Shown one piece after another: positions 1 to 64,000 of a stretch of DNA of 64,000 nt; within the stretch, counting starts at the first letter, position 1, and every line of letters begins with the position of its first letter. The stretch comes from Arthrobacter alpinus (GTDB lineage Bacteria; Actinomycetota; Actinomycetes; Actinomycetales; Micrococcaceae): positions 2,542,001 to 2,606,000 of the forward strand of contig NZ_FNTV01000001.1 of NCBI RefSeq assembly GCF_900105965.1. The letters run 5' to 3'. The notes below the pieces were generated by a model that saw only the letters and a list, made by a program, of their open reading frames with translations, did not search any database and had not been told where the DNA came from. The translations under genes and the position numbers were made by a program.

Positions 1-803
1 ACGCCTTCCAAAAGCAGGATCCTGCCATCAGGGATGCCTTCAATGTTGCACTCACCTCACTGAAGTCCAATGGCGGCTATGACAAGCTCACCGCAAAGTG
101 GTTCGGCGACGAATCCACTGCCGCAACCGGCCCGGCCAAGGCCCACGGCCTGATCAACATCTCCTCCATCACCAACTCCGCCGGCCCTCTGTGGAACGGT
201 TTTGTCACCACCATGCAGATCATCGGTATGTCCTTGGTGTTGAGCCTGGCTTTCGGCATGCTGGGCGGGTTCGCCAAGCTCTCCAAGGTCACCCCGATTC
301 GCTGGCTGGGCACCGCTTACGTTTCGGTCATCCGCGGCACGCCGTTCATCGTCCAGTTGTTCCTGATCTATTTTGGCCTGCCGCAGCTGGGCCTGCAGCT
401 CTCACCCATGGTGGCAGGTGTGTTTGCACTGGGCCTGTACAGCGGCTCCTACGTCACCGAGATTGTGCGCGGCGCCATCCAATCCGTGGACAAGGGCCAG
501 ATGGAGGCCGCCCGCTCCTGCGGCATGAGCTCCGGCGCCGCACTGCGGCACATCATCATTCCGCAGGCATTCCTGCGCATGCTCCCGCCGCTCGGCAACG
601 AGTTTGTCTCCCTGACCAAGAACTCCGCGCTGGTGTCCTTTGTGACCATCAGTGAACTGTTCCTGGTGGGCCAGACCATCATCTCGCGCACCTTCGACGC
701 CCTGACCGTGTACATTTTCATCGGCCTGGTCTACTACGTCCTCACCAACGTCATTGGCTTCATCGCCAACACCCTGGAAAAGAAACTGGCGGTTTACATC
801 TAA
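1..803 (+). CDS. Amino-acid ABC transporter, fused substrate-binding/permease protein (3' part)
   Basis: The gene enters from the left edge and is open in frame from base 3. The first residues resemble the C-terminal end of a periplasmic amino-acid binding protein (pattern DPAIRDAF, then [10 protein letters not shown]). About 15 residues later a HisM/GlnP-type permease begins, with the EAA-loop region [14 protein letters not shown] and several membrane segments. This is the fused binding-protein/permease layout known from GlnP of Gram-positive bacteria. The stop TAA overlaps the ATG of the ATPase gene by one base, so the two are co-translated. The exact substrate, probably a polar amino acid such as glutamine, is an inference. 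Confidence 0.88.
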
Positions 804-1534
804 TGGCACTCCTAACAACCCAGGCCATCACGAAGACCTTCGGCACCGTCCATGTCCTGAAGGGCATTGACTTCACCATCGAACCCGGCGAGGTGGTCGC
901 CGTCATCGGCCCCAGTGGCGGCGGCAAGTCCACGTTCCTGCGCTGCCTGAACCTGCTGGAGACCCCCACCTCCGGGCATGTCCTCTTCGACGACGAGGAC
1001 CTGCTGGCCCCCAATGTGGACCTGGACCGGCTCCGTTCCCGCATGGGCATGGTGTTCCAGCAGTTCAACCTCTTCCACAACCTGACTGCCCTGCGCAACG
1101 TGATGCTCCCGCAGATGAATGTGCTGGGCAAGTCCAAGGCAGAGGCCGAGGCGCACGCCATGGAACTGCTGGAAAAGGTGGGCATGACCCACCGCGCCAA
1201 CGCCTACCCCAGCCAGCTTTCCGGTGGCCAGAAGCAGCGCATCGCCATTGCCCGCGCGGTGGCCATGAACCCCAAGCTGATGCTCTTCGATGAGCCCACC
1301 AGCGCCTTGGACCCCGAGGTGGTCAATGACGTCCTGGATGTCATGACGGACCTGGCAAAGCAGGGCATGACCATGATCGTGGTGACTCACGAGATGGGCT
1401 TTGCCCGCAAGGTGGCCGACCGTGTGGTCTTCGTGGACGGCGGAGTCATTGCCGCGGACATGCCTCCGGAGGAATTCTTCGCCGACGACAACGCCAACCC
1501 GCGTGTCCGGGATTTCCTGAACAAGGTTCTCTAG
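803..1534 (+). CDS. Amino-acid ABC transporter ATP-binding protein (GlnQ/HisP type)
   Basis: This 243-residue ATPase would energise the importer encoded just upstream. It has Walker A (GPSGGGKST), Q-loop (VFQQFNLF), signature (LSGGQKQR), Walker B with catalytic glutamate ([12 protein letters not shown]) and the switch histidine (VVTHEM). Length and the spacing of the motifs are normal for the polar amino-acid family. Its start overlaps the upstream stop by one base. Specificity cannot be read from the ATPase. Confidence 0.93.
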
Positions 1535-1554
1535 GACGCCGCTTCGATGGACGA

Positions 1555-1574
1555 CGCCGGGTTCCCACCCGGCG
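1555..1574. terminator. Hairpin between convergent genes
   Basis: A perfect 8-bp stem (CGCCGGGT / ACCCGGCG) with a 4-base loop sits in the 63-bp gap between the rightward ATPase gene and the leftward enoyl-CoA hydratase gene. No T-run follows on either strand, so a bidirectional terminator role is inferred from position and stability only. Confidence 0.4.
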
Positions 1575-1597
1575 CGTCCGGCCCGCCTGCGCGGCGG

Positions 1598-2443
1598 TCA
1601 GTCCTCGTGGGGGCGCAGCCAGGTGAACTTGGGTGTTTCCTTGGCCAGAAATGCTGCGACACCAATCGCGGCGTCCGCACTGATGGCCATCTGGCCCTGC
1701 CAATAGGCACTTAATTCATCGACCTCGGTTGAGCCAGCACTGATCGCATTGACCAAGGCCTTGTGCCCATGTGCGGAGAACTGCGAGCGCGCCGAAAGGT
1801 GGAGGGCAAAGTCGTTAACCGCCTCCCAGAAGGTGTCTGCGGCGAGGATCTTGGTTGCCAGGCCCAACCGCAAGGCCTCCTGGGCGTTGACGAAGTCGCC
1901 ACTGAAGAGCAGGTACTTAGCCGTGGCCGGGCCGGTCAGTTGCACCAGGCGCTTGATGCCAGAGAGGGGGTAGACGATCCCTATCTTGGCCGGGGTGATG
2001 CCGTAGGTGGCCCGTTCGGAGGCCAACCGGATGTCGCAGGCGCCGGCGATCTGCCAGCCGCCGCCCACACAGTAGCCGTCGATCGCGGCGATGGTTGGTT
2101 TCCGAAAGCGGGCCAGGGCGTTCTCGGCGACCGTGATGTCGCCGCCGTCGCTCTGTCCCGTGGCGGGGTCGTGGAGGATCCTTTCCACGGAGGCAATGTC
2201 GGCGCCGGCCGAAAAGTGTTCTCCGGCCCCACGCACCACTACTACCTTGACGGAATCGTCGGCATCGAGCTGCGCCAGCAGGTCCTCGAATTGCTGCCAC
2301 ATTTCCTGGGTGATGGCGTTGCGCATCCGGGGATTGTCCATGATGAGCATGGCCACCGGCCCGGACTGTTCAATTCGCAGCATGCCTGCCCTCTCCCCTG
2401 CCGTTGCCGTTCTGGATCCATGATCCACAGTCATCGTACTCAT
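1598..2443 (-). CDS. Enoyl-CoA hydratase/isomerase family protein
   Basis: A 281-residue crotonase-fold protein expected to hydrate or isomerise an acyl-CoA. The oxyanion-hole motifs are visible: HFSAGADI near residue 77, and DGYCVGGGWQIAGACDIRLAS. It is the last gene of a leftward run with a CoA-transferase, an aldehyde dehydrogenase and a hydroxyacid dehydrogenase. Its ATG overlaps the CoA-transferase stop in an ATGA arrangement, which supports this start; a later ATG at 2383 would remove a poorly conserved leader. The acyl-CoA substrate is unknown, though the operon suggests the CoA ester made by its neighbour. Confidence 0.88.
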   Translation of the reverse strand: MSTMTVDHGSRTATAGERAGMLRIEQSGPVAMLIMDNPRMRNAITQEMWQQFEDLLAQLDADDSVKVVVVRGAGEHFSAGADIASVERILHDPATGQSDGGDITVAENALARFRKPTIAAIDGYCVGGGWQIAGACDIRLASERATYGITPAKIGIVYPLSGIKRLVQLTGPATAKYLLFSGDFVNAQEALRLGLATKILAADTFWEAVNDFALHLSARSQFSAHGHKALVNAISAGSTEVDELSAYWQGQMAISADAAIGVAAFLAKETPKFTWLRPHED

Positions 2444-3690
2444 GCAGGCAATTCCTCCCTGGCCGCCGTCGCAAGATCTGGAGCAGGCGCAGCCAGCACG
2501 ATTCCCGCCTCAACCAGCCCCGCAATTTGCTCTTGGGTGAGCGACAACGCCGCAAGGACGGCTTTGGTGTCCTCCCCCAACTGCGGCGGTGCCTTACGAA
2601 TGCGCGGGGCCTGCCGATTCACCGAAATCGGTCCCCGGACCAAGGGCAGCTCCGTGCCGTCGGCCCGGTGCACGGTCTCCACCATGTTCAGTGAGCGGAC
2701 CTGCTCGTCGGCAAATGCTTGTTCGTAGTTGTAGATGGGTCCGGCCGGAATGGCCGCAGAGCGCAGGAGCGGCAGCCACTCGGCAGCGTTCCTACCGGCC
2801 AGCAGGGCTTCCAACTCACCTTTGAGAACGGCCTCATTGGCGTGGCGAATTTTCCCCGTGGCGTACTCGGGGCGCTCCACCAGTTCCGGGGCTCCCAGCA
2901 GTACACACAACTGCTGCCACTGCTTTTCGTTACCCACGGCGATGATGACGGGAATATCCGCCGTGGCGAACACTCCATAAGGTGTCAGCGCGGGGTGGGT
3001 GTTGCCCAGCGGCACGGGAACCTCGCCCGTGCTGAGGTACTTTTGGCTCTGGAATGCACCCAGCGCCAACCCTGTCTCCAGGAGCGAGGTCGATACCTCC
3101 ATTCCAGCACCCGTCCTGGCCCGGCCCACGAGTGCCGCGGCAATGGCCAATGCGGTGTTGATGCCGGAGACCATGTCGATCATGGGCACGCCCACCCGGT
3201 ACATGTGCTCCGCGTCGGGCCCCGTCACGGACATCAACCCGCTCATGCCCTGCGCCACCTGGTCAAGCCCGGGGGCCTGCGACAGCGGGCCGGTGGCACC
3301 GAAGCCGCTGACAGAGGCCAGGATCAGCTCCGGCTTGGCGGCACGCAGCTCCTCGGGGTCCAGCCCCATGGTGGCGAGAACCCCTGGCCGGAAGTTTTCA
3401 ACAACGACGTCGGCGCTCATCGCGAGCTTCCACAGCAGCTCCCGCCCTGGTTGGCTGTAGAAATCGATGGCGATCGACTCCTTGCCCCTGTTGGCCGAAT
3501 CGAAGTACAGGCTGTGCTCGTTCTCGAACGGCGGCCACGCCCGGCTGGAGTCCCCGCCCTTGATGCTTTCGGCCTTGATGATGGTGGCGCCCAGATCCGA
3601 CAGCAACGCCGTGGCATACGGCCCGGCCAGCGCCCGGCTGAGGTCAAGGATGCGGACACCCTCCAGTGGCAACTCCTGCCGACTACCCAT
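2440..3690 (-). CDS. Family III CoA-transferase (CaiB/BaiF type)
   Basis: A 416-residue protein with the family III opening GVRILDLSRALAGP, followed by LGATIIKAES and the loop VVVENFRPGVLATMGL. The residue that carries the CoA thioester in this family is an aspartate downstream of the FRPG loop, and a candidate lies in GLDQVAQGMSG. Such enzymes move CoA between carboxylic acids. I start at ATG 3690, which overlaps the aldehyde dehydrogenase stop by 8 bp; the frame stays open to 3855, but that upstream stretch is the neighbour read out of frame. In context it would activate the acid made by the aldehyde dehydrogenase. Confidence 0.9.
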   Translation of the reverse strand: MGSRQELPLEGVRILDLSRALAGPYATALLSDLGATIIKAESIKGGDSSRAWPPFENEHSLYFDSANRGKESIAIDFYSQPGRELLWKLAMSADVVVENFRPGVLATMGLDPEELRAAKPELILASVSGFGATGPLSQAPGLDQVAQGMSGLMSVTGPDAEHMYRVGVPMIDMVSGINTALAIAAALVGRARTGAGMEVSTSLLETGLALGAFQSQKYLSTGEVPVPLGNTHPALTPYGVFATADIPVIIAVGNEKQWQQLCVLLGAPELVERPEYATGKIRHANEAVLKGELEALLAGRNAAEWLPLLRSAAIPAGPIYNYEQAFADEQVRSLNMVETVHRADGTELPLVRGPISVNRQAPRIRKAPPQLGEDTKAVLAALSLTQEQIAGLVEAGIVLAAPAPDLATAAREELPA

Positions 3691-5176
3691 TGGGCACCCC
3701 GCGCAGGCGGACGTTGATCTGCTTGGTCTGGGTGAACCCGGCCAGCATGCCTTCCAGGGACACCTCACGGCCCATGCCGCTTTGCTTGTAACCGCCATAG
3801 GACTGGCCCACCACTTGGCCGCCGCCCTGATTGACCTGCACCCACCCGGCCTCAACCTGATGGGCCGTGTTCAGTGCATCATCAAGATTGTGGCTCCAGA
3901 CATATGCGGCCAGGCCGTAGTTGGAATCGTTGGCCATACGAATGACATCGGCGGTGTTCTTCCACGGGATAGCCACCAGAACGGGCCCAAAGATCTCCTC
4001 CTGGGCCAGCCGAAAATCGTTCTTCACGCCGCTGAACACGGTGGGCAGGTGGTAGTAGCCCTCGGTCAGCGCACCCTCGGTGGGAGCACTTCCGCCGAGC
4101 ACGGCCTTCATCCCTGCGGTGGCGCGGCCTTCGTCGAGGTAACCGGTGATGGATGCGTGTTGTTTGGCATTGATGATGGCACCCATATCGCTGGCCTCAT
4201 CCATCGGATCCCCAACCTTCAGGGCGCCGAGCTTGGCACTGAGCCGCGTCAGCACGTCGTCGTAAATGTCTTCGTGGAGGAACAGCCGCGATCCGGCGGT
4301 GCAGCTTTGGCCTTGGCGGGTGAAGCGCGAGGCAAGCAGCAGGCCGTCCAGGAGTTCGTCGTCGACCGCGTCCGGGAAGACGATGGAGGGATTCTTCCCG
4401 CCCAATTCCAGCGACATGTGCGCCAGTCGCGCCCCGGCAGTGGCCGCCACCCCGCGACCCACCTCGGTAGAACCGGTAAAGGAGACCTTGTCCACGCCCG
4501 GGTGGTGGGCCAGCGCTTCACCGATGATGGAGCCTCGCCCGGTCATGGCATTGACGACGCCGGCCGGCAGATGTTTGTTGCAAACTTCCGCGAGCAGCAA
4601 GATGGTGAGCGGGGCGTCGTCGGCGGCCTTCATGATGACGGTGTTGCCCGCGGCCAGGGCGGCAGGGATCTTGAACGCGGCGATCATGAGCGGCGAGTTC
4701 CACGGCAGGATCGCCGCGACAACACCCAGGGGCTCGAGCCGTGTGTACTGCAACTGGTTCTCGCCTGCGGGAAGTGTGGTGCCCTTGACCTCCCCGGCAA
4801 TTCCGGCAAAGTAGCGGAACATCGAGACCATGGTGGTGGCTTCAGGGCGGGCCTGGGTGCGCAGGGCGTTGCCCGTGTCCAGCGCCGTCAGCCTAGCGAA
4901 TTCCTCGATGCGTACCTCTAGCTCGTCGGCGATGGCGAGAAGGGCCTTCGCGCGGCCGGTGAAGTGCTGGGCACGCCACGCAGGGAATGCGGCCCGGGCT
5001 GCCGCAACGGCCCGGTCCACATCGGCCACGGTGCTGGCAGGGACGCGGGCGATGACAGTTTCGCGGTGGGCGGGATTCTCCACATCCCGCCATTGGCCGC
5101 TGGCCGAGGCCACTTCCTCGCCACCAATCCACATGGGCCAGTCGCGAACAGCTGGCATTGTTTGAATCTCTGTCAT
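3683..5176 (-). CDS. NAD(P)-dependent aldehyde dehydrogenase
   Basis: A 497-residue ALDH superfamily enzyme that oxidises an aldehyde to its acid. Catalytic elements are intact: asparagine in LPWN (about residue 160), the cofactor-loop FTGSTEVGR, general base Glu257 in SLELGGKNP and nucleophile Cys292 in QGQSCTAGS. An AAGGA ribosome site lies 7-12 bases before ATG 5176, inside the end of the hydroxyacid dehydrogenase gene. No motif fixes the substrate. Together with the CoA-transferase and hydratase downstream, it fits a hydroxy-acid or alcohol to aldehyde to acyl-CoA route. Confidence 0.93.
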   Translation of the reverse strand: MTEIQTMPAVRDWPMWIGGEEVASASGQWRDVENPAHRETVIARVPASTVADVDRAVAAARAAFPAWRAQHFTGRAKALLAIADELEVRIEEFARLTALDTGNALRTQARPEATTMVSMFRYFAGIAGEVKGTTLPAGENQLQYTRLEPLGVVAAILPWNSPLMIAAFKIPAALAAGNTVIMKAADDAPLTILLLAEVCNKHLPAGVVNAMTGRGSIIGEALAHHPGVDKVSFTGSTEVGRGVAATAGARLAHMSLELGGKNPSIVFPDAVDDELLDGLLLASRFTRQGQSCTAGSRLFLHEDIYDDVLTRLSAKLGALKVGDPMDEASDMGAIINAKQHASITGYLDEGRATAGMKAVLGGSAPTEGALTEGYYHLPTVFSGVKNDFRLAQEEIFGPVLVAIPWKNTADVIRMANDSNYGLAAYVWSHNLDDALNTAHQVEAGWVQVNQGGGQVVGQSYGGYKQSGMGREVSLEGMLAGFTQTKQINVRLRGVPNG

Positions 5177-5185
5177 GGCGTTTCC

Positions 5186-6100
5186 TTATCCGATTGCTGT
5201 GGCGGGGGTCTTGAGGGAACCATCCACGAGGGAGACAATCTGGCTGCAGTCCTTGCCGCCTTGGCCTTCATCAATGAGGCGCTGGAACAGCTGCTGCACG
5301 TGCTCGCCAATCTCCAACGGGGTGTCGGTGCTGCGGGCGGCCGCGATGGCCAGACCGATGTCCTTATTGGCCAGTTCGGCCGTGAACGAGGGCGCGAAAT
5401 CGTTATTGGCTGCCGAGGTGGGAACCACGCCTGCCAGCGGGTACCAGGTGCGCAGCGCCCAGCTGTCCCCCGAGGATACGGAGGCGATATCCCAGAAGAC
5501 CTGCTTGTCCAGGCCGAGGCGATCTGCCAGCACGGCGCCTTCGGCGGTTGAGGCGAGGTTGATGAACAACATCAGGTTGTTACAGATCTTGGCGGCCTGG
5601 CCCGTGGTGGCCGCGCCTGTGGGGATGATGTTCCCGGCCATCGGCTCGATGTAGGCCGAGGCATCGGCCACGGCGCCACTTTCGCCGCCGATCATAAACG
5701 TCAGCGTCCCGGCAGCCGCGCCGCTCATGCCACCGGAAACAGGGGCGTCGACAAAGCGGAAGCCGGCGGCAGCGGCGGCGTCGTGCACGGCCTGCGCGGA
5801 CTCGATGTCAATTGTGGAGGAATCGATCAGGAGAGTTTCCTTGGCCGCGTTGGCCAGAATGCCGCCATCGCCGAAGTACACGGCCCGCACGTGATCGCCC
5901 TTGGGGAGCATGGAGAAGACGACGGCGGCGCCAGAGACGGCGTCCGCGATCGAGTCCGCGGGGATGACGCCCTTGGCGACGGCCGCATCGAGGGCGGCTG
6001 AGCTCAGGTCAAAGCCGCGCACGGTGTGACCCGCCTTGACCAAATTAGCCGTCATGGGTCCGCCCATGTTGCCCAAACCAATCCATGCCACAACCGCCAT
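5186..6100 (-). CDS. 3-hydroxyisobutyrate dehydrogenase-like oxidoreductase
   Basis: A 304-residue beta-hydroxyacid dehydrogenase. The N-terminus has the Rossmann motif GLGNMGGPM; the substrate signature DAPVSGGMSGAAAGTL follows near residue 120; the catalytic lysine lies in GQAAKICNNL. I choose ATG 6100 because an AAAGGAG ribosome site precedes it; the frame remains open to 6130. It heads the leftward four-gene operon and diverges from a LysR-type regulator. Valine catabolism is one possibility, but no MmsA-type methylmalonate semialdehyde dehydrogenase is recognisable here, so another hydroxyacid may be the substrate. Confidence 0.88.
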   Translation of the reverse strand: MAVVAWIGLGNMGGPMTANLVKAGHTVRGFDLSSAALDAAVAKGVIPADSIADAVSGAAVVFSMLPKGDHVRAVYFGDGGILANAAKETLLIDSSTIDIESAQAVHDAAAAAGFRFVDAPVSGGMSGAAAGTLTFMIGGESGAVADASAYIEPMAGNIIPTGAATTGQAAKICNNLMLFINLASTAEGAVLADRLGLDKQVFWDIASVSSGDSWALRTWYPLAGVVPTSAANNDFAPSFTAELANKDIGLAIAAARSTDTPLEIGEHVQQLFQRLIDEGQGGKDCSQIVSLVDGSLKTPATAIG

Positions 6101-6269
6101 GATGAAAGCTCCTTTGCTTACGTTTCCCATTATGTCCCAGGGCCAGCCTTTAGCCGGATATGACCAGCATCACATCCTGTTAGAGTGCAAACAAGACATA
6201 TAAAAGCAGAGCGCATGTGCATAAATGCAGACTTGCCGGCACCGTTTTTTGAAAAGGAGCAGTTCCCCC
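6101..6269. promoter_or_regulatory. Divergent promoter region with palindrome TGCAT-AA-ATGCA
   Basis: This 169-bp gap separates the hydroxyacid dehydrogenase operon from the LysR gene. It holds a perfect 12-bp palindrome at 6218-6229. A TATAAA element at 6199-6204 could serve the rightward gene, but no convincing -35 partner is visible. LysR proteins usually bind dyads in such divergent gaps, so this is the likely operator. A similar GCAT-WW-ATGC dyad lies at 9677-9686. Confidence 0.5.
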
Positions 6270-7178
6270 GTGGATTTCAAAAGGTTCCCCAGCCCCGATG
6301 ACCTACTCATCCTTCTCACGGTGGCAAGGCTGGGGCGTTTTACCGCGGTGGCGGACGCCCTGGACACCACGCACACCACCGTCTCGCGGCGGATTCTGGC
6401 ACTGGATAAGCAGATGGGCGGGCGAACGCTGGAGCGCACCCCGCAGGGTTGGGAGTTGACGGACCTGGGCAGGGCCGCGGTGGCCGCCGCCGAAGGGATT
6501 GAAAAGAGCCTCAGTTCCCTCACCACGGGCCTGCGAGACGGTGTGGACATCATTTCAGGGGTGGTCCGGGTCAGCACCTCCGACGGCTTCGGCGCCCGCA
6601 TTGCCACACCTGCCTTGGTTCGGTTGCAAAAGAAGCATCCCCGGCTGCGGGTTGAATTGCTCAGCTCCACCCGACGGCTGAGTCAAAACCGTTCCGGCGT
6701 GGATATTGAGGTGGTCCCCGGCAGCGTCGAGGCCGGGCGGACCGAGACCGTTTTGCTCACCGATTATGCGCTGCGGCTGTATGCCGGATCCGGCTACGCC
6801 GCCGAGCATGAGATGCCAAGGACGGTGGCCGACCTTGCGGAGCACCCGTTCATCTCTTACGTTGATTCGACCCTCCAGGTCTCCGAACTGGCCCTCCAGC
6901 GCGGCGCCCTGCCGGCGGGTTCGGCGCATTTTCAATCAACCAGCGTGTTCTCCCAGGTTGAGGCCGTGCGGTCCAACGGCGGAATCGCCATGATCGCCGC
7001 GTTCATGGTCCACGGACAGGAGGACTTTGTGCGCGTCCTTCCGGATCAGGTGGAGCAGATCGTGCAATATTGGGCCGCCGCACGCCCTGAATCGATGCGG
7101 TCGCCCGCGGTGCAGGCGGTCCTGGCTGCGTTCATACAGGAAACCCGGCGCATGAAGGGCCAGTTGCTGCCGGAGTGA
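6270..7178 (+). CDS. LysR family transcriptional regulator
   Basis: A 302-residue regulator with an N-terminal winged helix-turn-helix (residues about 8-65: LLILLTVARLGRFTAVADAL, then TTVSRRI) and a C-terminal inducer-binding domain. I choose GTG 6270 because AAAAGGAG lies 10 bases upstream; an ATG at 6225 would place the start inside the palindromic operator. It diverges from the dehydrogenase/CoA-transferase operon and probably controls it. The inducer is unknown but should be a metabolite of that pathway. Confidence 0.88.
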   Translation: MDFKRFPSPDDLLILLTVARLGRFTAVADALDTTHTTVSRRILALDKQMGGRTLERTPQGWELTDLGRAAVAAAEGIEKSLSSLTTGLRDGVDIISGVVRVSTSDGFGARIATPALVRLQKKHPRLRVELLSSTRRLSQNRSGVDIEVVPGSVEAGRTETVLLTDYALRLYAGSGYAAEHEMPRTVADLAEHPFISYVDSTLQVSELALQRGALPAGSAHFQSTSVFSQVEAVRSNGGIAMIAAFMVHGQEDFVRVLPDQVEQIVQYWAAARPESMRSPAVQAVLAAFIQETRRMKGQLLPE

Positions 7179-7197
7179 CCAGCGCAGGTTCGCAACG

Positions 7198-7244
7198 ACT
7201 GCAGGAGCGTTGGGAAATAGTGCCCCGTTACTGCAGGAGCGTTG
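7198..7244 (+). repeat. Pair of 15-bp direct repeats around CTGCAG
   Basis: The 15-mer ACTGCAGGAGCGTTG occurs at 7198-7212 and again at 7230-7244. It lies in the gap between the LysR gene and the convergent short-chain dehydrogenase, and is followed by GC-rich sequence ending in a T-run at 7281-7286. The layout resembles dispersed intergenic repeats of actinobacteria. I found no other copy in this window. Confidence 0.55.
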
Positions 7245-7333
7245 CTACACCCACCGACGCTCGCTCTCTTCCGGGGCGTTTTTTGCGAACCCTCGCTCAT
7301 CTCGGCACAACGGACAGGACGAACGCTTGCTTA

Positions 7334-8116
7334 CTACGCGGCCCAGCCGCCATCCATGACGTAGGAGGCCCCGGTGACCATGGCCGCCTGATCTGAGGCC
7401 AGCCACGCAACGAGCCCGGCGATCTCTTCGGGTTCAATGAGGCGCTTAATGGCATTCTTGGCCAGCATGACCTCCCCCAACACTTGATCCTCGGGAATCC
7501 CGTGACTAGCCGCCTGATCGGCAATCTGCCCTTCCACCAGAGGTGTCCGAACGTAGCCGGGATTGACGCAATTGCTTGTCACTCCGCGCACTCCACCTTC
7601 CCGGGCCGTGACCTTCGAGAGTCCCTCAAGCCCGTGCTTTGCTGCCACATAGGCTGATTTGAAGGCCGAGGCCCGGAGTCCATGGATGGATGACATGTTG
7701 ATGATTCGGCCATGGCCTTGCTGATACATATGAGGCAAGGCTGCCCGAATCAGCAGGAAGGGGACCTCCAACATAATGGTGGTGATGCGCCGGAAGGCGG
7801 CCGGATCAAAGTCTTCAATGGGAGCGATGGTCTGAATCCCGGCATTGTTGACCAAAATATCCACCTCAAGCGTCAACAATTCCAACGCCGCGGTATTGAG
7901 CAGATCCACCTCCCACGATTCCCCACCCACCTCGGCTGCGATTGCTGCGGCGGCCGCACCGTCACGGTCTGCCACGATGACATGGGCACCTTGGGCTGCA
8001 AGCGCCCGCGCACAGGCCGCCCCCAAACCGCCAGCACCACCGGTAATCAGCGCCCGGCGCCCAGCCAGAGAACCGGGCCCAAGCAATGAACCAGACAGCA
8101 GTCCATTTACAGTCAC
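7334..8116 (-). CDS. Short-chain dehydrogenase, probable 3-hydroxybutyrate dehydrogenase
   Basis: A 260-residue SDR enzyme. It has the cofactor motif TGGAGGLG, the structural NNAGIQ, the catalytic serine in NMSSIHG and the YVAAK active-site motif. The NNAGIQ and SSIHGLRAS patterns are typical of D-3-hydroxybutyrate dehydrogenases, which interconvert 3-hydroxybutyrate and acetoacetate with NAD. Translation appears to start at GTG 8116, 3 bp after the stop of the symporter gene, so the two are probably one transcript. Other SDR substrates cannot be excluded. Confidence 0.85.
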   Translation of the reverse strand: MTVNGLLSGSLLGPGSLAGRRALITGGAGGLGAACARALAAQGAHVIVADRDGAAAAAIAAEVGGESWEVDLLNTAALELLTLEVDILVNNAGIQTIAPIEDFDPAAFRRITTIMLEVPFLLIRAALPHMYQQGHGRIINMSSIHGLRASAFKSAYVAAKHGLEGLSKVTAREGGVRGVTSNCVNPGYVRTPLVEGQIADQAASHGIPEDQVLGEVMLAKNAIKRLIEPEEIAGLVAWLASDQAAMVTGASYVMDGGWAA

Positions 8117-8119
8117 GCC

Positions 8120-9526
8120 CTAGCCAACCTTTGTTGCGGTCTTGGCCGCGGCGGCACGGCCCAGGGCCAGCGTTCCGGCAGCATCGGCGTCGTCAATGTC
8201 CTGCAGGGAAACACCCTTGGTTTCCTTGAGGAAAACGACGGCGACGGCGGTCACCATGCAGGCGCCGAGCAGGTACAGGGCCACGGGGACGGAGGACTTG
8301 TAGTGTTCCACGAGCCCTGTGGCGATGAAGGGCGCCATGGAACCGGCCACGATCGAGGTGACCTGGTAGCCCAGCGAAACACCCGAATACCGCATGCGGG
8401 TGGGGAACATTTCGGCCATGATGGCGGGCTGGCCGGCGTACATGAGCGCATGGAATAGCAACCCAATGGTGACGGCGGCAAGGATCATGAAGTTGTCCTT
8501 GGTGTCCATCATGGGGAAGGCGAAGAATCCCCAGGTGGCACCCGTGACGGCACCGAGCATGTACGTTGGGCGGCGGCCGATCGCGTCGGAAAGCTTGCCG
8601 ACCAGCGGGACAACAACAAAGTGGATGGCGTGTGCCACGAGCAGGAGCAAGAGGATCCGGGAGGTATCGATGTCGACGATAATCTTCAAATACGTAATGG
8701 AGAACGTGACCACCAGGTAGTACAGGATGTTCTCGGCAAAGCGCAGTCCCATGGCGGTGAAGACACCGCGGGGGTAGCGGCGGAGCACTTCCAGCACACC
8801 GTAACCGGCTTTGGGGTTCTCCTCGATGTGCTCGCGGGCTTCGAGGAAGATGGGGGCGTCACTGACCTTGGTGCGGATGTAGTACCCGATCAGGACGATC
8901 ACGGCCGAGAGCCAGAAGGCCACACGCCAGCCCCAACCAAGGAACGCGGCTTCGCTGAGCACGGAGGCCAGCGTCAGCAGGACACCGGTGGCCAGCAGGT
9001 TTCCGAGCGGAACGGCAGATTGCGGCCACGAAGACCAGAATCCGCGGGACTTGTTGGGGCTGTGCTCGGCAACGAGCAGAACCGCGCCGCCCCATTCGCC
9101 GCCAACCGCGAAGCCCTGGATGAAGCGCAATCCCACCAGAAGCGCCGGCGCCCAATAGCCCACCTGGGCAAAACTGGGCAGGCAGCCCATGAGGAACGTG
9201 GAAACACCCACAAGGATGATGCTCAGCTGAAGGAGGTTCTTGCGGCCGAACTTGTCGCCGAAGTGGCCAAAAACGATTCCGCCGATGGGCCGGGCCACGA
9301 AGCCGACGGCGTAGGTGAGGAATCCTGCCATGATCCCGTCGAGCTCGGAGCCGGAGTTCGGGAAGAACATCTTTCCAAACACCAAGCTGACGGCAGTGGC
9401 GTAGAGGAAGAACTCATACCATTCCACCACCGTGCCCGCCATGGACGCCGCGACAACTTTGCGTAGTCCCGATTCCTTCGCCGTCTGTGATGACCCAGCC
9501 CGTGATGATCCAGCCTGTGAACTCAT
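8120..9526 (-). CDS. MFS transporter, metabolite:H+ symporter (MHS) family
   Basis: A 468-residue, roughly 12-helix transporter of the MHS family, which takes up organic acids such as shikimate, citrate or alpha-ketoglutarate with protons. Family features are the N-terminal GTVVEWYEFFLYATA, the loop GHFGDKFGRK and RFIQGFAVGGEWGGA. ATG 9526 is chosen because GGAGGAG lies about 6 bases upstream; an earlier in-frame start at 9568 lacks this. Co-transcription with the hydroxybutyrate-type dehydrogenase suggests uptake of a short hydroxy- or keto-acid. Confidence 0.9.
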   Translation of the reverse strand: MSSQAGSSRAGSSQTAKESGLRKVVAASMAGTVVEWYEFFLYATAVSLVFGKMFFPNSGSELDGIMAGFLTYAVGFVARPIGGIVFGHFGDKFGRKNLLQLSIILVGVSTFLMGCLPSFAQVGYWAPALLVGLRFIQGFAVGGEWGGAVLLVAEHSPNKSRGFWSSWPQSAVPLGNLLATGVLLTLASVLSEAAFLGWGWRVAFWLSAVIVLIGYYIRTKVSDAPIFLEAREHIEENPKAGYGVLEVLRRYPRGVFTAMGLRFAENILYYLVVTFSITYLKIIVDIDTSRILLLLLVAHAIHFVVVPLVGKLSDAIGRRPTYMLGAVTGATWGFFAFPMMDTKDNFMILAAVTIGLLFHALMYAGQPAIMAEMFPTRMRYSGVSLGYQVTSIVAGSMAPFIATGLVEHYKSSVPVALYLLGACMVTAVAVVFLKETKGVSLQDIDDADAAGTLALGRAAAAKTATKVG

Positions 9527-9822
9527 GTTTGCTCCTCCGCGCCGGGGCGCGCTTGTCGACGTTGACAATGTGGCCAGCCCGGCGTGAGTTGTGATTCACG
9601 CCACTTGAACCGGTTTTCACCGAGTATGTCAGGGTCCACGAAGGAACAACAATGACCATTGATGCAGAGTTGGTGCGCATTAATGCACAGTGAACATGGC
9701 CAGGCTGTTGAACTATCAGGTGATGCGAAAACAGACCGTCACCAATTCGAACCAACAGGTGATGCGATGAAATCTACCGATTCATCGCATCACCTGTTGC
9801 CTGGAATCGTGCGGAGCAACAA
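9527..9822. promoter_or_regulatory. Symporter promoter region with several dyads
   Basis: This 296-bp gap holds no gene that I can support. From the symporter outward it contains a near-palindrome TTGTCGACGTTGACAA (9553-9568), an inverted repeat GGCGTGA-N8-TCACGCC (9581-9602), a dyad TGCGCATTAATGCACA (9674-9689) and a 19-bp perfect inverted repeat at 9753-9799. The first three are placed to act as operators for the symporter/dehydrogenase operon. The GCAT-TA-ATGC core at 9677-9686 resembles the dyad beside the LysR gene. Confidence 0.5.
9753..9799. repeat. Perfect 19-bp inverted repeat with an extra half-copy nearby
   Basis: Arms at 9753-9771 and 9781-9799 are exact reverse complements with a 9-base spacer. 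A third copy of the inner motif AGGTGATGCGA lies in direct orientation at about 9719-9729. The hairpin is 24 bp beyond the stop of the SRPBCC gene and could end its transcript, but there is no T-run. The extra direct half-copy argues for a protein-binding site. Confidence 0.55.
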
Positions 9823-10542
9823 TCAGGCAGAATACAACCCGTTCAACCAAGCACCCCAAGCCTCGCCGGCAGCTTCGGCATCCGCTCCCTCGGCGAAAAG
9901 GTGGACAGTCATGCCCACCACGGAACCGAAGGCATTGCGGCCAAAGAAGCGGATCATGGCGTCTTCGGTGCGCAGCCCCACGAAGTTTTCATCGAGGTAG
10001 TCCACCACGGCATCCACGGTTCCGAGCCCCGCAATGGCGACGCTGACATGTCCCCCGGCTCCGGCGTCGTCGATTCCCAATGCATGCTTGACGGCGACGA
10101 AGGCCTCCGGTGAACCCGACGCCGCGGGTCCCTGCACGTCGGCGAATTCCGCCTGCTTGCCGGAGAAGTACTTCACGTATTGCCCCAGCGTGTGGAGGTA
10201 GAAGGCGGTGTGCTTCGCGGCGCCGTCGTACTGGTTGTCCCAATCCTCGAAGAACACCCCGCTGTGCACGTACCGCAACCAGGAGGTTCCGTCGGCTAGC
10301 TCGGAGATGTCGAAGTCAAGTTGGTTGAAGAAGCCGCCCTCGCCGTCCATGCGGTTGGAGTAGCGGTGCGGCGGCTCCCACACGGTCACGGTGCTGCCAA
10401 ACGGGCCTGCGCCGCCGAGTTTCAGTTCGATCTCCATGGGCCACATCCAGCCCGAGGTTCCGCCGGTCGCTGCGTCGAACACCTGGGCCGGGGTACCGTC
10501 AACCTCGGTCTCGTGCACGATCTTGAATTCCTTGGCCATCAT
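9823..10542 (-). CDS. SRPBCC (START/AHSA1-like) domain protein
   Basis: A 239-residue protein whose first half has the AHSA1-like pattern: beta-strand opening with TPAQVFDAAT, then WMWPMEIE, and WLRYVHSGVFFEDW. The second half (from about residue 125) is a less clear extension. These hydrophobic-cavity proteins bind small ligands or act as chaperone cofactors, and are often paired with ArsR regulators. Here the start overlaps the ArsR-like gene stop by 4 bp, the same pairing. No catalytic function can be assigned. Confidence 0.8.
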   Translation of the reverse strand: MMAKEFKIVHETEVDGTPAQVFDAATGGTSGWMWPMEIELKLGGAGPFGSTVTVWEPPHRYSNRMDGEGGFFNQLDFDISELADGTSWLRYVHSGVFFEDWDNQYDGAAKHTAFYLHTLGQYVKYFSGKQAEFADVQGPAASGSPEAFVAVKHALGIDDAGAGGHVSVAIAGLGTVDAVVDYLDENFVGLRTEDAMIRFFGRNAFGSVVGMTVHLFAEGADAEAAGEAWGAWLNGLYSA

Positions 10543-11147
10543 GACTCCTTGAGTTGAGATTCTGCGGTTACTTTGACGCTTGGGTGAAGTGCGACGACGA
10601 GACGGTGCTTGCGCCCGCCCGTCGCGGATCCGCTGTGGTACTTTTGCGCCAGTTGCGCCGCGCTGGCTGCGAGTTCGGCTACAAACGCGGCCCGGTCGGC
10701 CGCCGTGGCGAAGGTGATTTCACCGTCCAGTGCGAACGTGGCGAGGCGTTGGTTGGCGCGATCTGCACCTGTGATGAGTGTGCCAACGTCCTTGACCAGG
10801 CGGGCCGCTACGGCCAACATCCACCGCGCCGAGAGCCTGTTGGGTTCGTAGGCGGGATCCGGCGCCACCTCGGGAAGTGCGGCGGGCGAAATTACATAGG
10901 AACGAGCAGTAGCCCCCATGATCCGCTCGGTGACATTGCCCCGGCGCTTCTCGTCCACCAGGGTTACCAGGCCGTGAAGTTCCAGCATCTTCAGGTGGTA
11001 ATTGACCTTCTGCCGAGGCAGCCCCATCCGTGCTGCCACGCTTGCCGCCGATGCGGGAACGCGTAATTCCGCAAGTAGGCGGGCCCGAATGGGATCCAGC
11101 GTGGCTTCGGCAGCCGCGGCATTCTCGATCACTGCAACGTCCAACAT
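10539..11147 (-). CDS. ArsR-like helix-turn-helix regulator
   Basis: A 202-residue regulator with an N-terminal winged helix domain: DPIRARLLAELRVPASAASVAARMGLPRQ is followed by the recognition helix VNYHLKMLELHGLV. No cysteine pairs of metal-sensing ArsR proteins are present, so a non-metal signal is likely. It is translationally coupled to the SRPBCC gene. A perfect 16-bp palindrome lies 18 bp upstream of its start, indicating autoregulation. The C-terminal 110 residues are specific to this subgroup. Confidence 0.85.
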   Translation of the reverse strand: MLDVAVIENAAAAEATLDPIRARLLAELRVPASAASVAARMGLPRQKVNYHLKMLELHGLVTLVDEKRRGNVTERIMGATARSYVISPAALPEVAPDPAYEPNRLSARWMLAVAARLVKDVGTLITGADRANQRLATFALDGEITFATAADRAAFVAELAASAAQLAQKYHSGSATGGRKHRLVVALHPSVKVTAESQLKES

Positions 11148-11164
11148 AGTCCAAGCATCTCACC

Positions 11165-11180
11165 GACAAATTAATTTGTC
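11165..11180. promoter_or_regulatory. Perfect palindrome GACAAATTAATTTGTC, probable ArsR-type operator
   Basis: The 16-bp sequence is its own reverse complement. It lies between the alcohol dehydrogenase stop and the start of the ArsR-like gene, about where that gene's -10 region should be. Size, symmetry and position fit an autoregulatory ArsR-family site. Confidence 0.6.
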
Positions 11181-11228
11181 CAGTGACTATTTCCGGGGTC
11201 CACTTTCACCGCGAAGCGACAGCGACGT

Positions 11229-12368
11229 TCAATTAGAGAAGGTGAATAACCGGCGCACAACACGGCCATCGGCGAGCGCATCCAGGCCTTCGTTGATCTC
11301 GGCGAGCGGTTTAGTGTCGGTGTGCAGCAGCTCGATGGGCAGGCGGCCATCGCGCCACATTTGGATATAGGCCGGGATATCCCGGGCCGGATCCGCATCT
11401 CCCATATAGGAACCGATCAGCCGCTTGCCCGTGCCGGCAAATTGCAGCGCCTGCACGTTGAGCGTCTGATCCGGGTGGGGCAGCCCCACCGAGACGAGGG
11501 CGCCACCCCGATCCAGCAGACCCAGGCAGGTTTCCATGACGCGAGAACTCCCCACGGCCTCGATCGCCACATCAACGCCGTCGCCGGCGTGTTTGGCTAC
11601 GAGATCGGCAGCCTCGGCTGGTGACCCGGCGAAGTGCGCGCCGCACTTCAAGGCCAACGCCTGCTTTTCCGATAGCGGATCAATGGCGATGACGGTGGTG
11701 CGTGGAATCTGGACGGCAGCCATGACGGCGGCAAGACCCACGGCGCCCATACCAAACACAATCACGGACTGCCCCGCAGCGACCTTGGCCGAGTGAACCA
11801 CGGCACCGATTCCGGTGAGGGCGGCGCAACCGAACATGGCGGCGATATCCAACGGGACGTCGTCGTCAATCACCACCACTGATTCGCGGGCCACGACCGC
11901 GTACTCGGAGAACGCGGACACGCCCAGGTGGTGGTTGATCCGCTCTCCTGACTGCGAGCGCAGGATCGCCTCGCCATGCAGCAGATCTCCTGTGCCGTTG
12001 ACCTCGGCGCCACGATGACACAGCGCAGGGCGCCCGTTGTTGCAGGCCTTGCACGTGCCGCAGCTGGGAACAAACACCAGGACCACGCGATCTCCGGGCT
12101 TCACCCCTTCCACCTCAGGCCCGACGCCGGACACGGTTCCGCTTGCCTCGTGCCCCAGTGCCATCGGAAGTGGGCGGACGCGGGAACCGTTGATGACTGA
12201 GAGATCGGAGTGGCACAGGCTGGCGCGATCGATCTTGACCAGCACCTCGCCCGAACGCGGAACCGGGACGGGGAGCTGCTCAAGAATGAGCGGCGCACTG
12301 TCCGCATAGGGCCGGCTCGCGGGGGCCGTTCGAAGAATGGCGCTTGTCATCATCGTTGATTCAGTCAT
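11229..12368 (-). CDS. Zinc-dependent alcohol dehydrogenase (MDR family)
   Basis: A 379-residue enzyme oxidising an alcohol with NAD(P). Catalytic zinc ligands are Cys52 (LCHSD) and His73-Glu74 (GHEASG). Structural zinc cysteines lie at 103, 106, 109 and 117 (CGTCKACNNGRPALC). The nucleotide fold has GMGAVGLAAV. ATG 12368 is chosen because AAGGAA lies about 8 bases upstream; the frame runs open to 12467. The ArsR-like/SRPBCC pair follows 81 bp downstream behind its own operator, so it may form a separate unit. Confidence 0.92.
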   Translation of the reverse strand: MTESTMMTSAILRTAPASRPYADSAPLILEQLPVPVPRSGEVLVKIDRASLCHSDLSVINGSRVRPLPMALGHEASGTVSGVGPEVEGVKPGDRVVLVFVPSCGTCKACNNGRPALCHRGAEVNGTGDLLHGEAILRSQSGERINHHLGVSAFSEYAVVARESVVVIDDDVPLDIAAMFGCAALTGIGAVVHSAKVAAGQSVIVFGMGAVGLAAVMAAVQIPRTTVIAIDPLSEKQALALKCGAHFAGSPAEAADLVAKHAGDGVDVAIEAVGSSRVMETCLGLLDRGGALVSVGLPHPDQTLNVQALQFAGTGKRLIGSYMGDADPARDIPAYIQMWRDGRLPIELLHTDTKPLAEINEGLDALADGRVVRRLFTFSN

Positions 12369-12482
12369 CCGTGGTTCCTTCGAGAGTTTGAATGCGCAGG
12401 GAAGCCAGTTTCGACAAATGGGATGAACCACTCCGATGACTTTGACGTGATCATACTCGCGATGCACGGCGGCGCCGTGGGC

Positions 12483-12761
12483 TTATGCCGCGTCGTGGTC
12501 AGTTTCCAGGATCTGGACCAAACGCTCCAATGCTTCATCGGCGCCGGGCCCCTCCGCGCGAAGGACCACCGCATCGCCGTGGGCTGCGCCGAGGCTCATG
12601 AGGGCGAGGATGCTGTCGGCCTCCATGGCGTCCTCGGCCGGCTCGCCGGCCAGGGCGATGGTCACCTCAAGATCAAGCTCAGCCACGGCCGCGGTGAAAA
12701 TGGCTGCCGGGCGGGCGTGCAGGCCAACGCGGCTGGCAATGGTTGCGGTACGTTCTGACAT
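12483..12761 (-). CDS. ptsH: PTS phosphocarrier protein HPr
   Basis: A 92-residue protein with the HPr active-site motif GLHARPA; His15 accepts phosphate from enzyme I and passes it to sugar-specific EIIA domains. The region around residue 50 (ADSILALMSLG) corresponds to the regulatory-serine segment of HPr. It lies 48 bp downstream of the enzyme I gene, in the same direction. This is the general PTS pair that would feed the beta-glucoside EIIBCA encoded at 15898. Confidence 0.93.
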   Translation of the reverse strand: MSERTATIASRVGLHARPAAIFTAAVAELDLEVTIALAGEPAEDAMEADSILALMSLGAAHGDAVVLRAEGPGADEALERLVQILETDHDAA

Positions 12762-12809
12762 TGAATACTCCTTGGTTGTTGGAAAACAGGTGGTGAAAAC
12801 CGTTGAAAT

Positions 12810-14555
12810 TTACAGGCCCAGCTCATCCAGAATGGGCAGGCCGGCACGGACGGCGGCGCGCGCTTCGGTGGCCGAGGGTGCAGCCAGAGCCGTGAACGCC
12901 AAGTGCCGGGCCTGGTCCAAGGTGACTGTCGGTAGCACAGCAGAGACGGCGGCCAGCGCGCGAGCACTCATCGAAAGCGACGCCACGCCCAGTCCCACAA
13001 GAACGACGGCGAGCGCCGGATCCGCTGCCGCCTCACCACAGACACCGACGGGCTTGGGAAGTCCACTGGCGCTGCTGGCCAGGGCGGCGCCGTCTGCCGT
13101 CAGTTTGACCAGCTGCAGCACGGCAGGCTGCCACGGGTTGTTGAGCGCGGCCAACGGACCAAGCTGCCGGTCGGCGGCCATGGCGTACTGGGTCAGGTCG
13201 TTGGTGCCCAAGGATGCGAAGGCGACTTCACGCAGCACGGTGGCTGCGGTCAACGCGGCGGAGGGAACTTCCACCATGACGCCGGGAGTCTTGAGCCCGG
13301 CCGCGGCACACAGTGCGGCAAAGTCGGCCGCCTCATCCGACGTCGAGATCATGGGGGCCATGACCCACACCTCGGCCTGGTGGACGGACTCGGCCGCGGC
13401 GATCGCAAGCAGCTGGCGTTCAAGAACCCCGGGTGAGGTCAGATCGGTGCGGTAGCCGCGGACACCCAGCGCGGGGTTGGGCTCATCGGCGTTGGTCAGG
13501 AACGGCAGTGGCTTGTCGGCGCCGGCGTCCAGGGTTCGAACAACCACCTTCTTACCCGGGAACGCGGCGAAAACTGCCCCATAGGCGGCTATTTGTTCCT
13601 CCACTGTGGGCTCTTCATCGCGGTCAAGGAAGCAGAATTCGGTGCGGAGCAGGCCAACACCTTCCGCGCCGGCGGCCGCAGCCTTGATGGCATCCGCCCC
13701 GGTGCCCACGTTGGCCAGCAGCGGGATCCGGAGACCGTCGGCCAAAACGTTGGCGCCGTTGAAGGCCGTGAGCGTTGACGCCTGGGCTGCCCACGCTGCC
13801 GCGGCCACGATCAGCTCGGCATCAGGTTCTGCCGTAATGGAACCTGCTGCGCCGTCCACGTAAACTTCCGTGCCATCGGCAATCCCGTCAACACCGCGGG
13901 CAGCAACCACGGCGGGCAGGCCCAGCGCGCGGGCCAAAATGGCGGTGTGGGACTGCGGGCCACCACTGGAGGTGATGAGGGCGATGATTTTGGCCGGATC
14001 CAAGGTGGCGGTATCGGCCGGCGCCAGGTCCTCGGCAGCGAGAATGAACGGTATGTCAGAGACCGGAATGCCAGGAGCAGGCAGCCCACGCAGCTCCGAA
14101 ACGATGCGCGCACGGACATCCAGAACATCGGTGGCACGCTCGGCCATGTAGCCACCCAGCGCCCGGAGCTTTTCGGCCACGGCTTCGCCGGCTTCCCAGA
14201 TGGCGCGCTCGGGAGTGCGCGCCCCGCCGGGCACCTCAGGCGCGAGCAGCTTGATGGCCGATTTCACCAACATGGGATCGGCGGCCATCAACGCTGTGGC
14301 CTCCAGAACTTCCCTGCCCTCACCCTCGACGGCGGCCGCCCGGGATCGCAGTTCGGCCTGGACGGCCTTGGCCGCATCCTTGATGCGCTGCCCCTGCACA
14401 GCCAGGTTGACGTCCGCGGCCACGGCTGCATTGGCACGAGGTTCCTGCACCGGCTTGGGCATCTGGCGCACCTGGCCAACAACACGTCCCGGAGCAACAC
14501 CTACACCTGAAAATTGCTGCCGCCGGGTCGCGGGAATCAGGACCTCGTTGTTCAT
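12810..14555 (-). CDS. ptsI: PTS phosphoenolpyruvate-protein phosphotransferase (enzyme I)
   Basis: A 581-residue enzyme I that takes phosphate from PEP and gives it to HPr. The phosphorylated histidine is His203 in the block SSGGPQSHTAILAR. The C-terminal PEP-binding half includes GVGLLRTEF and FASLGTNDLTQY. Start ATG 14555 has AAGGAG 6 bases upstream; the frame stays open to 14948 across non-coding sequence. Length is close to the usual 570 residues. The HPr gene follows. Confidence 0.95.
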   Translation of the reverse strand: MNNEVLIPATRRQQFSGVGVAPGRVVGQVRQMPKPVQEPRANAAVAADVNLAVQGQRIKDAAKAVQAELRSRAAAVEGEGREVLEATALMAADPMLVKSAIKLLAPEVPGGARTPERAIWEAGEAVAEKLRALGGYMAERATDVLDVRARIVSELRGLPAPGIPVSDIPFILAAEDLAPADTATLDPAKIIALITSSGGPQSHTAILARALGLPAVVAARGVDGIADGTEVYVDGAAGSITAEPDAELIVAAAAWAAQASTLTAFNGANVLADGLRIPLLANVGTGADAIKAAAAGAEGVGLLRTEFCFLDRDEEPTVEEQIAAYGAVFAAFPGKKVVVRTLDAGADKPLPFLTNADEPNPALGVRGYRTDLTSPGVLERQLLAIAAAESVHQAEVWVMAPMISTSDEAADFAALCAAAGLKTPGVMVEVPSAALTAATVLREVAFASLGTNDLTQYAMAADRQLGPLAALNNPWQPAVLQLVKLTADGAALASSASGLPKPVGVCGEAAADPALAVVLVGLGVASLSMSARALAAVSAVLPTVTLDQARHLAFTALAAPSATEARAAVRAGLPILDELGL

Positions 14556-14769
14556 TTCTTCTCCTTGGGTGAATACCAAACCGCACTGTTTTGGCCAATA
14601 AAAAAGGACCCGAACAAGGAGCGGTGGTTCGCTCAATGATCGGATCCTGCCCAGTTGCCCAGTTACATATCCTTTAGATAAGTGTGCGCAGTTTCTGTGA
14701 CCTTCGTCAAATCCGCAGCCCACCATGCCGTTCCGAAATGTTCGCCTGGCCCCGGTAGACTCCCTGACC

Positions 14770-15615
14770 ATGACCCCCGAAGCAAACTCCATGACCATCC
14801 ACGCCATCTTCCTCGACGTTGACGGCACGTACGCTGACTTCGGAATTGTGCCCGAAGCGCATGTTCTGGCCGTGCAGGCTGCACGCGCCAACGGGCACAA
14901 GGTGTTCCTGTGCACGGGGCGGCCAGTCTCGATGTTGCCCGAACACATCCTCGATGCAGGTTTTGACGGCCTGGTTGCCAGCGCCGGCGCTTATGTGGAA
15001 GTTGCTGGTGAGGTGCTGCTGGACACCCGCTTCTCGGCGGATTTGGCGGGCCGAACCGTGGCTGTTTTGGACGCCCACGATTCCGTCTACGTATTGGAAG
15101 CCCAAGAATCACTTCACGTGGCACCGGCGGCCGAACAACGGTTGCGGCGCATCATCGAGGCGCACTTCGACAAATCATCCAACGGCCCAGGCAAGGGATC
15201 CTCCGCCATCTTGGGGTCATTGCTTCCCTGGAGCGCACAGTCACCACTGTTCGCCAAGGTTTCCGTCTTTGAATCCCCGATCCCCATGGAGCTGATTGCC
15301 GCAGAAATCGGTGCGGAGATCGCCGTCGTCGCCAACTCGATTGCCGACGAGGGAGCTCATGCCGGAGAGCTGTACCAGCGAACCATCAGCAAGGCCGACG
15401 GCGTGGCCGTCGCCATCGCGAAACTCGGGATCGAGCAGGGCAACACCATCGCGTTTGGTGATGGCCAGAACGATCTTGAAATGGTTGCCTACGCAGGCAT
15501 AGGTGTCGCCATCGAGGGATCTTCCGCCGAACTCTTGGCCCTCGCCGACCGCACCACCGCGCCGCCGTCGCGCGATGGAATTGCCACTGCCTTCGCGGAA
15601 CTCGGGCTGATCTAG
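14770..15615 (+). CDS. HAD superfamily (Cof-type) phosphatase
   Basis: A protein of about 281 residues with HAD motifs: nucleophile motif I FLDVDGTYADF, motif II in LCTGRP, the C2-type cap in the middle and motif IV FGDGQNDLEMVAYAG. Cof-type phosphatases dephosphorylate sugar phosphates or cofactors. The start is uncertain: ATGs at 14725, 14770 and 14791 are in frame and none has a clear ribosome site; the domain begins just after 14791. It diverges from ptsI and precedes the beta-glucoside PTS operon, so a sugar-phosphate role is plausible. Confidence 0.82.
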   Translation: MTPEANSMTIHAIFLDVDGTYADFGIVPEAHVLAVQAARANGHKVFLCTGRPVSMLPEHILDAGFDGLVASAGAYVEVAGEVLLDTRFSADLAGRTVAVLDAHDSVYVLEAQESLHVAPAAEQRLRRIIEAHFDKSSNGPGKGSSAILGSLLPWSAQSPLFAKVSVFESPIPMELIAAEIGAEIAVVANSIADEGAHAGELYQRTISKADGVAVAIAKLGIEQGNTIAFGDGQNDLEMVAYAGIGVAIEGSSAELLALADRTTAPPSRDGIATAFAELGLI

Positions 15616-15639
15616 CCCGAACACCGGCCTCGTCGATTT

Positions 15640-15701
15640 CCGCGCCCGCCTCCCAGAAATGCGCCCCGTAGACGGGGCGCATTTCTGGGAGGCGGGCGCG
15701 G
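15640..15701 (+). terminator. Perfect 30-bp hairpin with 2-base loop
   Basis: The arms 15640-15669 and 15672-15701 are exact reverse complements, followed by TTTTG. It starts 24 bp after the HAD phosphatase stop and would end that transcript. The stem is much longer than usual intrinsic terminators and has no mismatch. Confidence 0.65.
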
Positions 15702-15738
15702 TTTTGTGGGGGATGGGGTGGGCCCGCCAAGACAAAAC

Positions 15739-15767
15739 TTGTCCGTGACCTCAATCACGTGTACAGT
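15739..15767 (+). promoter_or_regulatory. Promoter of the beta-glucoside PTS operon with a CRP-like site
   Basis: TTGTCC at 15739-15744 and TACAGT at 15762-15767 are separated by 17 bp. The spacer contains CGTGA-N6-TCACG at 15744-15759, the half-site spacing of CRP/GlxR-type regulators. This is the only promoter-like pair between the upstream hairpin and the antiterminator leader. Confidence 0.5.
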
Positions 15768-15794
15768 CTCAGCAGCAGGCAATGCTGCCTGTAA

Positions 15795-15823
15795 GGATTG
15801 TTACTCGGTTACGAGGCAAGACC
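15795..15823 (+). promoter_or_regulatory. Ribonucleic antiterminator (RAT) site for a LicT/BglG protein
   Basis: The segment starts GGATTGTTACT and ends GAGGCAAGACC, closely matching the known RAT consensus of BglG/SacT/LicT leaders. Its 3' bases overlap the left arm of the terminator that follows, so forming one structure blocks the other. The cognate binding protein is encoded at 19301, the third gene of the operon. Confidence 0.8.
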
Positions 15824-15863
15824 TGAGACTTACGTCAAACGTATGTCTTGGGTCTTTTTTTGT
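15818..15863 (+). terminator. Leader terminator controlled by the RAT
   Basis: An imperfect stem from AAGACC..AGAC..ACG pairing with CGT..GTCT..GGTCTT is followed by seven or more T residues ending near 15862. It lies between the RAT and the EIIBCA start, where an antitermination-controlled terminator belongs. Confidence 0.75.
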
Positions 15864-15897
15864 GCCCGAAAGACGAAAGCGGACAGAAAGGACTGCC

Positions 15898-17754
15898 ATG
15901 GCTTCCGTGAATTACCGGACATTGGCCGCAGACATCCTGGAGGGTGTTGGCGGAGAAGAGAACATAGTGGGAGCCACCCACTGCGCAACCCGGCTGCGGC
16001 TCACCCTGCGCGACGACGCCAAGGCCAACACGGCCGGCGTTGAGAAGCTGCCCGGCGTGATCACCGTGATGAAGGCCGGCGGCCAGTACCAGGTGGTCAT
16101 CGGCAACGAGGTCCCCACCGTGTTCGCGGAACTTGGCAAGATCAGCCGCTTCGGGGGCGAAGAAGACTCCGCCGAGGCCGCCCCGGCCAAGGGCAACATC
16201 TTCAACCGCTTCATCCAGATGGTCTCCTCCATCTTCCAGCCCATCCTGTGGCCCCTGGCGGCCGCCGGATTGTTCAAGGCCTTCCTGAGCCTGGCCGGAA
16301 CCTTCGGCTGGATGTCCGCCGAGGACTCCACATACGTCATCCTGAATGCCTCAGCGGATGCCCTGTTCTACTTCCTGCCGCTGTTCCTGGCCATCACGGC
16401 CGCCAAGCGCTTCAAGGCCAACCAGTTCACCGCCATGGCCATTGCCGGCGCCCTGGTTTACCCTTCCATTGTGGCTTTGAACGGCACCCAGGCGAACTTC
16501 GCCGGAATCCCGTTTTCCGTCATGAACTACACCAGTTCCGTCATCCCGATCATCGTGGCCGTCTGGCTGCTGGGATACCTGGAACGCTTCCTGCTCAAGG
16601 TGCTGCCTTCGGCCATCCGCAACTTCATGACCCCCCTGCTGGCCATGGCCATCATGGTTCCGCTGACGCTGCTGACCGTCGGTCCCGCCACGATCTTCCT
16701 GGCCAACGGCCTCTCCTCCGGCATCACGGCCATGTTCAGCTTCGCACCGTGGCTGGCCGGAGCGGTCATGGGCGGCTTCTGGCAGGTCTTCGTGGTGTTC
16801 GGCCTGCACTGGGGCCTGGTTCCCGTCATGCTCAACGACATCGCCACGACCGGCTCCTCCGTCATGATGGCACCCCTGCTGCCTGCTGTCCTGGCACAGT
16901 CGGCCGCCATGCTGGCCGTTGCCCTGCGCAGCCACAGCGCCAAGCGCCGTGAGGTTGCGGCACCGGCGGCGTTCTCCGGCTTCCTGGCCGGCGTCACCGA
17001 GCCCGGCATCTACGGCGTGAACCTGCCCCTGAAGAAGCCGTTCTACTTCGGCATAGCCGGCGGTGCCGTGGGCGGTGCCATCGCAGCCATGGGCGGCAGC
17101 GCCGCCAACGCCTTCGTGTTCCCGTCCTTGATCGGACTGCCCGCCTTCACCGCGATCGGAAGCTTCACCACCCTTCTGCTGGGCACCGGCGTTGCCATCG
17201 CCATCGGCTTCCTGCTGACCTACTTCTTTGGCCCCCGCGAAACCCCTGACACTCTCGACGCCGACGCTGCGGCACCCTCCGCCGCGACGATCGCCAGCGG
17301 CAGCGTCAAGGTCCTCGCCCCCGTGACCGGAACCGCCGTCGCCCTTTCCGATGTGCCGGACAAGGTCTTCGCCTCAGGCGCCATGGGTGTTGGACTGGGC
17401 ATCATCCCCGACGAAAACACCATCCACTCCCCCGTGGCAGGCACCATTGCGGTGGCCATGAAGACCGGTCATGCCTTTGGCATCAAGACCGACGACGGCG
17501 TGGAGGTGCTGGTGCACATCGGCATCGACACCGTCCAGATGAAGGGTGAGGGCTTTGCACCCGCCGTGACTCGTGGCCAGCGGGTGGAGGTCGGCGATCT
17601 GCTGGCAACAGTCGACCGGGCCAAGATCAAGGACGCCGGCTTCAGCGACATGACCATCATGGTGGTCACGAACACGAAGAATCTCACGGCCGTTGTTCCC
17701 GTCGGCCAGGGCCACCTGAACCACGGTGTCCCCGCACTGGACATTGAACTCTAA
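15898..17754 (+). CDS. PTS beta-glucoside transporter subunit EIIBCA
   Basis: A 618-residue three-domain PTS permease. EIIB comes first with phospho-cysteine Cys29 (GATHCATRLRL); the membrane EIIC domain spans about residues 100-450; EIIA is C-terminal with phospho-histidine near His540 (VEVLVHIGIDTV). It imports and phosphorylates a beta-glucoside. ATG 15898 has AAAGGA upstream; the frame is open from 15706 through the leader, which is not coding. It sits behind a RAT/terminator leader and ahead of a 6-phospho-beta-glucosidase, the standard bgl layout. Confidence 0.95.
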   Translation: MASVNYRTLAADILEGVGGEENIVGATHCATRLRLTLRDDAKANTAGVEKLPGVITVMKAGGQYQVVIGNEVPTVFAELGKISRFGGEEDSAEAAPAKGNIFNRFIQMVSSIFQPILWPLAAAGLFKAFLSLAGTFGWMSAEDSTYVILNASADALFYFLPLFLAITAAKRFKANQFTAMAIAGALVYPSIVALNGTQANFAGIPFSVMNYTSSVIPIIVAVWLLGYLERFLLKVLPSAIRNFMTPLLAMAIMVPLTLLTVGPATIFLANGLSSGITAMFSFAPWLAGAVMGGFWQVFVVFGLHWGLVPVMLNDIATTGSSVMMAPLLPAVLAQSAAMLAVALRSHSAKRREVAAPAAFSGFLAGVTEPGIYGVNLPLKKPFYFGIAGGAVGGAIAAMGGSAANAFVFPSLIGLPAFTAIGSFTTLLLGTGVAIAIGFLLTYFFGPRETPDTLDADAAAPSAATIASGSVKVLAPVTGTAVALSDVPDKVFASGAMGVGLGIIPDENTIHSPVAGTIAVAMKTGHAFGIKTDDGVEVLVHIGIDTVQMKGEGFAPAVTRGQRVEVGDLLATVDRAKIKDAGFSDMTIMVVTNTKNLTAVVPVGQGHLNHGVPALDIEL

Positions 17755-19224
<1,470 letters not shown>

Positions 19225-19232
19225 GAACAAAC

Positions 19233-19259
19233 GGGGCGGAGGCCACAGGCCTCCGCCCC
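19233..19259 (+). terminator. 12-bp GC-rich hairpin between glucosidase and antiterminator genes
   Basis: Arms 19233-19244 (GGGGCGGAGGCC) and 19248-19259 are perfect complements with a 3-base loop. No T-run follows, so it may only attenuate or stabilise the upstream mRNA and lower expression of the regulator gene. Confidence 0.5.
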
Positions 19260-19300
19260 ACCCATCACTCCCGCCAAAGTCGCAAAGAGGAGACAACGGC

Positions 19301-20149
19301 ATGAAGATCCTGCGTGTATTCAATAACAATGTTGTTCTCGCTCGCGAAGATGGCGACGATGGCCGGGAGGTCATCCTGACCGGCCGCGGGCTGGGCTTTC
19401 AAACAGGACCCGGCCAGCCCATCGACCCGGCAAATATTGTGCGCACCTTTGTGCCCGACGACGGCCGGGACCCTGACAACTTCGGGGCCATGGTGGCAGC
19501 CATTCCGCCCGAACACCTTGCCCTTGCCGAGCAGGCCCTCGAGGCGGGTCGGGCTGAACTGACCATTCCCAACAGCACCTCACTCTCCGTAGCTCTGGCA
19601 GATCACCTCAGTTTCGCCATCAAACGCCTGCGGGACGGGATCGCGTTTGAGTACCCTCTTCGGGCAGAGGTCTCTCATCTGTACCCGGCCGAGTTGCGGG
19701 CCGCCAAGCGCATTCTTGACCATGTCAACGCCACCCTCGAGTCACCCTTGGACGAGGGCGAGGCAGTCTCGATCGCCCTGCATCTGGTCAACGCCGGCTT
19801 TACCGTGGGAGATCTTTCCTTCACGTATCAAATGACGGGGGTCTTCACACAACTTTTTGAGGTCCTGGAACAGGCTTCCGGACGCCCGATCGACCGGGAC
19901 ACCGTCAACGCCGCCCGCTTTATTACTCATCTGCGCTATTTCTTTGTGCGGGCAGGTTCCGGAAAACAGCTGGCCGAAGGCGCCACCAAACTGCGCTCCG
20001 CCATCCGGGATTCCTACCCTGACGCCTATGCCACGGCTTTGCGGCTCCAAAGTGTGTTGGAGCTGCGCCTCGGGGAACCCCTGGCCGAAGACGAGGTCAC
20101 GTACTTGACCTTGCATGTTGCCCGCCTGATCGACGAGCAACGCGACTAA
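19301..20149 (+). CDS. BglG/LicT family transcriptional antiterminator
   Basis: A 282-residue regulator: an RNA-binding CAT domain (residues 1-55, MKILRVFNNNVVLA) then two PRD domains with candidate phospho-histidines at His102 and His126 in PRD1 and in ITHLRYF and LTLHVARL in PRD2. When the substrate is present it should bind the RAT at 15795-15823 and let transcription continue into the operon. PTS phosphorylation of the PRDs would set its activity. Its stop overlaps the convergent LacI-like gene stop by about 4 bp. Confidence 0.93.
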   Translation: MKILRVFNNNVVLAREDGDDGREVILTGRGLGFQTGPGQPIDPANIVRTFVPDDGRDPDNFGAMVAAIPPEHLALAEQALEAGRAELTIPNSTSLSVALADHLSFAIKRLRDGIAFEYPLRAEVSHLYPAELRAAKRILDHVNATLESPLDEGEAVSIALHLVNAGFTVGDLSFTYQMTGVFTQLFEVLEQASGRPIDRDTVNAARFITHLRYFFVRAGSGKQLAEGATKLRSAIRDSYPDAYATALRLQSVLELRLGEPLAEDEVTYLTLHVARLIDEQRD

Positions 20150-21033
20150 GCAGCGGGGCCGGTTGAGCTGCGCTCCACAAGGGTGGGCGCCTGCGCCGCT
20201 CGGCTCGTGACCGGGTCCCCGGCCAAATTCCCCAGAAGCAGGTCAGCGGCCAGCACTCCGTAAGCGGCGACGTCGTGGGAAAGCGCCGTGACACCGGCCA
20301 GCTGGCACTGCAGGGAATCGTCCCACGCCAACACAGATACCTGCCCTGGAACGGCAAGGCCCATGGCGGCCAGTGCTTCCAAGCCGCCTATGGCCATGAC
20401 GGCGTCATCGTAAATAATCGCCGTGGGCATCTGTGCACCGGCGTCCCCGGAAAACAGCTCAGCTGTCAGGTCTCGTCCGCTTTCATGCCCGTATTCGCCA
20501 TTTCGCTGCAATCCGTCACTACCGAGTCCGGCAAGCACCTCATCGTAAACCTCGGTGCGCTGGGCCGTGTGCAACAGCTCCGCAGGACCGGCCACGCGGG
20601 CTATCCGCCGGTGTCCCAGGCCAGATAAATACCGCAGGGCCTCGGCCATCGCTGCCCGCTCATCCGTAAATGCAGTGGGATGGACGGAGCTGATCTGCCG
20701 GTCTCCGATGACCACGGCCGGCAACCCAATTTCCTGCAGCAGCGGCACACGCTCATCCCCCAACCGCAGGTTCATGAGCAGCACACCGGCAATCCGCTGC
20801 TCGGCAGCCCAGCGGCGGTAGGTTTCAAGTTCTTTGTCAGGCTCGGCCTGCAACATGACCAGCAGGCTCCGCCCGGCCTCGGCCAGCCGCGATTCCGCAC
20901 CACGAACAAAGTCCTGGTGAAAGGGATCGAGCTGGCCGGGCTGGGCCGAGCGCAGGAGCACCAATCCAACCGGCGCTGAGCCCGGAATCCCGGACCGCGA
21001 CGTCGACTCTGTGGCACTCCCATGGCTGATCAT
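20146..21033 (-). CDS. LacI-like sensor domain protein lacking the DNA-binding domain
   Basis: A 295-residue protein matching only the periplasmic-binding-like sensor half of LacI/GalR regulators (VGLVLLRSAQPG, then GVLLMN, HRRIARVAG, PTAIIYDDAVMAIGGLEAL, VSVLAWDDS). The usual N-terminal helix-turn-helix of about 50 residues is absent; the sequence starts with 20 non-conserved residues. An in-frame stop, that of the mannosidase gene, lies 9 bp upstream, so no HTH can be added in this frame. It is the last gene of the mannoside locus. It may be a decayed repressor, a ligand buffer or a partner of another regulator. Confidence 0.75.
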   Translation of the reverse strand: MISHGSATESTSRSGIPGSAPVGLVLLRSAQPGQLDPFHQDFVRGAESRLAEAGRSLLVMLQAEPDKELETYRRWAAEQRIAGVLLMNLRLGDERVPLLQEIGLPAVVIGDRQISSVHPTAFTDERAAMAEALRYLSGLGHRRIARVAGPAELLHTAQRTEVYDEVLAGLGSDGLQRNGEYGHESGRDLTAELFSGDAGAQMPTAIIYDDAVMAIGGLEALAAMGLAVPGQVSVLAWDDSLQCQLAGVTALSHDVAAYGVLAADLLLGNLAGDPVTSRAAQAPTLVERSSTGPAA

Positions 21034-21042
21034 GAAATTAGA

Positions 21043-23552
21043 CTACCCGTGCAGCAGATCATTGGCGCAACGCAGAACAGGGGCAGTAACCAGCGCCGCC
21101 ATATCCAACGCAGAACCGCTAATGAAGAAGGTGTGTTCCTCGCCCGCACTGAGCGTAATCAGACCGGAGTCCACGCTCGCCGCGGCATCGAGGCGGTCCG
21201 GGAAGAGCGCAATGTCCTTCACCAATGCCGTGGCACGCACCGTCACTGCCACGCCGTCGTCCGTGGGCTTGGCCGACGCCGAAAGCGCCTGCGCCGGAGA
21301 GACCAGGGCCAACGCCGTATCCTCAACGAAATAGCCGAAAGCGGCGGCCACATCGAGGCCGGCATCCTCTGCGCGCATCTGGATGTATTCCGCCGTGGCG
21401 TCGCCCGGACGAGCAATCGCCTCCGGCAAGGTGTACGTTTCGGCACTGCGAGCAGGCACGGAAACGCTCAGGGGCTCCTCGGCCAGCAGCTCCCCTGCCG
21501 TTGTCATCCGGCGCAGGCGCAGCGCACCGGCCAGGGGCGCATCCGTGTCGTTGTGAAGAACCACGGCAAGTCCCCCCTCGCGCGGCTGAACCGTCGCCAA
21601 CCGCGGTGCGTACACATGCTTGAGCGCGTGCCATAGCGGCTTGCGGATGCCGTGGCTATCCACGGCGGCCCACGACACCACGGGCCAGGAATCGTTGAGC
21701 TGCCACATGACTGTGCCCTGGTTGAGCGGGAAGAGGCTGCGGAAGTGCTCAATACCAAAGACCAGTGCCCGGGCCTGGTTGAGCTGTGTTGCCCAGTGCC
21801 AATCCTCAATGAGCTCCGGCACCGGCAGGTGTTCACCCAAACCTCGCTCCAGCTTCAGATTGCCTTGATCCGCTTTTTGGTGGACCAGCATCTGCTCGCC
21901 ATAGGGAGCCAGCGGCTCGTCGTGGACAACGCTGGTGAGAGTTGACCAGGCCGGCGGACCCTGGAAACCAAATTCGGAGGCGAAACGGGGCTGATAGCTG
22001 GCGTAGTGGGTGTAATCCTTCTGGTTCCAGACATCCCAGATGTGGGTGGTGCCGTGGCGAGGATCGTTGGGGTGCATATGATCGCCGTAGGAGAAGGGGC
22101 TGCCGGATGAGTACCGGGTCCGGGCGTCCAACTCGCCCACAATCTCGGGCAGGATCTGGCGGTAGTAGCCTTCCCCCAGGTGCGCCCGGCCAAGGGAACA
22201 CGCCAATCCCACTCCACCCAACCCCAAATGTTTTCGTTGCAGCCATTCCACAAGGCGAGGGAGGCGTGCTTGCTCAGGCGGGTCACGGCTTCACGGGCCT
22301 CGGCGATTACCTCGGAGCGCAGCGGTTCCTCCTCCGAATAAGCGGCGCAGGCGAAGAGGAAGTCCTGCCAGACAAGGAGACCCTGCTCGTCGCAGATGTC
22401 ATAGAAGTCCTCGGATTCGTACATGCCACCGCCCCACACGCGCAGCAGATTCATGCCGGATTCGACGGCATCGCCAATGGAGGATGCGAGGCTTTCGCGG
22501 GTGATTCGGGTGATTAAGGCGTCGTCCGGGATCCAGTTGGCGCCACGGATGTACACATCAACACCGTTGACCCGGAACTTAAAACTGGTCCCATCATGGT
22601 CAGCTTCGGTCACGACCTCAATAGTGCGGAAGCCGACGCGGGATGACCATCTGTCGTTTCCCACTCCGCTGAGCTCAACACGTACCTCATGCAGCGCCTG
22701 CTCGCCGTGCCCGCGCGGCCACCAGGGCGCCACCTCGGGAAGCTGCAGGACCAGGGAGGCAACGGCGTCGTCCGAGCCAACCGTGACATTCCCTGCCACA
22801 CCGGCAACGGAAACGCTCAGCTCGGCCGTGCCCGCAGCCGCTGGACCGCCGTCCCATTCAAGCTCAACATGGGTTTCCAAAACACCCGTGCCAGCCGCAT
22901 CCAGCGTGGCCAGCGGCCGCACCGAGGCAATGCGTGCGCCGGTCCAGGATTCAAGCCGGATCGCCTTCCAAATTCCGGCGCCGGCAATGTCGATTCCCCA
23001 GTCCCAGCCAAAGCTGCAGGCCATCTTGCGCACGGCGTTGAACGGGTGGTGGTTGGTGTGCGGGCGGTCACCAATAATCTCCCGCTGTTCGCGGGCAAAT
23101 GTCACGGGAGCACGGAAATCGATGACCAGCTCATTTTCGCCCTGCACCAGGAAGTCCCGGACATCGAAGCGGTATGACCTGTGCTGATTGGCTGTGCTGG
23201 CCACCACCTTGCCGTTCAGGCGGATCGTGGCGGCCGTATCCAGTCCATCGGCCACCAGATCGTGCCGCGCGTGCTCCGCGTCACTGAAGGTAAAGACCGT
23301 GCGATATTGCCAATCCGTCAGCCCGATCCACGCCAGCGCGCTTTCGTTGTTGCCGTCAAAGGGATCAGGAATCAGCCCGGCCCGGAGCAAGTCCGTGTGC
23401 ACCTCGCCGGGTACGACGGCGGGAATCCCCGCTATGCCCAACGCCGCCTCCGCGGGCACGTCGGTGGTGGGACGGAGCTCCCAGCTGCAGCCGCCTGCGC
23501 TGCTCAGGTCAGTCAGGGTGGGTGCGGGCAGAAGGTCGGTGGTGATGGTCAC
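21043..23552 (-). pseudogene. Beta-mannosidase, GH2, interrupted by an apparent frameshift
   Basis: Read as one gene it would encode about 836 residues of a GH2 beta-mannosidase, releasing mannose from the non-reducing end of manno-oligosaccharides. The N-terminal part (23552 to about 22180) has the sugar-binding and immunoglobulin-like domains and the acid/base motif WNGCNEN. The C-terminal part (about 22170 to 21043), in the next frame, has the nucleophile region ASEFGFQGPP. The frames meet at five C residues, 22173-22177 (five G on the coding strand); one more G restores a continuous GRTWGEGYYRQ. A sequencing error, a real mutation or slippage are all possible. The start overlaps the ATPase gene by 4 bp. 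Confidence 0.85.
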
Positions 23553-24340
23553 TGTGCAAGTCTCTTTTCCGGGTTGGGGGCTGCCTCGGCGAGCAGCTGG
23601 GTGTAGGGGTGTTGGGGATTGAGGATGACCTCATCGGAGGGTCCGGCTTCGACGATCTCGCCCTGATACATGACCAGGATTTCATCGGAGAAGTGCCGGG
23701 CCGTGGCCAGGTCATGGGTGATGTAGAGGACTCCGAGGTTGTCCGCACGCTGCAGGTCCGCCAAGAGATTCAGCACGCCCAGCCTGATGGAGACATCCAG
23801 CATGGACACCGGTTCGTCGGCAACAAGGATGCGCGGCTCCGGGGCCAAGGCCCGGGCGATCGCCACGCGTTGCCGCTGCCCGCCAGACATTTCGTGCGGG
23901 TGTTTGGCTGCGGCTTCGGGATCAAGCTGAACGCGGGTGAGCAGTTCCGCCACTGCGGCGTCGGTCTCCTCGGCTGTCTTCGCCTTGCCATGCAGTTTCA
24001 GCGGCCGGGCCAGGTGGTGACCCACGGTATGGAAGGGGTTGAGCGAGGCGAAGGGGTCCTGGAACACCATCTGGACGTCGCGGCGGTACTGGCGGAGCCC
24101 GGCACCGCGGCGCTGGACGGGCACGCCGTCGAGCATAATCGCCCCGGAGGTGGGCCGCTCCAGCTGCATGAGCAGCTTGGCGATGGTGGATTTTCCGCTG
24201 CCGCTTTGACCAACCAGCGCCACCGTCTTGCCCGATTCCACGGAGAAGCTCACGTCATTGACGGCCTTGAGGGTGCGCCCGTGCCAGCCACCGCGCAATC
24301 GGTATTCCTTGACAACGTTGTGAAATTCAAGGGTGCTCAT
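23549..24340 (-). CDS. Oligopeptide/oligosaccharide ABC transporter ATPase (DppF-like)
   Basis: A 263-residue ATPase of the peptide/Opp family with Walker A (GQSGSGKST), signature (MSGGQRQR), Walker B (ILVADEPVSMLD) and the C-terminal peptide-family tail NPQHPYTQLL. Its start overlaps the DppD-like stop by 4 bp and its stop overlaps the mannosidase start by 4 bp. Opp-type importers can carry oligosaccharides, as known for mannoside systems of Thermotoga; the enclosed glycosidases point to that here. Confidence 0.92.
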   Translation of the reverse strand: MSTLEFHNVVKEYRLRGGWHGRTLKAVNDVSFSVESGKTVALVGQSGSGKSTIAKLLMQLERPTSGAIMLDGVPVQRRGAGLRQYRRDVQMVFQDPFASLNPFHTVGHHLARPLKLHGKAKTAEETDAAVAELLTRVQLDPEAAAKHPHEMSGGQRQRVAIARALAPEPRILVADEPVSMLDVSIRLGVLNLLADLQRADNLGVLYITHDLATARHFSDEILVMYQGEIVEAGPSDEVILNPQHPYTQLLAEAAPNPEKRLAQ

Positions 24341-25245
24341 GCGGTTCCTTTCAAGGTGCGCCCGTGGCGGATGAAATCTCCGCGTTCGCCGGTCAGGCTG
24401 GGGAACGAGTCCAGCAACTTGCGGGTGTATGCGTGGGTTGGGTTGCTGTAGACCTGCCGGGCATCGCCCAGCTCCACAATTTCCCCTCCGCGCATGACGG
24501 CGATCCTGTCGCTGATTTCCAGCAACAGCGGAAGATCGTGGGTGATGAAGATGACCGCGAAGCCCAGCTCGGCGCGGAGCCTGGTAATTTCGCGCAGGAT
24601 CTCGCGCTGCACCACAACATCCAGTGCCGTGGTGGGTTCGTCCATGATCATGATCTGGGGATCAAGTGCCATGGCCATGGCGATCATGACGCGCTGGCGC
24701 ATGCCGCCGGAGAGCTCGTGCGGAAAGGACCGGACCCGGTTTCGGTTGACTCCAACACGTTCCAGCAGGTCGCCACAGACTTGACGACGTTCCACCTTGC
24801 CCATGGCCGGACGGTGCGTGGTGAAGATGTCTTCCAACTGCGCCTGAACGTTCAGCACGGGGTTCAAGGAGTTCATGGCGCCTTGGAAAACCATGGAGAT
24901 CTTGTCCCAGCGGAAAGCGCGCAGGGGTTCACCCTTCAGCTCACTGATGGCGATGTCCGTCCCGCTCTTGTCGTGGAACGTGGCTTGGCCGCTGACAATC
25001 CTTGCCGGAGGCTTGAGCAGTTTGTTGATTCCGTAGGCCAAGGTGGTTTTGCCGCAGCCACTCTCGCCGGCCAGGCCAAGAATCTCGCCCCGGCCCAGGG
25101 CCAGGGTGACATTCTTGACGGCGTGGACAGTAGTTTCGCCCTCGTAATCGATGCTGAGGTTTTCAATGGACAGGACCGGGCCGGGCCCCGTTGATTTGGG
25201 GGCCGGCGAGGCACTCGCTGCGGTGTCCACGGTTATTGAGCTCAT
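24337..25245 (-). CDS. Oligopeptide/oligosaccharide ABC transporter ATPase (DppD-like)
   Basis: A 302-residue ATPase with Walker A (GESGCGKTT), signature (LSGGMRQR), Walker B (IMIMDEPTTALD) and switch histidine (FITHDL). The C-terminus carries the peptide-family pattern NPTHAYTRKLLDSFPSL. It pairs with the neighbouring ATPase to power the two permeases upstream. It overlaps genes on both sides by 4 bp, indicating tight translational coupling. Confidence 0.92.
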   Translation of the reverse strand: MSSITVDTAASASPAPKSTGPGPVLSIENLSIDYEGETTVHAVKNVTLALGRGEILGLAGESGCGKTTLAYGINKLLKPPARIVSGQATFHDKSGTDIAISELKGEPLRAFRWDKISMVFQGAMNSLNPVLNVQAQLEDIFTTHRPAMGKVERRQVCGDLLERVGVNRNRVRSFPHELSGGMRQRVMIAMAMALDPQIMIMDEPTTALDVVVQREILREITRLRAELGFAVIFITHDLPLLLEISDRIAVMRGGEIVELGDARQVYSNPTHAYTRKLLDSFPSLTGERGDFIRHGRTLKGTA

Positions 25246-26213
25246 GGCGTTGCCTTTCCAGTACCAGCTGAGGCTGTTTTGCCAGCTCGCGGCTTGTTCC
25301 AGCGTTTACGTGCCGCCAGCGTCTGATCGCGCAGTTTCGGGTTGATGATCTCGTCAATGGAGAAGTTGATGAGGGACAGGGCTGCACCAAAGACTGCGAT
25401 GAGCAGGCCCGGTGGAACAAACCACCACCACGCACCGAGCCTCAGGGCAAGGCCATTCTGGGCGTAAAACAACATCGAGCCCCACGTCCAGGTGCCGGAG
25501 GCGCCCAAGCCAATAAAGGCCAGTCCGGCCTCACCGAGGATGGCAAAAATGACGGCGAAGACCATTTGGGACGCAAGGATAGGCATTAGGTTGGGCAGGA
25601 TTTCAACCAGCAGAATTCGCCACGTCTTCTCCCCCGAGACGCGGGACGCTGCGACGTAATCCCTATTGCGCAAGCTCAGCGTGACGGCGCGCAACACGCG
25701 GGCACCGCCAGCCCAACTTGTCAGGGCCAAAACGCCAGCGATCAAGAACAAGCCCTTATCCGGGACGTAGCTGGAGATGACGATAACCAGGGGAAGACCC
25801 GGAATCACGAGCATGACGTTGGTGATGAGTGAGAATGCCTCGTCGGTCCACCCGCCAATGTAAGCGCCAACGATCCCAAAGAAGGCGGAGGCCGCAATGG
25901 CCATGGCCCCTACCAGCACACCGATGGTCAGGGACCCGCGGGTGGCGTGCGCCAATTGTGCCAAGACGTCCTGGCCGGTTTGGGTTGTGCCCAGCAGCAT
26001 GCCGTTGCCGGGGGCTGCCAGCGTCTCATTGCTGATGGCGTTGGGGTCGCCCAAGAGCATGGGTCCAAGGATGCCAAATAGCGCAATGGCACCTGCAATG
26101 CTGAGTCCGGCAATGAGTTTGGCTGAGCGGGGGCGTCGCTGGCGGTTTCGGTTTTTCTTCGGCCGCCCCGACGCGGCGGCCGCAGGACGTTGTACTTCAA
26201 GAGTTGTTTCCAT
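25242..26213 (-). CDS. ABC transporter permease (DppC-like)
   Basis: A 323-residue permease with a basic N-terminus (RPKKNRNRQRRPRS) followed by about six membrane segments. The DppC-type opening LLGTTQTGQDVLAQLAHATRGSL and the EAA-loop region YVAASRVSGEKTWRILLVEILPN are clear. I start at ATG 26213 because GGAAGGAA precedes it; the frame runs to 26348 but that part overlaps the DppB-like gene. It forms the membrane pore with the DppB-like partner. Confidence 0.9.
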   Translation of the reverse strand: METTLEVQRPAAAASGRPKKNRNRQRRPRSAKLIAGLSIAGAIALFGILGPMLLGDPNAISNETLAAPGNGMLLGTTQTGQDVLAQLAHATRGSLTIGVLVGAMAIAASAFFGIVGAYIGGWTDEAFSLITNVMLVIPGLPLVIVISSYVPDKGLFLIAGVLALTSWAGGARVLRAVTLSLRNRDYVAASRVSGEKTWRILLVEILPNLMPILASQMVFAVIFAILGEAGLAFIGLGASGTWTWGSMLFYAQNGLALRLGAWWWFVPPGLLIAVFGAALSLINFSIDEIINPKLRDQTLAARKRWNKPRAGKTASAGTGKATP

Positions 26214-26229
26214 CGTGTTCCTTCCGTCC

Positions 26230-27219
26230 TTAGGCACGCACGCGCGTGCGGGGATCGATGAGTGCGTAGAGGAGATCAACGAGCAGGTTGGCACCCAGAA
26301 CCGAGATGGTGATGACCAAGAAGATGCCTTGCATGAGCGCGTAGTCATTGCTTTGTACGGCTGTCAGGAGGGCTGAGCCAATGCCCGGGTAGGAAAACAC
26401 CATTTCCGTCACGATGGATCCGGCCACCACAAATCCCAGGGAGATTGCGAAGCCCGACAGTGACGGCAGTACAGCATTGCGGGCGGCGTAGTTTGTCATG
26501 ATCCGGCGTGGGTGGAGGCCCTTGGCCTCGGCGGTGACAATGTAATCCTCCGACAGAGTGGAGACCATCATGTTGCGCATGCCCAACATCCAGCCGCCAA
26601 TCGAGGAAAGGACGATCGTCAGGGCCGGCAAGGCACCGTGGTAGATGACGCTTGAGATGAAGGCCCAGCTCAAGCCCGGCTGCACGGCGTAGACATCGTA
26701 GCCACCGCTGAGCGGGAACAGCTGGATCTTGCTGGCCAAAAAGTACAAGAGCACCAGTGCCAGCCAGAAGTACGGTACGGCCTGGAACATGGTTGTCACC
26801 GGAATGAAGTTGTCCAGCCAGGAACCACGCTTCCACCCGGCCAACTGGCCCAGCAAAATACCCACCACAAAGGAAATGACGGTGGCGATTCCAATGAGCC
26901 CCACTGTCCAGGGCAGAGTCTGGGCAATAATATCTGTGACATTGGCCGGGAAGTACGTCACGGACACCCCGAGATCACCACGGAAAACACTGCCGAGGTA
27001 GCTCAGGTACTGAACAAATACTGGCTGGTCGGAGTTGGTGCCGAGCAACAGTTCCAAGGCATGCCGGGTGGACTCCGAAACGGGGCCTTTGGCAGAAAGC
27101 TTGGAGATCAAGATGTCCACCGGATTACCCGGCATCCATCGTGGGAGGAAAAAGTTCAGTGTCAGTGCAGCCCAGAGAGCCACCACATAAAACACAATCT
27201 TCTGGAGATAAAACCGCAC
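26230..27219 (-). CDS. ABC transporter permease (DppB-like)
   Basis: A 329-residue permease with the DppB N-terminal segment and PGNPVDIL, an EAA-loop region YIVTAEAKGLHPRRI and the closing segment GSIVTEMVFSYPGIGSALLTA. Roughly six membrane helices are visible. Translation begins at GTG 27219. It lies 44 bp downstream of the binding-protein gene and 16 bp upstream of the DppC-like gene. Confidence 0.9.
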   Translation of the reverse strand: MRFYLQKIVFYVVALWAALTLNFFLPRWMPGNPVDILISKLSAKGPVSESTRHALELLLGTNSDQPVFVQYLSYLGSVFRGDLGVSVTYFPANVTDIIAQTLPWTVGLIGIATVISFVVGILLGQLAGWKRGSWLDNFIPVTTMFQAVPYFWLALVLLYFLASKIQLFPLSGGYDVYAVQPGLSWAFISSVIYHGALPALTIVLSSIGGWMLGMRNMMVSTLSEDYIVTAEAKGLHPRRIMTNYAARNAVLPSLSGFAISLGFVVAGSIVTEMVFSYPGIGSALLTAVQSNDYALMQGIFLVITISVLGANLLVDLLYALIDPRTRVRA

Positions 27220-27263
27220 GATTGCTCAACCATCCATTCTGCTGCTCGGCGCCAACACCACGG

Positions 27264-28964
27264 CTACTTGCCGGCCGGGGTCAGTGACTTCAGGACAATG
27301 CCGTTGTCCCAGGACTTCCAAGAGGCCGGGAAGGCGTACTTGTTCTCGTTCGTGGGCCAACCGGTGGCCCGATCGGTGTTGAACTCGGACAGCGTTGAGT
27401 TGACGTAGATGGGGATGTACGGCAGATCGCGGACGATCTCTTTTTGAATGGCCGCATAGGCAGCCTTCTGAGCCGATTCATCCGATGTGGCTGCAGCCTT
27501 GACCAGTTCGGCGTCGACCGTCTTGTTTTGGTACCGGGAGTAGTTGCCGCCGGTGGAGGCATCCTCGCCAACCTTGGCAGATGTTGAACTGTTGAAGCGT
27601 GGCTGGTAGGTGTAATACGGGTTATCCGAAGCCCCGAGCCCGATCGAGTCCAGTGTCAGCTCGAAGGTGCCCTTGGTCTGGTTGCCGCTCCATTCGTTGT
27701 ACGAGAGCTGCACGGACTTCAGCTCAATGCCGGCCTCCTTCAGCTGGCTGGTCATGACCTGGACAGCCGAGATGTAATCGCTCCAACCGGCCACCACCTG
27801 AACCGTGAGGCTGACACGCTGGCCGTCCTTGGCGTAGATGCCGTCGCTTCCCTTCCCGTAGCCTGCGGTCTCGAGGATGCCGGCGGCCTTGGCTATGTCG
27901 GCCGTCTGCGGAACCTCAACGTCGTCGGCGTCGGCAATCCACTTCTTGTCCCGCTCCGGCAGTAGCAACGTTGGGGAGGCGGGGGCGGCAAAGTCGCCAC
28001 CGGCCAGCTTGTTCAGCTGAGTGCGGTCCATGGCGGCGAAGATGGCCTGGCGGACAGCAACATCGGTCTGTGGCCCCTTGCAGCCGAGGGCCGCGTTGGA
28101 GCAGGTGAACAGGGAGGTTGTCATGACGGGCGTGTTGACGTAGCTGAGGCTCTTTTGGCTGCCAATCATCTCCTTCAGGTTGGGCAGGAAGGAGCTCATC
28201 CAGTCAACCTTGCCCGCAACCAGGGCCGCGCTGGCAGCATCTGCTGTAGCGAGTGAAATGTACTGAACGCTGTCAATTTCGGGCTTTCCGGCTTCCCAAT
28301 AGGTGGGGTTCTTCTCCAGCACGTAGGACTGGGCGTTGAAGGACTTCACCTTGTAGGCGCCGGTGCCTACGGGGTTCTCGTTGATGGTGGTGGTGGGATC
28401 GGCAATCTTGGACCAAATGTGTTCCGGGACGATCGCCTGGTTGCCTAGAATCTGTGGTTCCTGCATGAAGGAGCTGGTCTCAAACTTCAGGATCGTGGTC
28501 TTCTCATCCGTGGCGGTTGCGGTGGCGTTCAGGCCGCTCGTGTTCAACGCAGGGTTGTCATGAATCATGTTGAAGGTGAAGGCCACGTCCTTGGACGTCA
28601 TTGCTTGGCCATCGTTCCACTTGACGCCTTCACGATTGGTGATGGTCAGCTCGGTGCCGTCTTCATTCCAGCTGAACGCCGTGGCAAGGATGGGCTCGGG
28701 CTTCGATTCTGCCGCCAGGTTGTAATAGTAAAGCGGTTCGTAAATGACACCCTGGGTGGGCTGCAACATGGTCGGGGAGAACGGATTCCAGTTTTCCGAG
28801 ATGGCGCCGGTGGCCCCGTTGAAAACGGTGATGGCAGATTCCCCTGGGTTGCCCGAACCGTTTGCGCCGCCAGTTTCACTGCTGCAACCGGACAATGCCA
28901 AGAGCCCTGCCGTGGCAACTGCCACGACAGCCTTGGCAAGGCTGTGCTTCTTGAGATGAGACAT
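27264..28964 (-). CDS. ABC transporter substrate-binding lipoprotein, family 5
   Basis: A 566-residue extracellular solute-binding protein of the peptide/nickel/oligosaccharide class. It has a lipoprotein signal with lipobox LALSGCSS and typical family-5 patterns (ENWNPFSPT, EPLYYYN, NREGVKWNDGQAMTSKDVAFTF). Two ATGs lie side by side at 28967 and 28964; the second is better spaced from GAAGGG. It is the first gene after a strong promoter with an embedded operator. The surrounding alpha-galactosidase and beta-mannosidase suggest manno- or galactomanno-oligosaccharides as ligand, an inference. Confidence 0.9.
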   Translation of the reverse strand: MSHLKKHSLAKAVVAVATAGLLALSGCSSETGGANGSGNPGESAITVFNGATGAISENWNPFSPTMLQPTQGVIYEPLYYYNLAAESKPEPILATAFSWNEDGTELTITNREGVKWNDGQAMTSKDVAFTFNMIHDNPALNTSGLNATATATDEKTTILKFETSSFMQEPQILGNQAIVPEHIWSKIADPTTTINENPVGTGAYKVKSFNAQSYVLEKNPTYWEAGKPEIDSVQYISLATADAASAALVAGKVDWMSSFLPNLKEMIGSQKSLSYVNTPVMTTSLFTCSNAALGCKGPQTDVAVRQAIFAAMDRTQLNKLAGGDFAAPASPTLLLPERDKKWIADADDVEVPQTADIAKAAGILETAGYGKGSDGIYAKDGQRVSLTVQVVAGWSDYISAVQVMTSQLKEAGIELKSVQLSYNEWSGNQTKGTFELTLDSIGLGASDNPYYTYQPRFNSSTSAKVGEDASTGGNYSRYQNKTVDAELVKAAATSDESAQKAAYAAIQKEIVRDLPYIPIYVNSTLSEFNTDRATGWPTNENKYAFPASWKSWDNGIVLKSLTPAGK

Positions 28965-29049
28965 CATTGACCCTTCATAGTGATTCACAGCACGTCCAGA
29001 CAAAGGTGAGCCACGGCACTGTGTGCGCTCTTGGGAACGCCTAGGTACT

Positions 29050-29078
29050 TTTATATGGGACTTAATTAAGTCTGTCAA
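29050..29078 (-). promoter_or_regulatory. Promoter of the ABC operon with an operator in its spacer
   Basis: On the minus strand TTGACA (29078-29073) and TATAAA (29055-29050) are exactly 17 bp apart. The spacer contains the perfect 14-bp palindrome GACTTAATTAAGTC at 29059-29072. The ROK repressor encoded just upstream is the obvious candidate to bind it. The remaining bases of the 28968-29216 gap show nothing else I can support. Confidence 0.75.
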
Positions 29079-29216
29079 CAATGTTTTTGGAATGTTATCC
29101 ATATGGATGGAAAAGCATTGAATGTGACGCGCGCCACGCCGCTTGGAGAGCTTATGTGACGTGGCTCGGCCCGGTGCCCAGGCCGCGCAGGCTCGGGGCC
29201 GAAGCTACGCCGGTGG

Positions 29217-30431
29217 CTACTTCCCTACTGCGGCCGCGGGCTTTCGATCCAGCTTGTCCTGCAGCGCAAGGGTGGCCGCACCCAACGCAGCGGCGTCCCG
29301 CGGACTAGCCGACATGACGACAGAAACGTTGTGAACGCCCCTCGCCAAGGTGCGTGAATCCAGGGCCTTCTGGGCTTCTTCCAGATAAAACGCCTCACAC
29401 GAGGAGAATCCGGGGCCGGCTAGAACCACCATGTCCACATCGAATAAGTTGACCAAGGTGACGATGCCGCAAGCCAGGGACTCGGCTCCTTCACGAATAA
29501 TTTGCTTGGCCGCTTCATTGCCGCGCGCCGCAAGAATGCCCAGTTGAGACATGCCGTCCTCAACGTTGCCGCGCGCCACCTCGGCCAGACCCGCCGACGC
29601 CGGCGCCAACCTGGCCTGCTCCATCAAAACGGGAGGCGCCGCAAACAACTCCAAACAGCCCCTATTGCCGCACGGGCATTCGGGTCCACGGAAATCTACG
29701 CTGATGTGGCCCAGCTCCCCAGCGTTCGAGCTGCTGCCACGGTATGGCATCCCGTTGACCACCAAACCGCCGCCAATGCCCGTTGCCAGATACACCGTTG
29801 CGTAAGCCGAATGCGCCTCGGTGGTTCCCAGCCAGTACTCCCCCACGGCAGCCGCCGTGGCATCGTTGTCAACAATGACCGGCAGGGACGTTGCCGCCTC
29901 GAGCTCATTGGCCAAGGCGAAGCCGGAGAGATTTTTTAGGTAGGCAACGTTGCGCAGGTAGCCGCCGGGTTTGTCCAGAGGCCCGGGCATGGCAACACCG
30001 ATCCCCGCTATGGTGGCGCGCGTCAGGCCCAGGTTGCCAATCAAGTCCTCGACCGCCTGGGCGAGAAACGCCACAATGACTTGGGGATCCAAATCCTTGG
30101 CGCCACGCAAGATCTGCCGGCCCACAATGTTACCGGCCAGGTTGGCCGCAACGATGCCTACCGAGGCCGCACCGAGCTGGATGCCGATGGCCGTCATGGA
30201 GTCGTGGTTCAGGCGCACCAGAGTACGCGGCTTGCCGCCGGTGGATTCGGCCTGGCCCACCTCACGAACCAAACCCTCTGCCAACAAGTCACGCACCAGG
30301 TGCGTGATCGAGGCCGGAGTAAGTGAGGTTTCCCGAACCAGCTCAATCCTGCTGGTGGGCTCGGTGGCCCGGATAATATCCAGCACCCGGCTTCGTGAAT
30401 CTTGCCGCAGAGGAGCCTTCACCTTGATCAT
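29217..30431 (-). CDS. ROK family transcriptional repressor
   Basis: A 404-residue NagC/XylR-type regulator. Residues about 10-70 form a winged helix domain (SRIELVRETSLTPASITHLVRDLLAEGLV); the rest is the ROK sugar-binding domain with DNDATAAAVGEY and TGIGGGLV, and the zinc motif GPECPCGNRGCLE. It starts 9 bp after the alpha-galactosidase stop, so it is co-transcribed with the esterase and alpha-galactosidase. Candidate operators lie in the promoters on both sides. The inducer is probably a mono- or oligosaccharide of the pathway. Confidence 0.92.
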   Translation of the reverse strand: MIKVKAPLRQDSRSRVLDIIRATEPTSRIELVRETSLTPASITHLVRDLLAEGLVREVGQAESTGGKPRTLVRLNHDSMTAIGIQLGAASVGIVAANLAGNIVGRQILRGAKDLDPQVIVAFLAQAVEDLIGNLGLTRATIAGIGVAMPGPLDKPGGYLRNVAYLKNLSGFALANELEAATSLPVIVDNDATAAAVGEYWLGTTEAHSAYATVYLATGIGGGLVVNGMPYRGSSSNAGELGHISVDFRGPECPCGNRGCLELFAAPPVLMEQARLAPASAGLAEVARGNVEDGMSQLGILAARGNEAAKQIIREGAESLACGIVTLVNLFDVDMVVLAGPGFSSCEAFYLEEAQKALDSRTLARGVHNVSVVMSASPRDAAALGAATLALQDKLDRKPAAAVGK

Positions 30432-30440
30432 GATTCGATC

Positions 30441-32609
30441 CTAGCTGTCCGCAAGAGGTGCTTGAACGTGATCGGCGGCCTCGAGATGGACCACTACCGA
30501 ATGCTCCGGTTGCAGTGGCGGCATGGCGAGTCCGGCGGCGGCCAGCATGGCCCCGGAAAGGCGGATGCCGCCGTCGTTCATCCAGGCTGGTGAATTGTTG
30601 TTCGTGCCCAAGGGTGGCGTGGGGCCCAGCTGGCGGATGCTGTAGCTACGCTCCGGGTCAAGGCCGCGAAGGCGCACCGGAACCGGAGGCCAACAGGAGG
30701 GCCGGGACAGGACCGTGAACTCAAACAGCGCGGCGGAACGGTCACTGGCAATGACACCGTGTGCGCTGATTTCCGGCGTGGGGTGATCAACGCGCACCAC
30801 ATCGCCCTGGTGGAGCAGTGTGCGGTGTTCCTTGTAGACGCCAATCCAGTGCGCCAACTCCTGCTGCTCCGCGGCGGTCAGCAGGGTGATGTCCCACTCG
30901 ATGCCGTAGTGGCCAAAGAGCGCCGTGGCGGCCCTGAAGGACAGATCATGCGTGCGCCCGGTGGTGTGGGAGTGCGAACTGCCCACGTGGCTGCCCACCA
31001 ATTCGGGTGGCAGGAGCTGGGCGGTCCAGCGCAAAATCTGCTGGCGTTCCAGCGGATCGATGCAATCGCTTGCCCAGACCCTGTCTGTATGTTCCAGGAT
31101 GCCCAAATCAACTCGGGCGCCACCTGAGGAGCACGATTCAATCTCAAGTCCAGGGTGGCGATCCTTCAACTCCGCCAGGAGCCGGTATGTGGCCAGTGTC
31201 TGTTCGTGGACACCCGCGCTCCCGGTTGCGGTAGAACCGGCGTCCACGAGATCCCGGTTGTGATCCCATTTGATGTACCCAATGTTGCACCTGCCCACCA
31301 GCTCGCTAATGCGGTCCCGGATGTAGTCGTACGCCTCGGGAATGGCTAGATTGAGCACCTGCTGGTGGCGTGCCGGCAAAGGCATTCTGCCGACGGGCTG
31401 CAGGATCCAGTCGGGGTGTTCCCTGGCCAGATCAGACTCGGGATTGATCATCTCCGGTTCAAACCACAGGCCAAACTCAATTCCCAAGGTCGCCAGGTGA
31501 TCGGTCAGCGGTTGAAGCCCCTGAGGCCACACATCTTCATCGACATACCAGTCCCCCAGCCCGGCGGTGTCGTCACGGCGCCCGCGGAACCATCCGTCGT
31601 CGAGCACAAACCGCTCCACACCAAGCTCCGCCGCCTTGTCTGCGAGCGCCAGGATCCGTGTGAGGTCGTGGTCAAAGTACACGGCTTCCCAAGTGTTCAA
31701 GGTGACGGGCCGCAAGGTGGTGGGGTGCTGAGGGCGGGAGCGCAGGTGGTTGTGGAACTGCCGTGCTGCGGCGTCGAGTCCCACCCCGTGGCAGGCGTAT
31801 ACCCAGGGCGTGGAATAGCTGGACCCGGTTTTGAGCACAATCTCCCCTGGTAGCAGAAGCTCGCCGCCGCCCAGGAGGGTTTTCCCTGCGGAAGTGTGTT
31901 CCACGTACGTGAGGTGGTTTCCGCTGAAACCGACATGCAAGCCCCAGACTTCCCCGTGTCCAAAGCCGAAGCCTTCCTCGCCGGCGAGCAGGACAGTTGC
32001 CGCGTCGGCACCCGTGCGGCCGCGGCGGTTCTCCCGCAGGTGCGTGCCAACCGTGAGGGGGCGGCGCTGCGGTGTGCGTTCCTTGCTCCACCGTCCTGCC
32101 TGATCCATGGTTTCCACGGCACTGCCGGAAACGGGCAGCGCCACCACCAGCTGTTCCAGGTTGTAGTCGCTGGAACCCAGATTGGTCACGGACGCGCGCA
32201 GGCGCAGCAGACCCGAGTCCAGGAGCTGTATTTCCACCTCGAGTTCGAGTTCGCTGTTCCGGTCAACGCCGCGGGAGGTGACAGTGTTTCCTTGAACAGT
32301 GTGGTTCAGGTGACCCACTTGCGGCGTCCACGCCTGTCCGCTGCGATGGCCGCGCAGGCCGGGGGCACCCATCCATCCGGCGGCGTGTTCGGGAACCACA
32401 CTGATGCGGACAGGAACATCCACCGAGTTATCCAGTGCTGGTTCGGCATTCGCAGCGAACTCCCGGAGCTGCTCGTCACTCGCCGCACCAAGGTCGGCAC
32501 CCCAATGGAGTATTTGCGGAAGCTCGTCGCCGCTCAGGCGAAGGACAACGCCTGTGCCCGCCGCGCGTAGTTGGAGGTGTACGGGAGTCGCGGACGTTGC
32601 CTCAGGCAT
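30441..32609 (-). CDS. Alpha-galactosidase, GH36
   Basis: A 722-residue GH36 enzyme that removes alpha-linked galactose, for example from galactomannan or raffinose-type sugars. The nucleophile aspartate is in YIKWDHNRD and the acid/base in WASDCIDPLERQ; FVLDDGWFRGRRDD is the typical strand before the active site. ATG 32609 overlaps the esterase stop by 8 bp; the frame runs to 33071 but that part is the esterase read out of frame. No signal peptide is present, so it acts on imported oligosaccharides. Confidence 0.93.
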   Translation of the reverse strand: MPEATSATPVHLQLRAAGTGVVLRLSGDELPQILHWGADLGAASDEQLREFAANAEPALDNSVDVPVRISVVPEHAAGWMGAPGLRGHRSGQAWTPQVGHLNHTVQGNTVTSRGVDRNSELELEVEIQLLDSGLLRLRASVTNLGSSDYNLEQLVVALPVSGSAVETMDQAGRWSKERTPQRRPLTVGTHLRENRRGRTGADAATVLLAGEEGFGFGHGEVWGLHVGFSGNHLTYVEHTSAGKTLLGGGELLLPGEIVLKTGSSYSTPWVYACHGVGLDAAARQFHNHLRSRPQHPTTLRPVTLNTWEAVYFDHDLTRILALADKAAELGVERFVLDDGWFRGRRDDTAGLGDWYVDEDVWPQGLQPLTDHLATLGIEFGLWFEPEMINPESDLAREHPDWILQPVGRMPLPARHQQVLNLAIPEAYDYIRDRISELVGRCNIGYIKWDHNRDLVDAGSTATGSAGVHEQTLATYRLLAELKDRHPGLEIESCSSGGARVDLGILEHTDRVWASDCIDPLERQQILRWTAQLLPPELVGSHVGSSHSHTTGRTHDLSFRAATALFGHYGIEWDITLLTAAEQQELAHWIGVYKEHRTLLHQGDVVRVDHPTPEISAHGVIASDRSAALFEFTVLSRPSCWPPVPVRLRGLDPERSYSIRQLGPTPPLGTNNNSPAWMNDGGIRLSGAMLAAAGLAMPPLQPEHSVVVHLEAADHVQAPLADS

Positions 32610-33208
32610 TAACGGCTTCCAACCAGATAGCGGCAAGTTGGGCGTGGCCCAGCTCCGTGGGGTGAACGCCGTCGTCGGCCAGGGCAGCATTGCCGCCAAG
32701 GCTGCCTGCCAGAGCGTTGAGCTTGTCATGGGCTGGGACCAAGATGGCATCGAAGTCTGTCGCGAGGCGAGCCACGGCTTCTTGCTTGGCCTGCAGGTCA
32801 TCGGCCCAATCCAGTTGGCCCTCCGTGACGGGCAGCAGAAACGGCTGGACCAAAACGATGCGCCTGAAGTGCGGCGTGGCCTGTGTGAGCAGCTCACGGT
32901 ATCCAGCCTCGAAGTCCTCCGCGGAGGTGGGGTCGTTGTTGTCAAAGCGGCGCCAGGTGTCATTGATGCCGACCAAAATCGACAGGGTCTCGGCGTCGTT
33001 GCCCAAAACATCAACAGCCCACCGCGCCTGCAGATCAACCACACGGTCCCCGCCGATGCCAACATTGGCAACCGTCGATCCTTGCGAAGCCAGCTGCGCG
33101 GCGATTACTTGGACGTAGCCATCCCCCAACCCTCGTGGATCCTCACGGCGCACAATCGGTAACGCTGTCTCCGGCAAATAGGACACTTGATCCCTGCGAC
33201 TTGTCCAC
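32602..33208 (-). pseudogene. SGNH/GDSL esterase with an apparent N-terminal frameshift
   Basis: The body (RREDPRGLGDGYVQVIAAQ, then IGGDRVVDLQARW, VGINDTWRR and C-terminal DGVHPTELGHAQLA) is a single-domain SGNH hydrolase of about 200 residues. In the open frame the N-terminus lacks the GDS nucleophile. In the adjacent frame, starting at GTG 33208, the missing part reads MDKSQGSSVLFAGDSVTDC. The frames must switch near 33148-33155. Such enzymes deacetylate plant polysaccharide fragments, which fits acetylated mannan use. A sequencing error or a real lesion are both possible. Confidence 0.75.
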
Positions 33209-33240
33209 ACTGACTCCTCAACCCTTGAACTTTATTTAGT

Positions 33241-33254
33241 GACTAATCTAAGTC
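33241..33254 (-). promoter_or_regulatory. Probable ROK operator upstream of the esterase/alpha-galactosidase genes
   Basis: On the minus strand GACTTAGATTAGTC matches 11 of 14 positions of the palindrome in the ABC promoter (GACTTAATTAAGTC). It lies about 35 bp upstream of the esterase start, overlapping a possible promoter CCTGAC-17 bp-TAAAGT. A second small dyad, TTAGTGACTAA, overlaps it at 33236-33246. Confidence 0.5.
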
Positions 33255-33340
33255 AGGTTGAGGGCCAGCGGAAGCAATCTCGCCACTATTACGCGCAGAG
33301 TCACACTGGCCTGCGGCCCCGCATCCCACTATTGGCACCC

Positions 33341-33646
33341 TCAATCATCCAGATGCGGCAGGCAGGAGCACCTGACCTGGAAAATGGGTACCCCCGTGGG
33401 TTCCGCACCGTGGCCGGTGGCCACAAAGTATCCGTGGTCCAGCATGTACACGGGATACTGCGGCGACAAGGCGAGGTTGTACTTGCTGGGATAAACCCAC
33501 GCGCCGTCAATTTCATAGGCCGGCAACGCGTAGGTGTCTTGGCGGTTGTGGACGGTGGGATAAAGGTGGTTGTCAATCCAGAGATAACTGGCCAAGCCGT
33601 AGAGATGGTTGTCATTGTTCACGGTGGGAAAGATAACTGCGCGCAT
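33341..33646 (-). CDS. Small hypothetical protein
   Basis: About 101 residues, rich in tyrosine, asparagine and histidine in the first half (FPTVNNDNHLYGLASYLWID, DTYALPAYEIDGAWVYPSKYNLAL). I do not recognise the family. Codon positions look coding and nothing else occupies the stretch. The start at ATG 33646 lacks a strong ribosome site, and the frame extends to 33718. It lies about 90 bp from an iron-box-like sequence, on the side opposite to the ABC exporter genes, so it may be iron-regulated. Confidence 0.45.
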   Translation of the reverse strand: MRAVIFPTVNNDNHLYGLASYLWIDNHLYPTVHNRQDTYALPAYEIDGAWVYPSKYNLALSPQYPVYMLDHGYFVATGHGAEPTGVPIFQVRCSCLPHLDD

Positions 33647-33735
33647 GATTGGCCCCTGGTGCTCCTTGGATTGACACGGCCAGAGGGAGCACAGAGCCAC
33701 TCCAAGCGACTTCCCCATGCACCGATCCAGCCAAC

Positions 33736-33754
33736 TTAGGTGAGCCTAGCCTAA
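33736..33754. promoter_or_regulatory. DtxR/IdeR-type iron box
   Basis: The 19-mer TTAGGTGAGCCTAGCCTAA matches the known DtxR/IdeR consensus TTAGGTTAGSCTAACCTAA at 17 of 19 positions. It lies in the 238-bp gap between the small hypothetical gene (leftward) and the ABC exporter pair (rightward, start 33885). Either or both could be repressed by iron-loaded regulator. I see no other feature in this gap. Confidence 0.65.
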
Positions 33755-33884
33755 CAACTCATGAAGCTCCAAGACATGTGAAGCATAAAGTAACCAACGG
33801 GTCCGGCCGTCAGCATCTGCCGCACAGGAGTAGGGTTGGAAAATCATTGGCTTTTACGCACCACGGGGGCACGCACACAAGCGC

Positions 33885-35774
33885 ATGGCAAACAAAAATA
33901 ACAGCACACTGTTCCAAACTTTGAGCCGTCTGGCCCCGCAGCTTCGGCCCATAATGTGGCCCCTGATCTGGGGCTTCCTCTCGGCCCTCGCGGCCAGCGC
34001 CGTAGCCTTGGCCGTGCCTCAGGTGTATCGCTCCCTCGTTAACAAAGCCTTGCTCCCGGGGACCGGAACACAGGCGCTGTGGGTCGGGGCCGGCGTCGTA
34101 CTGGTCTTGGGATTGCTTGAGGCCGCGCTGATCTCCTTGCGCCGACAGTTTGTGATTGTCCCGGTCACCACGGTGGAAACCCGCATGCGGACCTCGTTCT
34201 ACCGCCACCTGCAAAACCTCGCCGTGGAATTCCACGACCGCTGGGGCTCGGGACAACTACTCAGCCGCGCCATGAGCGATCTGAACTTCATGCGCCGCTG
34301 GATGGCCTTTGGCGCCATCATGTTGGTGGTGACGGCGTTGACAGTGGTGATCGGGGTGGTCCTGATGTTCTCCATGAGTTGGGAGCTTGGCCTGATTTTC
34401 CTGGCCGCCGCCGTCCCCATTTCCATCTTCGGTTTCCGCTTCAGGCGATCCTACGGGCGTGTCAGCCGCAAGAGCCAGGACCAGGCCGGGGACCTCGCCA
34501 CTACGGTGGAGGAGTCCGTCCACGGCATCCGCGTGCTCAAAGCTTTTGGCCGCGGACAGGAGGCACTGGATGCGTTTGCCGGGCAGGCTCAAGAGTTGCA
34601 GGCCACCGAGATCCACAAGGCGAAATCCCTGGCCGTGTTCTCTCTGGTTGTCACCCTCCTGCCCGAGCTGGCCCTGGGTTCCGGCCTGGTGGTGGGTATT
34701 TTGCTTGTCTCCAACGGAAGGCTCGACGTCGGTGCCTTGGTTGCGTTTTTCGCAACAGCCGCAGTTGTGGCTGGCCCCGTGGAATCGATGGGCCCGCTGC
34801 TGGCCATGACCTTTGCAGCCAAGACAGCCCTGGACCGGCACTTTGAGGTTATCGACGCCGTCACCACGATCGAGGACCCGGCCGTCCCTGTTGAGCTTGC
34901 GGCGGTGCGTGGTGACTTGGAATTCCGCGGTGTCCACTTCCGTTTCCCTGACACCCCGTCCGGGACGCCGGATTTGCTCAATGGGATCGACCTGACGCTG
35001 CACGCCGGCGAAACCATGGCCCTTGTTGGCGTCACGGGCAGTGGCAAGAGCGCCCTGTTGAACCTGGTGCCGCGCTTGTTTGATGTCAGCTCCGGCGCCG
35101 TGCTGTTGGACGGCACCGACATCCGTCTGCTGCGCCTGGCGGAACTGCGCCGTCATGTTTCTGTCGCATTTGAGGACACCACCTTGTTCTCGCACTCGGT
35201 GCGCGAGAACGTGTTGTTGGGTGCACCGGAGCAATCCGGTGAGTCGTCCCATCTCAGCGGCGACGAGGCGCTGGAACGGGCTTTGGAGGTGGCGCAGGCA
35301 GGATTTGCCCACACCTTGGGCAACGGCGTGGACACCTTGATTGGCGAGGAGGGGTTGAGCTTGTCCGGCGGGCAGCGCCAGCGCGTCGCACTGGCGCGCG
35401 CCATCGCGGCCCGCCCCGCCGTGTTGGTCCTTGATGACCCGCTCTCCGCCTTGGATGTCAACACCGAAGAGCGCGTCATGGACAGGCTGCGTGTAGAACT
35501 CGCCGGGACCACCACCTTGATCGTGGCCCACCGCCCCTCCACCGTGGCCATGGCCGATCGTGTGGCGCTGCTGCAAGATGGCCGCATCACGGCCGTGGGT
35601 ACCCACTCCGAACTCCTTGCCGGCAATAGCCATTACCGCTATGTTTTGGCCAGCCTCACCGAGGAGCCCCGCGACTTGGACACCGGCGTTGACGATGACT
35701 TGGCCGATGATTTTGGTGCCGAAAGCTTGGGCACCAACCTTCCCATTCACAAACCCAAGGGAGCCGGCGCATGA
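33885..35774 (+). CDS. ABC exporter half-transporter (degenerate ATPase subunit)
   Basis: A 629-residue protein with an N-terminal six-helix exporter domain (about residues 15-310) and a C-terminal ATPase: Walker [10 protein letters not shown], signature LSGGQRQR, Walker [12 protein letters not shown]. The catalytic glutamate after Walker B is aspartate here, the usual mark of the degenerate half in heterodimeric exporters. Its stop overlaps the start of the second half by 4 bp. The iron box upstream suggests a role linked to iron or a siderophore, but no siderophore synthesis gene is present. Confidence 0.9.
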
Positions 35775-37672
35775 GCCGCAGGGACAAGCGCACGGCAGAT
35801 CCGGCGTCGAACATTCGAGGCAGGAAGAATCCCAAAAAGGCGGCGCCCCAGGGGACCGCGGATGAGGATCGCGTGGACCTGAGCCGCGCGGACAGCCGGG
35901 CTGTGCGGCGGCGTTCGGTGAGGTTGCTCGGGACTCTGCTGCGTCCGGTGCGGGTACGTTTTGCCATCACGGTGGCGCTGGTGGTTCTCTCGCAGGCGGC
36001 AAAGGTGGCCGGTCCGTTGCTGATTGCCTACGGAATCGACACCGCCCTGCCAGCACTCACGGCGAATTCCGGCGCCAATCCCCTGCCCCTCATTGTTACT
36101 GGTGGCGGCTACATTCTTGCCGCGGTGGCCTCGGCTTGGCTGACATCGGCGTACCTGACGGCCACGGCGCGGCTTAGCCAGGCCATGCTGCTGGACCTGC
36201 GCATCCAGGTCTTCCGGCACACGCAGCGGCTAAGCATGGAATTTCATGAAAGTTACACCTCGGGGCGCATTATTTCGCGGCAGACCTCAGACCTGGAGGC
36301 CCTGCGCGAACTGCTGGATTCAGGCATCTCTTCGCTGGCGTCCGGACTGGTTTTTATGGCGTTGACGGCCGTGTCCATTTTCTCGCTCGACTGGATCACC
36401 GGCTTGCTGGTGCTTGCCACGGCCGTACCCATGCTGATGCTCTCGCGCTGGTACCAAAAGCGTTCCCAGGCCGCTTACCGATCCTCGCGTGTGGTTTCGG
36501 CCGGGTTGATTGTGCACTTTGTTGAGACCATGACGGGCATCCGTGCCGTCAAGGCGTTCCGGCGAGAGGAGGCGAATGCCGCCCGTTATGAGGAACTGGC
36601 CGAGGACTACCGCCGCGTCACTGTCCGTTCCATCAACCTCAACGGCGTTTTCCAGCCCGGTTTGGTGCTCATTGGAAATGTGGCAGTGGCCGTGGTGCTG
36701 TTGGCAGGCGGCTTCCGCGTGCTCGGCGGGGCGCTGGAAGTGGGCGCCCTTCTGGCGCTGCTGCTGGCGACCAAACGCTTCTTCCAGCCCGTGGGCCAGA
36801 TGGCCATGTTCTACAACTCCTTCCAGTCAGCGCAGGCCGCCTTGGAGAAAGTCTCAGGTTTGTTGGAGGAGGTGCCCACGGTTCGGCCACCGCGCCATCC
36901 TGTCCCGCTGCCAACGGCAAACGGTGAGATCCGATTCACCGGCGCCGAGTTCCATTACGGCAGCGGTCCTCTGGTGCTGCCGCGGCTGGATCTGCATATT
37001 CCCGCTGGTCAGACGGTTGCCGTGGTGGGTGCAACGGGTGCCGGAAAATCGACCCTGGCCAAGCTCATGTCGCGTTTCTATGACGTCACGGCCGGATCGT
37101 TAAAGCTCGACGGCGTGGAGTTGCGCGATCTTTCCAGCGCCGACCTTCGCCGTGCCGTTGTTATGGTGACGCAGGAGGCGTTCCTGTTCAGCGGGACGGT
37201 GGCCGAGAACATTGCGTTGGGCAACCCCGGCGCCACCCGCGAACAGATTGAGGCTGCCGCCCGCGATGTGGGAGCCGACGAATTCATCAGGGCCCTGCCC
37301 GACGGCTATGACACGGATGTCAACAAACGCGGCGGCAGGGTCTCCGCCGGACAGCGGCAGTTGATCTCCTTTGCCCGCGCCTTCCTGGCCAATCCGGCCG
37401 TGCTGATCCTGGACGAGGCCACCTCCTCACTGGACATCCCCTCCGAACGCCTGGTGCAAATCGGATTGCAGAAACTTCTGGGCGCACAAGGCGCCGCCAC
37501 GGGACGGACCGCTTTGATCATTGCGCACCGGCTTTCCACGGTGGCCATGGCGGACCGCGTGTTGGTGGTTCACGAGGGCCAGATTGTGGAAGACGGCTCC
37601 CCTGCCGAGCTGATTTCCGATGGCGGCCGCTTCGCCAAGCTGCACGGTGCGTGGCAGGACTCGCTCGTTTAA
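35771..37672 (+). CDS. ABC exporter half-transporter (catalytic subunit)
   Basis: A 633-residue partner of the preceding gene. An unusually basic N-terminal tail (about 45 residues, [10 protein letters not shown]) precedes six membrane segments. The ATPase has Walker [10 protein letters not shown], Walker [12 protein letters not shown] with the catalytic glutamate, but its signature reads VSAGQRQ rather than LSGGQ. With the partner's intact signature and defective Walker B, this gives one working and one degenerate ATP site, as known for heterodimeric exporters. Confidence 0.9.
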
Positions 37673-37744
37673 TGATGCTGTTCGCCTCGGCACTCGCGCC
37701 GGTAGGCTGAAACTGTCCACCTATTCGGCTGTCGCGGCAGGGGC

Positions 37745-38542
37745 ATGACAATGGTAACTTTTCGTGAACTTCACTCCTCCGGCACACCTTTGGTGCTGCC
37801 CAATGCCTGGGATGTGGGCTCGGCCCTGGCCTTTGTGGCGGCGGGCTACCCCGCCCTCGGAACCACCAGTTTTGGCATCTCCTCCAGTGCGGGAATGCCC
37901 GACGGCGGCCGGTCAGGCAGGGCGGCAACGCTCGCCTTGGCCGCGAAGTTGTGCCGGCTGCCCGTCCACGTCACGGTCGACTTCGAGGACGGCTACAGCG
38001 ACGATCCTGTTGAGGTTGCGGAGTCCGTGGCCCAGCTGGCGGCGCTGGGCGTGGCCGGAATCAACCTTGAGGACAGCCTGTCAGGGCAACTGGTGGAGCC
38101 ACTGGCCATGGCCGCCAAGGTCGCAGCTGTCAAGGAGCGCAATCCTGGGATTTTCATCAACGCCCGGGTCGACAACTTTTGGTTTGCCGAGCAGGCGACG
38201 CCGGAAGCGGTTGTGGCCCGTGCCCGGATGTACGCGGATGCGGGGGCTGAGGGGATCTTTGTCCCCGGTGTTGCGGCGGCGGCGGACATCCGCAGCATTG
38301 CGGCAGGAATTGGGCTGCCGCTGAATGTTTTGGCGCACCCCTCGCTGACTGTGGCGCAGCTGGGGCAGCTGGGTGTCAGCCGGGTTAGCTCGGGCTCCCT
38401 GCCCTACCGCGCAGCGATCGATGCAGCCGTTAGTGCCGCCGATTCACTGCGTAACGGCTCCCAGACGCCGGCCGCCACGTCTTATTGGGATATGCAGGCC
38501 CGCCTCGTGGCTTTCGAGCAGGGAACTACTCCCACGCAATAA
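37745..38542 (+). CDS. Isocitrate lyase/PEP mutase superfamily protein
   Basis: A 265-residue protein of the isocitrate lyase/PEP mutase superfamily, which makes or breaks C-C or P-C bonds next to a carboxylate. Visible motifs are LPNAWDVGSA, the metal-binding DFEDGY, and INLEDSL. The cysteine-containing KKCGH loop of true isocitrate lyase is absent, so it belongs to the uncharacterised subgroup. AGGGG precedes the ATG. Its last 17 bp overlap tail-to-tail with the reverse transcriptase gene. Confidence 0.87.
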   Translation: MTMVTFRELHSSGTPLVLPNAWDVGSALAFVAAGYPALGTTSFGISSSAGMPDGGRSGRAATLALAAKLCRLPVHVTVDFEDGYSDDPVEVAESVAQLAALGVAGINLEDSLSGQLVEPLAMAAKVAAVKERNPGIFINARVDNFWFAEQATPEAVVARARMYADAGAEGIFVPGVAAAADIRSIAAGIGLPLNVLAHPSLTVAQLGQLGVSRVSSGSLPYRAAIDAAVSAADSLRNGSQTPAATSYWDMQARLVAFEQGTTPTQ

Positions 38543-39914
38543 GGTGAAAGTCGCGCAGGAGTTTGGCGCCCCGGTCAGGGTTGAGCGCCGTGACCCAGGA
38601 AATTCGACCTAGGAGTTGGGCGCGGAAATCAGCGTGAGCCTCCCGGTTTTGTGACTCGGGTCCGTGCCGGAGGCAATTGTGGAGGGTGGCCTTGAGCCGG
38701 TCGAAGTCCAGACGGTTGATATTGGTGCGTTGATTGACCACCACCGAGGTCACCACCTGACGCACGGCGGCAGGACGTACCCTCGATTTGAGCTTGTTGA
38801 CGCCATGCCCCTCGTTCTCAATGATGCCCGTGGCCGTCCGCATGAAGGCATCCGCTCGCCTCGCCAATTCCCTGCCACCGCTAAAGGTGAGGTCATCGGC
38901 GTATCTGGTGTATCCGGCGTCGAAGGTGTCCGCGAGTCCGGCCAGACGGGAATCCAGCTTGCGCAGGGCCAGGTTTGCCAGCACGGGTGAGGACGGTGCG
39001 CCTTGGGGAAGATGTGGTTGTGAGAGTGCCCGGCGCAGGGCAAAGCGTTGATCGGCATCACCGCCGGGCGGCATCTGGGCGAGTATTCGTGGTGGCACAA
39101 CGTGGGTGCAAATACCTGTTAAGCGGTGCGCCACGGACTCCGTGAATCCAGCTTGCCGCAGGGTGCCGAAGACCCGACCGGCGGTGACCTTGGCGAAGAA
39201 CGTGGTCAGATCCAGATTGACCACCACCTCCTTGCCGGTGTGGCGTGCCGCGCCGGTCACCACGCTTCGCCCTGGCACAAATCCGTGCGCAGCGTCGTGC
39301 AATTCAAGCGGATAAAGCAGCTCCGTAAGGACAGTGCGTTGAACATTGCGCAGGCGTAGACCAGGTATTTCCAGGAGGCGCGGCAGCCGGCCGGGACGCG
39401 CACGCCACACGTAGCGGTAATGCTGTAATTTTCGCGCGGCCGTCCGGTTCCAATGCTGTGGATCGGAGAACCAGTCCAACTCTCCAAGCGTGAGGTGTAG
39501 TTTGTCGGCGAGAGCGGCCAAGGTGTCGATCCGTGGCACCCTCGCCTGCCTGTTCTCACGGGCCGTGGCTGGTGCAAGGGCATAGCTGGACAAGCGGATC
39601 GGCTTGTACTGGCTCGCAGCCTTGGCAACGGCATCGACGAAGGGCTCGGACGCCAGAATCGTGGCAGTGAGCTCGCGCGGGGCATCCACCGGAGGACGGG
39701 GATAGCTCAGCAGCACGTGGGCGGCAAGCGGCCCCAGCCAACGCCGTCGCGCTCCCAAAACCTGCGCCCCTGCCACAGTCATCTCCGGCTTGGACCACTG
39801 CGGGGAGTTAAGAAAGGCCTGCGCCAAGGTCGCCGCAATGGCCGACGTCGAGGGGCGGGGTTTGCGCTTGAGGGTCGCGGATGCGGGTGTCACTTGGGTG
39901 GTCTCAGTGGTCAT
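38526..39914 (-). CDS. Retron-type reverse transcriptase
   Basis: A 462-residue reverse transcriptase. The catalytic core has Asp235 (VVNLDLTTFF), LPQGAPSSP at 302-310 and YADD at 338-341 (YTRYADDLTFSG). The HGFVPGRS segment at 210-217 and the following GAARH (221-225) lie where retron RTs carry NAxxH, and VTS at 388-390 (RQVVTSVVVN) where they carry VTG. About 180 residues precede the RT core, a long extension like that of Myxococcus retron RTs. ATG 39914 lies 3 bases after the second inverted repeat of the adjacent RNA. The frame is open to 40094, but that part is the RNA itself. No effector gene is recognisable beside it. Confidence 0.88.
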   Translation of the reverse strand: MTTETTQVTPASATLKRKPRPSTSAIAATLAQAFLNSPQWSKPEMTVAGAQVLGARRRWLGPLAAHVLLSYPRPPVDAPRELTATILASEPFVDAVAKAASQYKPIRLSSYALAPATARENRQARVPRIDTLAALADKLHLTLGELDWFSDPQHWNRTAARKLQHYRYVWRARPGRLPRLLEIPGLRLRNVQRTVLTELLYPLELHDAAHGFVPGRSVVTGAARHTGKEVVVNLDLTTFFAKVTAGRVFGTLRQAGFTESVAHRLTGICTHVVPPRILAQMPPGGDADQRFALRRALSQPHLPQGAPSSPVLANLALRKLDSRLAGLADTFDAGYTRYADDLTFSGGRELARRADAFMRTATGIIENEGHGVNKLKSRVRPAAVRQVVTSVVVNQRTNINRLDFDRLKATLHNCLRHGPESQNREAHADFRAQLLGRISWVTALNPDRGAKLLRDFHLIAWE

Positions 39915-40280
39915 GGCTGCGATGGTTTCTTCGATGACCTGGCGCTCTGTCCGGGTGCCCAGCTGCGCGGAGCGCAGCGCCGCACCCGAGGTGCTTCGAT
40001 CAGGCAATACTGCGTACCCCGGGGTAGCCCCGGGGAGGGAGGCGCGCCAAAAGCCGCTTCCCGCCTCATCGAAGAAACCATCGCATGGTGCCATGCTAAC
40101 CGACGCCGCGGCGGTGACCTCGGAGCCACAAAGAGAACCTTGGACCTGTTGTGTTCCAGCCCGTGGACTTTGCGGTGTGCCGGGAATAGATCAACAGCAG
40201 AAGCTAATTATCAATGGTGGTACCGCAACTTCCGTGCAACACTGCGGCGGAATGAACCAGCGGTGCCTTCGAAGGAAGCA
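39915..40280. other. Gap between retron RT and MFS genes
   Basis: The 366-bp gap holds the retron RNA (39918-40085) and then about 195 bp leading to the divergent MFS gene. A ribosome site GAAGGAAG at 40271-40278 serves the MFS gene. Long open frames cross the gap on both strands, but their residues have no conserved pattern and I take them as non-coding. Confidence 0.6.
39918..40085 (-). ncRNA. Probable retron msr-msd RNA
   Basis: On the minus strand, directly before the reverse transcriptase gene, a perfect 20-bp inverted repeat (a1 40066-40085, a2 39918-39937) bounds 128 bases of structured sequence. After a1 comes a G (40065), the expected branching base. Within are a possible stem 40039-40044/40062-40067, a hairpin 40017-40035 (CCCCGGGG twice around TAG) and a long msd-like hairpin 39952-39988 with a 7-bp outer stem, a 3x3 internal loop and a 7-bp inner stem. 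The order a1, short hairpins, long hairpin, a2, RT gene is the retron layout. A TAGCAT element at 40093-40098 would start transcription next to a1. Confidence 0.78.
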
Positions 40281-41726
40281 ATGCGCAAAGCTAGATCCGT
40301 CACCGTCGACCAGCGGTCATGGCCCCTCATTGCCGTCTTGGCAATCACCGGCGCGTGTGCGTCCTTCATGTTCACCCTCGTGGTGCCGATTCAGGCCCAG
40401 CTTCCTGAGTTACTAAATTCCTCTAGGCAGGCAACTGCCTGGGTTGTGACCATCACCTTGCTGACCTCGGCCGTGGCCACACCCATTTCCGGCAGGTTGG
40501 GCGATCTTTTTGGCAAGCGCAAGGTCATTATTTTGCTGCTGATCGCCTTGATTGTCGGCAACATTCTGGCGGCTGCCTCCACCGGGTTGACCATGCTGCT
40601 GGTGGGCCGGGCCCTGCAGGGTCTGATGACAGGCGTCATTCCCCTGGGCATTGCCGTTCTCAGGGACCAGTTGCCCGCCAAGCGCATTGGTGGTGCCGTG
40701 GCCTTGATCAGCGGTTCGTTCGGGTTTGGGTCCGCGCTGGGGCTCCCCATCAGCGCCTTTATTGCCGAAACCATGAACTGGAACGCACTGTTCTGGACCG
40801 CCGCGGTCCTGGGGCTGGCATTGTTGGTCCTCGTGGCCCGGATCGTACCGAAGGATACGGTTTTCGCTACCGGTGGCTTTGACTACGTTGGCGCCGTTGG
40901 CCTGTCGATCGGTTTGTCCGGCATTATCGTTGCGATTGCTCAGGGCAATGCTTGGGGGTGGACCTCACCGGGCACTCTGGCTTTCGGCTGCGGCGGCATT
41001 GCTGTGCTCCTGGCGTGGGGTGCTTTTGAACTGCGCCTGAAGGATCCGGTGGTTGATCTGCGGGTGGCGGCACGTCCCACCGTCCTCATGACAAATCTGG
41101 CGTCGATAGCTCTTGGTTTCGCTTTCTTCTCTTCTGCTGTGCTGTTTCCGCAAATTCTTCAACTTCCTGTCAGCACGGAAGTTGGCCTGGGCATGTCCCT
41201 GATGGCAATCGGCTTCATCCTTGCCCCGGCCGGTTTGGTGCAGATCGCCATGGCACCGGTGGCCGCCCGGCTCAACCGCACTGTTGGCGGGCGTGCCACT
41301 TTGGTGACCAGCGCCGTAGTTATTTCCTTCGCTTACGTCTTGGCGTTGCTGGGCGCCACGGAACTTTGGCAAATCCTGGTTGCCAATGCACTGGTTGGGG
41401 CTGGGATCGGCATTGGCTATGCCTCAATGCCGATGCTGATCATGGGGGCCGTCGATTCCACCGAAACAGGTGCAGCCAATGGATTGAACTCGCTGATGCG
41501 TGCCCTGGGCACGGGTAGTGCGGCCGCCGTCATGGGCGCCATTCTCGCGGCGTCCAGCGCCGGCACTTCGGCCCCCACGGCGGCTGGCTTCCAGTTGGGG
41601 TTCGTCATAGCTCTCGGCGCCACAGTGGCCGCCGGAGTGCTTGCCTTGTTCATTCCAAAACCGCGGCCCGTACACGCAGTGGTCATCGATGTGTCGGCAG
41701 GGATGGCGGATGAGTCGCGTCGCTGA
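40281..41726 (+). CDS. MFS transporter, probable drug:H+ antiporter (DHA2-like)
   Basis: A 481-residue transporter with 12-14 membrane segments. The MFS loop GRLGDLFGKRK follows the second helix and the antiporter-type stretch VGRALQGLMTGVIPLGIAVLRD follows. Its length and the middle pair of extra helices suggest the 14-helix DHA2 group that exports drugs or metabolites. ATG 40281 has GAAGGAAG upstream; the frame is open much further back over the retron RNA, which I reject. It diverges from the reverse transcriptase gene. Confidence 0.87.
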   Translation: MRKARSVTVDQRSWPLIAVLAITGACASFMFTLVVPIQAQLPELLNSSRQATAWVVTITLLTSAVATPISGRLGDLFGKRKVIILLLIALIVGNILAAASTGLTMLLVGRALQGLMTGVIPLGIAVLRDQLPAKRIGGAVALISGSFGFGSALGLPISAFIAETMNWNALFWTAAVLGLALLVLVARIVPKDTVFATGGFDYVGAVGLSIGLSGIIVAIAQGNAWGWTSPGTLAFGCGGIAVLLAWGAFELRLKDPVVDLRVAARPTVLMTNLASIALGFAFFSSAVLFPQILQLPVSTEVGLGMSLMAIGFILAPAGLVQIAMAPVAARLNRTVGGRATLVTSAVVISFAYVLALLGATELWQILVANALVGAGIGIGYASMPMLIMGAVDSTETGAANGLNSLMRALGTGSAAAVMGAILAASSAGTSAPTAAGFQLGFVIALGATVAAGVLALFIPKPRPVHAVVIDVSAGMADESRR

Positions 41727-41864
41727 GCCCGGCGCCTTCACATGGCTCATGAAGTGACCTGAACACCGCCACGTCAGCTATCCTCTTCAGGTATGCCACG
41801 CGGAAAAGCATGACTTCCACCCGCGATTCCACTTCCCAACGAACCGCGAAGAGCCAACTTTCCC

Positions 41865-42758
41865 ATGGACGCCTCACGCCTGCCGCACTATGCAAAGACG
41901 CCCGGCAGCCAGGCTTCTCGGGTTCTGGGCCACACCAGCCCGTGCTTGGCTCGGGAACCAAAGCTGCCGAGGAAAACACGGCGCCCCAAAGTTGTTGTTC
42001 CGCTATTGGCACTACTTGCCGTGATGGCTCTTACGGCGTGCGACCAGACGATCCAGTCCGCCCGTCAACCCGATCAAGGGCAGATGGGAAGTTGCCACGC
42101 CCTCATGTTTTCCGAAGAGTTCGACGCAACCAGTGATTCCCGCCCTGCCGTCCCCTGCACGGAACCGCACACCACCGAAACGTTCTCCACCAGCACGGTA
42201 ACCGGAGCCTTGACCGAAGGAATCTGGGCCACACGGAGACCCAACCAGCAACAACTCAACGCACTCACGGATCAGCTATGCGGTGGAGATGCTGTCCGAA
42301 GTTACCTCAACGCCGGTGAACGTGATGCCTGGATTGGTCTTGACGTTCGCGCTTACTTTCCCACTCCACAGGCGTGGTCCGAGGGCGACAGAAGCGTTCG
42401 CTGTGATCTGGTCGCCAACCGGGCCAAGGGAGTCGCCGCTGCCCCGCAGCTGAACCACTCCCTACGCGGCATCATGGCCACCCCGGACGCTGCCCAGCTT
42501 CGTCAATGCTTCATGGCCGGGGCTCAGCCCGAACAACAAGATACCGTGTGCAGCGAGCCGCACACGGCCATCTCGGTCAACGCGTGGTTGAGTGTTACGA
42601 CGCCGGATCCCGCACCCGAGCTTGTCCAGGACCTGTGTGAACCGTTCGTCCTCCAGTACGCCAACGACCACAATCTGCCCCTTGGCGCAGTGACTGGCCT
42701 GACGACCGGCAGCCAGGAAACATGGACTCTCAAATGTGCCATGGAGGACCACCTATGA
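41865..42758 (+). CDS. Septum-formation-family lipoprotein
   Basis: A 297-residue secreted lipoprotein. After a long basic N-terminus comes a hydrophobic stretch and lipobox LTACDQ. Two similar halves follow, each with cysteine and HT patterns (GSCHALMF, CTEPHTTETFS; LRQCFMAG, CSEPHTAISVNA), the layout of the Septum_form domain of actinobacteria. The function of this family is not established. It overlaps the next gene by 4 bp (ATGA), so the two are probably one unit. Confidence 0.8.
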   Translation: MDASRLPHYAKTPGSQASRVLGHTSPCLAREPKLPRKTRRPKVVVPLLALLAVMALTACDQTIQSARQPDQGQMGSCHALMFSEEFDATSDSRPAVPCTEPHTTETFSTSTVTGALTEGIWATRRPNQQQLNALTDQLCGGDAVRSYLNAGERDAWIGLDVRAYFPTPQAWSEGDRSVRCDLVANRAKGVAAAPQLNHSLRGIMATPDAAQLRQCFMAGAQPEQQDTVCSEPHTAISVNAWLSVTTPDPAPELVQDLCEPFVLQYANDHNLPLGAVTGLTTGSQETWTLKCAMEDHL

Positions 42759-44413
42759 GCTTGACTCCCCCTCCCCTGAACCGCCGCGGGACGCCATCTG
42801 TTTTCCGCCGGATTTTGACTCAGTTGAGTCCCGGCAACGTGACCCATGACGGCGCCGTCCGGTCATGGATTCCTTGGTTGGCTGGGTGCGTCAGCACGGC
42901 TTTTCTGCTGTTCCGACTCCTCGTTCCAACGACGGTTGGCATGGGAGACCAGGGCGACGGTCGGCGTCTGCTCTGCCCCTTGGGAGTCGCCAATCTCAGG
43001 CCGTGGGCTTATGGCGATTTCACCAGGTACATCTATCCACGGTGGGAGCCGCACGAGTGGTTCGGAGAGGCTTGCGGAGCCGATGGCTCCGGGGAACCGT
43101 ACTACTCGTCCCAGACACTGTTGCTGTGGCCAGCCAAAGCACTGAGCGCACTTTTGGGCTGGGGCCCAGGATTGGATACCCGCGCAGTTGCCATCATGTG
43201 CTGCATTGTTTTCGGTGTCCTGACGGCATTTCTCATCACCCAGTTGCCGGGGCGGGTCGGATTCCGGCTCCTTGCCGCGGCACTGTTCACTTTGGTCAGC
43301 GCGGACGGGATCTTCGCCGACTTTTTCGTCTCAGGCTACAGCGAGCCCGCCGCTTTCCTCGGCGTGTACGCCACCGTCATTGCTTTGTTGTACTGGTGGC
43401 GGCACCCGCGCCACCGGCTGATTGGGTTGCTGTTGGTGCTCGCGGCCGCGGCATTCATGATTGCCGCAAAAACCCAGACGGCATCCTTTATCCCGGTAAT
43501 TGTCCTGGCCTTGTGCTGGCAACCAGAATCGGACCGGCCCCTAAGGTTCCGCGATTCGAAGGTGCCCGGAATCGATGCGCGCGTCCGTCGCCGACGTCCC
43601 GGACGCGCAAAAGTAGGCCGCTATGCCCCTGCCTTGGCCGGGTTGCTCTTGTTGGGCACTTTCACCGCGGCGTTCTCCAACGCCCAGCCGCAACGATTTA
43701 CCGAGCTGAACCTCTATAACGCTGTCTTCACTGAGATGTTGCCCCACAGCCCGGCCCCTGATGCGGATCTTCGCTGGTTGGGTTTGGACCCGTCATTCAT
43801 AGACTCCAGCGGCACTACAGTTGCATCGGACAATGCCGCGGTTTACAACCCTCATTACGAGCAGTTTATTCAAAAAGTTTCCCTGTCCAAGATTGGCCTG
43901 TTTTACATCAGCCATCCCGACCGGCTCGCCTCAATGGCCAGCAGGGGGCTGGACGCCATGACCCAGCCAGAGTTGGGCTACCTGGGCTCTTACGAAGATG
44001 GGACCGGGCACGCACCCCACGAAAAAGAGCGGCGGTTTGCCCCCGTTCTCCTCATCTTTACGGCCTTCCGCGACGCGCCTGGGCTGCTGGTGGGCCTACA
44101 GCTGACCACGTTGTTCCTTGGCTTTGGTGCCGCCTTTTCTGCCCGGTCTTCACGGGCAGGACGGGCCGTAGGCAAAACCGCCGTTGTCCTCGTTCCGGCA
44201 ATCTGGCTGCAATTTTGGGCTGTCATGATGACAGAGGGCCAATCGGAAACTTACAAGCACCTGATCATCGCCGACTACATGACAGCGCTCTGCCTGCCGC
44301 TGCTCTTGATCTTGATTGTCGTCCAACTTCGAAGCCAGATCCCAGCACCTGCTCTCAAGCCTGATTCCAGGAGTGAAAGCCCACCTCAGGTCTCCGCCGA
44401 TGTAAAAGTCTAA
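42755..44413 (+). CDS. Large integral membrane protein, GT-C-like
   Basis: A 552-residue polytopic membrane protein with roughly 11 hydrophobic segments and a large extracellular loop after the first (GMGDQGDGRRLLCPLG). The acidic loop after helix 1 resembles polyprenyl-dependent glycosyltransferases of the GT-C fold, and similar proteins are annotated as glycan biosynthesis hexose transferases. No sequence motif proves this. It follows the septum-formation lipoprotein with a 4-bp overlap, so a cell-envelope role is likely. Confidence 0.7.
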   Translation: MSLTPPPLNRRGTPSVFRRILTQLSPGNVTHDGAVRSWIPWLAGCVSTAFLLFRLLVPTTVGMGDQGDGRRLLCPLGVANLRPWAYGDFTRYIYPRWEPHEWFGEACGADGSGEPYYSSQTLLLWPAKALSALLGWGPGLDTRAVAIMCCIVFGVLTAFLITQLPGRVGFRLLAAALFTLVSADGIFADFFVSGYSEPAAFLGVYATVIALLYWWRHPRHRLIGLLLVLAAAAFMIAAKTQTASFIPVIVLALCWQPESDRPLRFRDSKVPGIDARVRRRRPGRAKVGRYAPALAGLLLLGTFTAAFSNAQPQRFTELNLYNAVFTEMLPHSPAPDADLRWLGLDPSFIDSSGTTVASDNAAVYNPHYEQFIQKVSLSKIGLFYISHPDRLASMASRGLDAMTQPELGYLGSYEDGTGHAPHEKERRFAPVLLIFTAFRDAPGLLVGLQLTTLFLGFGAAFSARSSRAGRAVGKTAVVLVPAIWLQFWAVMMTEGQSETYKHLIIADYMTALCLPLLLILIVVQLRSQIPAPALKPDSRSESPPQVSADVKV

Positions 44414-44532
44414 GTCTCGGCTTTTTCTCGTTCCAGGGCAAGCAATTTTCCCGGCCTTTATCGTCCTCGCCAAAAACGACGCCGAGCTGTTGCTACTCGC
44501 TAGAACCTCCGGTTTCGTGGGACAGTAAAACC

Positions 44533-45612
44533 ATGGTCACGACATCGCACAAACCCCAACTCGGCACCAGCGATCGGCAGGATCACAGGCACGTCGCCGA
44601 TCCCCCGGCTCGGGCTCTTCTCAATTCGGTCATGCATGTTGCAGATGCCGTCCATGCCCTTCGCTCACGGATTGCCAGCGCAACGGGAGCCGTCCCAACC
44701 GTCGTCGCCTACCGCGGATACGGCACCACCAAGTGGGTGCGAGTCCTGGCACGCGTTGTCCTGACCGGCAAGTCCGGCGGCGCCACCAGCGGAACGGTGC
44801 GAGGTTGGCAGTCATTCACCAGCGTGCCCATCCGCTATAGCCACGTGGACGTAGAGATCGACGGCGTCACCCACTCGGTTCAGGCCGACTCGGGCGGACT
44901 CGTGGATGTTGTTTTGGAGGCCTCACTTCCGCCCGGATGGCACACGATCATCCTGCGTAGCGCTTCAGCTGCCCCGGCCCAGGCGCACATACAGATTCTC
45001 GAGCCGGAAGCCACCTTCGGGATCGTTTCCGATATTGATGACACGGTCATGGTCACGGCCCTGCCCAGGCCGCTGCTGGCGCTATGGAACACCCTTGTCC
45101 TCAGTGAGCGGGCCAGAACCCCCACTCCTGGCATGGCGGTTCTTCTTGATCGGGTCGTTGCCCAGCACCCCGGGGCTCCGGTCTTGTACCTCTCTACCGG
45201 CGCGTGGAACGTAGCCCCTGCCTTGGCACGTTTCCTGGCCAGGAATTTGTATCCCGACGGCGTTCTCCTGCTCACTGACTGGGGTCCCACAAGGCGCCAC
45301 TGGTTCCGCAGTGGACGTGAACACAAGCTCGGAAACCTGAAGCGCCTGGCCCAGGAGTTCCCAGGCGTGCGGTGGCTCCTGGTGGGCGACGACGGGCAGC
45401 ACGATCCGGAGATCTATGCCGAATTTGTCCGTACCCACGCCGAGCAAACGGCAGCCGTTGCTATCCGGCAGCTTTCCACCGGTGAGGCACTGCTGGCAGG
45501 CGGGCGCACTCACGAGGGCACCCTCGCCTCGGACCACAACGCCGTGCCCTGGGTGTCCGCGCCAGACGGTGCCGGCCTTGCAAAGCAATTAAAGGATCAC
45601 GGCGTTCTCTGA
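44533..45612 (+). CDS. App1 family phosphatase (DUF2183)
   Basis: A 359-residue protein with the App1/DUF2183 domain. The HAD-like catalytic motif SDIDDTV lies at residues 166-172 with Asp167 and Asp169, followed by YLSTGAWN and LVGDDGQHDPEIY. The yeast relative dephosphorylates phosphatidate. Its neighbours, a diacylglycerol kinase and a PAP2 phosphatase, act on the same lipids. It is not coupled to the next gene (about 90 bp gap). Substrate in bacteria is not established. Confidence 0.87.
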   Translation: MVTTSHKPQLGTSDRQDHRHVADPPARALLNSVMHVADAVHALRSRIASATGAVPTVVAYRGYGTTKWVRVLARVVLTGKSGGATSGTVRGWQSFTSVPIRYSHVDVEIDGVTHSVQADSGGLVDVVLEASLPPGWHTIILRSASAAPAQAHIQILEPEATFGIVSDIDDTVMVTALPRPLLALWNTLVLSERARTPTPGMAVLLDRVVAQHPGAPVLYLSTGAWNVAPALARFLARNLYPDGVLLLTDWGPTRRHWFRSGREHKLGNLKRLAQEFPGVRWLLVGDDGQHDPEIYAEFVRTHAEQTAAVAIRQLSTGEALLAGGRTHEGTLASDHNAVPWVSAPDGAGLAKQLKDHGVL

Positions 45613-45705
45613 ATCAGCGAACCGGCCCCTGGAGGGTACTCCCCTGCAGCAATTCGGGTTAGGATTCAGTTCCTAATCTACATTCGCTTCGTTACGAGGG
45701 ACGCA

Positions 45706-46638
45706 ATGGCAGAGCAGCAACATCAGCAAGATAAACGTGCCGCCGTGGTCATCAATCCCATGAAAGTCCCGGACGAGAATTTCAAGGAAAATTTCATCCA
45801 ACTGTGCACGGACGCTGGTTGGGCCGAGCCGTTGTGGCTGGAAACCACCGAAGAAGATACCGGTGCCGGGCAGACCAGGCAGGCCCTTGAGGCAGGGGTC
45901 GACGTCGTTATTGCCGCAGGCGGCGACGGCACCGTCCGCTGTGTCGCTGAGATCATGGCCGGCACGGACACTGCCATGGGTTTGGTGCCGTTGGGTACGG
46001 GCAACTTGCTGGCCCGCAACCTCGGAATAGACGTCACGGATCCCCTGAATGCCGGCAAGGACGTTTTAGCCGGATCCGAGACCAAGATCGACGTCATCAA
46101 CGCGGTGGTTGATCACGGCAAACATGAACAGCTGTTCCTGGTTGCCGCTGGTGTTGGATACGACGCCGCCATCATGGGCGACACTATCGACGGGCTCAAA
46201 GACCGGGTGGGCTGGCTGGCTTATGTCGAATCCGGCCTGCGGAAACTGCCAGGGAAGTCCGTAACAGTCAAGGTTACTGTCGACGGAAAGCAAACGATCC
46301 ACCACAGGGTTCGGAGCGTAATGGTGGGCAATTGCGAAAAATTGATGGGCGGCGTTGAAATCTTCCCCGACGCCTTGGTCACCGACGGCGCCTTGGATCT
46401 TCTGATACTTGCACCCAAGGGCCGGTTTGGTTGGCTTGGTGTCATCGCGGGCGTCTTTGGCAAGGGTCGCAACAGAAACAAGTTTGCGCAGAGCCTCGCG
46501 GGGAAGACCGCGGAGATTGAATTGGATCGTCCGCAGGAATTCCAGCTCGACGGCGATCATCTAGGCACGGCAACACATTTGCAGGTCACCGTCGCTCCCC
46601 TGGCACTGACGATCAGAATGACGGGGTCACCTAAATAG
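45706..46638 (+). CDS. Diacylglycerol kinase family lipid kinase
   Basis: A 310-residue protein of the DagK/YegS/sphingosine kinase family, which phosphorylates a lipid alcohol with ATP. The nucleotide-binding AAGGDGTVR lies at 70-78, followed by PLGTGNLLARNLGI. The second domain has VGNCEKLMGG and LDGDHLG. GAGGGA precedes the ATG. The neighbours App1 and PAP2 suggest a phosphatidate/diacylglycerol cycle; polyprenol or other lipids are alternatives. Confidence 0.9.
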   Translation: MAEQQHQQDKRAAVVINPMKVPDENFKENFIQLCTDAGWAEPLWLETTEEDTGAGQTRQALEAGVDVVIAAGGDGTVRCVAEIMAGTDTAMGLVPLGTGNLLARNLGIDVTDPLNAGKDVLAGSETKIDVINAVVDHGKHEQLFLVAAGVGYDAAIMGDTIDGLKDRVGWLAYVESGLRKLPGKSVTVKVTVDGKQTIHHRVRSVMVGNCEKLMGGVEIFPDALVTDGALDLLILAPKGRFGWLGVIAGVFGKGRNRNKFAQSLAGKTAEIELDRPQEFQLDGDHLGTATHLQVTVAPLALTIRMTGSPK

Positions 46639-46684
46639 CACCGGTGTGTGCAAGCTTAATTGTCACGGTCGGAAGGAGTTACCG

Positions 46685-47482
46685 ATGAGTCATGAAGGCG
46701 CTGCCGCAAACAGTCCGTCCAACAGTCATGGGCAGCCGTTGCGCTGGCGCGAGAAATTCATCGTAGAGGAACGGCTGGTTCCGGCCAGCACGCGCCGACG
46801 CCTGTACCGCATCTCGCTAGTGCTGATGGTGGTGGGGATGGCACTGTTTCTCGTACTCCTTTTCGGGGTCCTGAGCCGGACAGGGTTGCAACGTTTTGAT
46901 CAGCCGGTCTCAACGTGGTTCATGTCCTTGCGCTCCCAAACACTGACTTCCGTCATGATCGTCTTGGCAGTGGCTTTTGGACCCACGGCGCTTCCCATCG
47001 TCGTGCTGGTGGTCATTGTTGGATGGACGGTCCTGGCCAAACATGCCTGGCGGCCACTTCTCTTAGCGGTTAGCATGACCACCGGGCTGCTGTTGGCCAA
47101 GATCCTCGCGCCGCTCGTTAAACATCCCCGACCGCCGATCGATCTCATGCTCTTTGGTGCCGACAGCTCGTTCTCGTTCCCTTCCGGCCATGTTCTTGGC
47201 ACCTCAGATTTCCTCCTGATACTTGCTTTTTTGATCGCGAGCCGACGCCGGAATAGGGCCCTTACGGTGGCCCTCTTCACGATTGCCGCCCTGGTCATCC
47301 TGGCCCAGCTAGCAAGCCGGCTTTATCTGGGCTACCACTGGCTCAGTGATACGACGGCGTCCGTCGCCCTATCTCTTCTCGTTCTAGGAGCAATTATGGC
47401 CATCGACACGGCGAGAACGGTTCGCGTTCCCGGTGAACTTATCCATGGTGAACAATCACAAGCCCAGGTGGACGGAACATGA
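46685..47482 (+). CDS. PAP2 superfamily membrane phosphatase
   Basis: A 265-residue membrane protein with about six helices and the three PAP2 motifs: KHPRPP, SFPSGH and SRLYLGYHWLSD. It would dephosphorylate phosphatidate, undecaprenyl pyrophosphate or a similar lipid at the membrane. ATG 46685 has GGAAGGAG upstream; an in-frame ATG at 46646 lacks one. It overlaps the DUF1206 gene by 4 bp. Confidence 0.92.
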   Translation: MSHEGAAANSPSNSHGQPLRWREKFIVEERLVPASTRRRLYRISLVLMVVGMALFLVLLFGVLSRTGLQRFDQPVSTWFMSLRSQTLTSVMIVLAVAFGPTALPIVVLVVIVGWTVLAKHAWRPLLLAVSMTTGLLLAKILAPLVKHPRPPIDLMLFGADSSFSFPSGHVLGTSDFLLILAFLIASRRRNRALTVALFTIAALVILAQLASRLYLGYHWLSDTTASVALSLLVLGAIMAIDTARTVRVPGELIHGEQSQAQVDGT

Positions 47483-48288
47483 ACGCCGGCCAGGATGCCC
47501 GGAGTGCCGCCGGTAAGGCCGGAAACAGCCCTGCCCTGACGATTGTTGCCAGGATCGGATTCGCGGGCAGCGGACTCATGCACTTGCTCATGGGGTATCT
47601 CGCCATCAGGATCGCGCGTCACCACGGCGGCGAGTCGGATCAGTCCGGTGCGTTCGCTGAGATGGCGAAGTTGCCGGGCGGACTGATCCTTGTGTGGATC
47701 TCCGTGGTGGGTCTGGCAGCGTTGGCTTTGTGGCTCCTCTTGCAGGCGGGGCTGGGCATCGGGTCTTCCTCGAAAAAGAGGTGGGCTCGCAGCCTGGTTT
47801 CGTTCGGGAAAGCCGTTGCCTATGCTGCCCTCGCCGCCACTGCTCTAGCCTTGGCTCTCCGCCATCCCACCGATTCAACGGCCAGCGCTCAACAGGCCAG
47901 TGGAACCATCCTCTCGCTTCCAGGAGGGCAGGCGCTGCTCATCGCCGTGGGACTCACCACCGCTGGTATTGGCGGTTACTTCATTTACAAGGGCGCGCGG
48001 AAAAAATTCCGCGAGGATATCTCCTTGCCTGCAGGCCGGGCCGGGAAGGCGGTGGACCTGATGGGGATGGCTGGCTACATAGCCAAAGGCGTCGCGATCG
48101 TGACTCTGGGAATCCTATTCGTTGTTGCAGCCGTGAAGGTAGACCCGAATGATGCCTCCGGCCTTGACGGTGCGCTGAAGGCTCTCGCCGCCCTGCCGCT
48201 GGGGGAAGCCATCTTGACCCTGATCGGTGCGGGGCTCATTGCCTTCGGGCTCTACAGTTTCGCCCGGGCCAAATTGGCACGGCTCTGA
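47479..48288 (+). CDS. DUF1206 membrane protein
   Basis: A 269-residue protein with six hydrophobic segments arranged as three similar pairs (ARIGFAGSGLMHLLMGYLA, then SFGKAVAYAALAATALAL, and GYIAKGVAIVTLGILFVVAA), the DUF1206 layout. Its function is unknown. The 4-bp overlap with the PAP2 gene places it in the lipid-phosphate group. Confidence 0.85.
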   Translation: MNAGQDARSAAGKAGNSPALTIVARIGFAGSGLMHLLMGYLAIRIARHHGGESDQSGAFAEMAKLPGGLILVWISVVGLAALALWLLLQAGLGIGSSSKKRWARSLVSFGKAVAYAALAATALALALRHPTDSTASAQQASGTILSLPGGQALLIAVGLTTAGIGGYFIYKGARKKFREDISLPAGRAGKAVDLMGMAGYIAKGVAIVTLGILFVVAAVKVDPNDASGLDGALKALAALPLGEAILTLIGAGLIAFGLYSFARAKLARL

Positions 48289-48437
48289 CCAACCGCATCG
48301 TCGGCTCCTTGACTACATGGGAGCCCGGAATGGCCTAACGCGGTGGCATGCAGGCTACGGCATCAACCTTGAATGAGGCCGCCACGTTGCTGGATCGGCT
48401 CGAGGAGAAACGACCTCCACCTACCCAGGTCACACAC

Positions 48438-48466
48438 TTGACGCATGTGACTGGGATCACTATGTT
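48438..48466 (+). promoter_or_regulatory. Sialidase promoter with CRP-like site
   Basis: TTGACG (48438-48443) and TATGTT (48461-48466) are 17 bp apart. The spacer holds TGTGA-N6-TCACT (48446-48461), one base from the CRP/GlxR half-site pair. A GTCACA at about 48429-48434 gives a further inverted half. The rest of the 338-bp gap (48289-48626) shows no gene I can support, although one frame is open throughout. Confidence 0.5.
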
Positions 48467-48626
48467 TGTTGGACGTTCTACATCCGACATGGTAACCCTC
48501 TTTTCTTCGGGCCCCTCACGTCGGGCGCGGAACCTCATGGAACGTAGTTTGCACCGAATCCACGCGCCCCTCTACGGGCGCGGATCACTTGCGTCCGGCT
48601 CTGCCGGATGCTTCGAGAGGACTGGG

Positions 48627-50660
48627 ATGTATCGGAACCACCATCGAAAAATCGGCCACTTGGGCCGCACGGCAACAACCGCTCTTGGCGCGGTCGTCAT
48701 ATTGGCGGGTGGTCTGCTCGCATCTACGCCCGCCACCGCGGCTCCTGCCGATCCGCCGGGAACTTTCACTGAGCAGAATCTGGCCCCCACAGTGACCAGC
48801 CCCTTTGCGGCCTACCGCATACCAGCTTTGAGCTACCTTGGAAATGACGTTGTCATTTCAGCATGGGACGGCCGCCCCACCAGTGCGGCGGATTCACCCA
48901 ACCCCAATTCAATAGTGATGCGCCGCAGTACCGACGGCGGTGTCAGCTGGGATGCACAGCGCACCGTGTTGGCCGGGTTCGAAGACACTCCCAATGGCGG
49001 TGCGGCCAAATATGGATACAGTGATCCGAGCTTTGTTTACGACGCCGAGATCAACAAGCTTTTTCTCTTTTCCGTGTATTCCAAGAACGTCGGCTTCGTG
49101 GCCAGCACGTTTGGCAACGACGATTCCAACCGCAACATCATCAGCGCCCAGGTTTCCGAGTCCAGCGACGGCGGCCTGACTTGGAGCGCACCCAGGTTGA
49201 TCACCAACATTGTCAAGCCAGGCACCAACGCGGCCAGCCCGCAGGCCGGGGACGTGCGAGGCATGTTCGCCAGTTCGGGCGAGGGCATCCAGCTAAAGTA
49301 CGGCAGCTACGCCGGCCGGTTGATTCAGCAGTTCGCCGGGGATGTTCGCCAAAGCGATGGCAGCAACGCGATCCAGGCCTACAGCGTCTACTCCGATGAC
49401 CACGGTGCAACGTGGACCAAGGGAGCCAACACCGGCACCAAAATGGATGAGAATAAGACCGTCGAGCTTTCCGACGGCAAGGTCATGCTCAACTCGCGCT
49501 CCAACAACGCCGCGGACAATGCCCGCAAGGTGGCCATCTCCACCGACGGCGGGCACAGCTACGGGCCCGTAACCTTGGACGCAGGATTGAGCGATCCTGC
49601 CAATAACGCCGCAATTACCCGGCTCTTTCCAAACGCCGCGGCAGGCACTGCCGACGCCAAAAAGCTTGTTTTCACCAATGCCAACGACGCGAACACCCGG
49701 CAAAACGTCTCCGCCCGGGTCTCCTGCGATGACGGCCTCACGTGGGGCGTTCCGCGCACCATCCGGTCCGGTTTTTCCGCCTACTCCACCGTTAGCCGTT
49801 TGGAAGATGGCCAGCTCGGCGTCTTGTATGAGTCCAGCTACACCAACGGAATCACGTTTGCGAAGTTCACCGACGACTGGTTGAACAGCTGCATTCCGCC
49901 GGTCCCTGCGGAGGTCACCACGATTGCCGGCGTGACAATCTCAGGAATGGCCACCAATATGTCCCGGAATCTCGACACAAATCCTTACACGGCCGGTGAA
50001 AAGGTTTCCTACAGCTTCACGGTCACCAACAAGAACGCAGGGGCCGTGACTGTCACCCCGACGGCGGGCAATGTCGAGCCGTTGGTGGCCCCGGCAACCG
50101 GCAACTGCCGATACCTATCCCTGGCGGCCGGCGGCTCCTACAACTGCAGCACTCCCTCGCACACCATTACCAGTGGAGAACTGGCCCAGGGATATTTTGT
50201 GCCTGGCACCAGCTGGGCAATCTCCGGCGCAGCTTCCGGAAGCGGAAATATACTGGGCCGCCCCGTTCCACTAGTGGACGGAGTTCAGACTCCCAGCGGA
50301 TCCCTCGCCGGCGTCACCGTCACGGGTACACGCACGGATACGTCACGTAACTTGGCGACCTCCCCTTATGCGGCCGGTGAAACAGTCAGCTACAAGTTCA
50401 CAGTCAAAAATACGACGGCGGGAACACTCACCGTGACGCCTACGGCCGGAATCTTTACCCCGTTCCTGCCGCCGGGCACAGGGAACTGCCGCTATACCAA
50501 CCTCAGCGCGGGGGCATCGTACGTATGCAGCACTCCGCTGTACACAGTCACGGCAACGGACGTTGCCCGGGGTTACTTCGTTCCGGATACCTCATGGAGC
50601 GTGACCGGAGCCACATCAGCATCGGGCCGCCTCTTGGGTGAGGTGGTGCGGGTCAAGTAG
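48627..50660 (+). CDS. Secreted exo-alpha-sialidase, GH33
   Basis: A 677-residue secreted sialidase removing terminal sialic acid. A signal peptide ends near TPATAAPA. The catalytic propeller carries the arginine motif AYRIPAL (residues 62-68) and Asp-boxes such as STDGGVSW (101-108), SSDGGLTW and SDDHGATW. From about 49920 two tandem repeats of about 115 residues follow (SRNLxTxPYxAGExVSYxFTV, GNCRY, GYFVP), probably adhesion or carbohydrate-binding modules. ATG 48627 has GAGAGG upstream. No sialic acid uptake or catabolic gene is in the window. Confidence 0.9.
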   Translation: MYRNHHRKIGHLGRTATTALGAVVILAGGLLASTPATAAPADPPGTFTEQNLAPTVTSPFAAYRIPALSYLGNDVVISAWDGRPTSAADSPNPNSIVMRRSTDGGVSWDAQRTVLAGFEDTPNGGAAKYGYSDPSFVYDAEINKLFLFSVYSKNVGFVASTFGNDDSNRNIISAQVSESSDGGLTWSAPRLITNIVKPGTNAASPQAGDVRGMFASSGEGIQLKYGSYAGRLIQQFAGDVRQSDGSNAIQAYSVYSDDHGATWTKGANTGTKMDENKTVELSDGKVMLNSRSNNAADNARKVAISTDGGHSYGPVTLDAGLSDPANNAAITRLFPNAAAGTADAKKLVFTNANDANTRQNVSARVSCDDGLTWGVPRTIRSGFSAYSTVSRLEDGQLGVLYESSYTNGITFAKFTDDWLNSCIPPVPAEVTTIAGVTISGMATNMSRNLDTNPYTAGEKVSYSFTVTNKNAGAVTVTPTAGNVEPLVAPATGNCRYLSLAAGGSYNCSTPSHTITSGELAQGYFVPGTSWAISGAASGSGNILGRPVPLVDGVQTPSGSLAGVTVTGTRTDTSRNLATSPYAAGETVSYKFTVKNTTAGTLTVTPTAGIFTPFLPPGTGNCRYTNLSAGASYVCSTPLYTVTATDVARGYFVPDTSWSVTGATSASGRLLGEVVRVK

Positions 50661-50681
50661 TTCCTCACCGCCAGATCCGCG

Positions 50682-50712
50682 AGGGCCCATCCGCAGCATG
50701 CGGCTGGGCCCT
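50682..50712 (+). terminator. Hairpin after the sialidase gene
   Basis: AGGGCCCA-t-CCGCA pairs with TGCGG-c-TGGGCCCT around a 3-base loop: 13 bp with one mismatch, 22 bp after the stop. There is no clear T-run, so it is a likely but not certain terminator. Confidence 0.6.
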
Positions 50713-50764
50713 TGGCGTGCCCGGCGGGATGCTCGAGAACCGAAGCTCAAAGCCAACCCTGATA

Positions 50765-50778
50765 TGATGAATTCATCA
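50765..50778. promoter_or_regulatory. Palindrome TGATGAATTCATCA, probable ArsR operator
   Basis: A perfect 14-bp palindrome followed by another TCATCA half (50781-50786), 45 bp before the ArsR start. It matches the AT-rich dyads bound by this family and should regulate the arsR-sulP-oxidase operon. Confidence 0.55.
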
Positions 50779-50822
50779 AGTCATCATTTTGTGGGTTCAT
50801 CGGAACAGAAACAAGGAGAGCT

Positions 50823-51188
50823 ATGACATTCGGCGCTGACGAGCGGCCCCTGTATGAGATCAAGGCGAACCTGTTCAAGGGCCTCGCCCATCCTTATCGC
50901 ATCCGGGTCCTGGAAATTCTTGCCGGCGTACAGGAGGCTCCGGTGTCTGCCTTGCTCGCCGAGACCGGCCTGGAGGCCTCACATCTCTCCTCTCATCTTG
51001 CGGTGCTGCGCCGTTACGGACTGGTGATTTCGGAGCGGCGCGCAAGCGTGGTTTATTACCGGCTGGCCTTCCCTCAGGTCGCGGAGCTTTTGCAGGTGGC
51101 CCGGTCGCTCCTTGGTGAATTGCTCCAGGATTCGCAGCGGCACCAGGCATCGGCATTGTCGCTGCCTGAAATTGCCCCGGTCCGATGA
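50823..51188 (+). CDS. ArsR family transcriptional regulator
   Basis: A 121-residue winged helix regulator: GLAHPYRIRVLEILAG, then VSALLAETGLEASHLSSHLAVLRRYGLV and SVVYYRLA. There are no cysteines at all, so it is not a classic thiolate metal sensor. ACAAGGAG precedes the ATG. It overlaps the SulP gene by 4 bp and has a palindrome upstream, implying control of its own operon. Similar regulators often sit before SulP transporters. Confidence 0.92.
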   Translation: MTFGADERPLYEIKANLFKGLAHPYRIRVLEILAGVQEAPVSALLAETGLEASHLSSHLAVLRRYGLVISERRASVVYYRLAFPQVAELLQVARSLLGELLQDSQRHQASALSLPEIAPVR

Positions 51189-52834
51189 GTACTTCCTCCC
51201 GTTCCCTGTGGTCGTTGCTGCCGCAGAAGCAGGACTACCATGAGCTTCGCCGAAGCTGGCGCGGCGATTTACTGGCGGGCATCACTGTCGGCATCGTGGC
51301 GCTGCCCCTGGCACTGGCCTTCGGCGTGAGCTCCGGGGCCGGCGCCGAAGCGGGCCTCATTACCGCCATCATTGCGGGTCTCGTCGCCGCAGTTTTTGGG
51401 GGCTCAAACGTCCAGGTGTCGGGCCCGACGGGTGCCATGGTGGTGGTGCTTGCTCCCATCGTTGCCAGCTACGGAGTAGCTTCCGTCATGATTGTCAGCA
51501 TTCTGGCTGGCGCTATTGTGCTCGTTGCCGGGGTTCTGCGACTGGGCCGAACCGTCAGTTACATCCCCTGGCCGGTGATCGAAGGGTTTACCGTCGGCAT
51601 CGGGGCCATCATTTTCCTCCAGCAACTTCCGTCCGCAGTCGGCGTGAGCGGTGCCGGCCACAGCACCAACGCGGCGGTGGCCGCCGTCGAATCCGTTCGG
51701 GATGCCGCCTGGCCGTCAGCGCTGCTGCCCCTTGGCGCCGTCGTTGTTGTGGCCGTCGTCATGGTGCTGTTGACCCGTATCAGCGGCCGCCTTCCGGCTT
51801 CTTTCATGGCGATCGTGGTTGTCACCCTTGGCGCATCCCTGTTGCGGCTGCCCCTGGCCACAATCGGGGAGCTTCCGCAATCCCTACCGTTGCCGGCGCT
51901 TCCGGAGATCACAACAGACACCCTGCTGAACCTCATGGGGCCAGCCTTCGCCGTGGCCGCCTTGGCCGCGATTGAATCGCTGCTCTCGGCCAGGGTTGCC
52001 TCATCCATGGCAGATACCGGCCCATATAACGCTGACCGCGAGCTCGTAGGCCAAGGCCTTGCGTCAATCGCCTCGGGCTTCTTTGGTGGCATGCCCGCCA
52101 CGGGAGCCATTGCTCGAACTGCTGTCAATGTCCGGTCGGGTGGGCGAACCCGGCTCTCTGCCATCGTGCATTCCTTGGCGCTTCTCGCCGTGATCTATGT
52201 GGCGGCAAATGTGGTTTCCGTGATCCCGCTCGCCGCACTCTCCGGAGTTCTCATGGTCACGGCCGCCAGAATGATCTCTCCGCGCATCATCAAGCAAGTG
52301 CTGCGATCGACTCGCTCAGATGCCATGGTTTTTATTGTCACCGCAATTATTACTGTGAGCTTCGATCTCATCATCGCCGTCGGGATCGGCATCGCTGCCG
52401 CCGCATTCTTCGCCCTCCGGGCACTGAGCAGGGCCAGTGGCGTGCACCGCGAAGAGCTAGACGGCGCCGCCGCGGCCGGCGATGAACGGATAGCCCTGTT
52501 CCGGATCGACGGCTCATTGTTCTTCGGCGCCGCCGAACGCATTCTCGAGCGCATCAGCGACCATGAGGGAATCGAGGTGGTCATTCTGCGTCTCTCCCAG
52601 CTCCAACTCATCGACGCCACCGGCGCCCACACACTCACCGAACTCGTGACGGCGCTGGAACGGCGGGGAATCACGGTCCTCATCAAGGGCATCAAGGATG
52701 AGCACCTGCAGCTTTTGGAACGCTTGGACGTGATCACCTCGCTCCGCCACCCCAACCATCTGTTCGCCGAGCTGGAACCCGCCATCGGCCATGCCCGATC
52801 GCACATCAGCCGAACTACGAAATCTCGCGCATGA
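51185..52834 (+). CDS. SulP family anion transporter with STAS domain
   Basis: A 549-residue SLC26/SulP transporter: a membrane domain of about 12-14 helices with the family opening DLLAGITVGIVALPLALAFG and VQVSGPTGAM, then a C-terminal STAS domain (about residues 440-545, ALFRIDGSLFFGAAERI). Such proteins carry sulfate, bicarbonate or other anions. It overlaps genes on both sides by 4 bp. The anion is not readable from sequence. Confidence 0.93.
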   Translation: MSTSSRSLWSLLPQKQDYHELRRSWRGDLLAGITVGIVALPLALAFGVSSGAGAEAGLITAIIAGLVAAVFGGSNVQVSGPTGAMVVVLAPIVASYGVASVMIVSILAGAIVLVAGVLRLGRTVSYIPWPVIEGFTVGIGAIIFLQQLPSAVGVSGAGHSTNAAVAAVESVRDAAWPSALLPLGAVVVVAVVMVLLTRISGRLPASFMAIVVVTLGASLLRLPLATIGELPQSLPLPALPEITTDTLLNLMGPAFAVAALAAIESLLSARVASSMADTGPYNADRELVGQGLASIASGFFGGMPATGAIARTAVNVRSGGRTRLSAIVHSLALLAVIYVAANVVSVIPLAALSGVLMVTAARMISPRIIKQVLRSTRSDAMVFIVTAIITVSFDLIIAVGIGIAAAAFFALRALSRASGVHREELDGAAAAGDERIALFRIDGSLFFGAAERILERISDHEGIEVVILRLSQLQLIDATGAHTLTELVTALERRGITVLIKGIKDEHLQLLERLDVITSLRHPNHLFAELEPAIGHARSHISRTTKSRA

Positions 52835-54363
52835 GCAGCGACTCCCACAATCGTCCGACGCCGACCACCGACGGCCCGCCACCGATCCAGATCAAGCGCC
52901 GAACGCTCCTGATTGGCTTGGGCGCGCTGGGTGCCATGGGCGTGATCGGGTACTGGGCCACGGCGGCGAAGCCCAACAACAACGGTTCCACATTTGCCAC
53001 TGCGCTGCGGATCCCACCGCTGCTGGAATCAGAAATGCTCGACGGCGAACGCGTCTTCCGCTTGAGCGCCCAGGCCGGTGAAACCGAGCTGGTGCCCGGT
53101 GTCTGGTTTGCAACGATGGGCTTCAACGGCACACACCTTGGGCCGACGCTTCGGGCTGTTCGCGGGGAGAAAGTTCGCGTGCACGTCACGAACAACCTCC
53201 CGGTTGCGACAACGGCCCATTGGCACGGCATGCTGTTGCCCGCCAGTCAGGACGGGACGGCCCATCAAGCCATCGCCCCAGGCGCCACGTGGAAACCGTC
53301 GTGGCAGATAGACCAACCGGCCGCGACACTTTGGTACCACCCGCATCCCCACGGACAGACCGAGTTGCAGGTCGGCAGTGGCATGGCGGGCGTGTTCCTG
53401 ATCGATGAACAGACACCGTCCGGCCTGCCGTCGGACTATGGTGTGGACGATATCCCGCTGATTATTCAAGACGTCACCGTGCAGTCCGGTGGCCAACGCC
53501 CGGGAACGCCCACCACCGCACCCATCGGGCGGATCGGCAACACCGTGATCGTCAATGGCACCCACGAACCGCACTTTGCCGCGACAACCCGCCAGCTGCG
53601 ATTGCGGGTTTTGAATGCCTCGGCCGCTCGCTGCTACAACCTTGAGCTCTCTACCGGGGAGCAGTTCCACCTCGTGGGCACCGATGGCGGGCTGCTTCCG
53701 GCCCCATCACCGATGGGCAGCCTGCTGCTCTCCCCTGCCGAACGCGCCGAAATCGTGGTCACCGTGCCGCAGGATGCCGATCTGGTCCTGCGCTCGGTCC
53801 CCCACGATCTCGGCATGAGCAAGGGCGATGACATGACCTCCGGCGCCGAGGACACGTTTGGAATTCTGCGCATCACCGGGGCGGGCGCCGCCACCGCTGG
53901 CGGGCTGCCCACGGCGCTGCCGTCGGCCAGACATCCTGGGCGGGCGTCCGGCATCGAACGTCATTTCATCCTCGGTGACACAACCATCAACGGCAAGTCC
54001 ATGGACATGGACCGCATCGATACCGTGGTTGCGGCCGGCTCCACCGAGATGTGGATGCTCGAGAACACCTCCAAGCGGGCCCATAATTTCCACGTTCATG
54101 GGACGCAATTCGTCGTGGCCGCGGAGAATGGCGGCACTCCGGAGCCTCGGAATCGGGGGTGGAAGGACACCATTTTCATCGCACCGGGTGGCACTGCCGA
54201 GCTGATGGTGCCCTTTGGTGGCTACGCCGATCCCACCACCCCGTATATGTACCACTGCCACATGCTCTGGCATGAGGATCAAGGCATGATGGCCCAGTAT
54301 GTCCTCACCGACGGCGAGCCTTCATCCGAGCCCGTCATGCACCCTAACGCGATGCACCACTGA
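52831..54363 (+). CDS. Multicopper oxidase (CotA/CueO-like), Tat-exported
   Basis: A 510-residue three-domain multicopper oxidase. The N-terminus has a twin-arginine motif (KRRTLLIG) before a hydrophobic segment. Copper ligands are intact: HWHG (130-133), WYHPHPHG, HNFHVHG and HCHMLWHEDQGMM near the C-terminus. It oxidises phenols or metal ions such as Cu(I) or Mn(II) outside the membrane. It is translationally coupled to the SulP gene by a 4-bp overlap, an uncommon pairing. Confidence 0.93.
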   Translation: MSSDSHNRPTPTTDGPPPIQIKRRTLLIGLGALGAMGVIGYWATAAKPNNNGSTFATALRIPPLLESEMLDGERVFRLSAQAGETELVPGVWFATMGFNGTHLGPTLRAVRGEKVRVHVTNNLPVATTAHWHGMLLPASQDGTAHQAIAPGATWKPSWQIDQPAATLWYHPHPHGQTELQVGSGMAGVFLIDEQTPSGLPSDYGVDDIPLIIQDVTVQSGGQRPGTPTTAPIGRIGNTVIVNGTHEPHFAATTRQLRLRVLNASAARCYNLELSTGEQFHLVGTDGGLLPAPSPMGSLLLSPAERAEIVVTVPQDADLVLRSVPHDLGMSKGDDMTSGAEDTFGILRITGAGAATAGGLPTALPSARHPGRASGIERHFILGDTTINGKSMDMDRIDTVVAAGSTEMWMLENTSKRAHNFHVHGTQFVVAAENGGTPEPRNRGWKDTIFIAPGGTAELMVPFGGYADPTTPYMYHCHMLWHEDQGMMAQYVLTDGEPSSEPVMHPNAMHH

Positions 54364-54403
54364 TGACTCACTCGGCGTCCACTGCAGGAAAACGACCAAC
54401 GCC

Positions 54404-55045
54404 CTAGCTGATTCTCCGGCCGTCCGCCAACCTCATCACGAAGTCGGCGGCGGCGATCGATTCCTCGTCGTGGCTGACGCACGCCACCGCCGCACCGCGG
54501 CACGCTTCCTCGGCGAGCATGGTGCGGGTGCGTTCCCGACTCTGCGCATCGAGGCCGGCCGCCGGTTCATCGAGAAGGAAGATGCGCGCCCTGCGGGCAA
54601 TCCCCTGGGCAAGCAAGGCGCGTTGGCGTTGGCCTCCGGAGAGGCTATTGAAAGAGACTGCCGCGAAATCGGCGAGCCGGACGCGGTCCAGAGCCTCGGC
54701 AACCCGGGCTTTACGCTCCTTGGCGTCGATTTTCCCTGAGCCGCGCGGCGAAACACCCCAGGTCCCCATCGTGACCACCTCCCTGACAGTGAGGGGCAGC
54801 GAGTCCGGGGTTGTCACCCGCTGGACAACCAGCGCCACCTCGTCGGCGCGTTCCACCGTGCCCATCAGGGGCTGGCGAACGCCCGCAAGAATCTCCATGA
54901 GGGTTGATTTTCCAGCACCATTAGGGCCGGCGATGGCGGTCACCGCTCCCCATTGCAGATCAACATTGACATTCGTAAGAACGGGAAGATCCCCGAAGCT
55001 AAAGGATAAGTCTCGCCCGCGCAGGGCATAGTCAGAAGAAATCAC
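54404..55045 (-). CDS. aztA: Zinc ABC transporter ATPase AztA
   Basis: A 213-residue ATPase of the metal-importer family: Walker A GPNGAGKST, signature LSGGQRQR, Walker B IFLLDEPAAGLD, switch SHDEES. It starts at GTG 55045, 20 bp from a Zur-like box shared with the divergent permease gene. With the permease, binding protein and two AztD proteins encoded on the other side, it fits the actinobacterial aztABCD zinc importer. Orthology is inferred from context. Confidence 0.85.
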   Translation of the reverse strand: MISSDYALRGRDLSFSFGDLPVLTNVNVDLQWGAVTAIAGPNGAGKSTLMEILAGVRQPLMGTVERADEVALVVQRVTTPDSLPLTVREVVTMGTWGVSPRGSGKIDAKERKARVAEALDRVRLADFAAVSFNSLSGGQRQRALLAQGIARRARIFLLDEPAAGLDAQSRERTRTMLAEEACRGAAVACVSHDEESIAAADFVMRLADGRRIS

Positions 55046-55064
55046 AGCTCAGTCTAACCCTATT

Positions 55065-55079
55065 TGATAATCATTATCA
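55065..55079. promoter_or_regulatory. Zur-like box TGATAAT-C-ATTATCA
   Basis: A perfect 7-1-7 palindrome, the form bound by Zur/Fur repressors, sits midway between aztA (leftward) and aztB (rightward), about 20 bp from each start. It would shut off both units when zinc is ample. Confidence 0.8.
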
Positions 55080-55099
55080 TTAGCATCTAGGGTGGTGAC

Positions 55100-55993
55100 A
55101 TGCACTGGCTTATGGAACCCTTCTCGGCAGACTTCTTTCTGCGAGCACTGCTCGGCGGCGCCCTGGTTGCGATCATCTGCGGGGTGATAGGAACCTGGGT
55201 TGTTGTCCGTGGCATGGCATTTCTAGGCGAAGCGATTGGCCACGGCATGCTACCGGGCGTTGCCCTGGCGACGATTGCCGGGGCTCCCGCCGTCGTGGGC
55301 GGTGCCATAAGCGCCATTGTCATGAGCGCACTGATCAGCGCTTTGCAGCGACGTGGTCGCCAGTCCTATGACACGAGCATTGGCCTGCTGTTTGTTGCGA
55401 TGTTGTCCCTCGGCGTCATCATCGTCTCGCACTCGCGATCCTTCGCAACCGACGCAACGGCCATGCTTTTCGGGGACATCCTCGCCATGAGCAAAGGGGA
55501 CCTGATGGGCCTGCTGATTGCTGCGATCGTGACGATAGTTGTTGCCGCAGCCCTGCACCGCAGCTTTGTCGCCGCGGCGTTCGATACCCGTATAGCCAAA
55601 ACACTGGGACTCCGGCCGCACATCGCGCAGCTGGCCTTGGTGGGCTTGGTGACGCTTGCCGTCGTTTCCTCGTATCAGGCAGTCGGGTCCTTGTTGGTGG
55701 TTGGCCTGCTGCTGGCGCCGGCCGTTGCAGCCACCCCGTGGACCTCCAGCATTCCCACCCGCATGACCTTGGCATCCGCGTTCGGCATGCTCGCCGTCGG
55801 CCTGGGCCTGCTCTGTTCTTGGTACGCGGGCACGGCGGCAGGGGCTTCCATTGCCGCGGCCGCCATCACACTGGCTGCCCTCTCGAATGCGGTGGCAGGC
55901 CTCATCGCCAGGCGTCGCCCGGCGGCAAACACCACTGCTGAAGAACCCACTCCCCTCCCCGTTTCCGCATCACGCCCTGGAAAGTTGTCATGA
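55100..55993 (+). CDS. aztB: Zinc ABC transporter permease AztB
   Basis: A 297-residue permease of the ABC-3 metal family with about eight helices; typical segments are LGGALVAIICGVIGTWVVVRGMAFLGEAIGHG and GSLLVVGLLLAPAVAATPW. It forms the pore for the AztA ATPase encoded divergently. It overlaps the first aztD by 4 bp. Zinc rather than manganese is inferred from the Zur-like box and the AztD neighbours. Confidence 0.88.
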   Translation: MHWLMEPFSADFFLRALLGGALVAIICGVIGTWVVVRGMAFLGEAIGHGMLPGVALATIAGAPAVVGGAISAIVMSALISALQRRGRQSYDTSIGLLFVAMLSLGVIIVSHSRSFATDATAMLFGDILAMSKGDLMGLLIAAIVTIVVAAALHRSFVAAAFDTRIAKTLGLRPHIAQLALVGLVTLAVVSSYQAVGSLLVVGLLLAPAVAATPWTSSIPTRMTLASAFGMLAVGLGLLCSWYAGTAAGASIAAAAITLAALSNAVAGLIARRRPAANTTAEEPTPLPVSASRPGKLS

Positions 55994-57222
55994 ATACCCG
56001 AACACCACAGGCGGTACTATCCGCCCTGACTTTGCTTGCTCTGACGGGCTGCACCGGCGCTCCCACCTCGCAACCGGATGCGAGCGAAACTACTAAGTCT
56101 GAACACGGCGGGATCGCAGGAGCAGCCCAAGTCGCTGAGCCACAGCTTCATCTGGTGGCCATCGACGCCGCGGGCAAAGCCTCCATGCTGGATCTCTTGA
56201 ACGGCACCAAGGCCCAGCTTGACCCAGTACAGCCGCCGATCAATGTCACCAGTGATGGGCGCTATGTTTTCGCGGCCAACCCCCATGGCGTGGAAATCAT
56301 CGACAGCGGTGTATGGACGTGGGATCACGTGGACCACTTCCACTACTACCGTGCCGAACCCGCGGCGCTCGGCACGGTGGCCGGCGAGGGTGCGGCGACC
56401 GTCGCCACGGGGTTGCTCTCCACGGCTGGCACCACGGGCATGTTCTTCCCGTCTTCCGGTTCTGCCGTCCTCGTTGATAACTCGGCCCTTTCGGAGGGAA
56501 CAATCTCCGAGACTCTCCGGCTGGAAGTTGCACCCCACGCCGGTCTCATTGCCCCGCTGGGTGACGGCGCCGTCGTCACCGAAGCTGACGCAAACGGCAA
56601 GGCCGCGCGCTTGCGCGCCATTGACGCCGGTGGCAAGGAATTGACCGCGGCGGAGTGCCCCGCGGCCGCGGGCACCATCACCACGCGCGCGGCTTTGGTC
56701 ATCGGATGTGCCGACGGCGCGGTGATCGCCACAAGCGACGGGGCGGCGCCGGCCCTGGACCATGTTCCCTACCCGGCAGGAGCGGCCGCACCGGCAACGG
56801 CCTTCGACGCACGCAAGGGCCGCCCCACCGTCGCCGGCATCGGAAAGGATGCAGGGGTGTGGCTGCTCAACACCCGTGAACGGGAGTGGGACTGGATTCC
56901 CACAGCTACCCCCGTGCTTGCCGCCGCCACGGTGGACGACGACGCCGGGCACGTCGTCGTCGTCGGTACCGACGGCACAGTTCAGGTGTATGAGGAAAGC
57001 ACCAAGGAACGCATAGCAACAACGACGCCGCTGATGCCCAAAACCCTGGCCAGCCCGGAACTGACGGGGAAGGTCGAGCTCACGGTTGACGGCGGGCGCG
57101 CCTACGTCAGCGCACCGGCAGAGGGTGTGGTGTTTGAGATTGATTTCGCCGATGGCGCCCGCATTGCCCGGACCCTTGAGTTGCCAACGCAGCCTGTGCA
57201 TCTCGTGGAGACCGGCCGATGA
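55990..57222 (+). CDS. aztD: Zinc metallochaperone AztD-like lipoprotein (first copy)
   Basis: A 410-residue lipoprotein (lipobox ALTGCTG) predicted to fold as a beta-propeller, as known for AztD, a periplasmic chaperone that hands zinc to AztC. A histidine-rich segment WDHVDHFHYYR lies near residue 115, and HAGLIAP, ECPAAAG and CADGAV repeat the AztD pattern. It overlaps aztB and aztC by 4 bp each. A second, diverged copy follows aztC. Confidence 0.83.
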   Translation: MNTRTPQAVLSALTLLALTGCTGAPTSQPDASETTKSEHGGIAGAAQVAEPQLHLVAIDAAGKASMLDLLNGTKAQLDPVQPPINVTSDGRYVFAANPHGVEIIDSGVWTWDHVDHFHYYRAEPAALGTVAGEGAATVATGLLSTAGTTGMFFPSSGSAVLVDNSALSEGTISETLRLEVAPHAGLIAPLGDGAVVTEADANGKAARLRAIDAGGKELTAAECPAAAGTITTRAALVIGCADGAVIATSDGAAPALDHVPYPAGAAAPATAFDARKGRPTVAGIGKDAGVWLLNTREREWDWIPTATPVLAAATVDDDAGHVVVVGTDGTVQVYEESTKERIATTTPLMPKTLASPELTGKVELTVDGGRAYVSAPAEGVVFEIDFADGARIARTLELPTQPVHLVETGR

Positions 57223-58130
57223 GGCGTCCGGTGCTGCTGACCATGGCGGCGGTGATGGCCATGATCGCGTCCGGGTGCTCGCAAGCGGCACCGTCACCGG
57301 GTCCGCAGATCGTGGTCACCACGAACATTCTGGGCGACGTGACCCGGCAGGTCCTTGGCGACCAGGCAACCGTGACCACCCTCATGCCGCCCGAGGCCGA
57401 CCCGCACTCCTTTGAAATTTCCGCCCAGGAGGCGGCCCTCATGGGCGATGCGGATCTGCTGGTCTCCAATGGTCTGGGTCTGGAGGAAGGGTTGCAGCAG
57501 CATCTCGACAGGGCTGCCGCAGCCGGTGTCCCCATGCTTGCTGCCGGCGAGGTGATCGACGCAGTACCTTACAATTCCGGGGACGCGGAAGGTGCGCCGG
57601 ACCCCCATTTCTGGACAGATCCGGCCGCCATGCTCAGCGTTGTCAACGCGGTTGAGGCGGCCGCGTCCAAGATCGACGGGGTCGACGCCGGGAAGCTGGC
57701 CACCAGCGCGGCCGCCTACCGGGCCCAGCTGGCGGAACTCGACGCTGAGATGACAACGGCCTTCGCGGCGCTCCCTGCGGATCGCCGGGCCTTGGTTACC
57801 AACCACCATGTCTTTGGCTATCTCGCCAAACGGTTCGATTTCCAGGTCATCGGGGCCGTCATTCCCGGCGGAACCACGCTCGCCGCACCCAGCGCCGCCG
57901 ATCTACGTCAGCTCAGCGAGGCGATCAGCAGCGCCGGAGTGCCCACTATTTTTGCCGAATCATCCCAGCCGGACCGCCTGGTTCAGGTCCTCGCCAGCGA
58001 GGCTGGCATCGATGTGGAGGTCCGCGAACTGTTCACGGAATCACTGAGCCGCCCCGACGGCGAGGCACCAACGTACGTGGACATGATGCGCACCAACACC
58101 CAACGAATCGTCCAGGGACTGTCACCCTGA
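57219..58130 (+). CDS. aztC: Zinc-binding lipoprotein AztC/ZnuA
   Basis: A 303-residue cluster A-I metal-binding lipoprotein (lipobox IASGCSQ, Cys20). Zinc ligands are visible at His63 (DPHSFE), His130 (DPHFWTDP) and His196-197 (NHHVFGYL). It captures zinc for AztAB. The histidine-rich loop of classical ZnuA is absent, as in AztC, which receives zinc from AztD instead. Confidence 0.88.
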   Translation: MRRPVLLTMAAVMAMIASGCSQAAPSPGPQIVVTTNILGDVTRQVLGDQATVTTLMPPEADPHSFEISAQEAALMGDADLLVSNGLGLEEGLQQHLDRAAAAGVPMLAAGEVIDAVPYNSGDAEGAPDPHFWTDPAAMLSVVNAVEAAASKIDGVDAGKLATSAAAYRAQLAELDAEMTTAFAALPADRRALVTNHHVFGYLAKRFDFQVIGAVIPGGTTLAAPSAADLRQLSEAISSAGVPTIFAESSQPDRLVQVLASEAGIDVEVRELFTESLSRPDGEAPTYVDMMRTNTQRIVQGLSP

Positions 58131-58181
58131 CCACGTTCACGCAATTGCTCTTGCACCCAACAGAAAATGAGGAATCATCAC

Positions 58182-59393
58182 ATGCTCCGCCAAAGAAATA
58201 ACCGCTTGGGAGTTACCGCCGCAATCGCAGGAATTCTGCTTGTGGCCACCGGCTGCGCCAACGGTTCCGGCACACCCGGCGCCACAGCCGAGGCCCCCAG
58301 CACTACCTCCGCAGATGCGAACGGACGCGTCGCCGTTTCCTACAAGGGCGGCATCAGCGTCCTCGACGCCAATACTCTCGAGACCGTAAAGGCCTTTGAC
58401 TCCGAAGAGTTCACCAGGCTCAACGCCGCCGGGGACGGCAGGCACGTCTTTGTCACCACAACGGCCGGCTTCCAGCTGCTGGACATGGCCGAGCCCGAAC
58501 TCACCGATCTGGTGGTCGATGCGACCGCGCCGGGCCACGTGGTCCGGCACGCCGGCAATACTGTCCTCTTCGATGACGGAACGGGTACCACCACCATCCT
58601 GAAATCCAAGGACCTCACCAACCTCAATGGGGCACTGCCGGAGGCGCAGACGTACAAGGCCGAATCAGCCCACCACGGCGTGTCAATCGTGTTGGAGGAC
58701 GGAACGCTCCTCACCACTTCGGGAGACAAGACCTCACGGTCTGGGGCCGTTGCCCTCGAGGCTCACGAGGACCATTGGCACTCGATCGCTGAGAGCAAGG
58801 AATGCCCGGGGATTCACGGTGAAGGTACTGCATCCGATGAAGCAGTGGTCTTTGGTTGCGAGGACGGTGCGCTCCTGTACCACCACGGAAAATTCGAAAA
58901 GTTCACCGCTCCGGACAAGTACGGCCGGATGGGGAATGCGTTTGTCTCCGAAACCAGCCCGATCGTGGTCGGTGACTACAAGAATGATCCGGACGCCGAA
59001 GGCTACCTCCTCAACTCCGTTGCCCTGATCGATACCGAAAAGAACAGCTACAACGTTGTCAAGCTTCCCGACACCGTCAACTACACCTTTCGCGACGTGG
59101 CCCGGGGCCCCGGCGACCTGGCCTACATTCTGTCCACGAACGGATCCATTCACGTGCTGGACCCCAAAGACGGAAAGATCGTCAATGAATTCCCCGTGAT
59201 CGGTGCGTGGGAAGGTCCCGCCGAATGGCAGGACGCCCACCCCGCCATCACGGTCAACGGCGACACCGCCTACATCACCGAGCCTGCCACCAGCACGATT
59301 CATTCAGTGGACCTCACCACCGGCAAGATCACCGCGTCCAAGAAAATGGACGCAGTCCCCAACGAAATCGCCATCAACGTCAGAGCACACTAA
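58182..59393 (+). CDS. aztD: Zinc metallochaperone AztD-like lipoprotein (second copy)
   Basis: A 403-residue lipoprotein (lipobox VATGCANG) with beta-propeller-type repeats. The residues APGHVV, SAHHGVSIV, HWHSIAESKECPGIHGEG and FGCEDGALLYHHG match the AztD family well, better than the first copy. ATG 58182 has GAGGAA upstream; ATG 58167 overlaps that ribosome site and is rejected. Two AztD proteins in one operon suggest a division of labour, for example different zinc affinity. Confidence 0.87.
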   Translation: MLRQRNNRLGVTAAIAGILLVATGCANGSGTPGATAEAPSTTSADANGRVAVSYKGGISVLDANTLETVKAFDSEEFTRLNAAGDGRHVFVTTTAGFQLLDMAEPELTDLVVDATAPGHVVRHAGNTVLFDDGTGTTTILKSKDLTNLNGALPEAQTYKAESAHHGVSIVLEDGTLLTTSGDKTSRSGAVALEAHEDHWHSIAESKECPGIHGEGTASDEAVVFGCEDGALLYHHGKFEKFTAPDKYGRMGNAFVSETSPIVVGDYKNDPDAEGYLLNSVALIDTEKNSYNVVKLPDTVNYTFRDVARGPGDLAYILSTNGSIHVLDPKDGKIVNEFPVIGAWEGPAEWQDAHPAITVNGDTAYITEPATSTIHSVDLTTGKITASKKMDAVPNEIAINVRAH

Positions 59394-59403
59394 CCCCTCT
59401 TAG

Positions 59404-59445
59404 CAAGGCAGGTGTCGCAGCTTCCTAGCTGCGACACCTGCCTTG
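59404..59445 (+). terminator. Terminator of the azt operon
   Basis: A perfect 19-bp stem (59404-59422 with 59427-59445) and a 4-base loop begins 10 bp after the aztD stop and is followed by TCTTA. The rest of the 59394-59708 gap holds the riboswitch candidate below. Confidence 0.8.
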
Positions 59446-59604
59446 TCTTAACCGGCCGCAGCGCCATCCATGCAAATGGCAGGGGCCGCTTTCACCGACT
59501 CAATTTTGGCTTTTAGTAACTCCGCCCCGTTTTTTCACTCCGGAATCCGGTGATGTGTCCCATAATCAAGGAGTCGCATGCGTTGGGTGGGGTGTGCGGC
59601 GAAC

Positions 59605-59700
59605 GGACTGGGCGATTGCCCAGCCTTGCAGGCAAGCCGGACCAGGCCGGATTGCCCACCACGGGACCATAGCGGTCACCGGGTTACCGAACAGCGGAGG
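59605..59700 (+). promoter_or_regulatory. GEMM-like (cyclic dinucleotide) riboswitch candidate
   Basis: Before the GH16-like gene the RNA reads CTGGGC-GATT-GCCCAG (59608-59623), then GCAGGCAAGCC, a short CCGG stem, TTGCCCACCACGGGACC, a small GACC/GGTC hairpin, and finally CACCGGGTTACCG at 59678-59690. The order GGGCAAnCC, CACGGG, GGGTTACCG is that of the c-di-GMP-I (GEMM) aptamer. The last conserved block ends just before the GGAGG ribosome site (59696-59700), so control of translation is plausible. Several aptamer positions deviate, and I cannot compute a covariance score. Confidence 0.5.
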
Positions 59701-59708
59701 TCTCGGCA

Positions 59709-60860
59709 ATGTCACGGACTCTAACGGCGCTTCTCCACAGGAGAAACAAATCAACATCCCTGAGCGGGCGACACTTTTCAAAGAGGGGAAAACACCTTGC
59801 CATCTTTGTGGCAGTGAGCATGTGCATGGTCGCCGGAGCGATTCCTTCCCACGCTGACGGCACCGCCTCCATGGCGGAGGATCCCGGTCCGGTGGGAAGT
59901 TTTGCATGGAAGGGTTTCAACTGGCAAAAACGTTTCTGGGGCGGGGCCCCGCAGTACAACCAAAGTTTTGATCCGGCCAACGTCAGCAACCCGGACGCGA
60001 ATGACTATGTCACTCTAAAATTGTCCAACCCCACTGGATCTGCCCCCGCGGGAGCTGAACTGCAGTCCACGCGTCAGGGTTTCGGTTACGGAACGTACAG
60101 CACCACCGTTGAGAAGAACATCAACCTGCTTCAAAAGGAAGTGGTTTGGGGGTGCCTTTTCCCCTACGATCCAGATGCATCACCTGGTTTCAACGAAATC
60201 GACTTGTGCGAGGCCTCTGCTTGGGGCGGTGGCGCTAGCTATGGTGAATCCTGGCCCGTGACCCAAGGGCATGGCTACTGGTTTGATGCCAGCAAACCGG
60301 CCGGCGAGGGCAACAGCACCATCACTTTTGACGTGACCAACGATCTCATCCTGACCCACAGGTTGGTGTGGGAACCGGGCAAGCTGACCTTTGAAACATT
60401 TGCGGGTGAAGGATACTCCGGCACCCTGCTCAAGAGGACTGTCATGGAGGGCGCCACGGTCCCAGTGCCGGCAAAGGAGGCAATCCACTTCAATCTCTGG
60501 GTCACTGGGGGCGGTGGCGGTGACCCCGCACATGTGGTGCCGGAAACCGTCGTCGTCCGTGACTTCACTTTTACCCCGCGAGACGTCCCACCCCTGACGC
60601 TCACGGCACCTGCCCCAACCATTGGCGGCACGTTGCGGACGGGCTCAACCTTGACGGCGAACACCGGCGCTTGGACGGCTGGGACAACCCTGCAGTATCA
60701 GTGGTACCGCTCGGGAACAGCCATCGCTGGAGCCACGGCCAAAACTTACAAGTTGGATAAGTCGGACAAGGGCGGCACCATCATGGTGCGTGTGACGGGT
60801 TCCAAGACCGGTTACACAACTGTCTCGAAGTCCTCAGCGTCTACGTCACCTGTAGGTTAA
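59709..60860 (+). CDS. Secreted GH16-like glucanase with Ig-like domain
   Basis: A 383-residue secreted protein. The signal peptide (hydrophobic from about residue 28) ends near SHADG. A concanavalin-type domain (about 60-295) has GFGYGTYSTTVEKN and the GH16 catalytic pattern E163-I-D165-L-C-E168. A C-terminal Ig-like domain (about 297-383) has TGSTLTANTGAW and YQWYRSGTAIAGAT. It probably cuts a beta-glucan or galactan outside the cell. GGAGG lies 8 bases before the ATG. The nearby polysaccharide synthase suggests a role in trimming an exopolysaccharide. Confidence 0.83.
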   Translation: MSRTLTALLHRRNKSTSLSGRHFSKRGKHLAIFVAVSMCMVAGAIPSHADGTASMAEDPGPVGSFAWKGFNWQKRFWGGAPQYNQSFDPANVSNPDANDYVTLKLSNPTGSAPAGAELQSTRQGFGYGTYSTTVEKNINLLQKEVVWGCLFPYDPDASPGFNEIDLCEASAWGGGASYGESWPVTQGHGYWFDASKPAGEGNSTITFDVTNDLILTHRLVWEPGKLTFETFAGEGYSGTLLKRTVMEGATVPVPAKEAIHFNLWVTGGGGGDPAHVVPETVVVRDFTFTPRDVPPLTLTAPAPTIGGTLRTGSTLTANTGAWTAGTTLQYQWYRSGTAIAGATAKTYKLDKSDKGGTIMVRVTGSKTGYTTVSKSSASTSPVG

Positions 60861-60866
60861 CAGGCG

Positions 60867-60913
60867 GCTGCGGACGGGAATCGTGACGGAAACTCACGGT
60901 TCCCGGCCGCAGC
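60867..60913. terminator. Bidirectional hairpin between convergent genes
   Basis: GCTGCGG..GGGAA..CGTGA pairs with TCACG..TTCCC..CCGCAGC around a 7-base loop, with small mismatches. It lies between the GH16-like gene (rightward) and the 54-residue gene (leftward) and can end both transcripts. Confidence 0.65.
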
Positions 60914-60931
60914 GAATGGAGAGCTTTGCGG

Positions 60932-61096
60932 CTACGGTTTCTGCGCACGGACGGGAACAATGCGCTTGATTGCCAAGCCCAGTGCCAGCATCGCGAAGGC
61001 TGCGAGCGCCAGCCAGAACACCTGGCCGGCTCCGGTCATGGCCAGGGCCGCCGATCCCACACCTGCGGCCATGGGAGCTGTTGGGTTGTTGTACAT
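60932..61096 (-). CDS. Small single-span membrane protein (54 residues)
   Basis: ATG 61096 follows the glycosyltransferase stop by 5 bp (TAATAACCATG), and the frame runs 54 residues to a TAG. The sequence has a glycine/alanine-rich start, LAMTGAGQ, one strong hydrophobic helix (VFWLALAAFAMLALGLAI) and a basic end KRIVPVRAQKP. The motif-helix-basic-tail order resembles sortase-sorted or quality-control tails, but no LPxTG is present. Tight coupling suggests an accessory subunit of the synthase. Confidence 0.6.
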   Translation of the reverse strand: MYNNPTAPMAAGVGSAALAMTGAGQVFWLALAAFAMLALGLAIKRIVPVRAQKP

Positions 61097-61101
61097 GGTT
61101 A

Positions 61102-62250
61102 TTACCAAACTTTCTTCTTGTTAAAAATTGCATCCGTGTAAGCCTTGGCGTGAACCAATTGCAAGAACAGGTCTATGACTGTCTCGTACATGGTCGCGGC
61201 CAGCAGCATGTATTTCCATCCGCGCAGTCGCACGGTCACGACGCGCTCAATCACGAACACTCCGGTCACGGCCATCCAGAAGGCGTGGATGTGAAGCCCC
61301 TGTCCGGTACCAAGTGCGACGCCGATCGAGGAGAAATACGCGATGGTGACGAGGACGCCAATCATCGAAAGGACTTGGCGCCCCCAGTATGGCCGGGTGA
61401 CCTTGGTCCAGCCGTATTGCACGCAGTTCTCCACGGCGCCCCTCTTCCACCGGAGACGCTGAGCCCACAGTTCTCGCCAGGTGGGCATCACTTCCGTGAC
61501 CAAGGTGCAATCGGCCGGGGAGGCAATGCTGTAACCCAGGGTGAGCAGCGCGAAGGAGAGTTCGTTGTCTTCGGTCAGGACCGAGGTGTCATAGATGCCA
61601 CCCTGGCCGTTGCCTGCTGGCAGAACCCCCGAGGTCCTGGCCATTGACACGCCCTTGAGCGTGCGTACCCGGAACAGTGCTGCCGTACCGGTGACAACCA
61701 AGCATTTCCCGTGGAGCCGCTTCACATCCCTGGCGTATCGGGCGTATTCATTGCGTTGCAGGTGGCCAACGAAGCCGCCACCGGGACCGCCGCGAAAAAC
61801 GCCGCCGACGGCGCCAAGGTTGTCGTTGGCGCTCAAATGACGCACGGCGTTCTCAATAAAGTCCGGTGACAGCTGGGAATCGGCGTCTTGCACCAGGATC
61901 AGGTCATCCGGGTCGGCATCCGCTAGGAGGCCGCTCAGGGCGAAGTTCAACGCCCCGGCCTTTTTGTCTGTATTTCCCACCGTGCTGATCACTTCGGCTC
62001 CGAAATCCACGGCAAGCTGCTCTGTAGCGTCCGTGCAGTTATCTGCAATGACAATCACTCGGTCCGGACGGCGTGTTTGCTGTCCAAGCGATTCGAGCGT
62101 CTCGATGATGGCTTCGGCTTCATTGTGCGCGGGGACCAGAACAGTCACTACTCCTCCACGGCCCCTATGGGCACCCTGGGAGATTTTCGCTATGGATTCC
62201 TGCGACTCGATGGGGAGTTTCCCTGCGTCAATCGTGTTCTGGTGTCGCAT
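61102..62250 (-). CDS. Family 2 glycosyltransferase, processive synthase type
   Basis: A 382-residue inverting GT2 enzyme. Motifs are VTVLVPAHNEA, NCTDAT, QDAD (121-124), TED (226-228) and QRLRW (264-268), the set of processive synthases such as cellulose or hyaluronan synthase. Only about three membrane segments follow, fewer than in BcsA, and there is no PilZ domain. GGGGAGGAA precedes ATG 62250. It probably makes or elongates an exopolysaccharide; the sugar is unknown. Confidence 0.88.
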   Translation of the reverse strand: MRHQNTIDAGKLPIESQESIAKISQGAHRGRGGVVTVLVPAHNEAEAIIETLESLGQQTRRPDRVIVIADNCTDATEQLAVDFGAEVISTVGNTDKKAGALNFALSGLLADADPDDLILVQDADSQLSPDFIENAVRHLSANDNLGAVGGVFRGGPGGGFVGHLQRNEYARYARDVKRLHGKCLVVTGTAALFRVRTLKGVSMARTSGVLPAGNGQGGIYDTSVLTEDNELSFALLTLGYSIASPADCTLVTEVMPTWRELWAQRLRWKRGAVENCVQYGWTKVTRPYWGRQVLSMIGVLVTIAYFSSIGVALGTGQGLHIHAFWMAVTGVFVIERVVTVRLRGWKYMLLAATMYETVIDLFLQLVHAKAYTDAIFNKKKVW

Positions 62251-62341
62251 CGGATTCCTCCCCGTGGTCTTGTTTCGCTGCCGTTTTCTACTTTGGCAGC
62301 GGCAACTTAACCAACGGGCAAGAAACCGTCAGGAATGAAAC

Positions 62342-62374
62342 AGGACTAGCTCAGGACTGGCTCAGGGATTGCTC
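62342..62374 (-). repeat. Three tandem 11-bp repeats upstream of the synthase gene
   Basis: AGGACTAGCTC, AGGACTGGCTC and AGGGATTGCTC follow each other directly. One helical turn per unit is the spacing used by OmpR/PhoB-type response regulators. They lie about 100 bp upstream of the glycosyltransferase start. A 7-bp inverted repeat (CGCTGCC / GGCAGCG, 62276-62301) lies between them and the gene. Confidence 0.5.
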
Positions 62375-62408
62375 AAGAAGGCACGGGATTACTCGATGGT
62401 GGGCAGGA

Positions 62409-62963
62409 CTATATAAACGCTGTGACCATGGCCTTCGTGAATGAGGATAGTCCCAGGCTCGATCTGCCGGTGACCAGCATCCATCCGTGGTCAGGGCAGA
62501 ACCGGACCTCTTCGTCCATCCAGATTCCCCCTGCTTTCACGATCTCGGCCTCCATCCCGGGCCAGCTCGTCAGCACTTTTCCGGCTAGTACGCCGGCGTT
62601 GACCAAGATCCCAGGACCATGCGAAATGGCTGCCACAGATTTGCCAGCCCGAACAAACTCGGCAACCGCACCAATCGCGTCCGGCTGCTCCCGTAAAGTA
62701 ACTGAATTGTCCAACCCGCCTGGGAGCACCAATGCAGCGCACTCACCGATATTTAGCTCCTCGATGATGCTGTCGACGTGAATAGTCTCGCTGGTCCGGA
62801 CTCCGCGATGGACGGCCTGAATTGGGCCGTGGCCGGTGGAAACGAGGATCGGATTTCCACCGGCTAGCTTGACGGCCCGCCACGGGTTCGCCAGCTGTGC
62901 ATGTTCCACACCGAAAGGAGCCACAAGAAAAGCTATCTTCTTGCCGCTCAGTTCATGAGACAT
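62409..62963 (-). CDS. DJ-1/PfpI-like protein with serine at the nucleophile position
   Basis: A 184-residue protein of the DJ-1/PfpI superfamily: KKIAFLVAPFGVE, LVLPGGLDN, FVRAGKSVAAISHGPGILVNAG, then LTSWPGMEAEIVKAGG. The family's nucleophile elbow usually reads AICHGP; here Ser114 replaces the cysteine. It therefore may not act as protease, deglycase or amidase in the usual way. ATG 62963 has GGGAGG upstream. Confidence 0.85.
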   Translation of the reverse strand: MSHELSGKKIAFLVAPFGVEHAQLANPWRAVKLAGGNPILVSTGHGPIQAVHRGVRTSETIHVDSIIEELNIGECAALVLPGGLDNSVTLREQPDAIGAVAEFVRAGKSVAAISHGPGILVNAGVLAGKVLTSWPGMEAEIVKAGGIWMDEEVRFCPDHGWMLVTGRSSLGLSSFTKAMVTAFI

Positions 62964-63065
62964 CGAACGCCTCCCTTCCATCCTGAACGTTTCTCAACGC
63001 CAATTCACATCAACCCACCATCCCTTGTCGAGACTGGCGGCAGGTATTGTTCCGTCGCGCTGTTG

Positions 63066-63443
63066 CTAGACCGGACGGCTGCTGGGCGGTTCGTCTATGG
63101 CCGACCGGTCTGCGTCACCGAACACGGCACCGAGTCCTTTGGAATCCGCGGTTGCTTCACCTTGGGGAATGGCCTCGCCGTGTCCGCGCGAATTTTCAGC
63201 TTCCGCCGTGGTGCTCCTGCCCAGGTCCGCAAATGTTTGGCCACCCGTGCGACGCCAGCTGACGTGAACCTTGGCCGAGCCGTCTTCAGGCGTTTCCACC
63301 AGAGTCTCGATCTCGTCATCGGGCGCGCCCATGTCCCGCAGCTTCTGTTGATATGAGAGGAGAAGTTCGGCGAGGTTCTCCGGGTTCCATTCACCCTCCG
63401 GCATGCGTGTTGATATTTCCACTGGTTCATTGGTGCTGCTCAT
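63066..63443 (-). CDS. Hypothetical protein, acidic
   Basis: A 125-residue soluble protein with a likely helical part (NPENLAELLLSYQQKLRDMGAPDDEIETLVE) and VHVSWRR, and a low-complexity C-terminal third. I do not recognise a family. AGGAGG lies 6 bases before the ATG, which supports it as real. It runs in the same direction as the small genes beside it. Confidence 0.7.
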   Translation of the reverse strand: MSSTNEPVEISTRMPEGEWNPENLAELLLSYQQKLRDMGAPDDEIETLVETPEDGSAKVHVSWRRTGGQTFADLGRSTTAEAENSRGHGEAIPQGEATADSKGLGAVFGDADRSAIDEPPSSRPV

Positions 63444-63495
63444 CTCATCCTCCTGATGGGGCGGGCTTATTCTGGTTGCACAATGAGCGGATCAG

Positions 63496-63762
63496 CTATG
63501 AATTCCGCAAGGACTTGATCAGCTCGTCCTTGCGCTTCCTCGAATATCCCCTCAGTCCAATCTCCTTGGCCTTATCCTTCAGTTCTGCCACGGTCCATTC
63601 TTCATACGCCTGTGACTGGCCTCCTCTGCGTCCCACTGCCGAGCGGCCCTCCTTCGCGGCCGCGTTGGAGATCCTGGCCGCTTTTTGGGCCGATGCGCCG
63701 TCGTCCCGGAGCGATTCATACAGCTGGGGGTCCTTCAAACTTGGATTCTTTTTCTCAGGCAA
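63496..63762 (-). CDS. Small protein with Rho N-terminal-like (SAP-type) motif
   Basis: An 88-residue basic protein. The N-terminal half (KDPQLYESLRDDGASAQKAARISNAAA) matches a conserved short family of stress-associated proteins; the C-terminal 35 residues (WTVAELKDKAKEIGLRGYSRKRKDELIKSL) form a Rho_N/SAP helix-extended-helix motif that binds nucleic acid. It starts at TTG 63762 with AAAGGA about 10 bases upstream. Function unknown; DNA or RNA binding is likely. Confidence 0.8.
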   Translation of the reverse strand: MPEKKNPSLKDPQLYESLRDDGASAQKAARISNAAAKEGRSAVGRRGGQSQAYEEWTVAELKDKAKEIGLRGYSRKRKDELIKSLRNS

Positions 63763-63802
63763 AGTTCACATCCTTTCCTTGCATGGCCGATAACGAGGTT
63801 GG

Positions 63803-64000
63803 CTAGATGCTCCCCGGCGGCAAGTATGGTGGCACCTCTATTTCAGGCGCAGGCGAAGCAGCGGTATCCGCTTGAGCCGCGGCGTCTTCTCGGGCAATGG
63901 CTTCGGTGGCCGCGAGGAGCTTGCCGATCATCGACTTTTCCTGGAGCAGGTTCTGGTTCAACAGTTCAGCTACTCCTGCCACACCTCGCGCCTTCGCCTG
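63803..64000 (-). CDS. C-terminal part of a hypothetical, possibly ferritin-like, protein
   Basis: An open frame enters from the right edge and ends at TAG 63803-63805, giving 65 residues. It has a helix (GVAELLNQNLLQEKSMIGKLLAATEAI) and a proline-rich tail (PEIEVPPYLPPGSI). The helix resembles the last helix of YciE/YciF (DUF892) ferritin-like proteins, but the part seen is too short to be sure. Confidence 0.5.
   Translation of the reverse strand, partial: QAKARGVAGVAELLNQNLLQEKSMIGKLLAATEAIAREDAAAQADTAASPAPEIEVPPYLPPGSI

Follow-up and report, generated by a model that had tools for sequence, protein, structure and literature searches.

The window analysed here, a stretch of 64,000 nt from Arthrobacter alpinus, carries on its minus strand, from 40085 to 38526, an inverted repeat around 128 nt followed by a reverse transcriptase (RT) gene (Table 1). 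Judged from its sequence and that of its relatives, the locus is a genuine retron, and we strongly infer that it makes msDNA. A solitary, chromosomal retron is very probably the best explanation, the following mechanism included. A single transcript, placed by position, would begin at a1, about 7 nt downstream of a -10 box, with a1-msr-msd-a2 ahead of the RT. The a1 and a2 arms would pair and, by analogy with known retrons, the RT would bind the msr hairpins, prime from the 2′-OH of G40065 and reverse-transcribe the msd, giving a DNA hairpin some 65-70 nt long. The weakest step of this scheme concerns function: most likely the particle would act against phages or sense stress, with an effector that lies outside the cassette, in trans, or is built into the RT.

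Anatomy of the locus and conservation of its RNA

The original prediction had described a perfect 20-bp inverted repeat enclosing 128 bases, three hairpins of which the last and longest lies beside a2, and a G right after a1, and all of these features are borne out. The arms are complementary at 20/20 positions and form the longest perfect inverted repeat of the window among those with a spacer of 60-260 nt (runner-up, 14 bp); dinucleotide shuffles of the window (n = 40) gave no inverted repeat longer than 14 bp. Both the RNA fold of 39905-40100 (z = -6.67, with equally good folds in 0/200 shuffles) and the consensus structure contain the three hairpins, and G40065 is the same base in 47/47 aligned RNAs.

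The a2 arm ends 3 nt before an ATG at 39914, which is taken as the RT start (462 aa) because the start called mechanically (ATG 40094, 522 aa) lies upstream of a1 and overlaps the probable -10 box. Counter to the short start, the nearest database protein among the matches listed (96% identical, also from Arthrobacter alpinus) is recorded with 522 aa, that is, with the long start. A start codon is present -14 to 73 nt from the a2 end in 44/51 loci (median 12), a tally showing only that such a start exists, since the script favoured starts near a2; the other 7/51 include two copies of an N-truncated RT. Upstream of a1, the motif TANNNT, which we take to be the -10 box of actinobacteria, occurs within the 28 nt just before the arm in 40/46 loci, compared with 5/414 control intervals further upstream, and at -28 to -31 from the GAG anchor in 35/46 (46 of the 47 aligned loci, L059 omitted). 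The TAGCAT of the present locus is therefore a probable -10 promoter box, and its position places the transcript start at a1; a sigma-70 consensus scan called no promoter at this box.

The RNA was compared across relatives by picking, for each of 60 loci with an RT homologue, the strongest repeat upstream of that gene. Seven loci were omitted by choice, two that repeat other rows (L001, L060) and five in which the repeat is weak, absent or doubtful (L007, L036, L056, L057, L058), and with 6 duplicates removed 47 RNAs remained; the outer RNA boundaries of L006, L027, L028, L033, L034, L046 and L047 were shifted by hand. Alignment A1 holds 26 RNAs, mostly from the same family, and A2 all 47, from family to class. 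Changes on both sides of a pair occur in 28/50 pairs of A1 and 32/40 of A2, such that the repeat and hairpins are kept through compensatory changes in the 47 aligned relatives, and the order a1-msr-msd-a2-RT claimed for the locus is conserved with strong covariation. The A2 structure has 95.2% of its cells paired, a state that 0/500 shuffles equalled on any of five measures, and sliding it by 1-3 columns leaves only 36.2-51.8% paired; of these controls the shuffles ignore relatedness and the slid structures allow for it. The base helix of the msd (40001-40005 with 39937-39941) is in the A1 consensus and absent from the wider A2 consensus, and the predicted RT-DNA, folded as DNA, is not unusually stable (z = -1.24; 27/200 shuffles as stable).

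As picking the strongest repeat biases towards a1/a2 pairing, a covariance model (R1) was built. It finds one strong match in the window, at 158 bits (next, 13.6), and matches loci outside its sources, namely L145, L148/L149 (one place), L056, L057, L058 and a locus of Burkholderia cenocepacia (L142), where the match of 51 bits ends 9 nt before the RT start as taken. A strong sense match was obtained in 38/38 contexts with the RT, 36 of whose RNAs served as sources of the model or duplicate one that did, with only L100 and L101 outside; at corresponding sites without an intact retron or RT, 0/10 stretches had such a match. An RT-blind search of the genus found the RNA in 18/23 genomes, exactly those in which the RT occurs, although with 120 first-look candidates scored per genome its absences are no proof. 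The matches outside the sources and the RT-blind search offset the picking bias, and pairing of a1 with a2 in the RNA is supported by the covariation. No R1 match exceeded 15 bits next to RTs belonging to other clades (L143, L150-L163). No match was found in L007 and L036 at E up to 1; there (L007:8001-8939 and L036) similarity to the RT begins only at about residue 150, without the RNA, and the sequence is probably a decaying copy. The genome of the window contains a second match (30 bits, 60 nt, E 0.0017), which is taken as chance. An Rfam scan of the window gave no match at gathering cut-offs, at E up to 5 the interval 38000-41000 had only two matches, both at chance level and to families other than retrons, and Rfam 15 holds no RNA of this retron clade.

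Table 1. Features of the retron locus, in window coordinates.
Feature	Coordinates	Strand	Basis
Probable -10 promoter box TAGCAT	40093..40098	-	TANNNT counts over loci; 7 nt to a1
a1, 5′ arm of the 20-bp inverted repeat	40066..40085	-	20/20 complementarity, alignment, consensus structure
Predicted priming (branch) guanosine	40065..40065	-	Invariant in 47/47 RNAs; role by analogy with known retrons
msr stem-loop 1	40037..40062	-	Consensus structure; helix 3, 89.6% of cells paired
msr stem-loop 2 (CCGGGGNTACCCCGG), most conserved hairpin of the msr	40017..40035	-	Helix 4, 97.3% of cells paired
Predicted msd template, RT-DNA of ~68 nt	39938..40005	-	A1 consensus and DNA fold; both DNA ends predicted
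msd hairpin, conserved tip CTGCGCTCCGCGCAG	39951..39989	-	Helices 5 and 6, double-sided changes in 12/13 pairs
a2, 3′ arm of the inverted repeat	39918..39937	-	20/20 complementarity, alignment, consensus structure
Retron reverse transcriptase, 462 aa	38526..39914	-	RVT_1; PADLOC RT_other 574 bits; tree
RT N-terminal extension, residues 1 to ~115	39570..39914	-	No Pfam domain; class-level alignment from ~residue 23
Region X motif GAARH (NAXXH variant)	39240..39254	-	H225 invariant in 64 A3 rows
YADD catalytic motif	38892..38903	-	RT sequence and alignment
Region Y triplet VTS	38745..38753	-	Consensus of relatives is VTG

The reverse transcriptase and its kin

The RT gene is the only RVT_1 match in its 4.62-Mb genome, and its product contains the two motifs by which it was first recognised, LPQGAPSSP (residues 302-310) and YADD (residues 338-341). 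Among PADLOC models the protein matches RT_other (PDLC02949) with 574 bits over residues 4-462, RT_outgroup with 536 bits and RT_XIII with 282 bits, the last without the model's first ~100 positions; no NCBIfam model exceeds its cut-off, with group_II_RT_mat at 50 bits vs a cut-off of 300. Two protein database searches, each scoring 8000 candidates, yielded 5004 and 7921 matches, of which 120 were listed from each; the remaining matches will include other retron RTs as well. The alignment and profile A3 comprise 64 rows selected from the loci and the 120 listed database proteins. In region X, position 221 is G in 52/64 rows and N in 2/64, A222 is kept in 62/64 and H225 in 64/64; in region Y, position 390 is G in 58/64 rows and S, as in the window, in 6/64. 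The G for N in region X and the S for G in region Y weigh against the retron reading. Region X, region Y and branch-site motifs of retrons are described in the available portion of PMC6868368, where substitutions of the N in NAXXH are reported for the proven retrons Ec48 and Mx65. Values of dN/dS of 0.1-0.4 in 6/6 pairs, the N-terminal part included and with dS >1 in two pairs, show that the RT is under purifying selection.

Neither of the two results that the original prediction had named as fatal to the retron call, relatives lacking the repeat or an RT of group II intron or DGR kinship, was obtained. The RT groups with retron RTs and not with group II introns or DGR enzymes by tree, PADLOC and PDB profile alike. 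A group II intron or DGR enzyme standing beside a chance repeat would account for the weak similarity shared across RT domains, but the best PDB match of the A3 profile is the Ec86 RT at 178 bits, with retron RTs ranking best down to Eco8 at 66 bits, whereas group II-type RTs do not exceed 56 bits. The tree comprises 30 RTs, without a 44-aa fragment (L163) and the interrupted L151, and only three of its outside RTs have a retron name on record; it separates the clade, with Burkholderia in it, from the remaining RTs at 99.4/98, and the two group II RTs and one DGR RT split off at 98.6/100. This identity is contradicted by the tree, the PDB profile and the conserved repeat, and can be given next to no credence. 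The RNA also lies directly before the start codon, as it would if it were a cis-regulatory leader hairpin of a non-retron RT; against this reading, which is very improbable, stand the retron-like character of the RT in PADLOC, PDB profile and tree, the invariant G after a1 and the covarying a1-msr-msd-a2 layout.

Ahead of its RT domain the window RT carries an extension of ~115 aa in which only W40 and P75 are invariant and conservation is 2.25-2.65 bits per position vs 3.07 in the RT domain. No Pfam model exceeds its cut-off there, a search at E up to 10 giving one sub-threshold match in 4 proteins, and the N-terminal part of the A3 profile has one insignificant match in the PDB (best E 0.11). 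The extension is presumably a component of the msDNA-RT particle and not an enzyme in its own right.

Bounds, surroundings and distribution of the unit

Next to the retron in the window stands a convergent PEP mutase gene, whose ORF overlaps that of the RT by 17 bp at their 3′ ends (38526-38542); an MFS transporter and two ABC transporters are encoded in the neighbourhood as well. PADLOC gave no match for nine neighbouring ORFs of the window, a set that leaves the two ABC transporter ORFs outside. Clustering of neighbours in 40 contexts and the window found no shared partner gene, with 11/41 giving no RT row where greedy ORF calling set an opposite ORF over the RT; tblastx of the 4-kb flanks of the same 41 contexts, with the many short matches between GC-rich flanks taken as noise, found no universal partner and sharing within small subgroups only. 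Flanking genes vary between lineages and are common only to small subgroups. The linked or fused effector gene that is the hallmark of the tripartite types I-XIII was not found here, with no shared neighbour and RT_XIII at only 282 bits, and the element looks solitary.

One comparison of sites allows the unit to be delimited. At the nrdF site, a genome with the retron (G016, L075) has ~1.7 kb where another (G013) has ~25 bp, and this DNA consists of ~85 nt from the stop codon of the upstream gene to a1, the RNA, the RT and ~25 nt after it. A third genome (G022; L184, reverse strand near 2018-1657) keeps at this site the last ~77 RT codons and, by eye, a scrap around a1, and therefore the element was once present there and has decayed, with no other gene in the unit. 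By this alignment, the single site comparison bounds the unit to ~1.7 kb of putative promoter region, RNA and RT; the site in G013 is either an empty site or a clean loss. A site at moxR could not be bounded cleanly, as several kb beyond the retron differ there too. Matches to the flanking PEP mutase occur in 19/23 genomes of the genus and to the MFS protein in 22/23, paralogues included, and since the two are adjacent in no listed genome but the own, no empty counterpart of the window's exact site was found.

The RT is present in 18/23 genomes of the genus, one RT each (E 1e-40; own genome and 22 congeneric), in 23/245 genomes and 5/32 genera of a family sample (E 1e-40), and in 14/396 genomes of an order sample, 14/394 of a class sample and, with a different query, 5/396 of a phylum sample (each at E 1e-30); all four wider samples contain the genome studied here, together with some others that had been counted before. 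Burkholderia cenocepacia (L142:5500-7026) has an RNA of this family and an RT of this clade, and many close RTs occur in Burkholderia and Paraburkholderia. A phage collection gave 11 RT matches, all below 60% identity and none covering 80%, and no near match to the DNA of 36000-42000; a plasmid collection gave 260 matched records, one of them covering at least 80% of the query. An Arthrobacter-like retron also occurs in a record titled Vibrio cholerae strain 35D (L005, WNZI01000030.1), which has 68% GC over 17 kb and looks mislabelled or contaminated.

Possible roles and relation to known retrons

Known retrons typically guard a linked effector, and a defence role is a guess here because no effector was found. 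The effector may act in trans, may reside in the N-terminus or may be dispensed with; we favour one of the first two options and regard defence as the likeliest role. The N-terminal extension could itself be the effector, the RT-msDNA complex restraining its own N-terminal domain and freeing it on infection, as in a single-gene retron. Its alignability to class level, the purifying selection on it, the failure to find a partner gene nearby and the bounding of the unit at one site to promoter region, RNA and RT all favour such an arrangement, which we consider possible though rather unlikely: the extension has neither a Pfam domain over cut-off nor a significant PDB match, it has only two invariant residues and is less conserved than the RT domain, and the accessible part of PMC6868368 records myxobacterial retron RTs that also have extended N-termini of unknown function. 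A wider and equally tentative proposal, doubtful as it stands, is a self-contained, single-protein retron class of Actinomycetota and Burkholderiales, made up of one promoter, one RNA and one RT, in which the N-terminal extension would replace the effector or make one unnecessary, and which would be a near-standard chromosomal gene in the genus. A house-keeping, non-defence role would agree with one RT in each of so many congeneric genomes, with sites common within subgroups and with the nine neighbouring ORFs devoid of PADLOC matches. Its absence from 5/23 genomes, its decay in G022 and its occurrence in no more than 23/245 genomes of the family sample argue against this role, which is unlikely; the patchy occurrence fits a dispensable function.

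Most knowledge of retrons comes from proteobacterial systems that include a toxic partner gene. The solitary retron described here belongs to a large clade in Actinomycetota and Burkholderiales that combines a well-supported RNA and a probable promoter with no visible partner, which raises the question of whether a linked effector is needed by a retron, and the clade is a source of RNA-RT pairs of GC-rich bacteria that could be used to make DNA in cells. The suggestion that it may be new is only partly borne out, since the RT clade is already in PADLOC and has many database homologues; the RNA is absent from Rfam. RT_other and RT_outgroup (PDLC03740), the best matches of the window RT and of 8/8 distant relatives tested, are RT models without a named effector, and the RNA of the clade has no counterpart in Rfam 15. 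Literature searches, with Mestre et al. 2020 and Khan et al. 2024 outside their scope, found no paper on this retron clade, and no description of the RNA was found in the available text of PMC6868368, PMC8934634, PMC12548924, PMC12262390, PMC11124354 and PMC13405049. The expectation that retrons of this lineage are poorly described fits the literature found, in which earlier surveys noted putative retrons in Actinobacteria (PMC6868368, in part). Compared by PADLOC names and by the portions of published descriptions at hand, the clade is known at the RT level, and the locus, a new member of it, shows neither a fused nor an adjacent effector such as the numbered types have.

Among individual systems, Ec86 (Eco1) has the closest solved RT by sequence and shares LPQGAPSSP and YADD with the window RT, but its RT, of 320 residues, is without the N-terminal extension. 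Ec86 is tripartite, with linked effectors. Ec107 is a separate PADLOC model that the window RT matches with only 156 bits; as outlined in the accessible sections of PMC6868368, it is intergenic and without signs of mobility, like the present retron. The same sections describe the RTs of the myxobacterial Mx162, Mx65, Sa163 and Ne144 as extended at the N-terminus, a likeness to the window RT by description (PMC6868368). Mx65 also deviates from NAXXH at the N and has GAGC at its branch site. Mx162 has an msd of 162 nt as against the ~68 nt predicted here (PMC6868368, as far as available). According to the same partial source, msDNA was present in 27/28 tested strains of myxobacteria and vertical inheritance is supposed for Mx162 and Sa163; the myxobacterial retrons are thus, like the present retron, common in their own lineage (PMC6868368).
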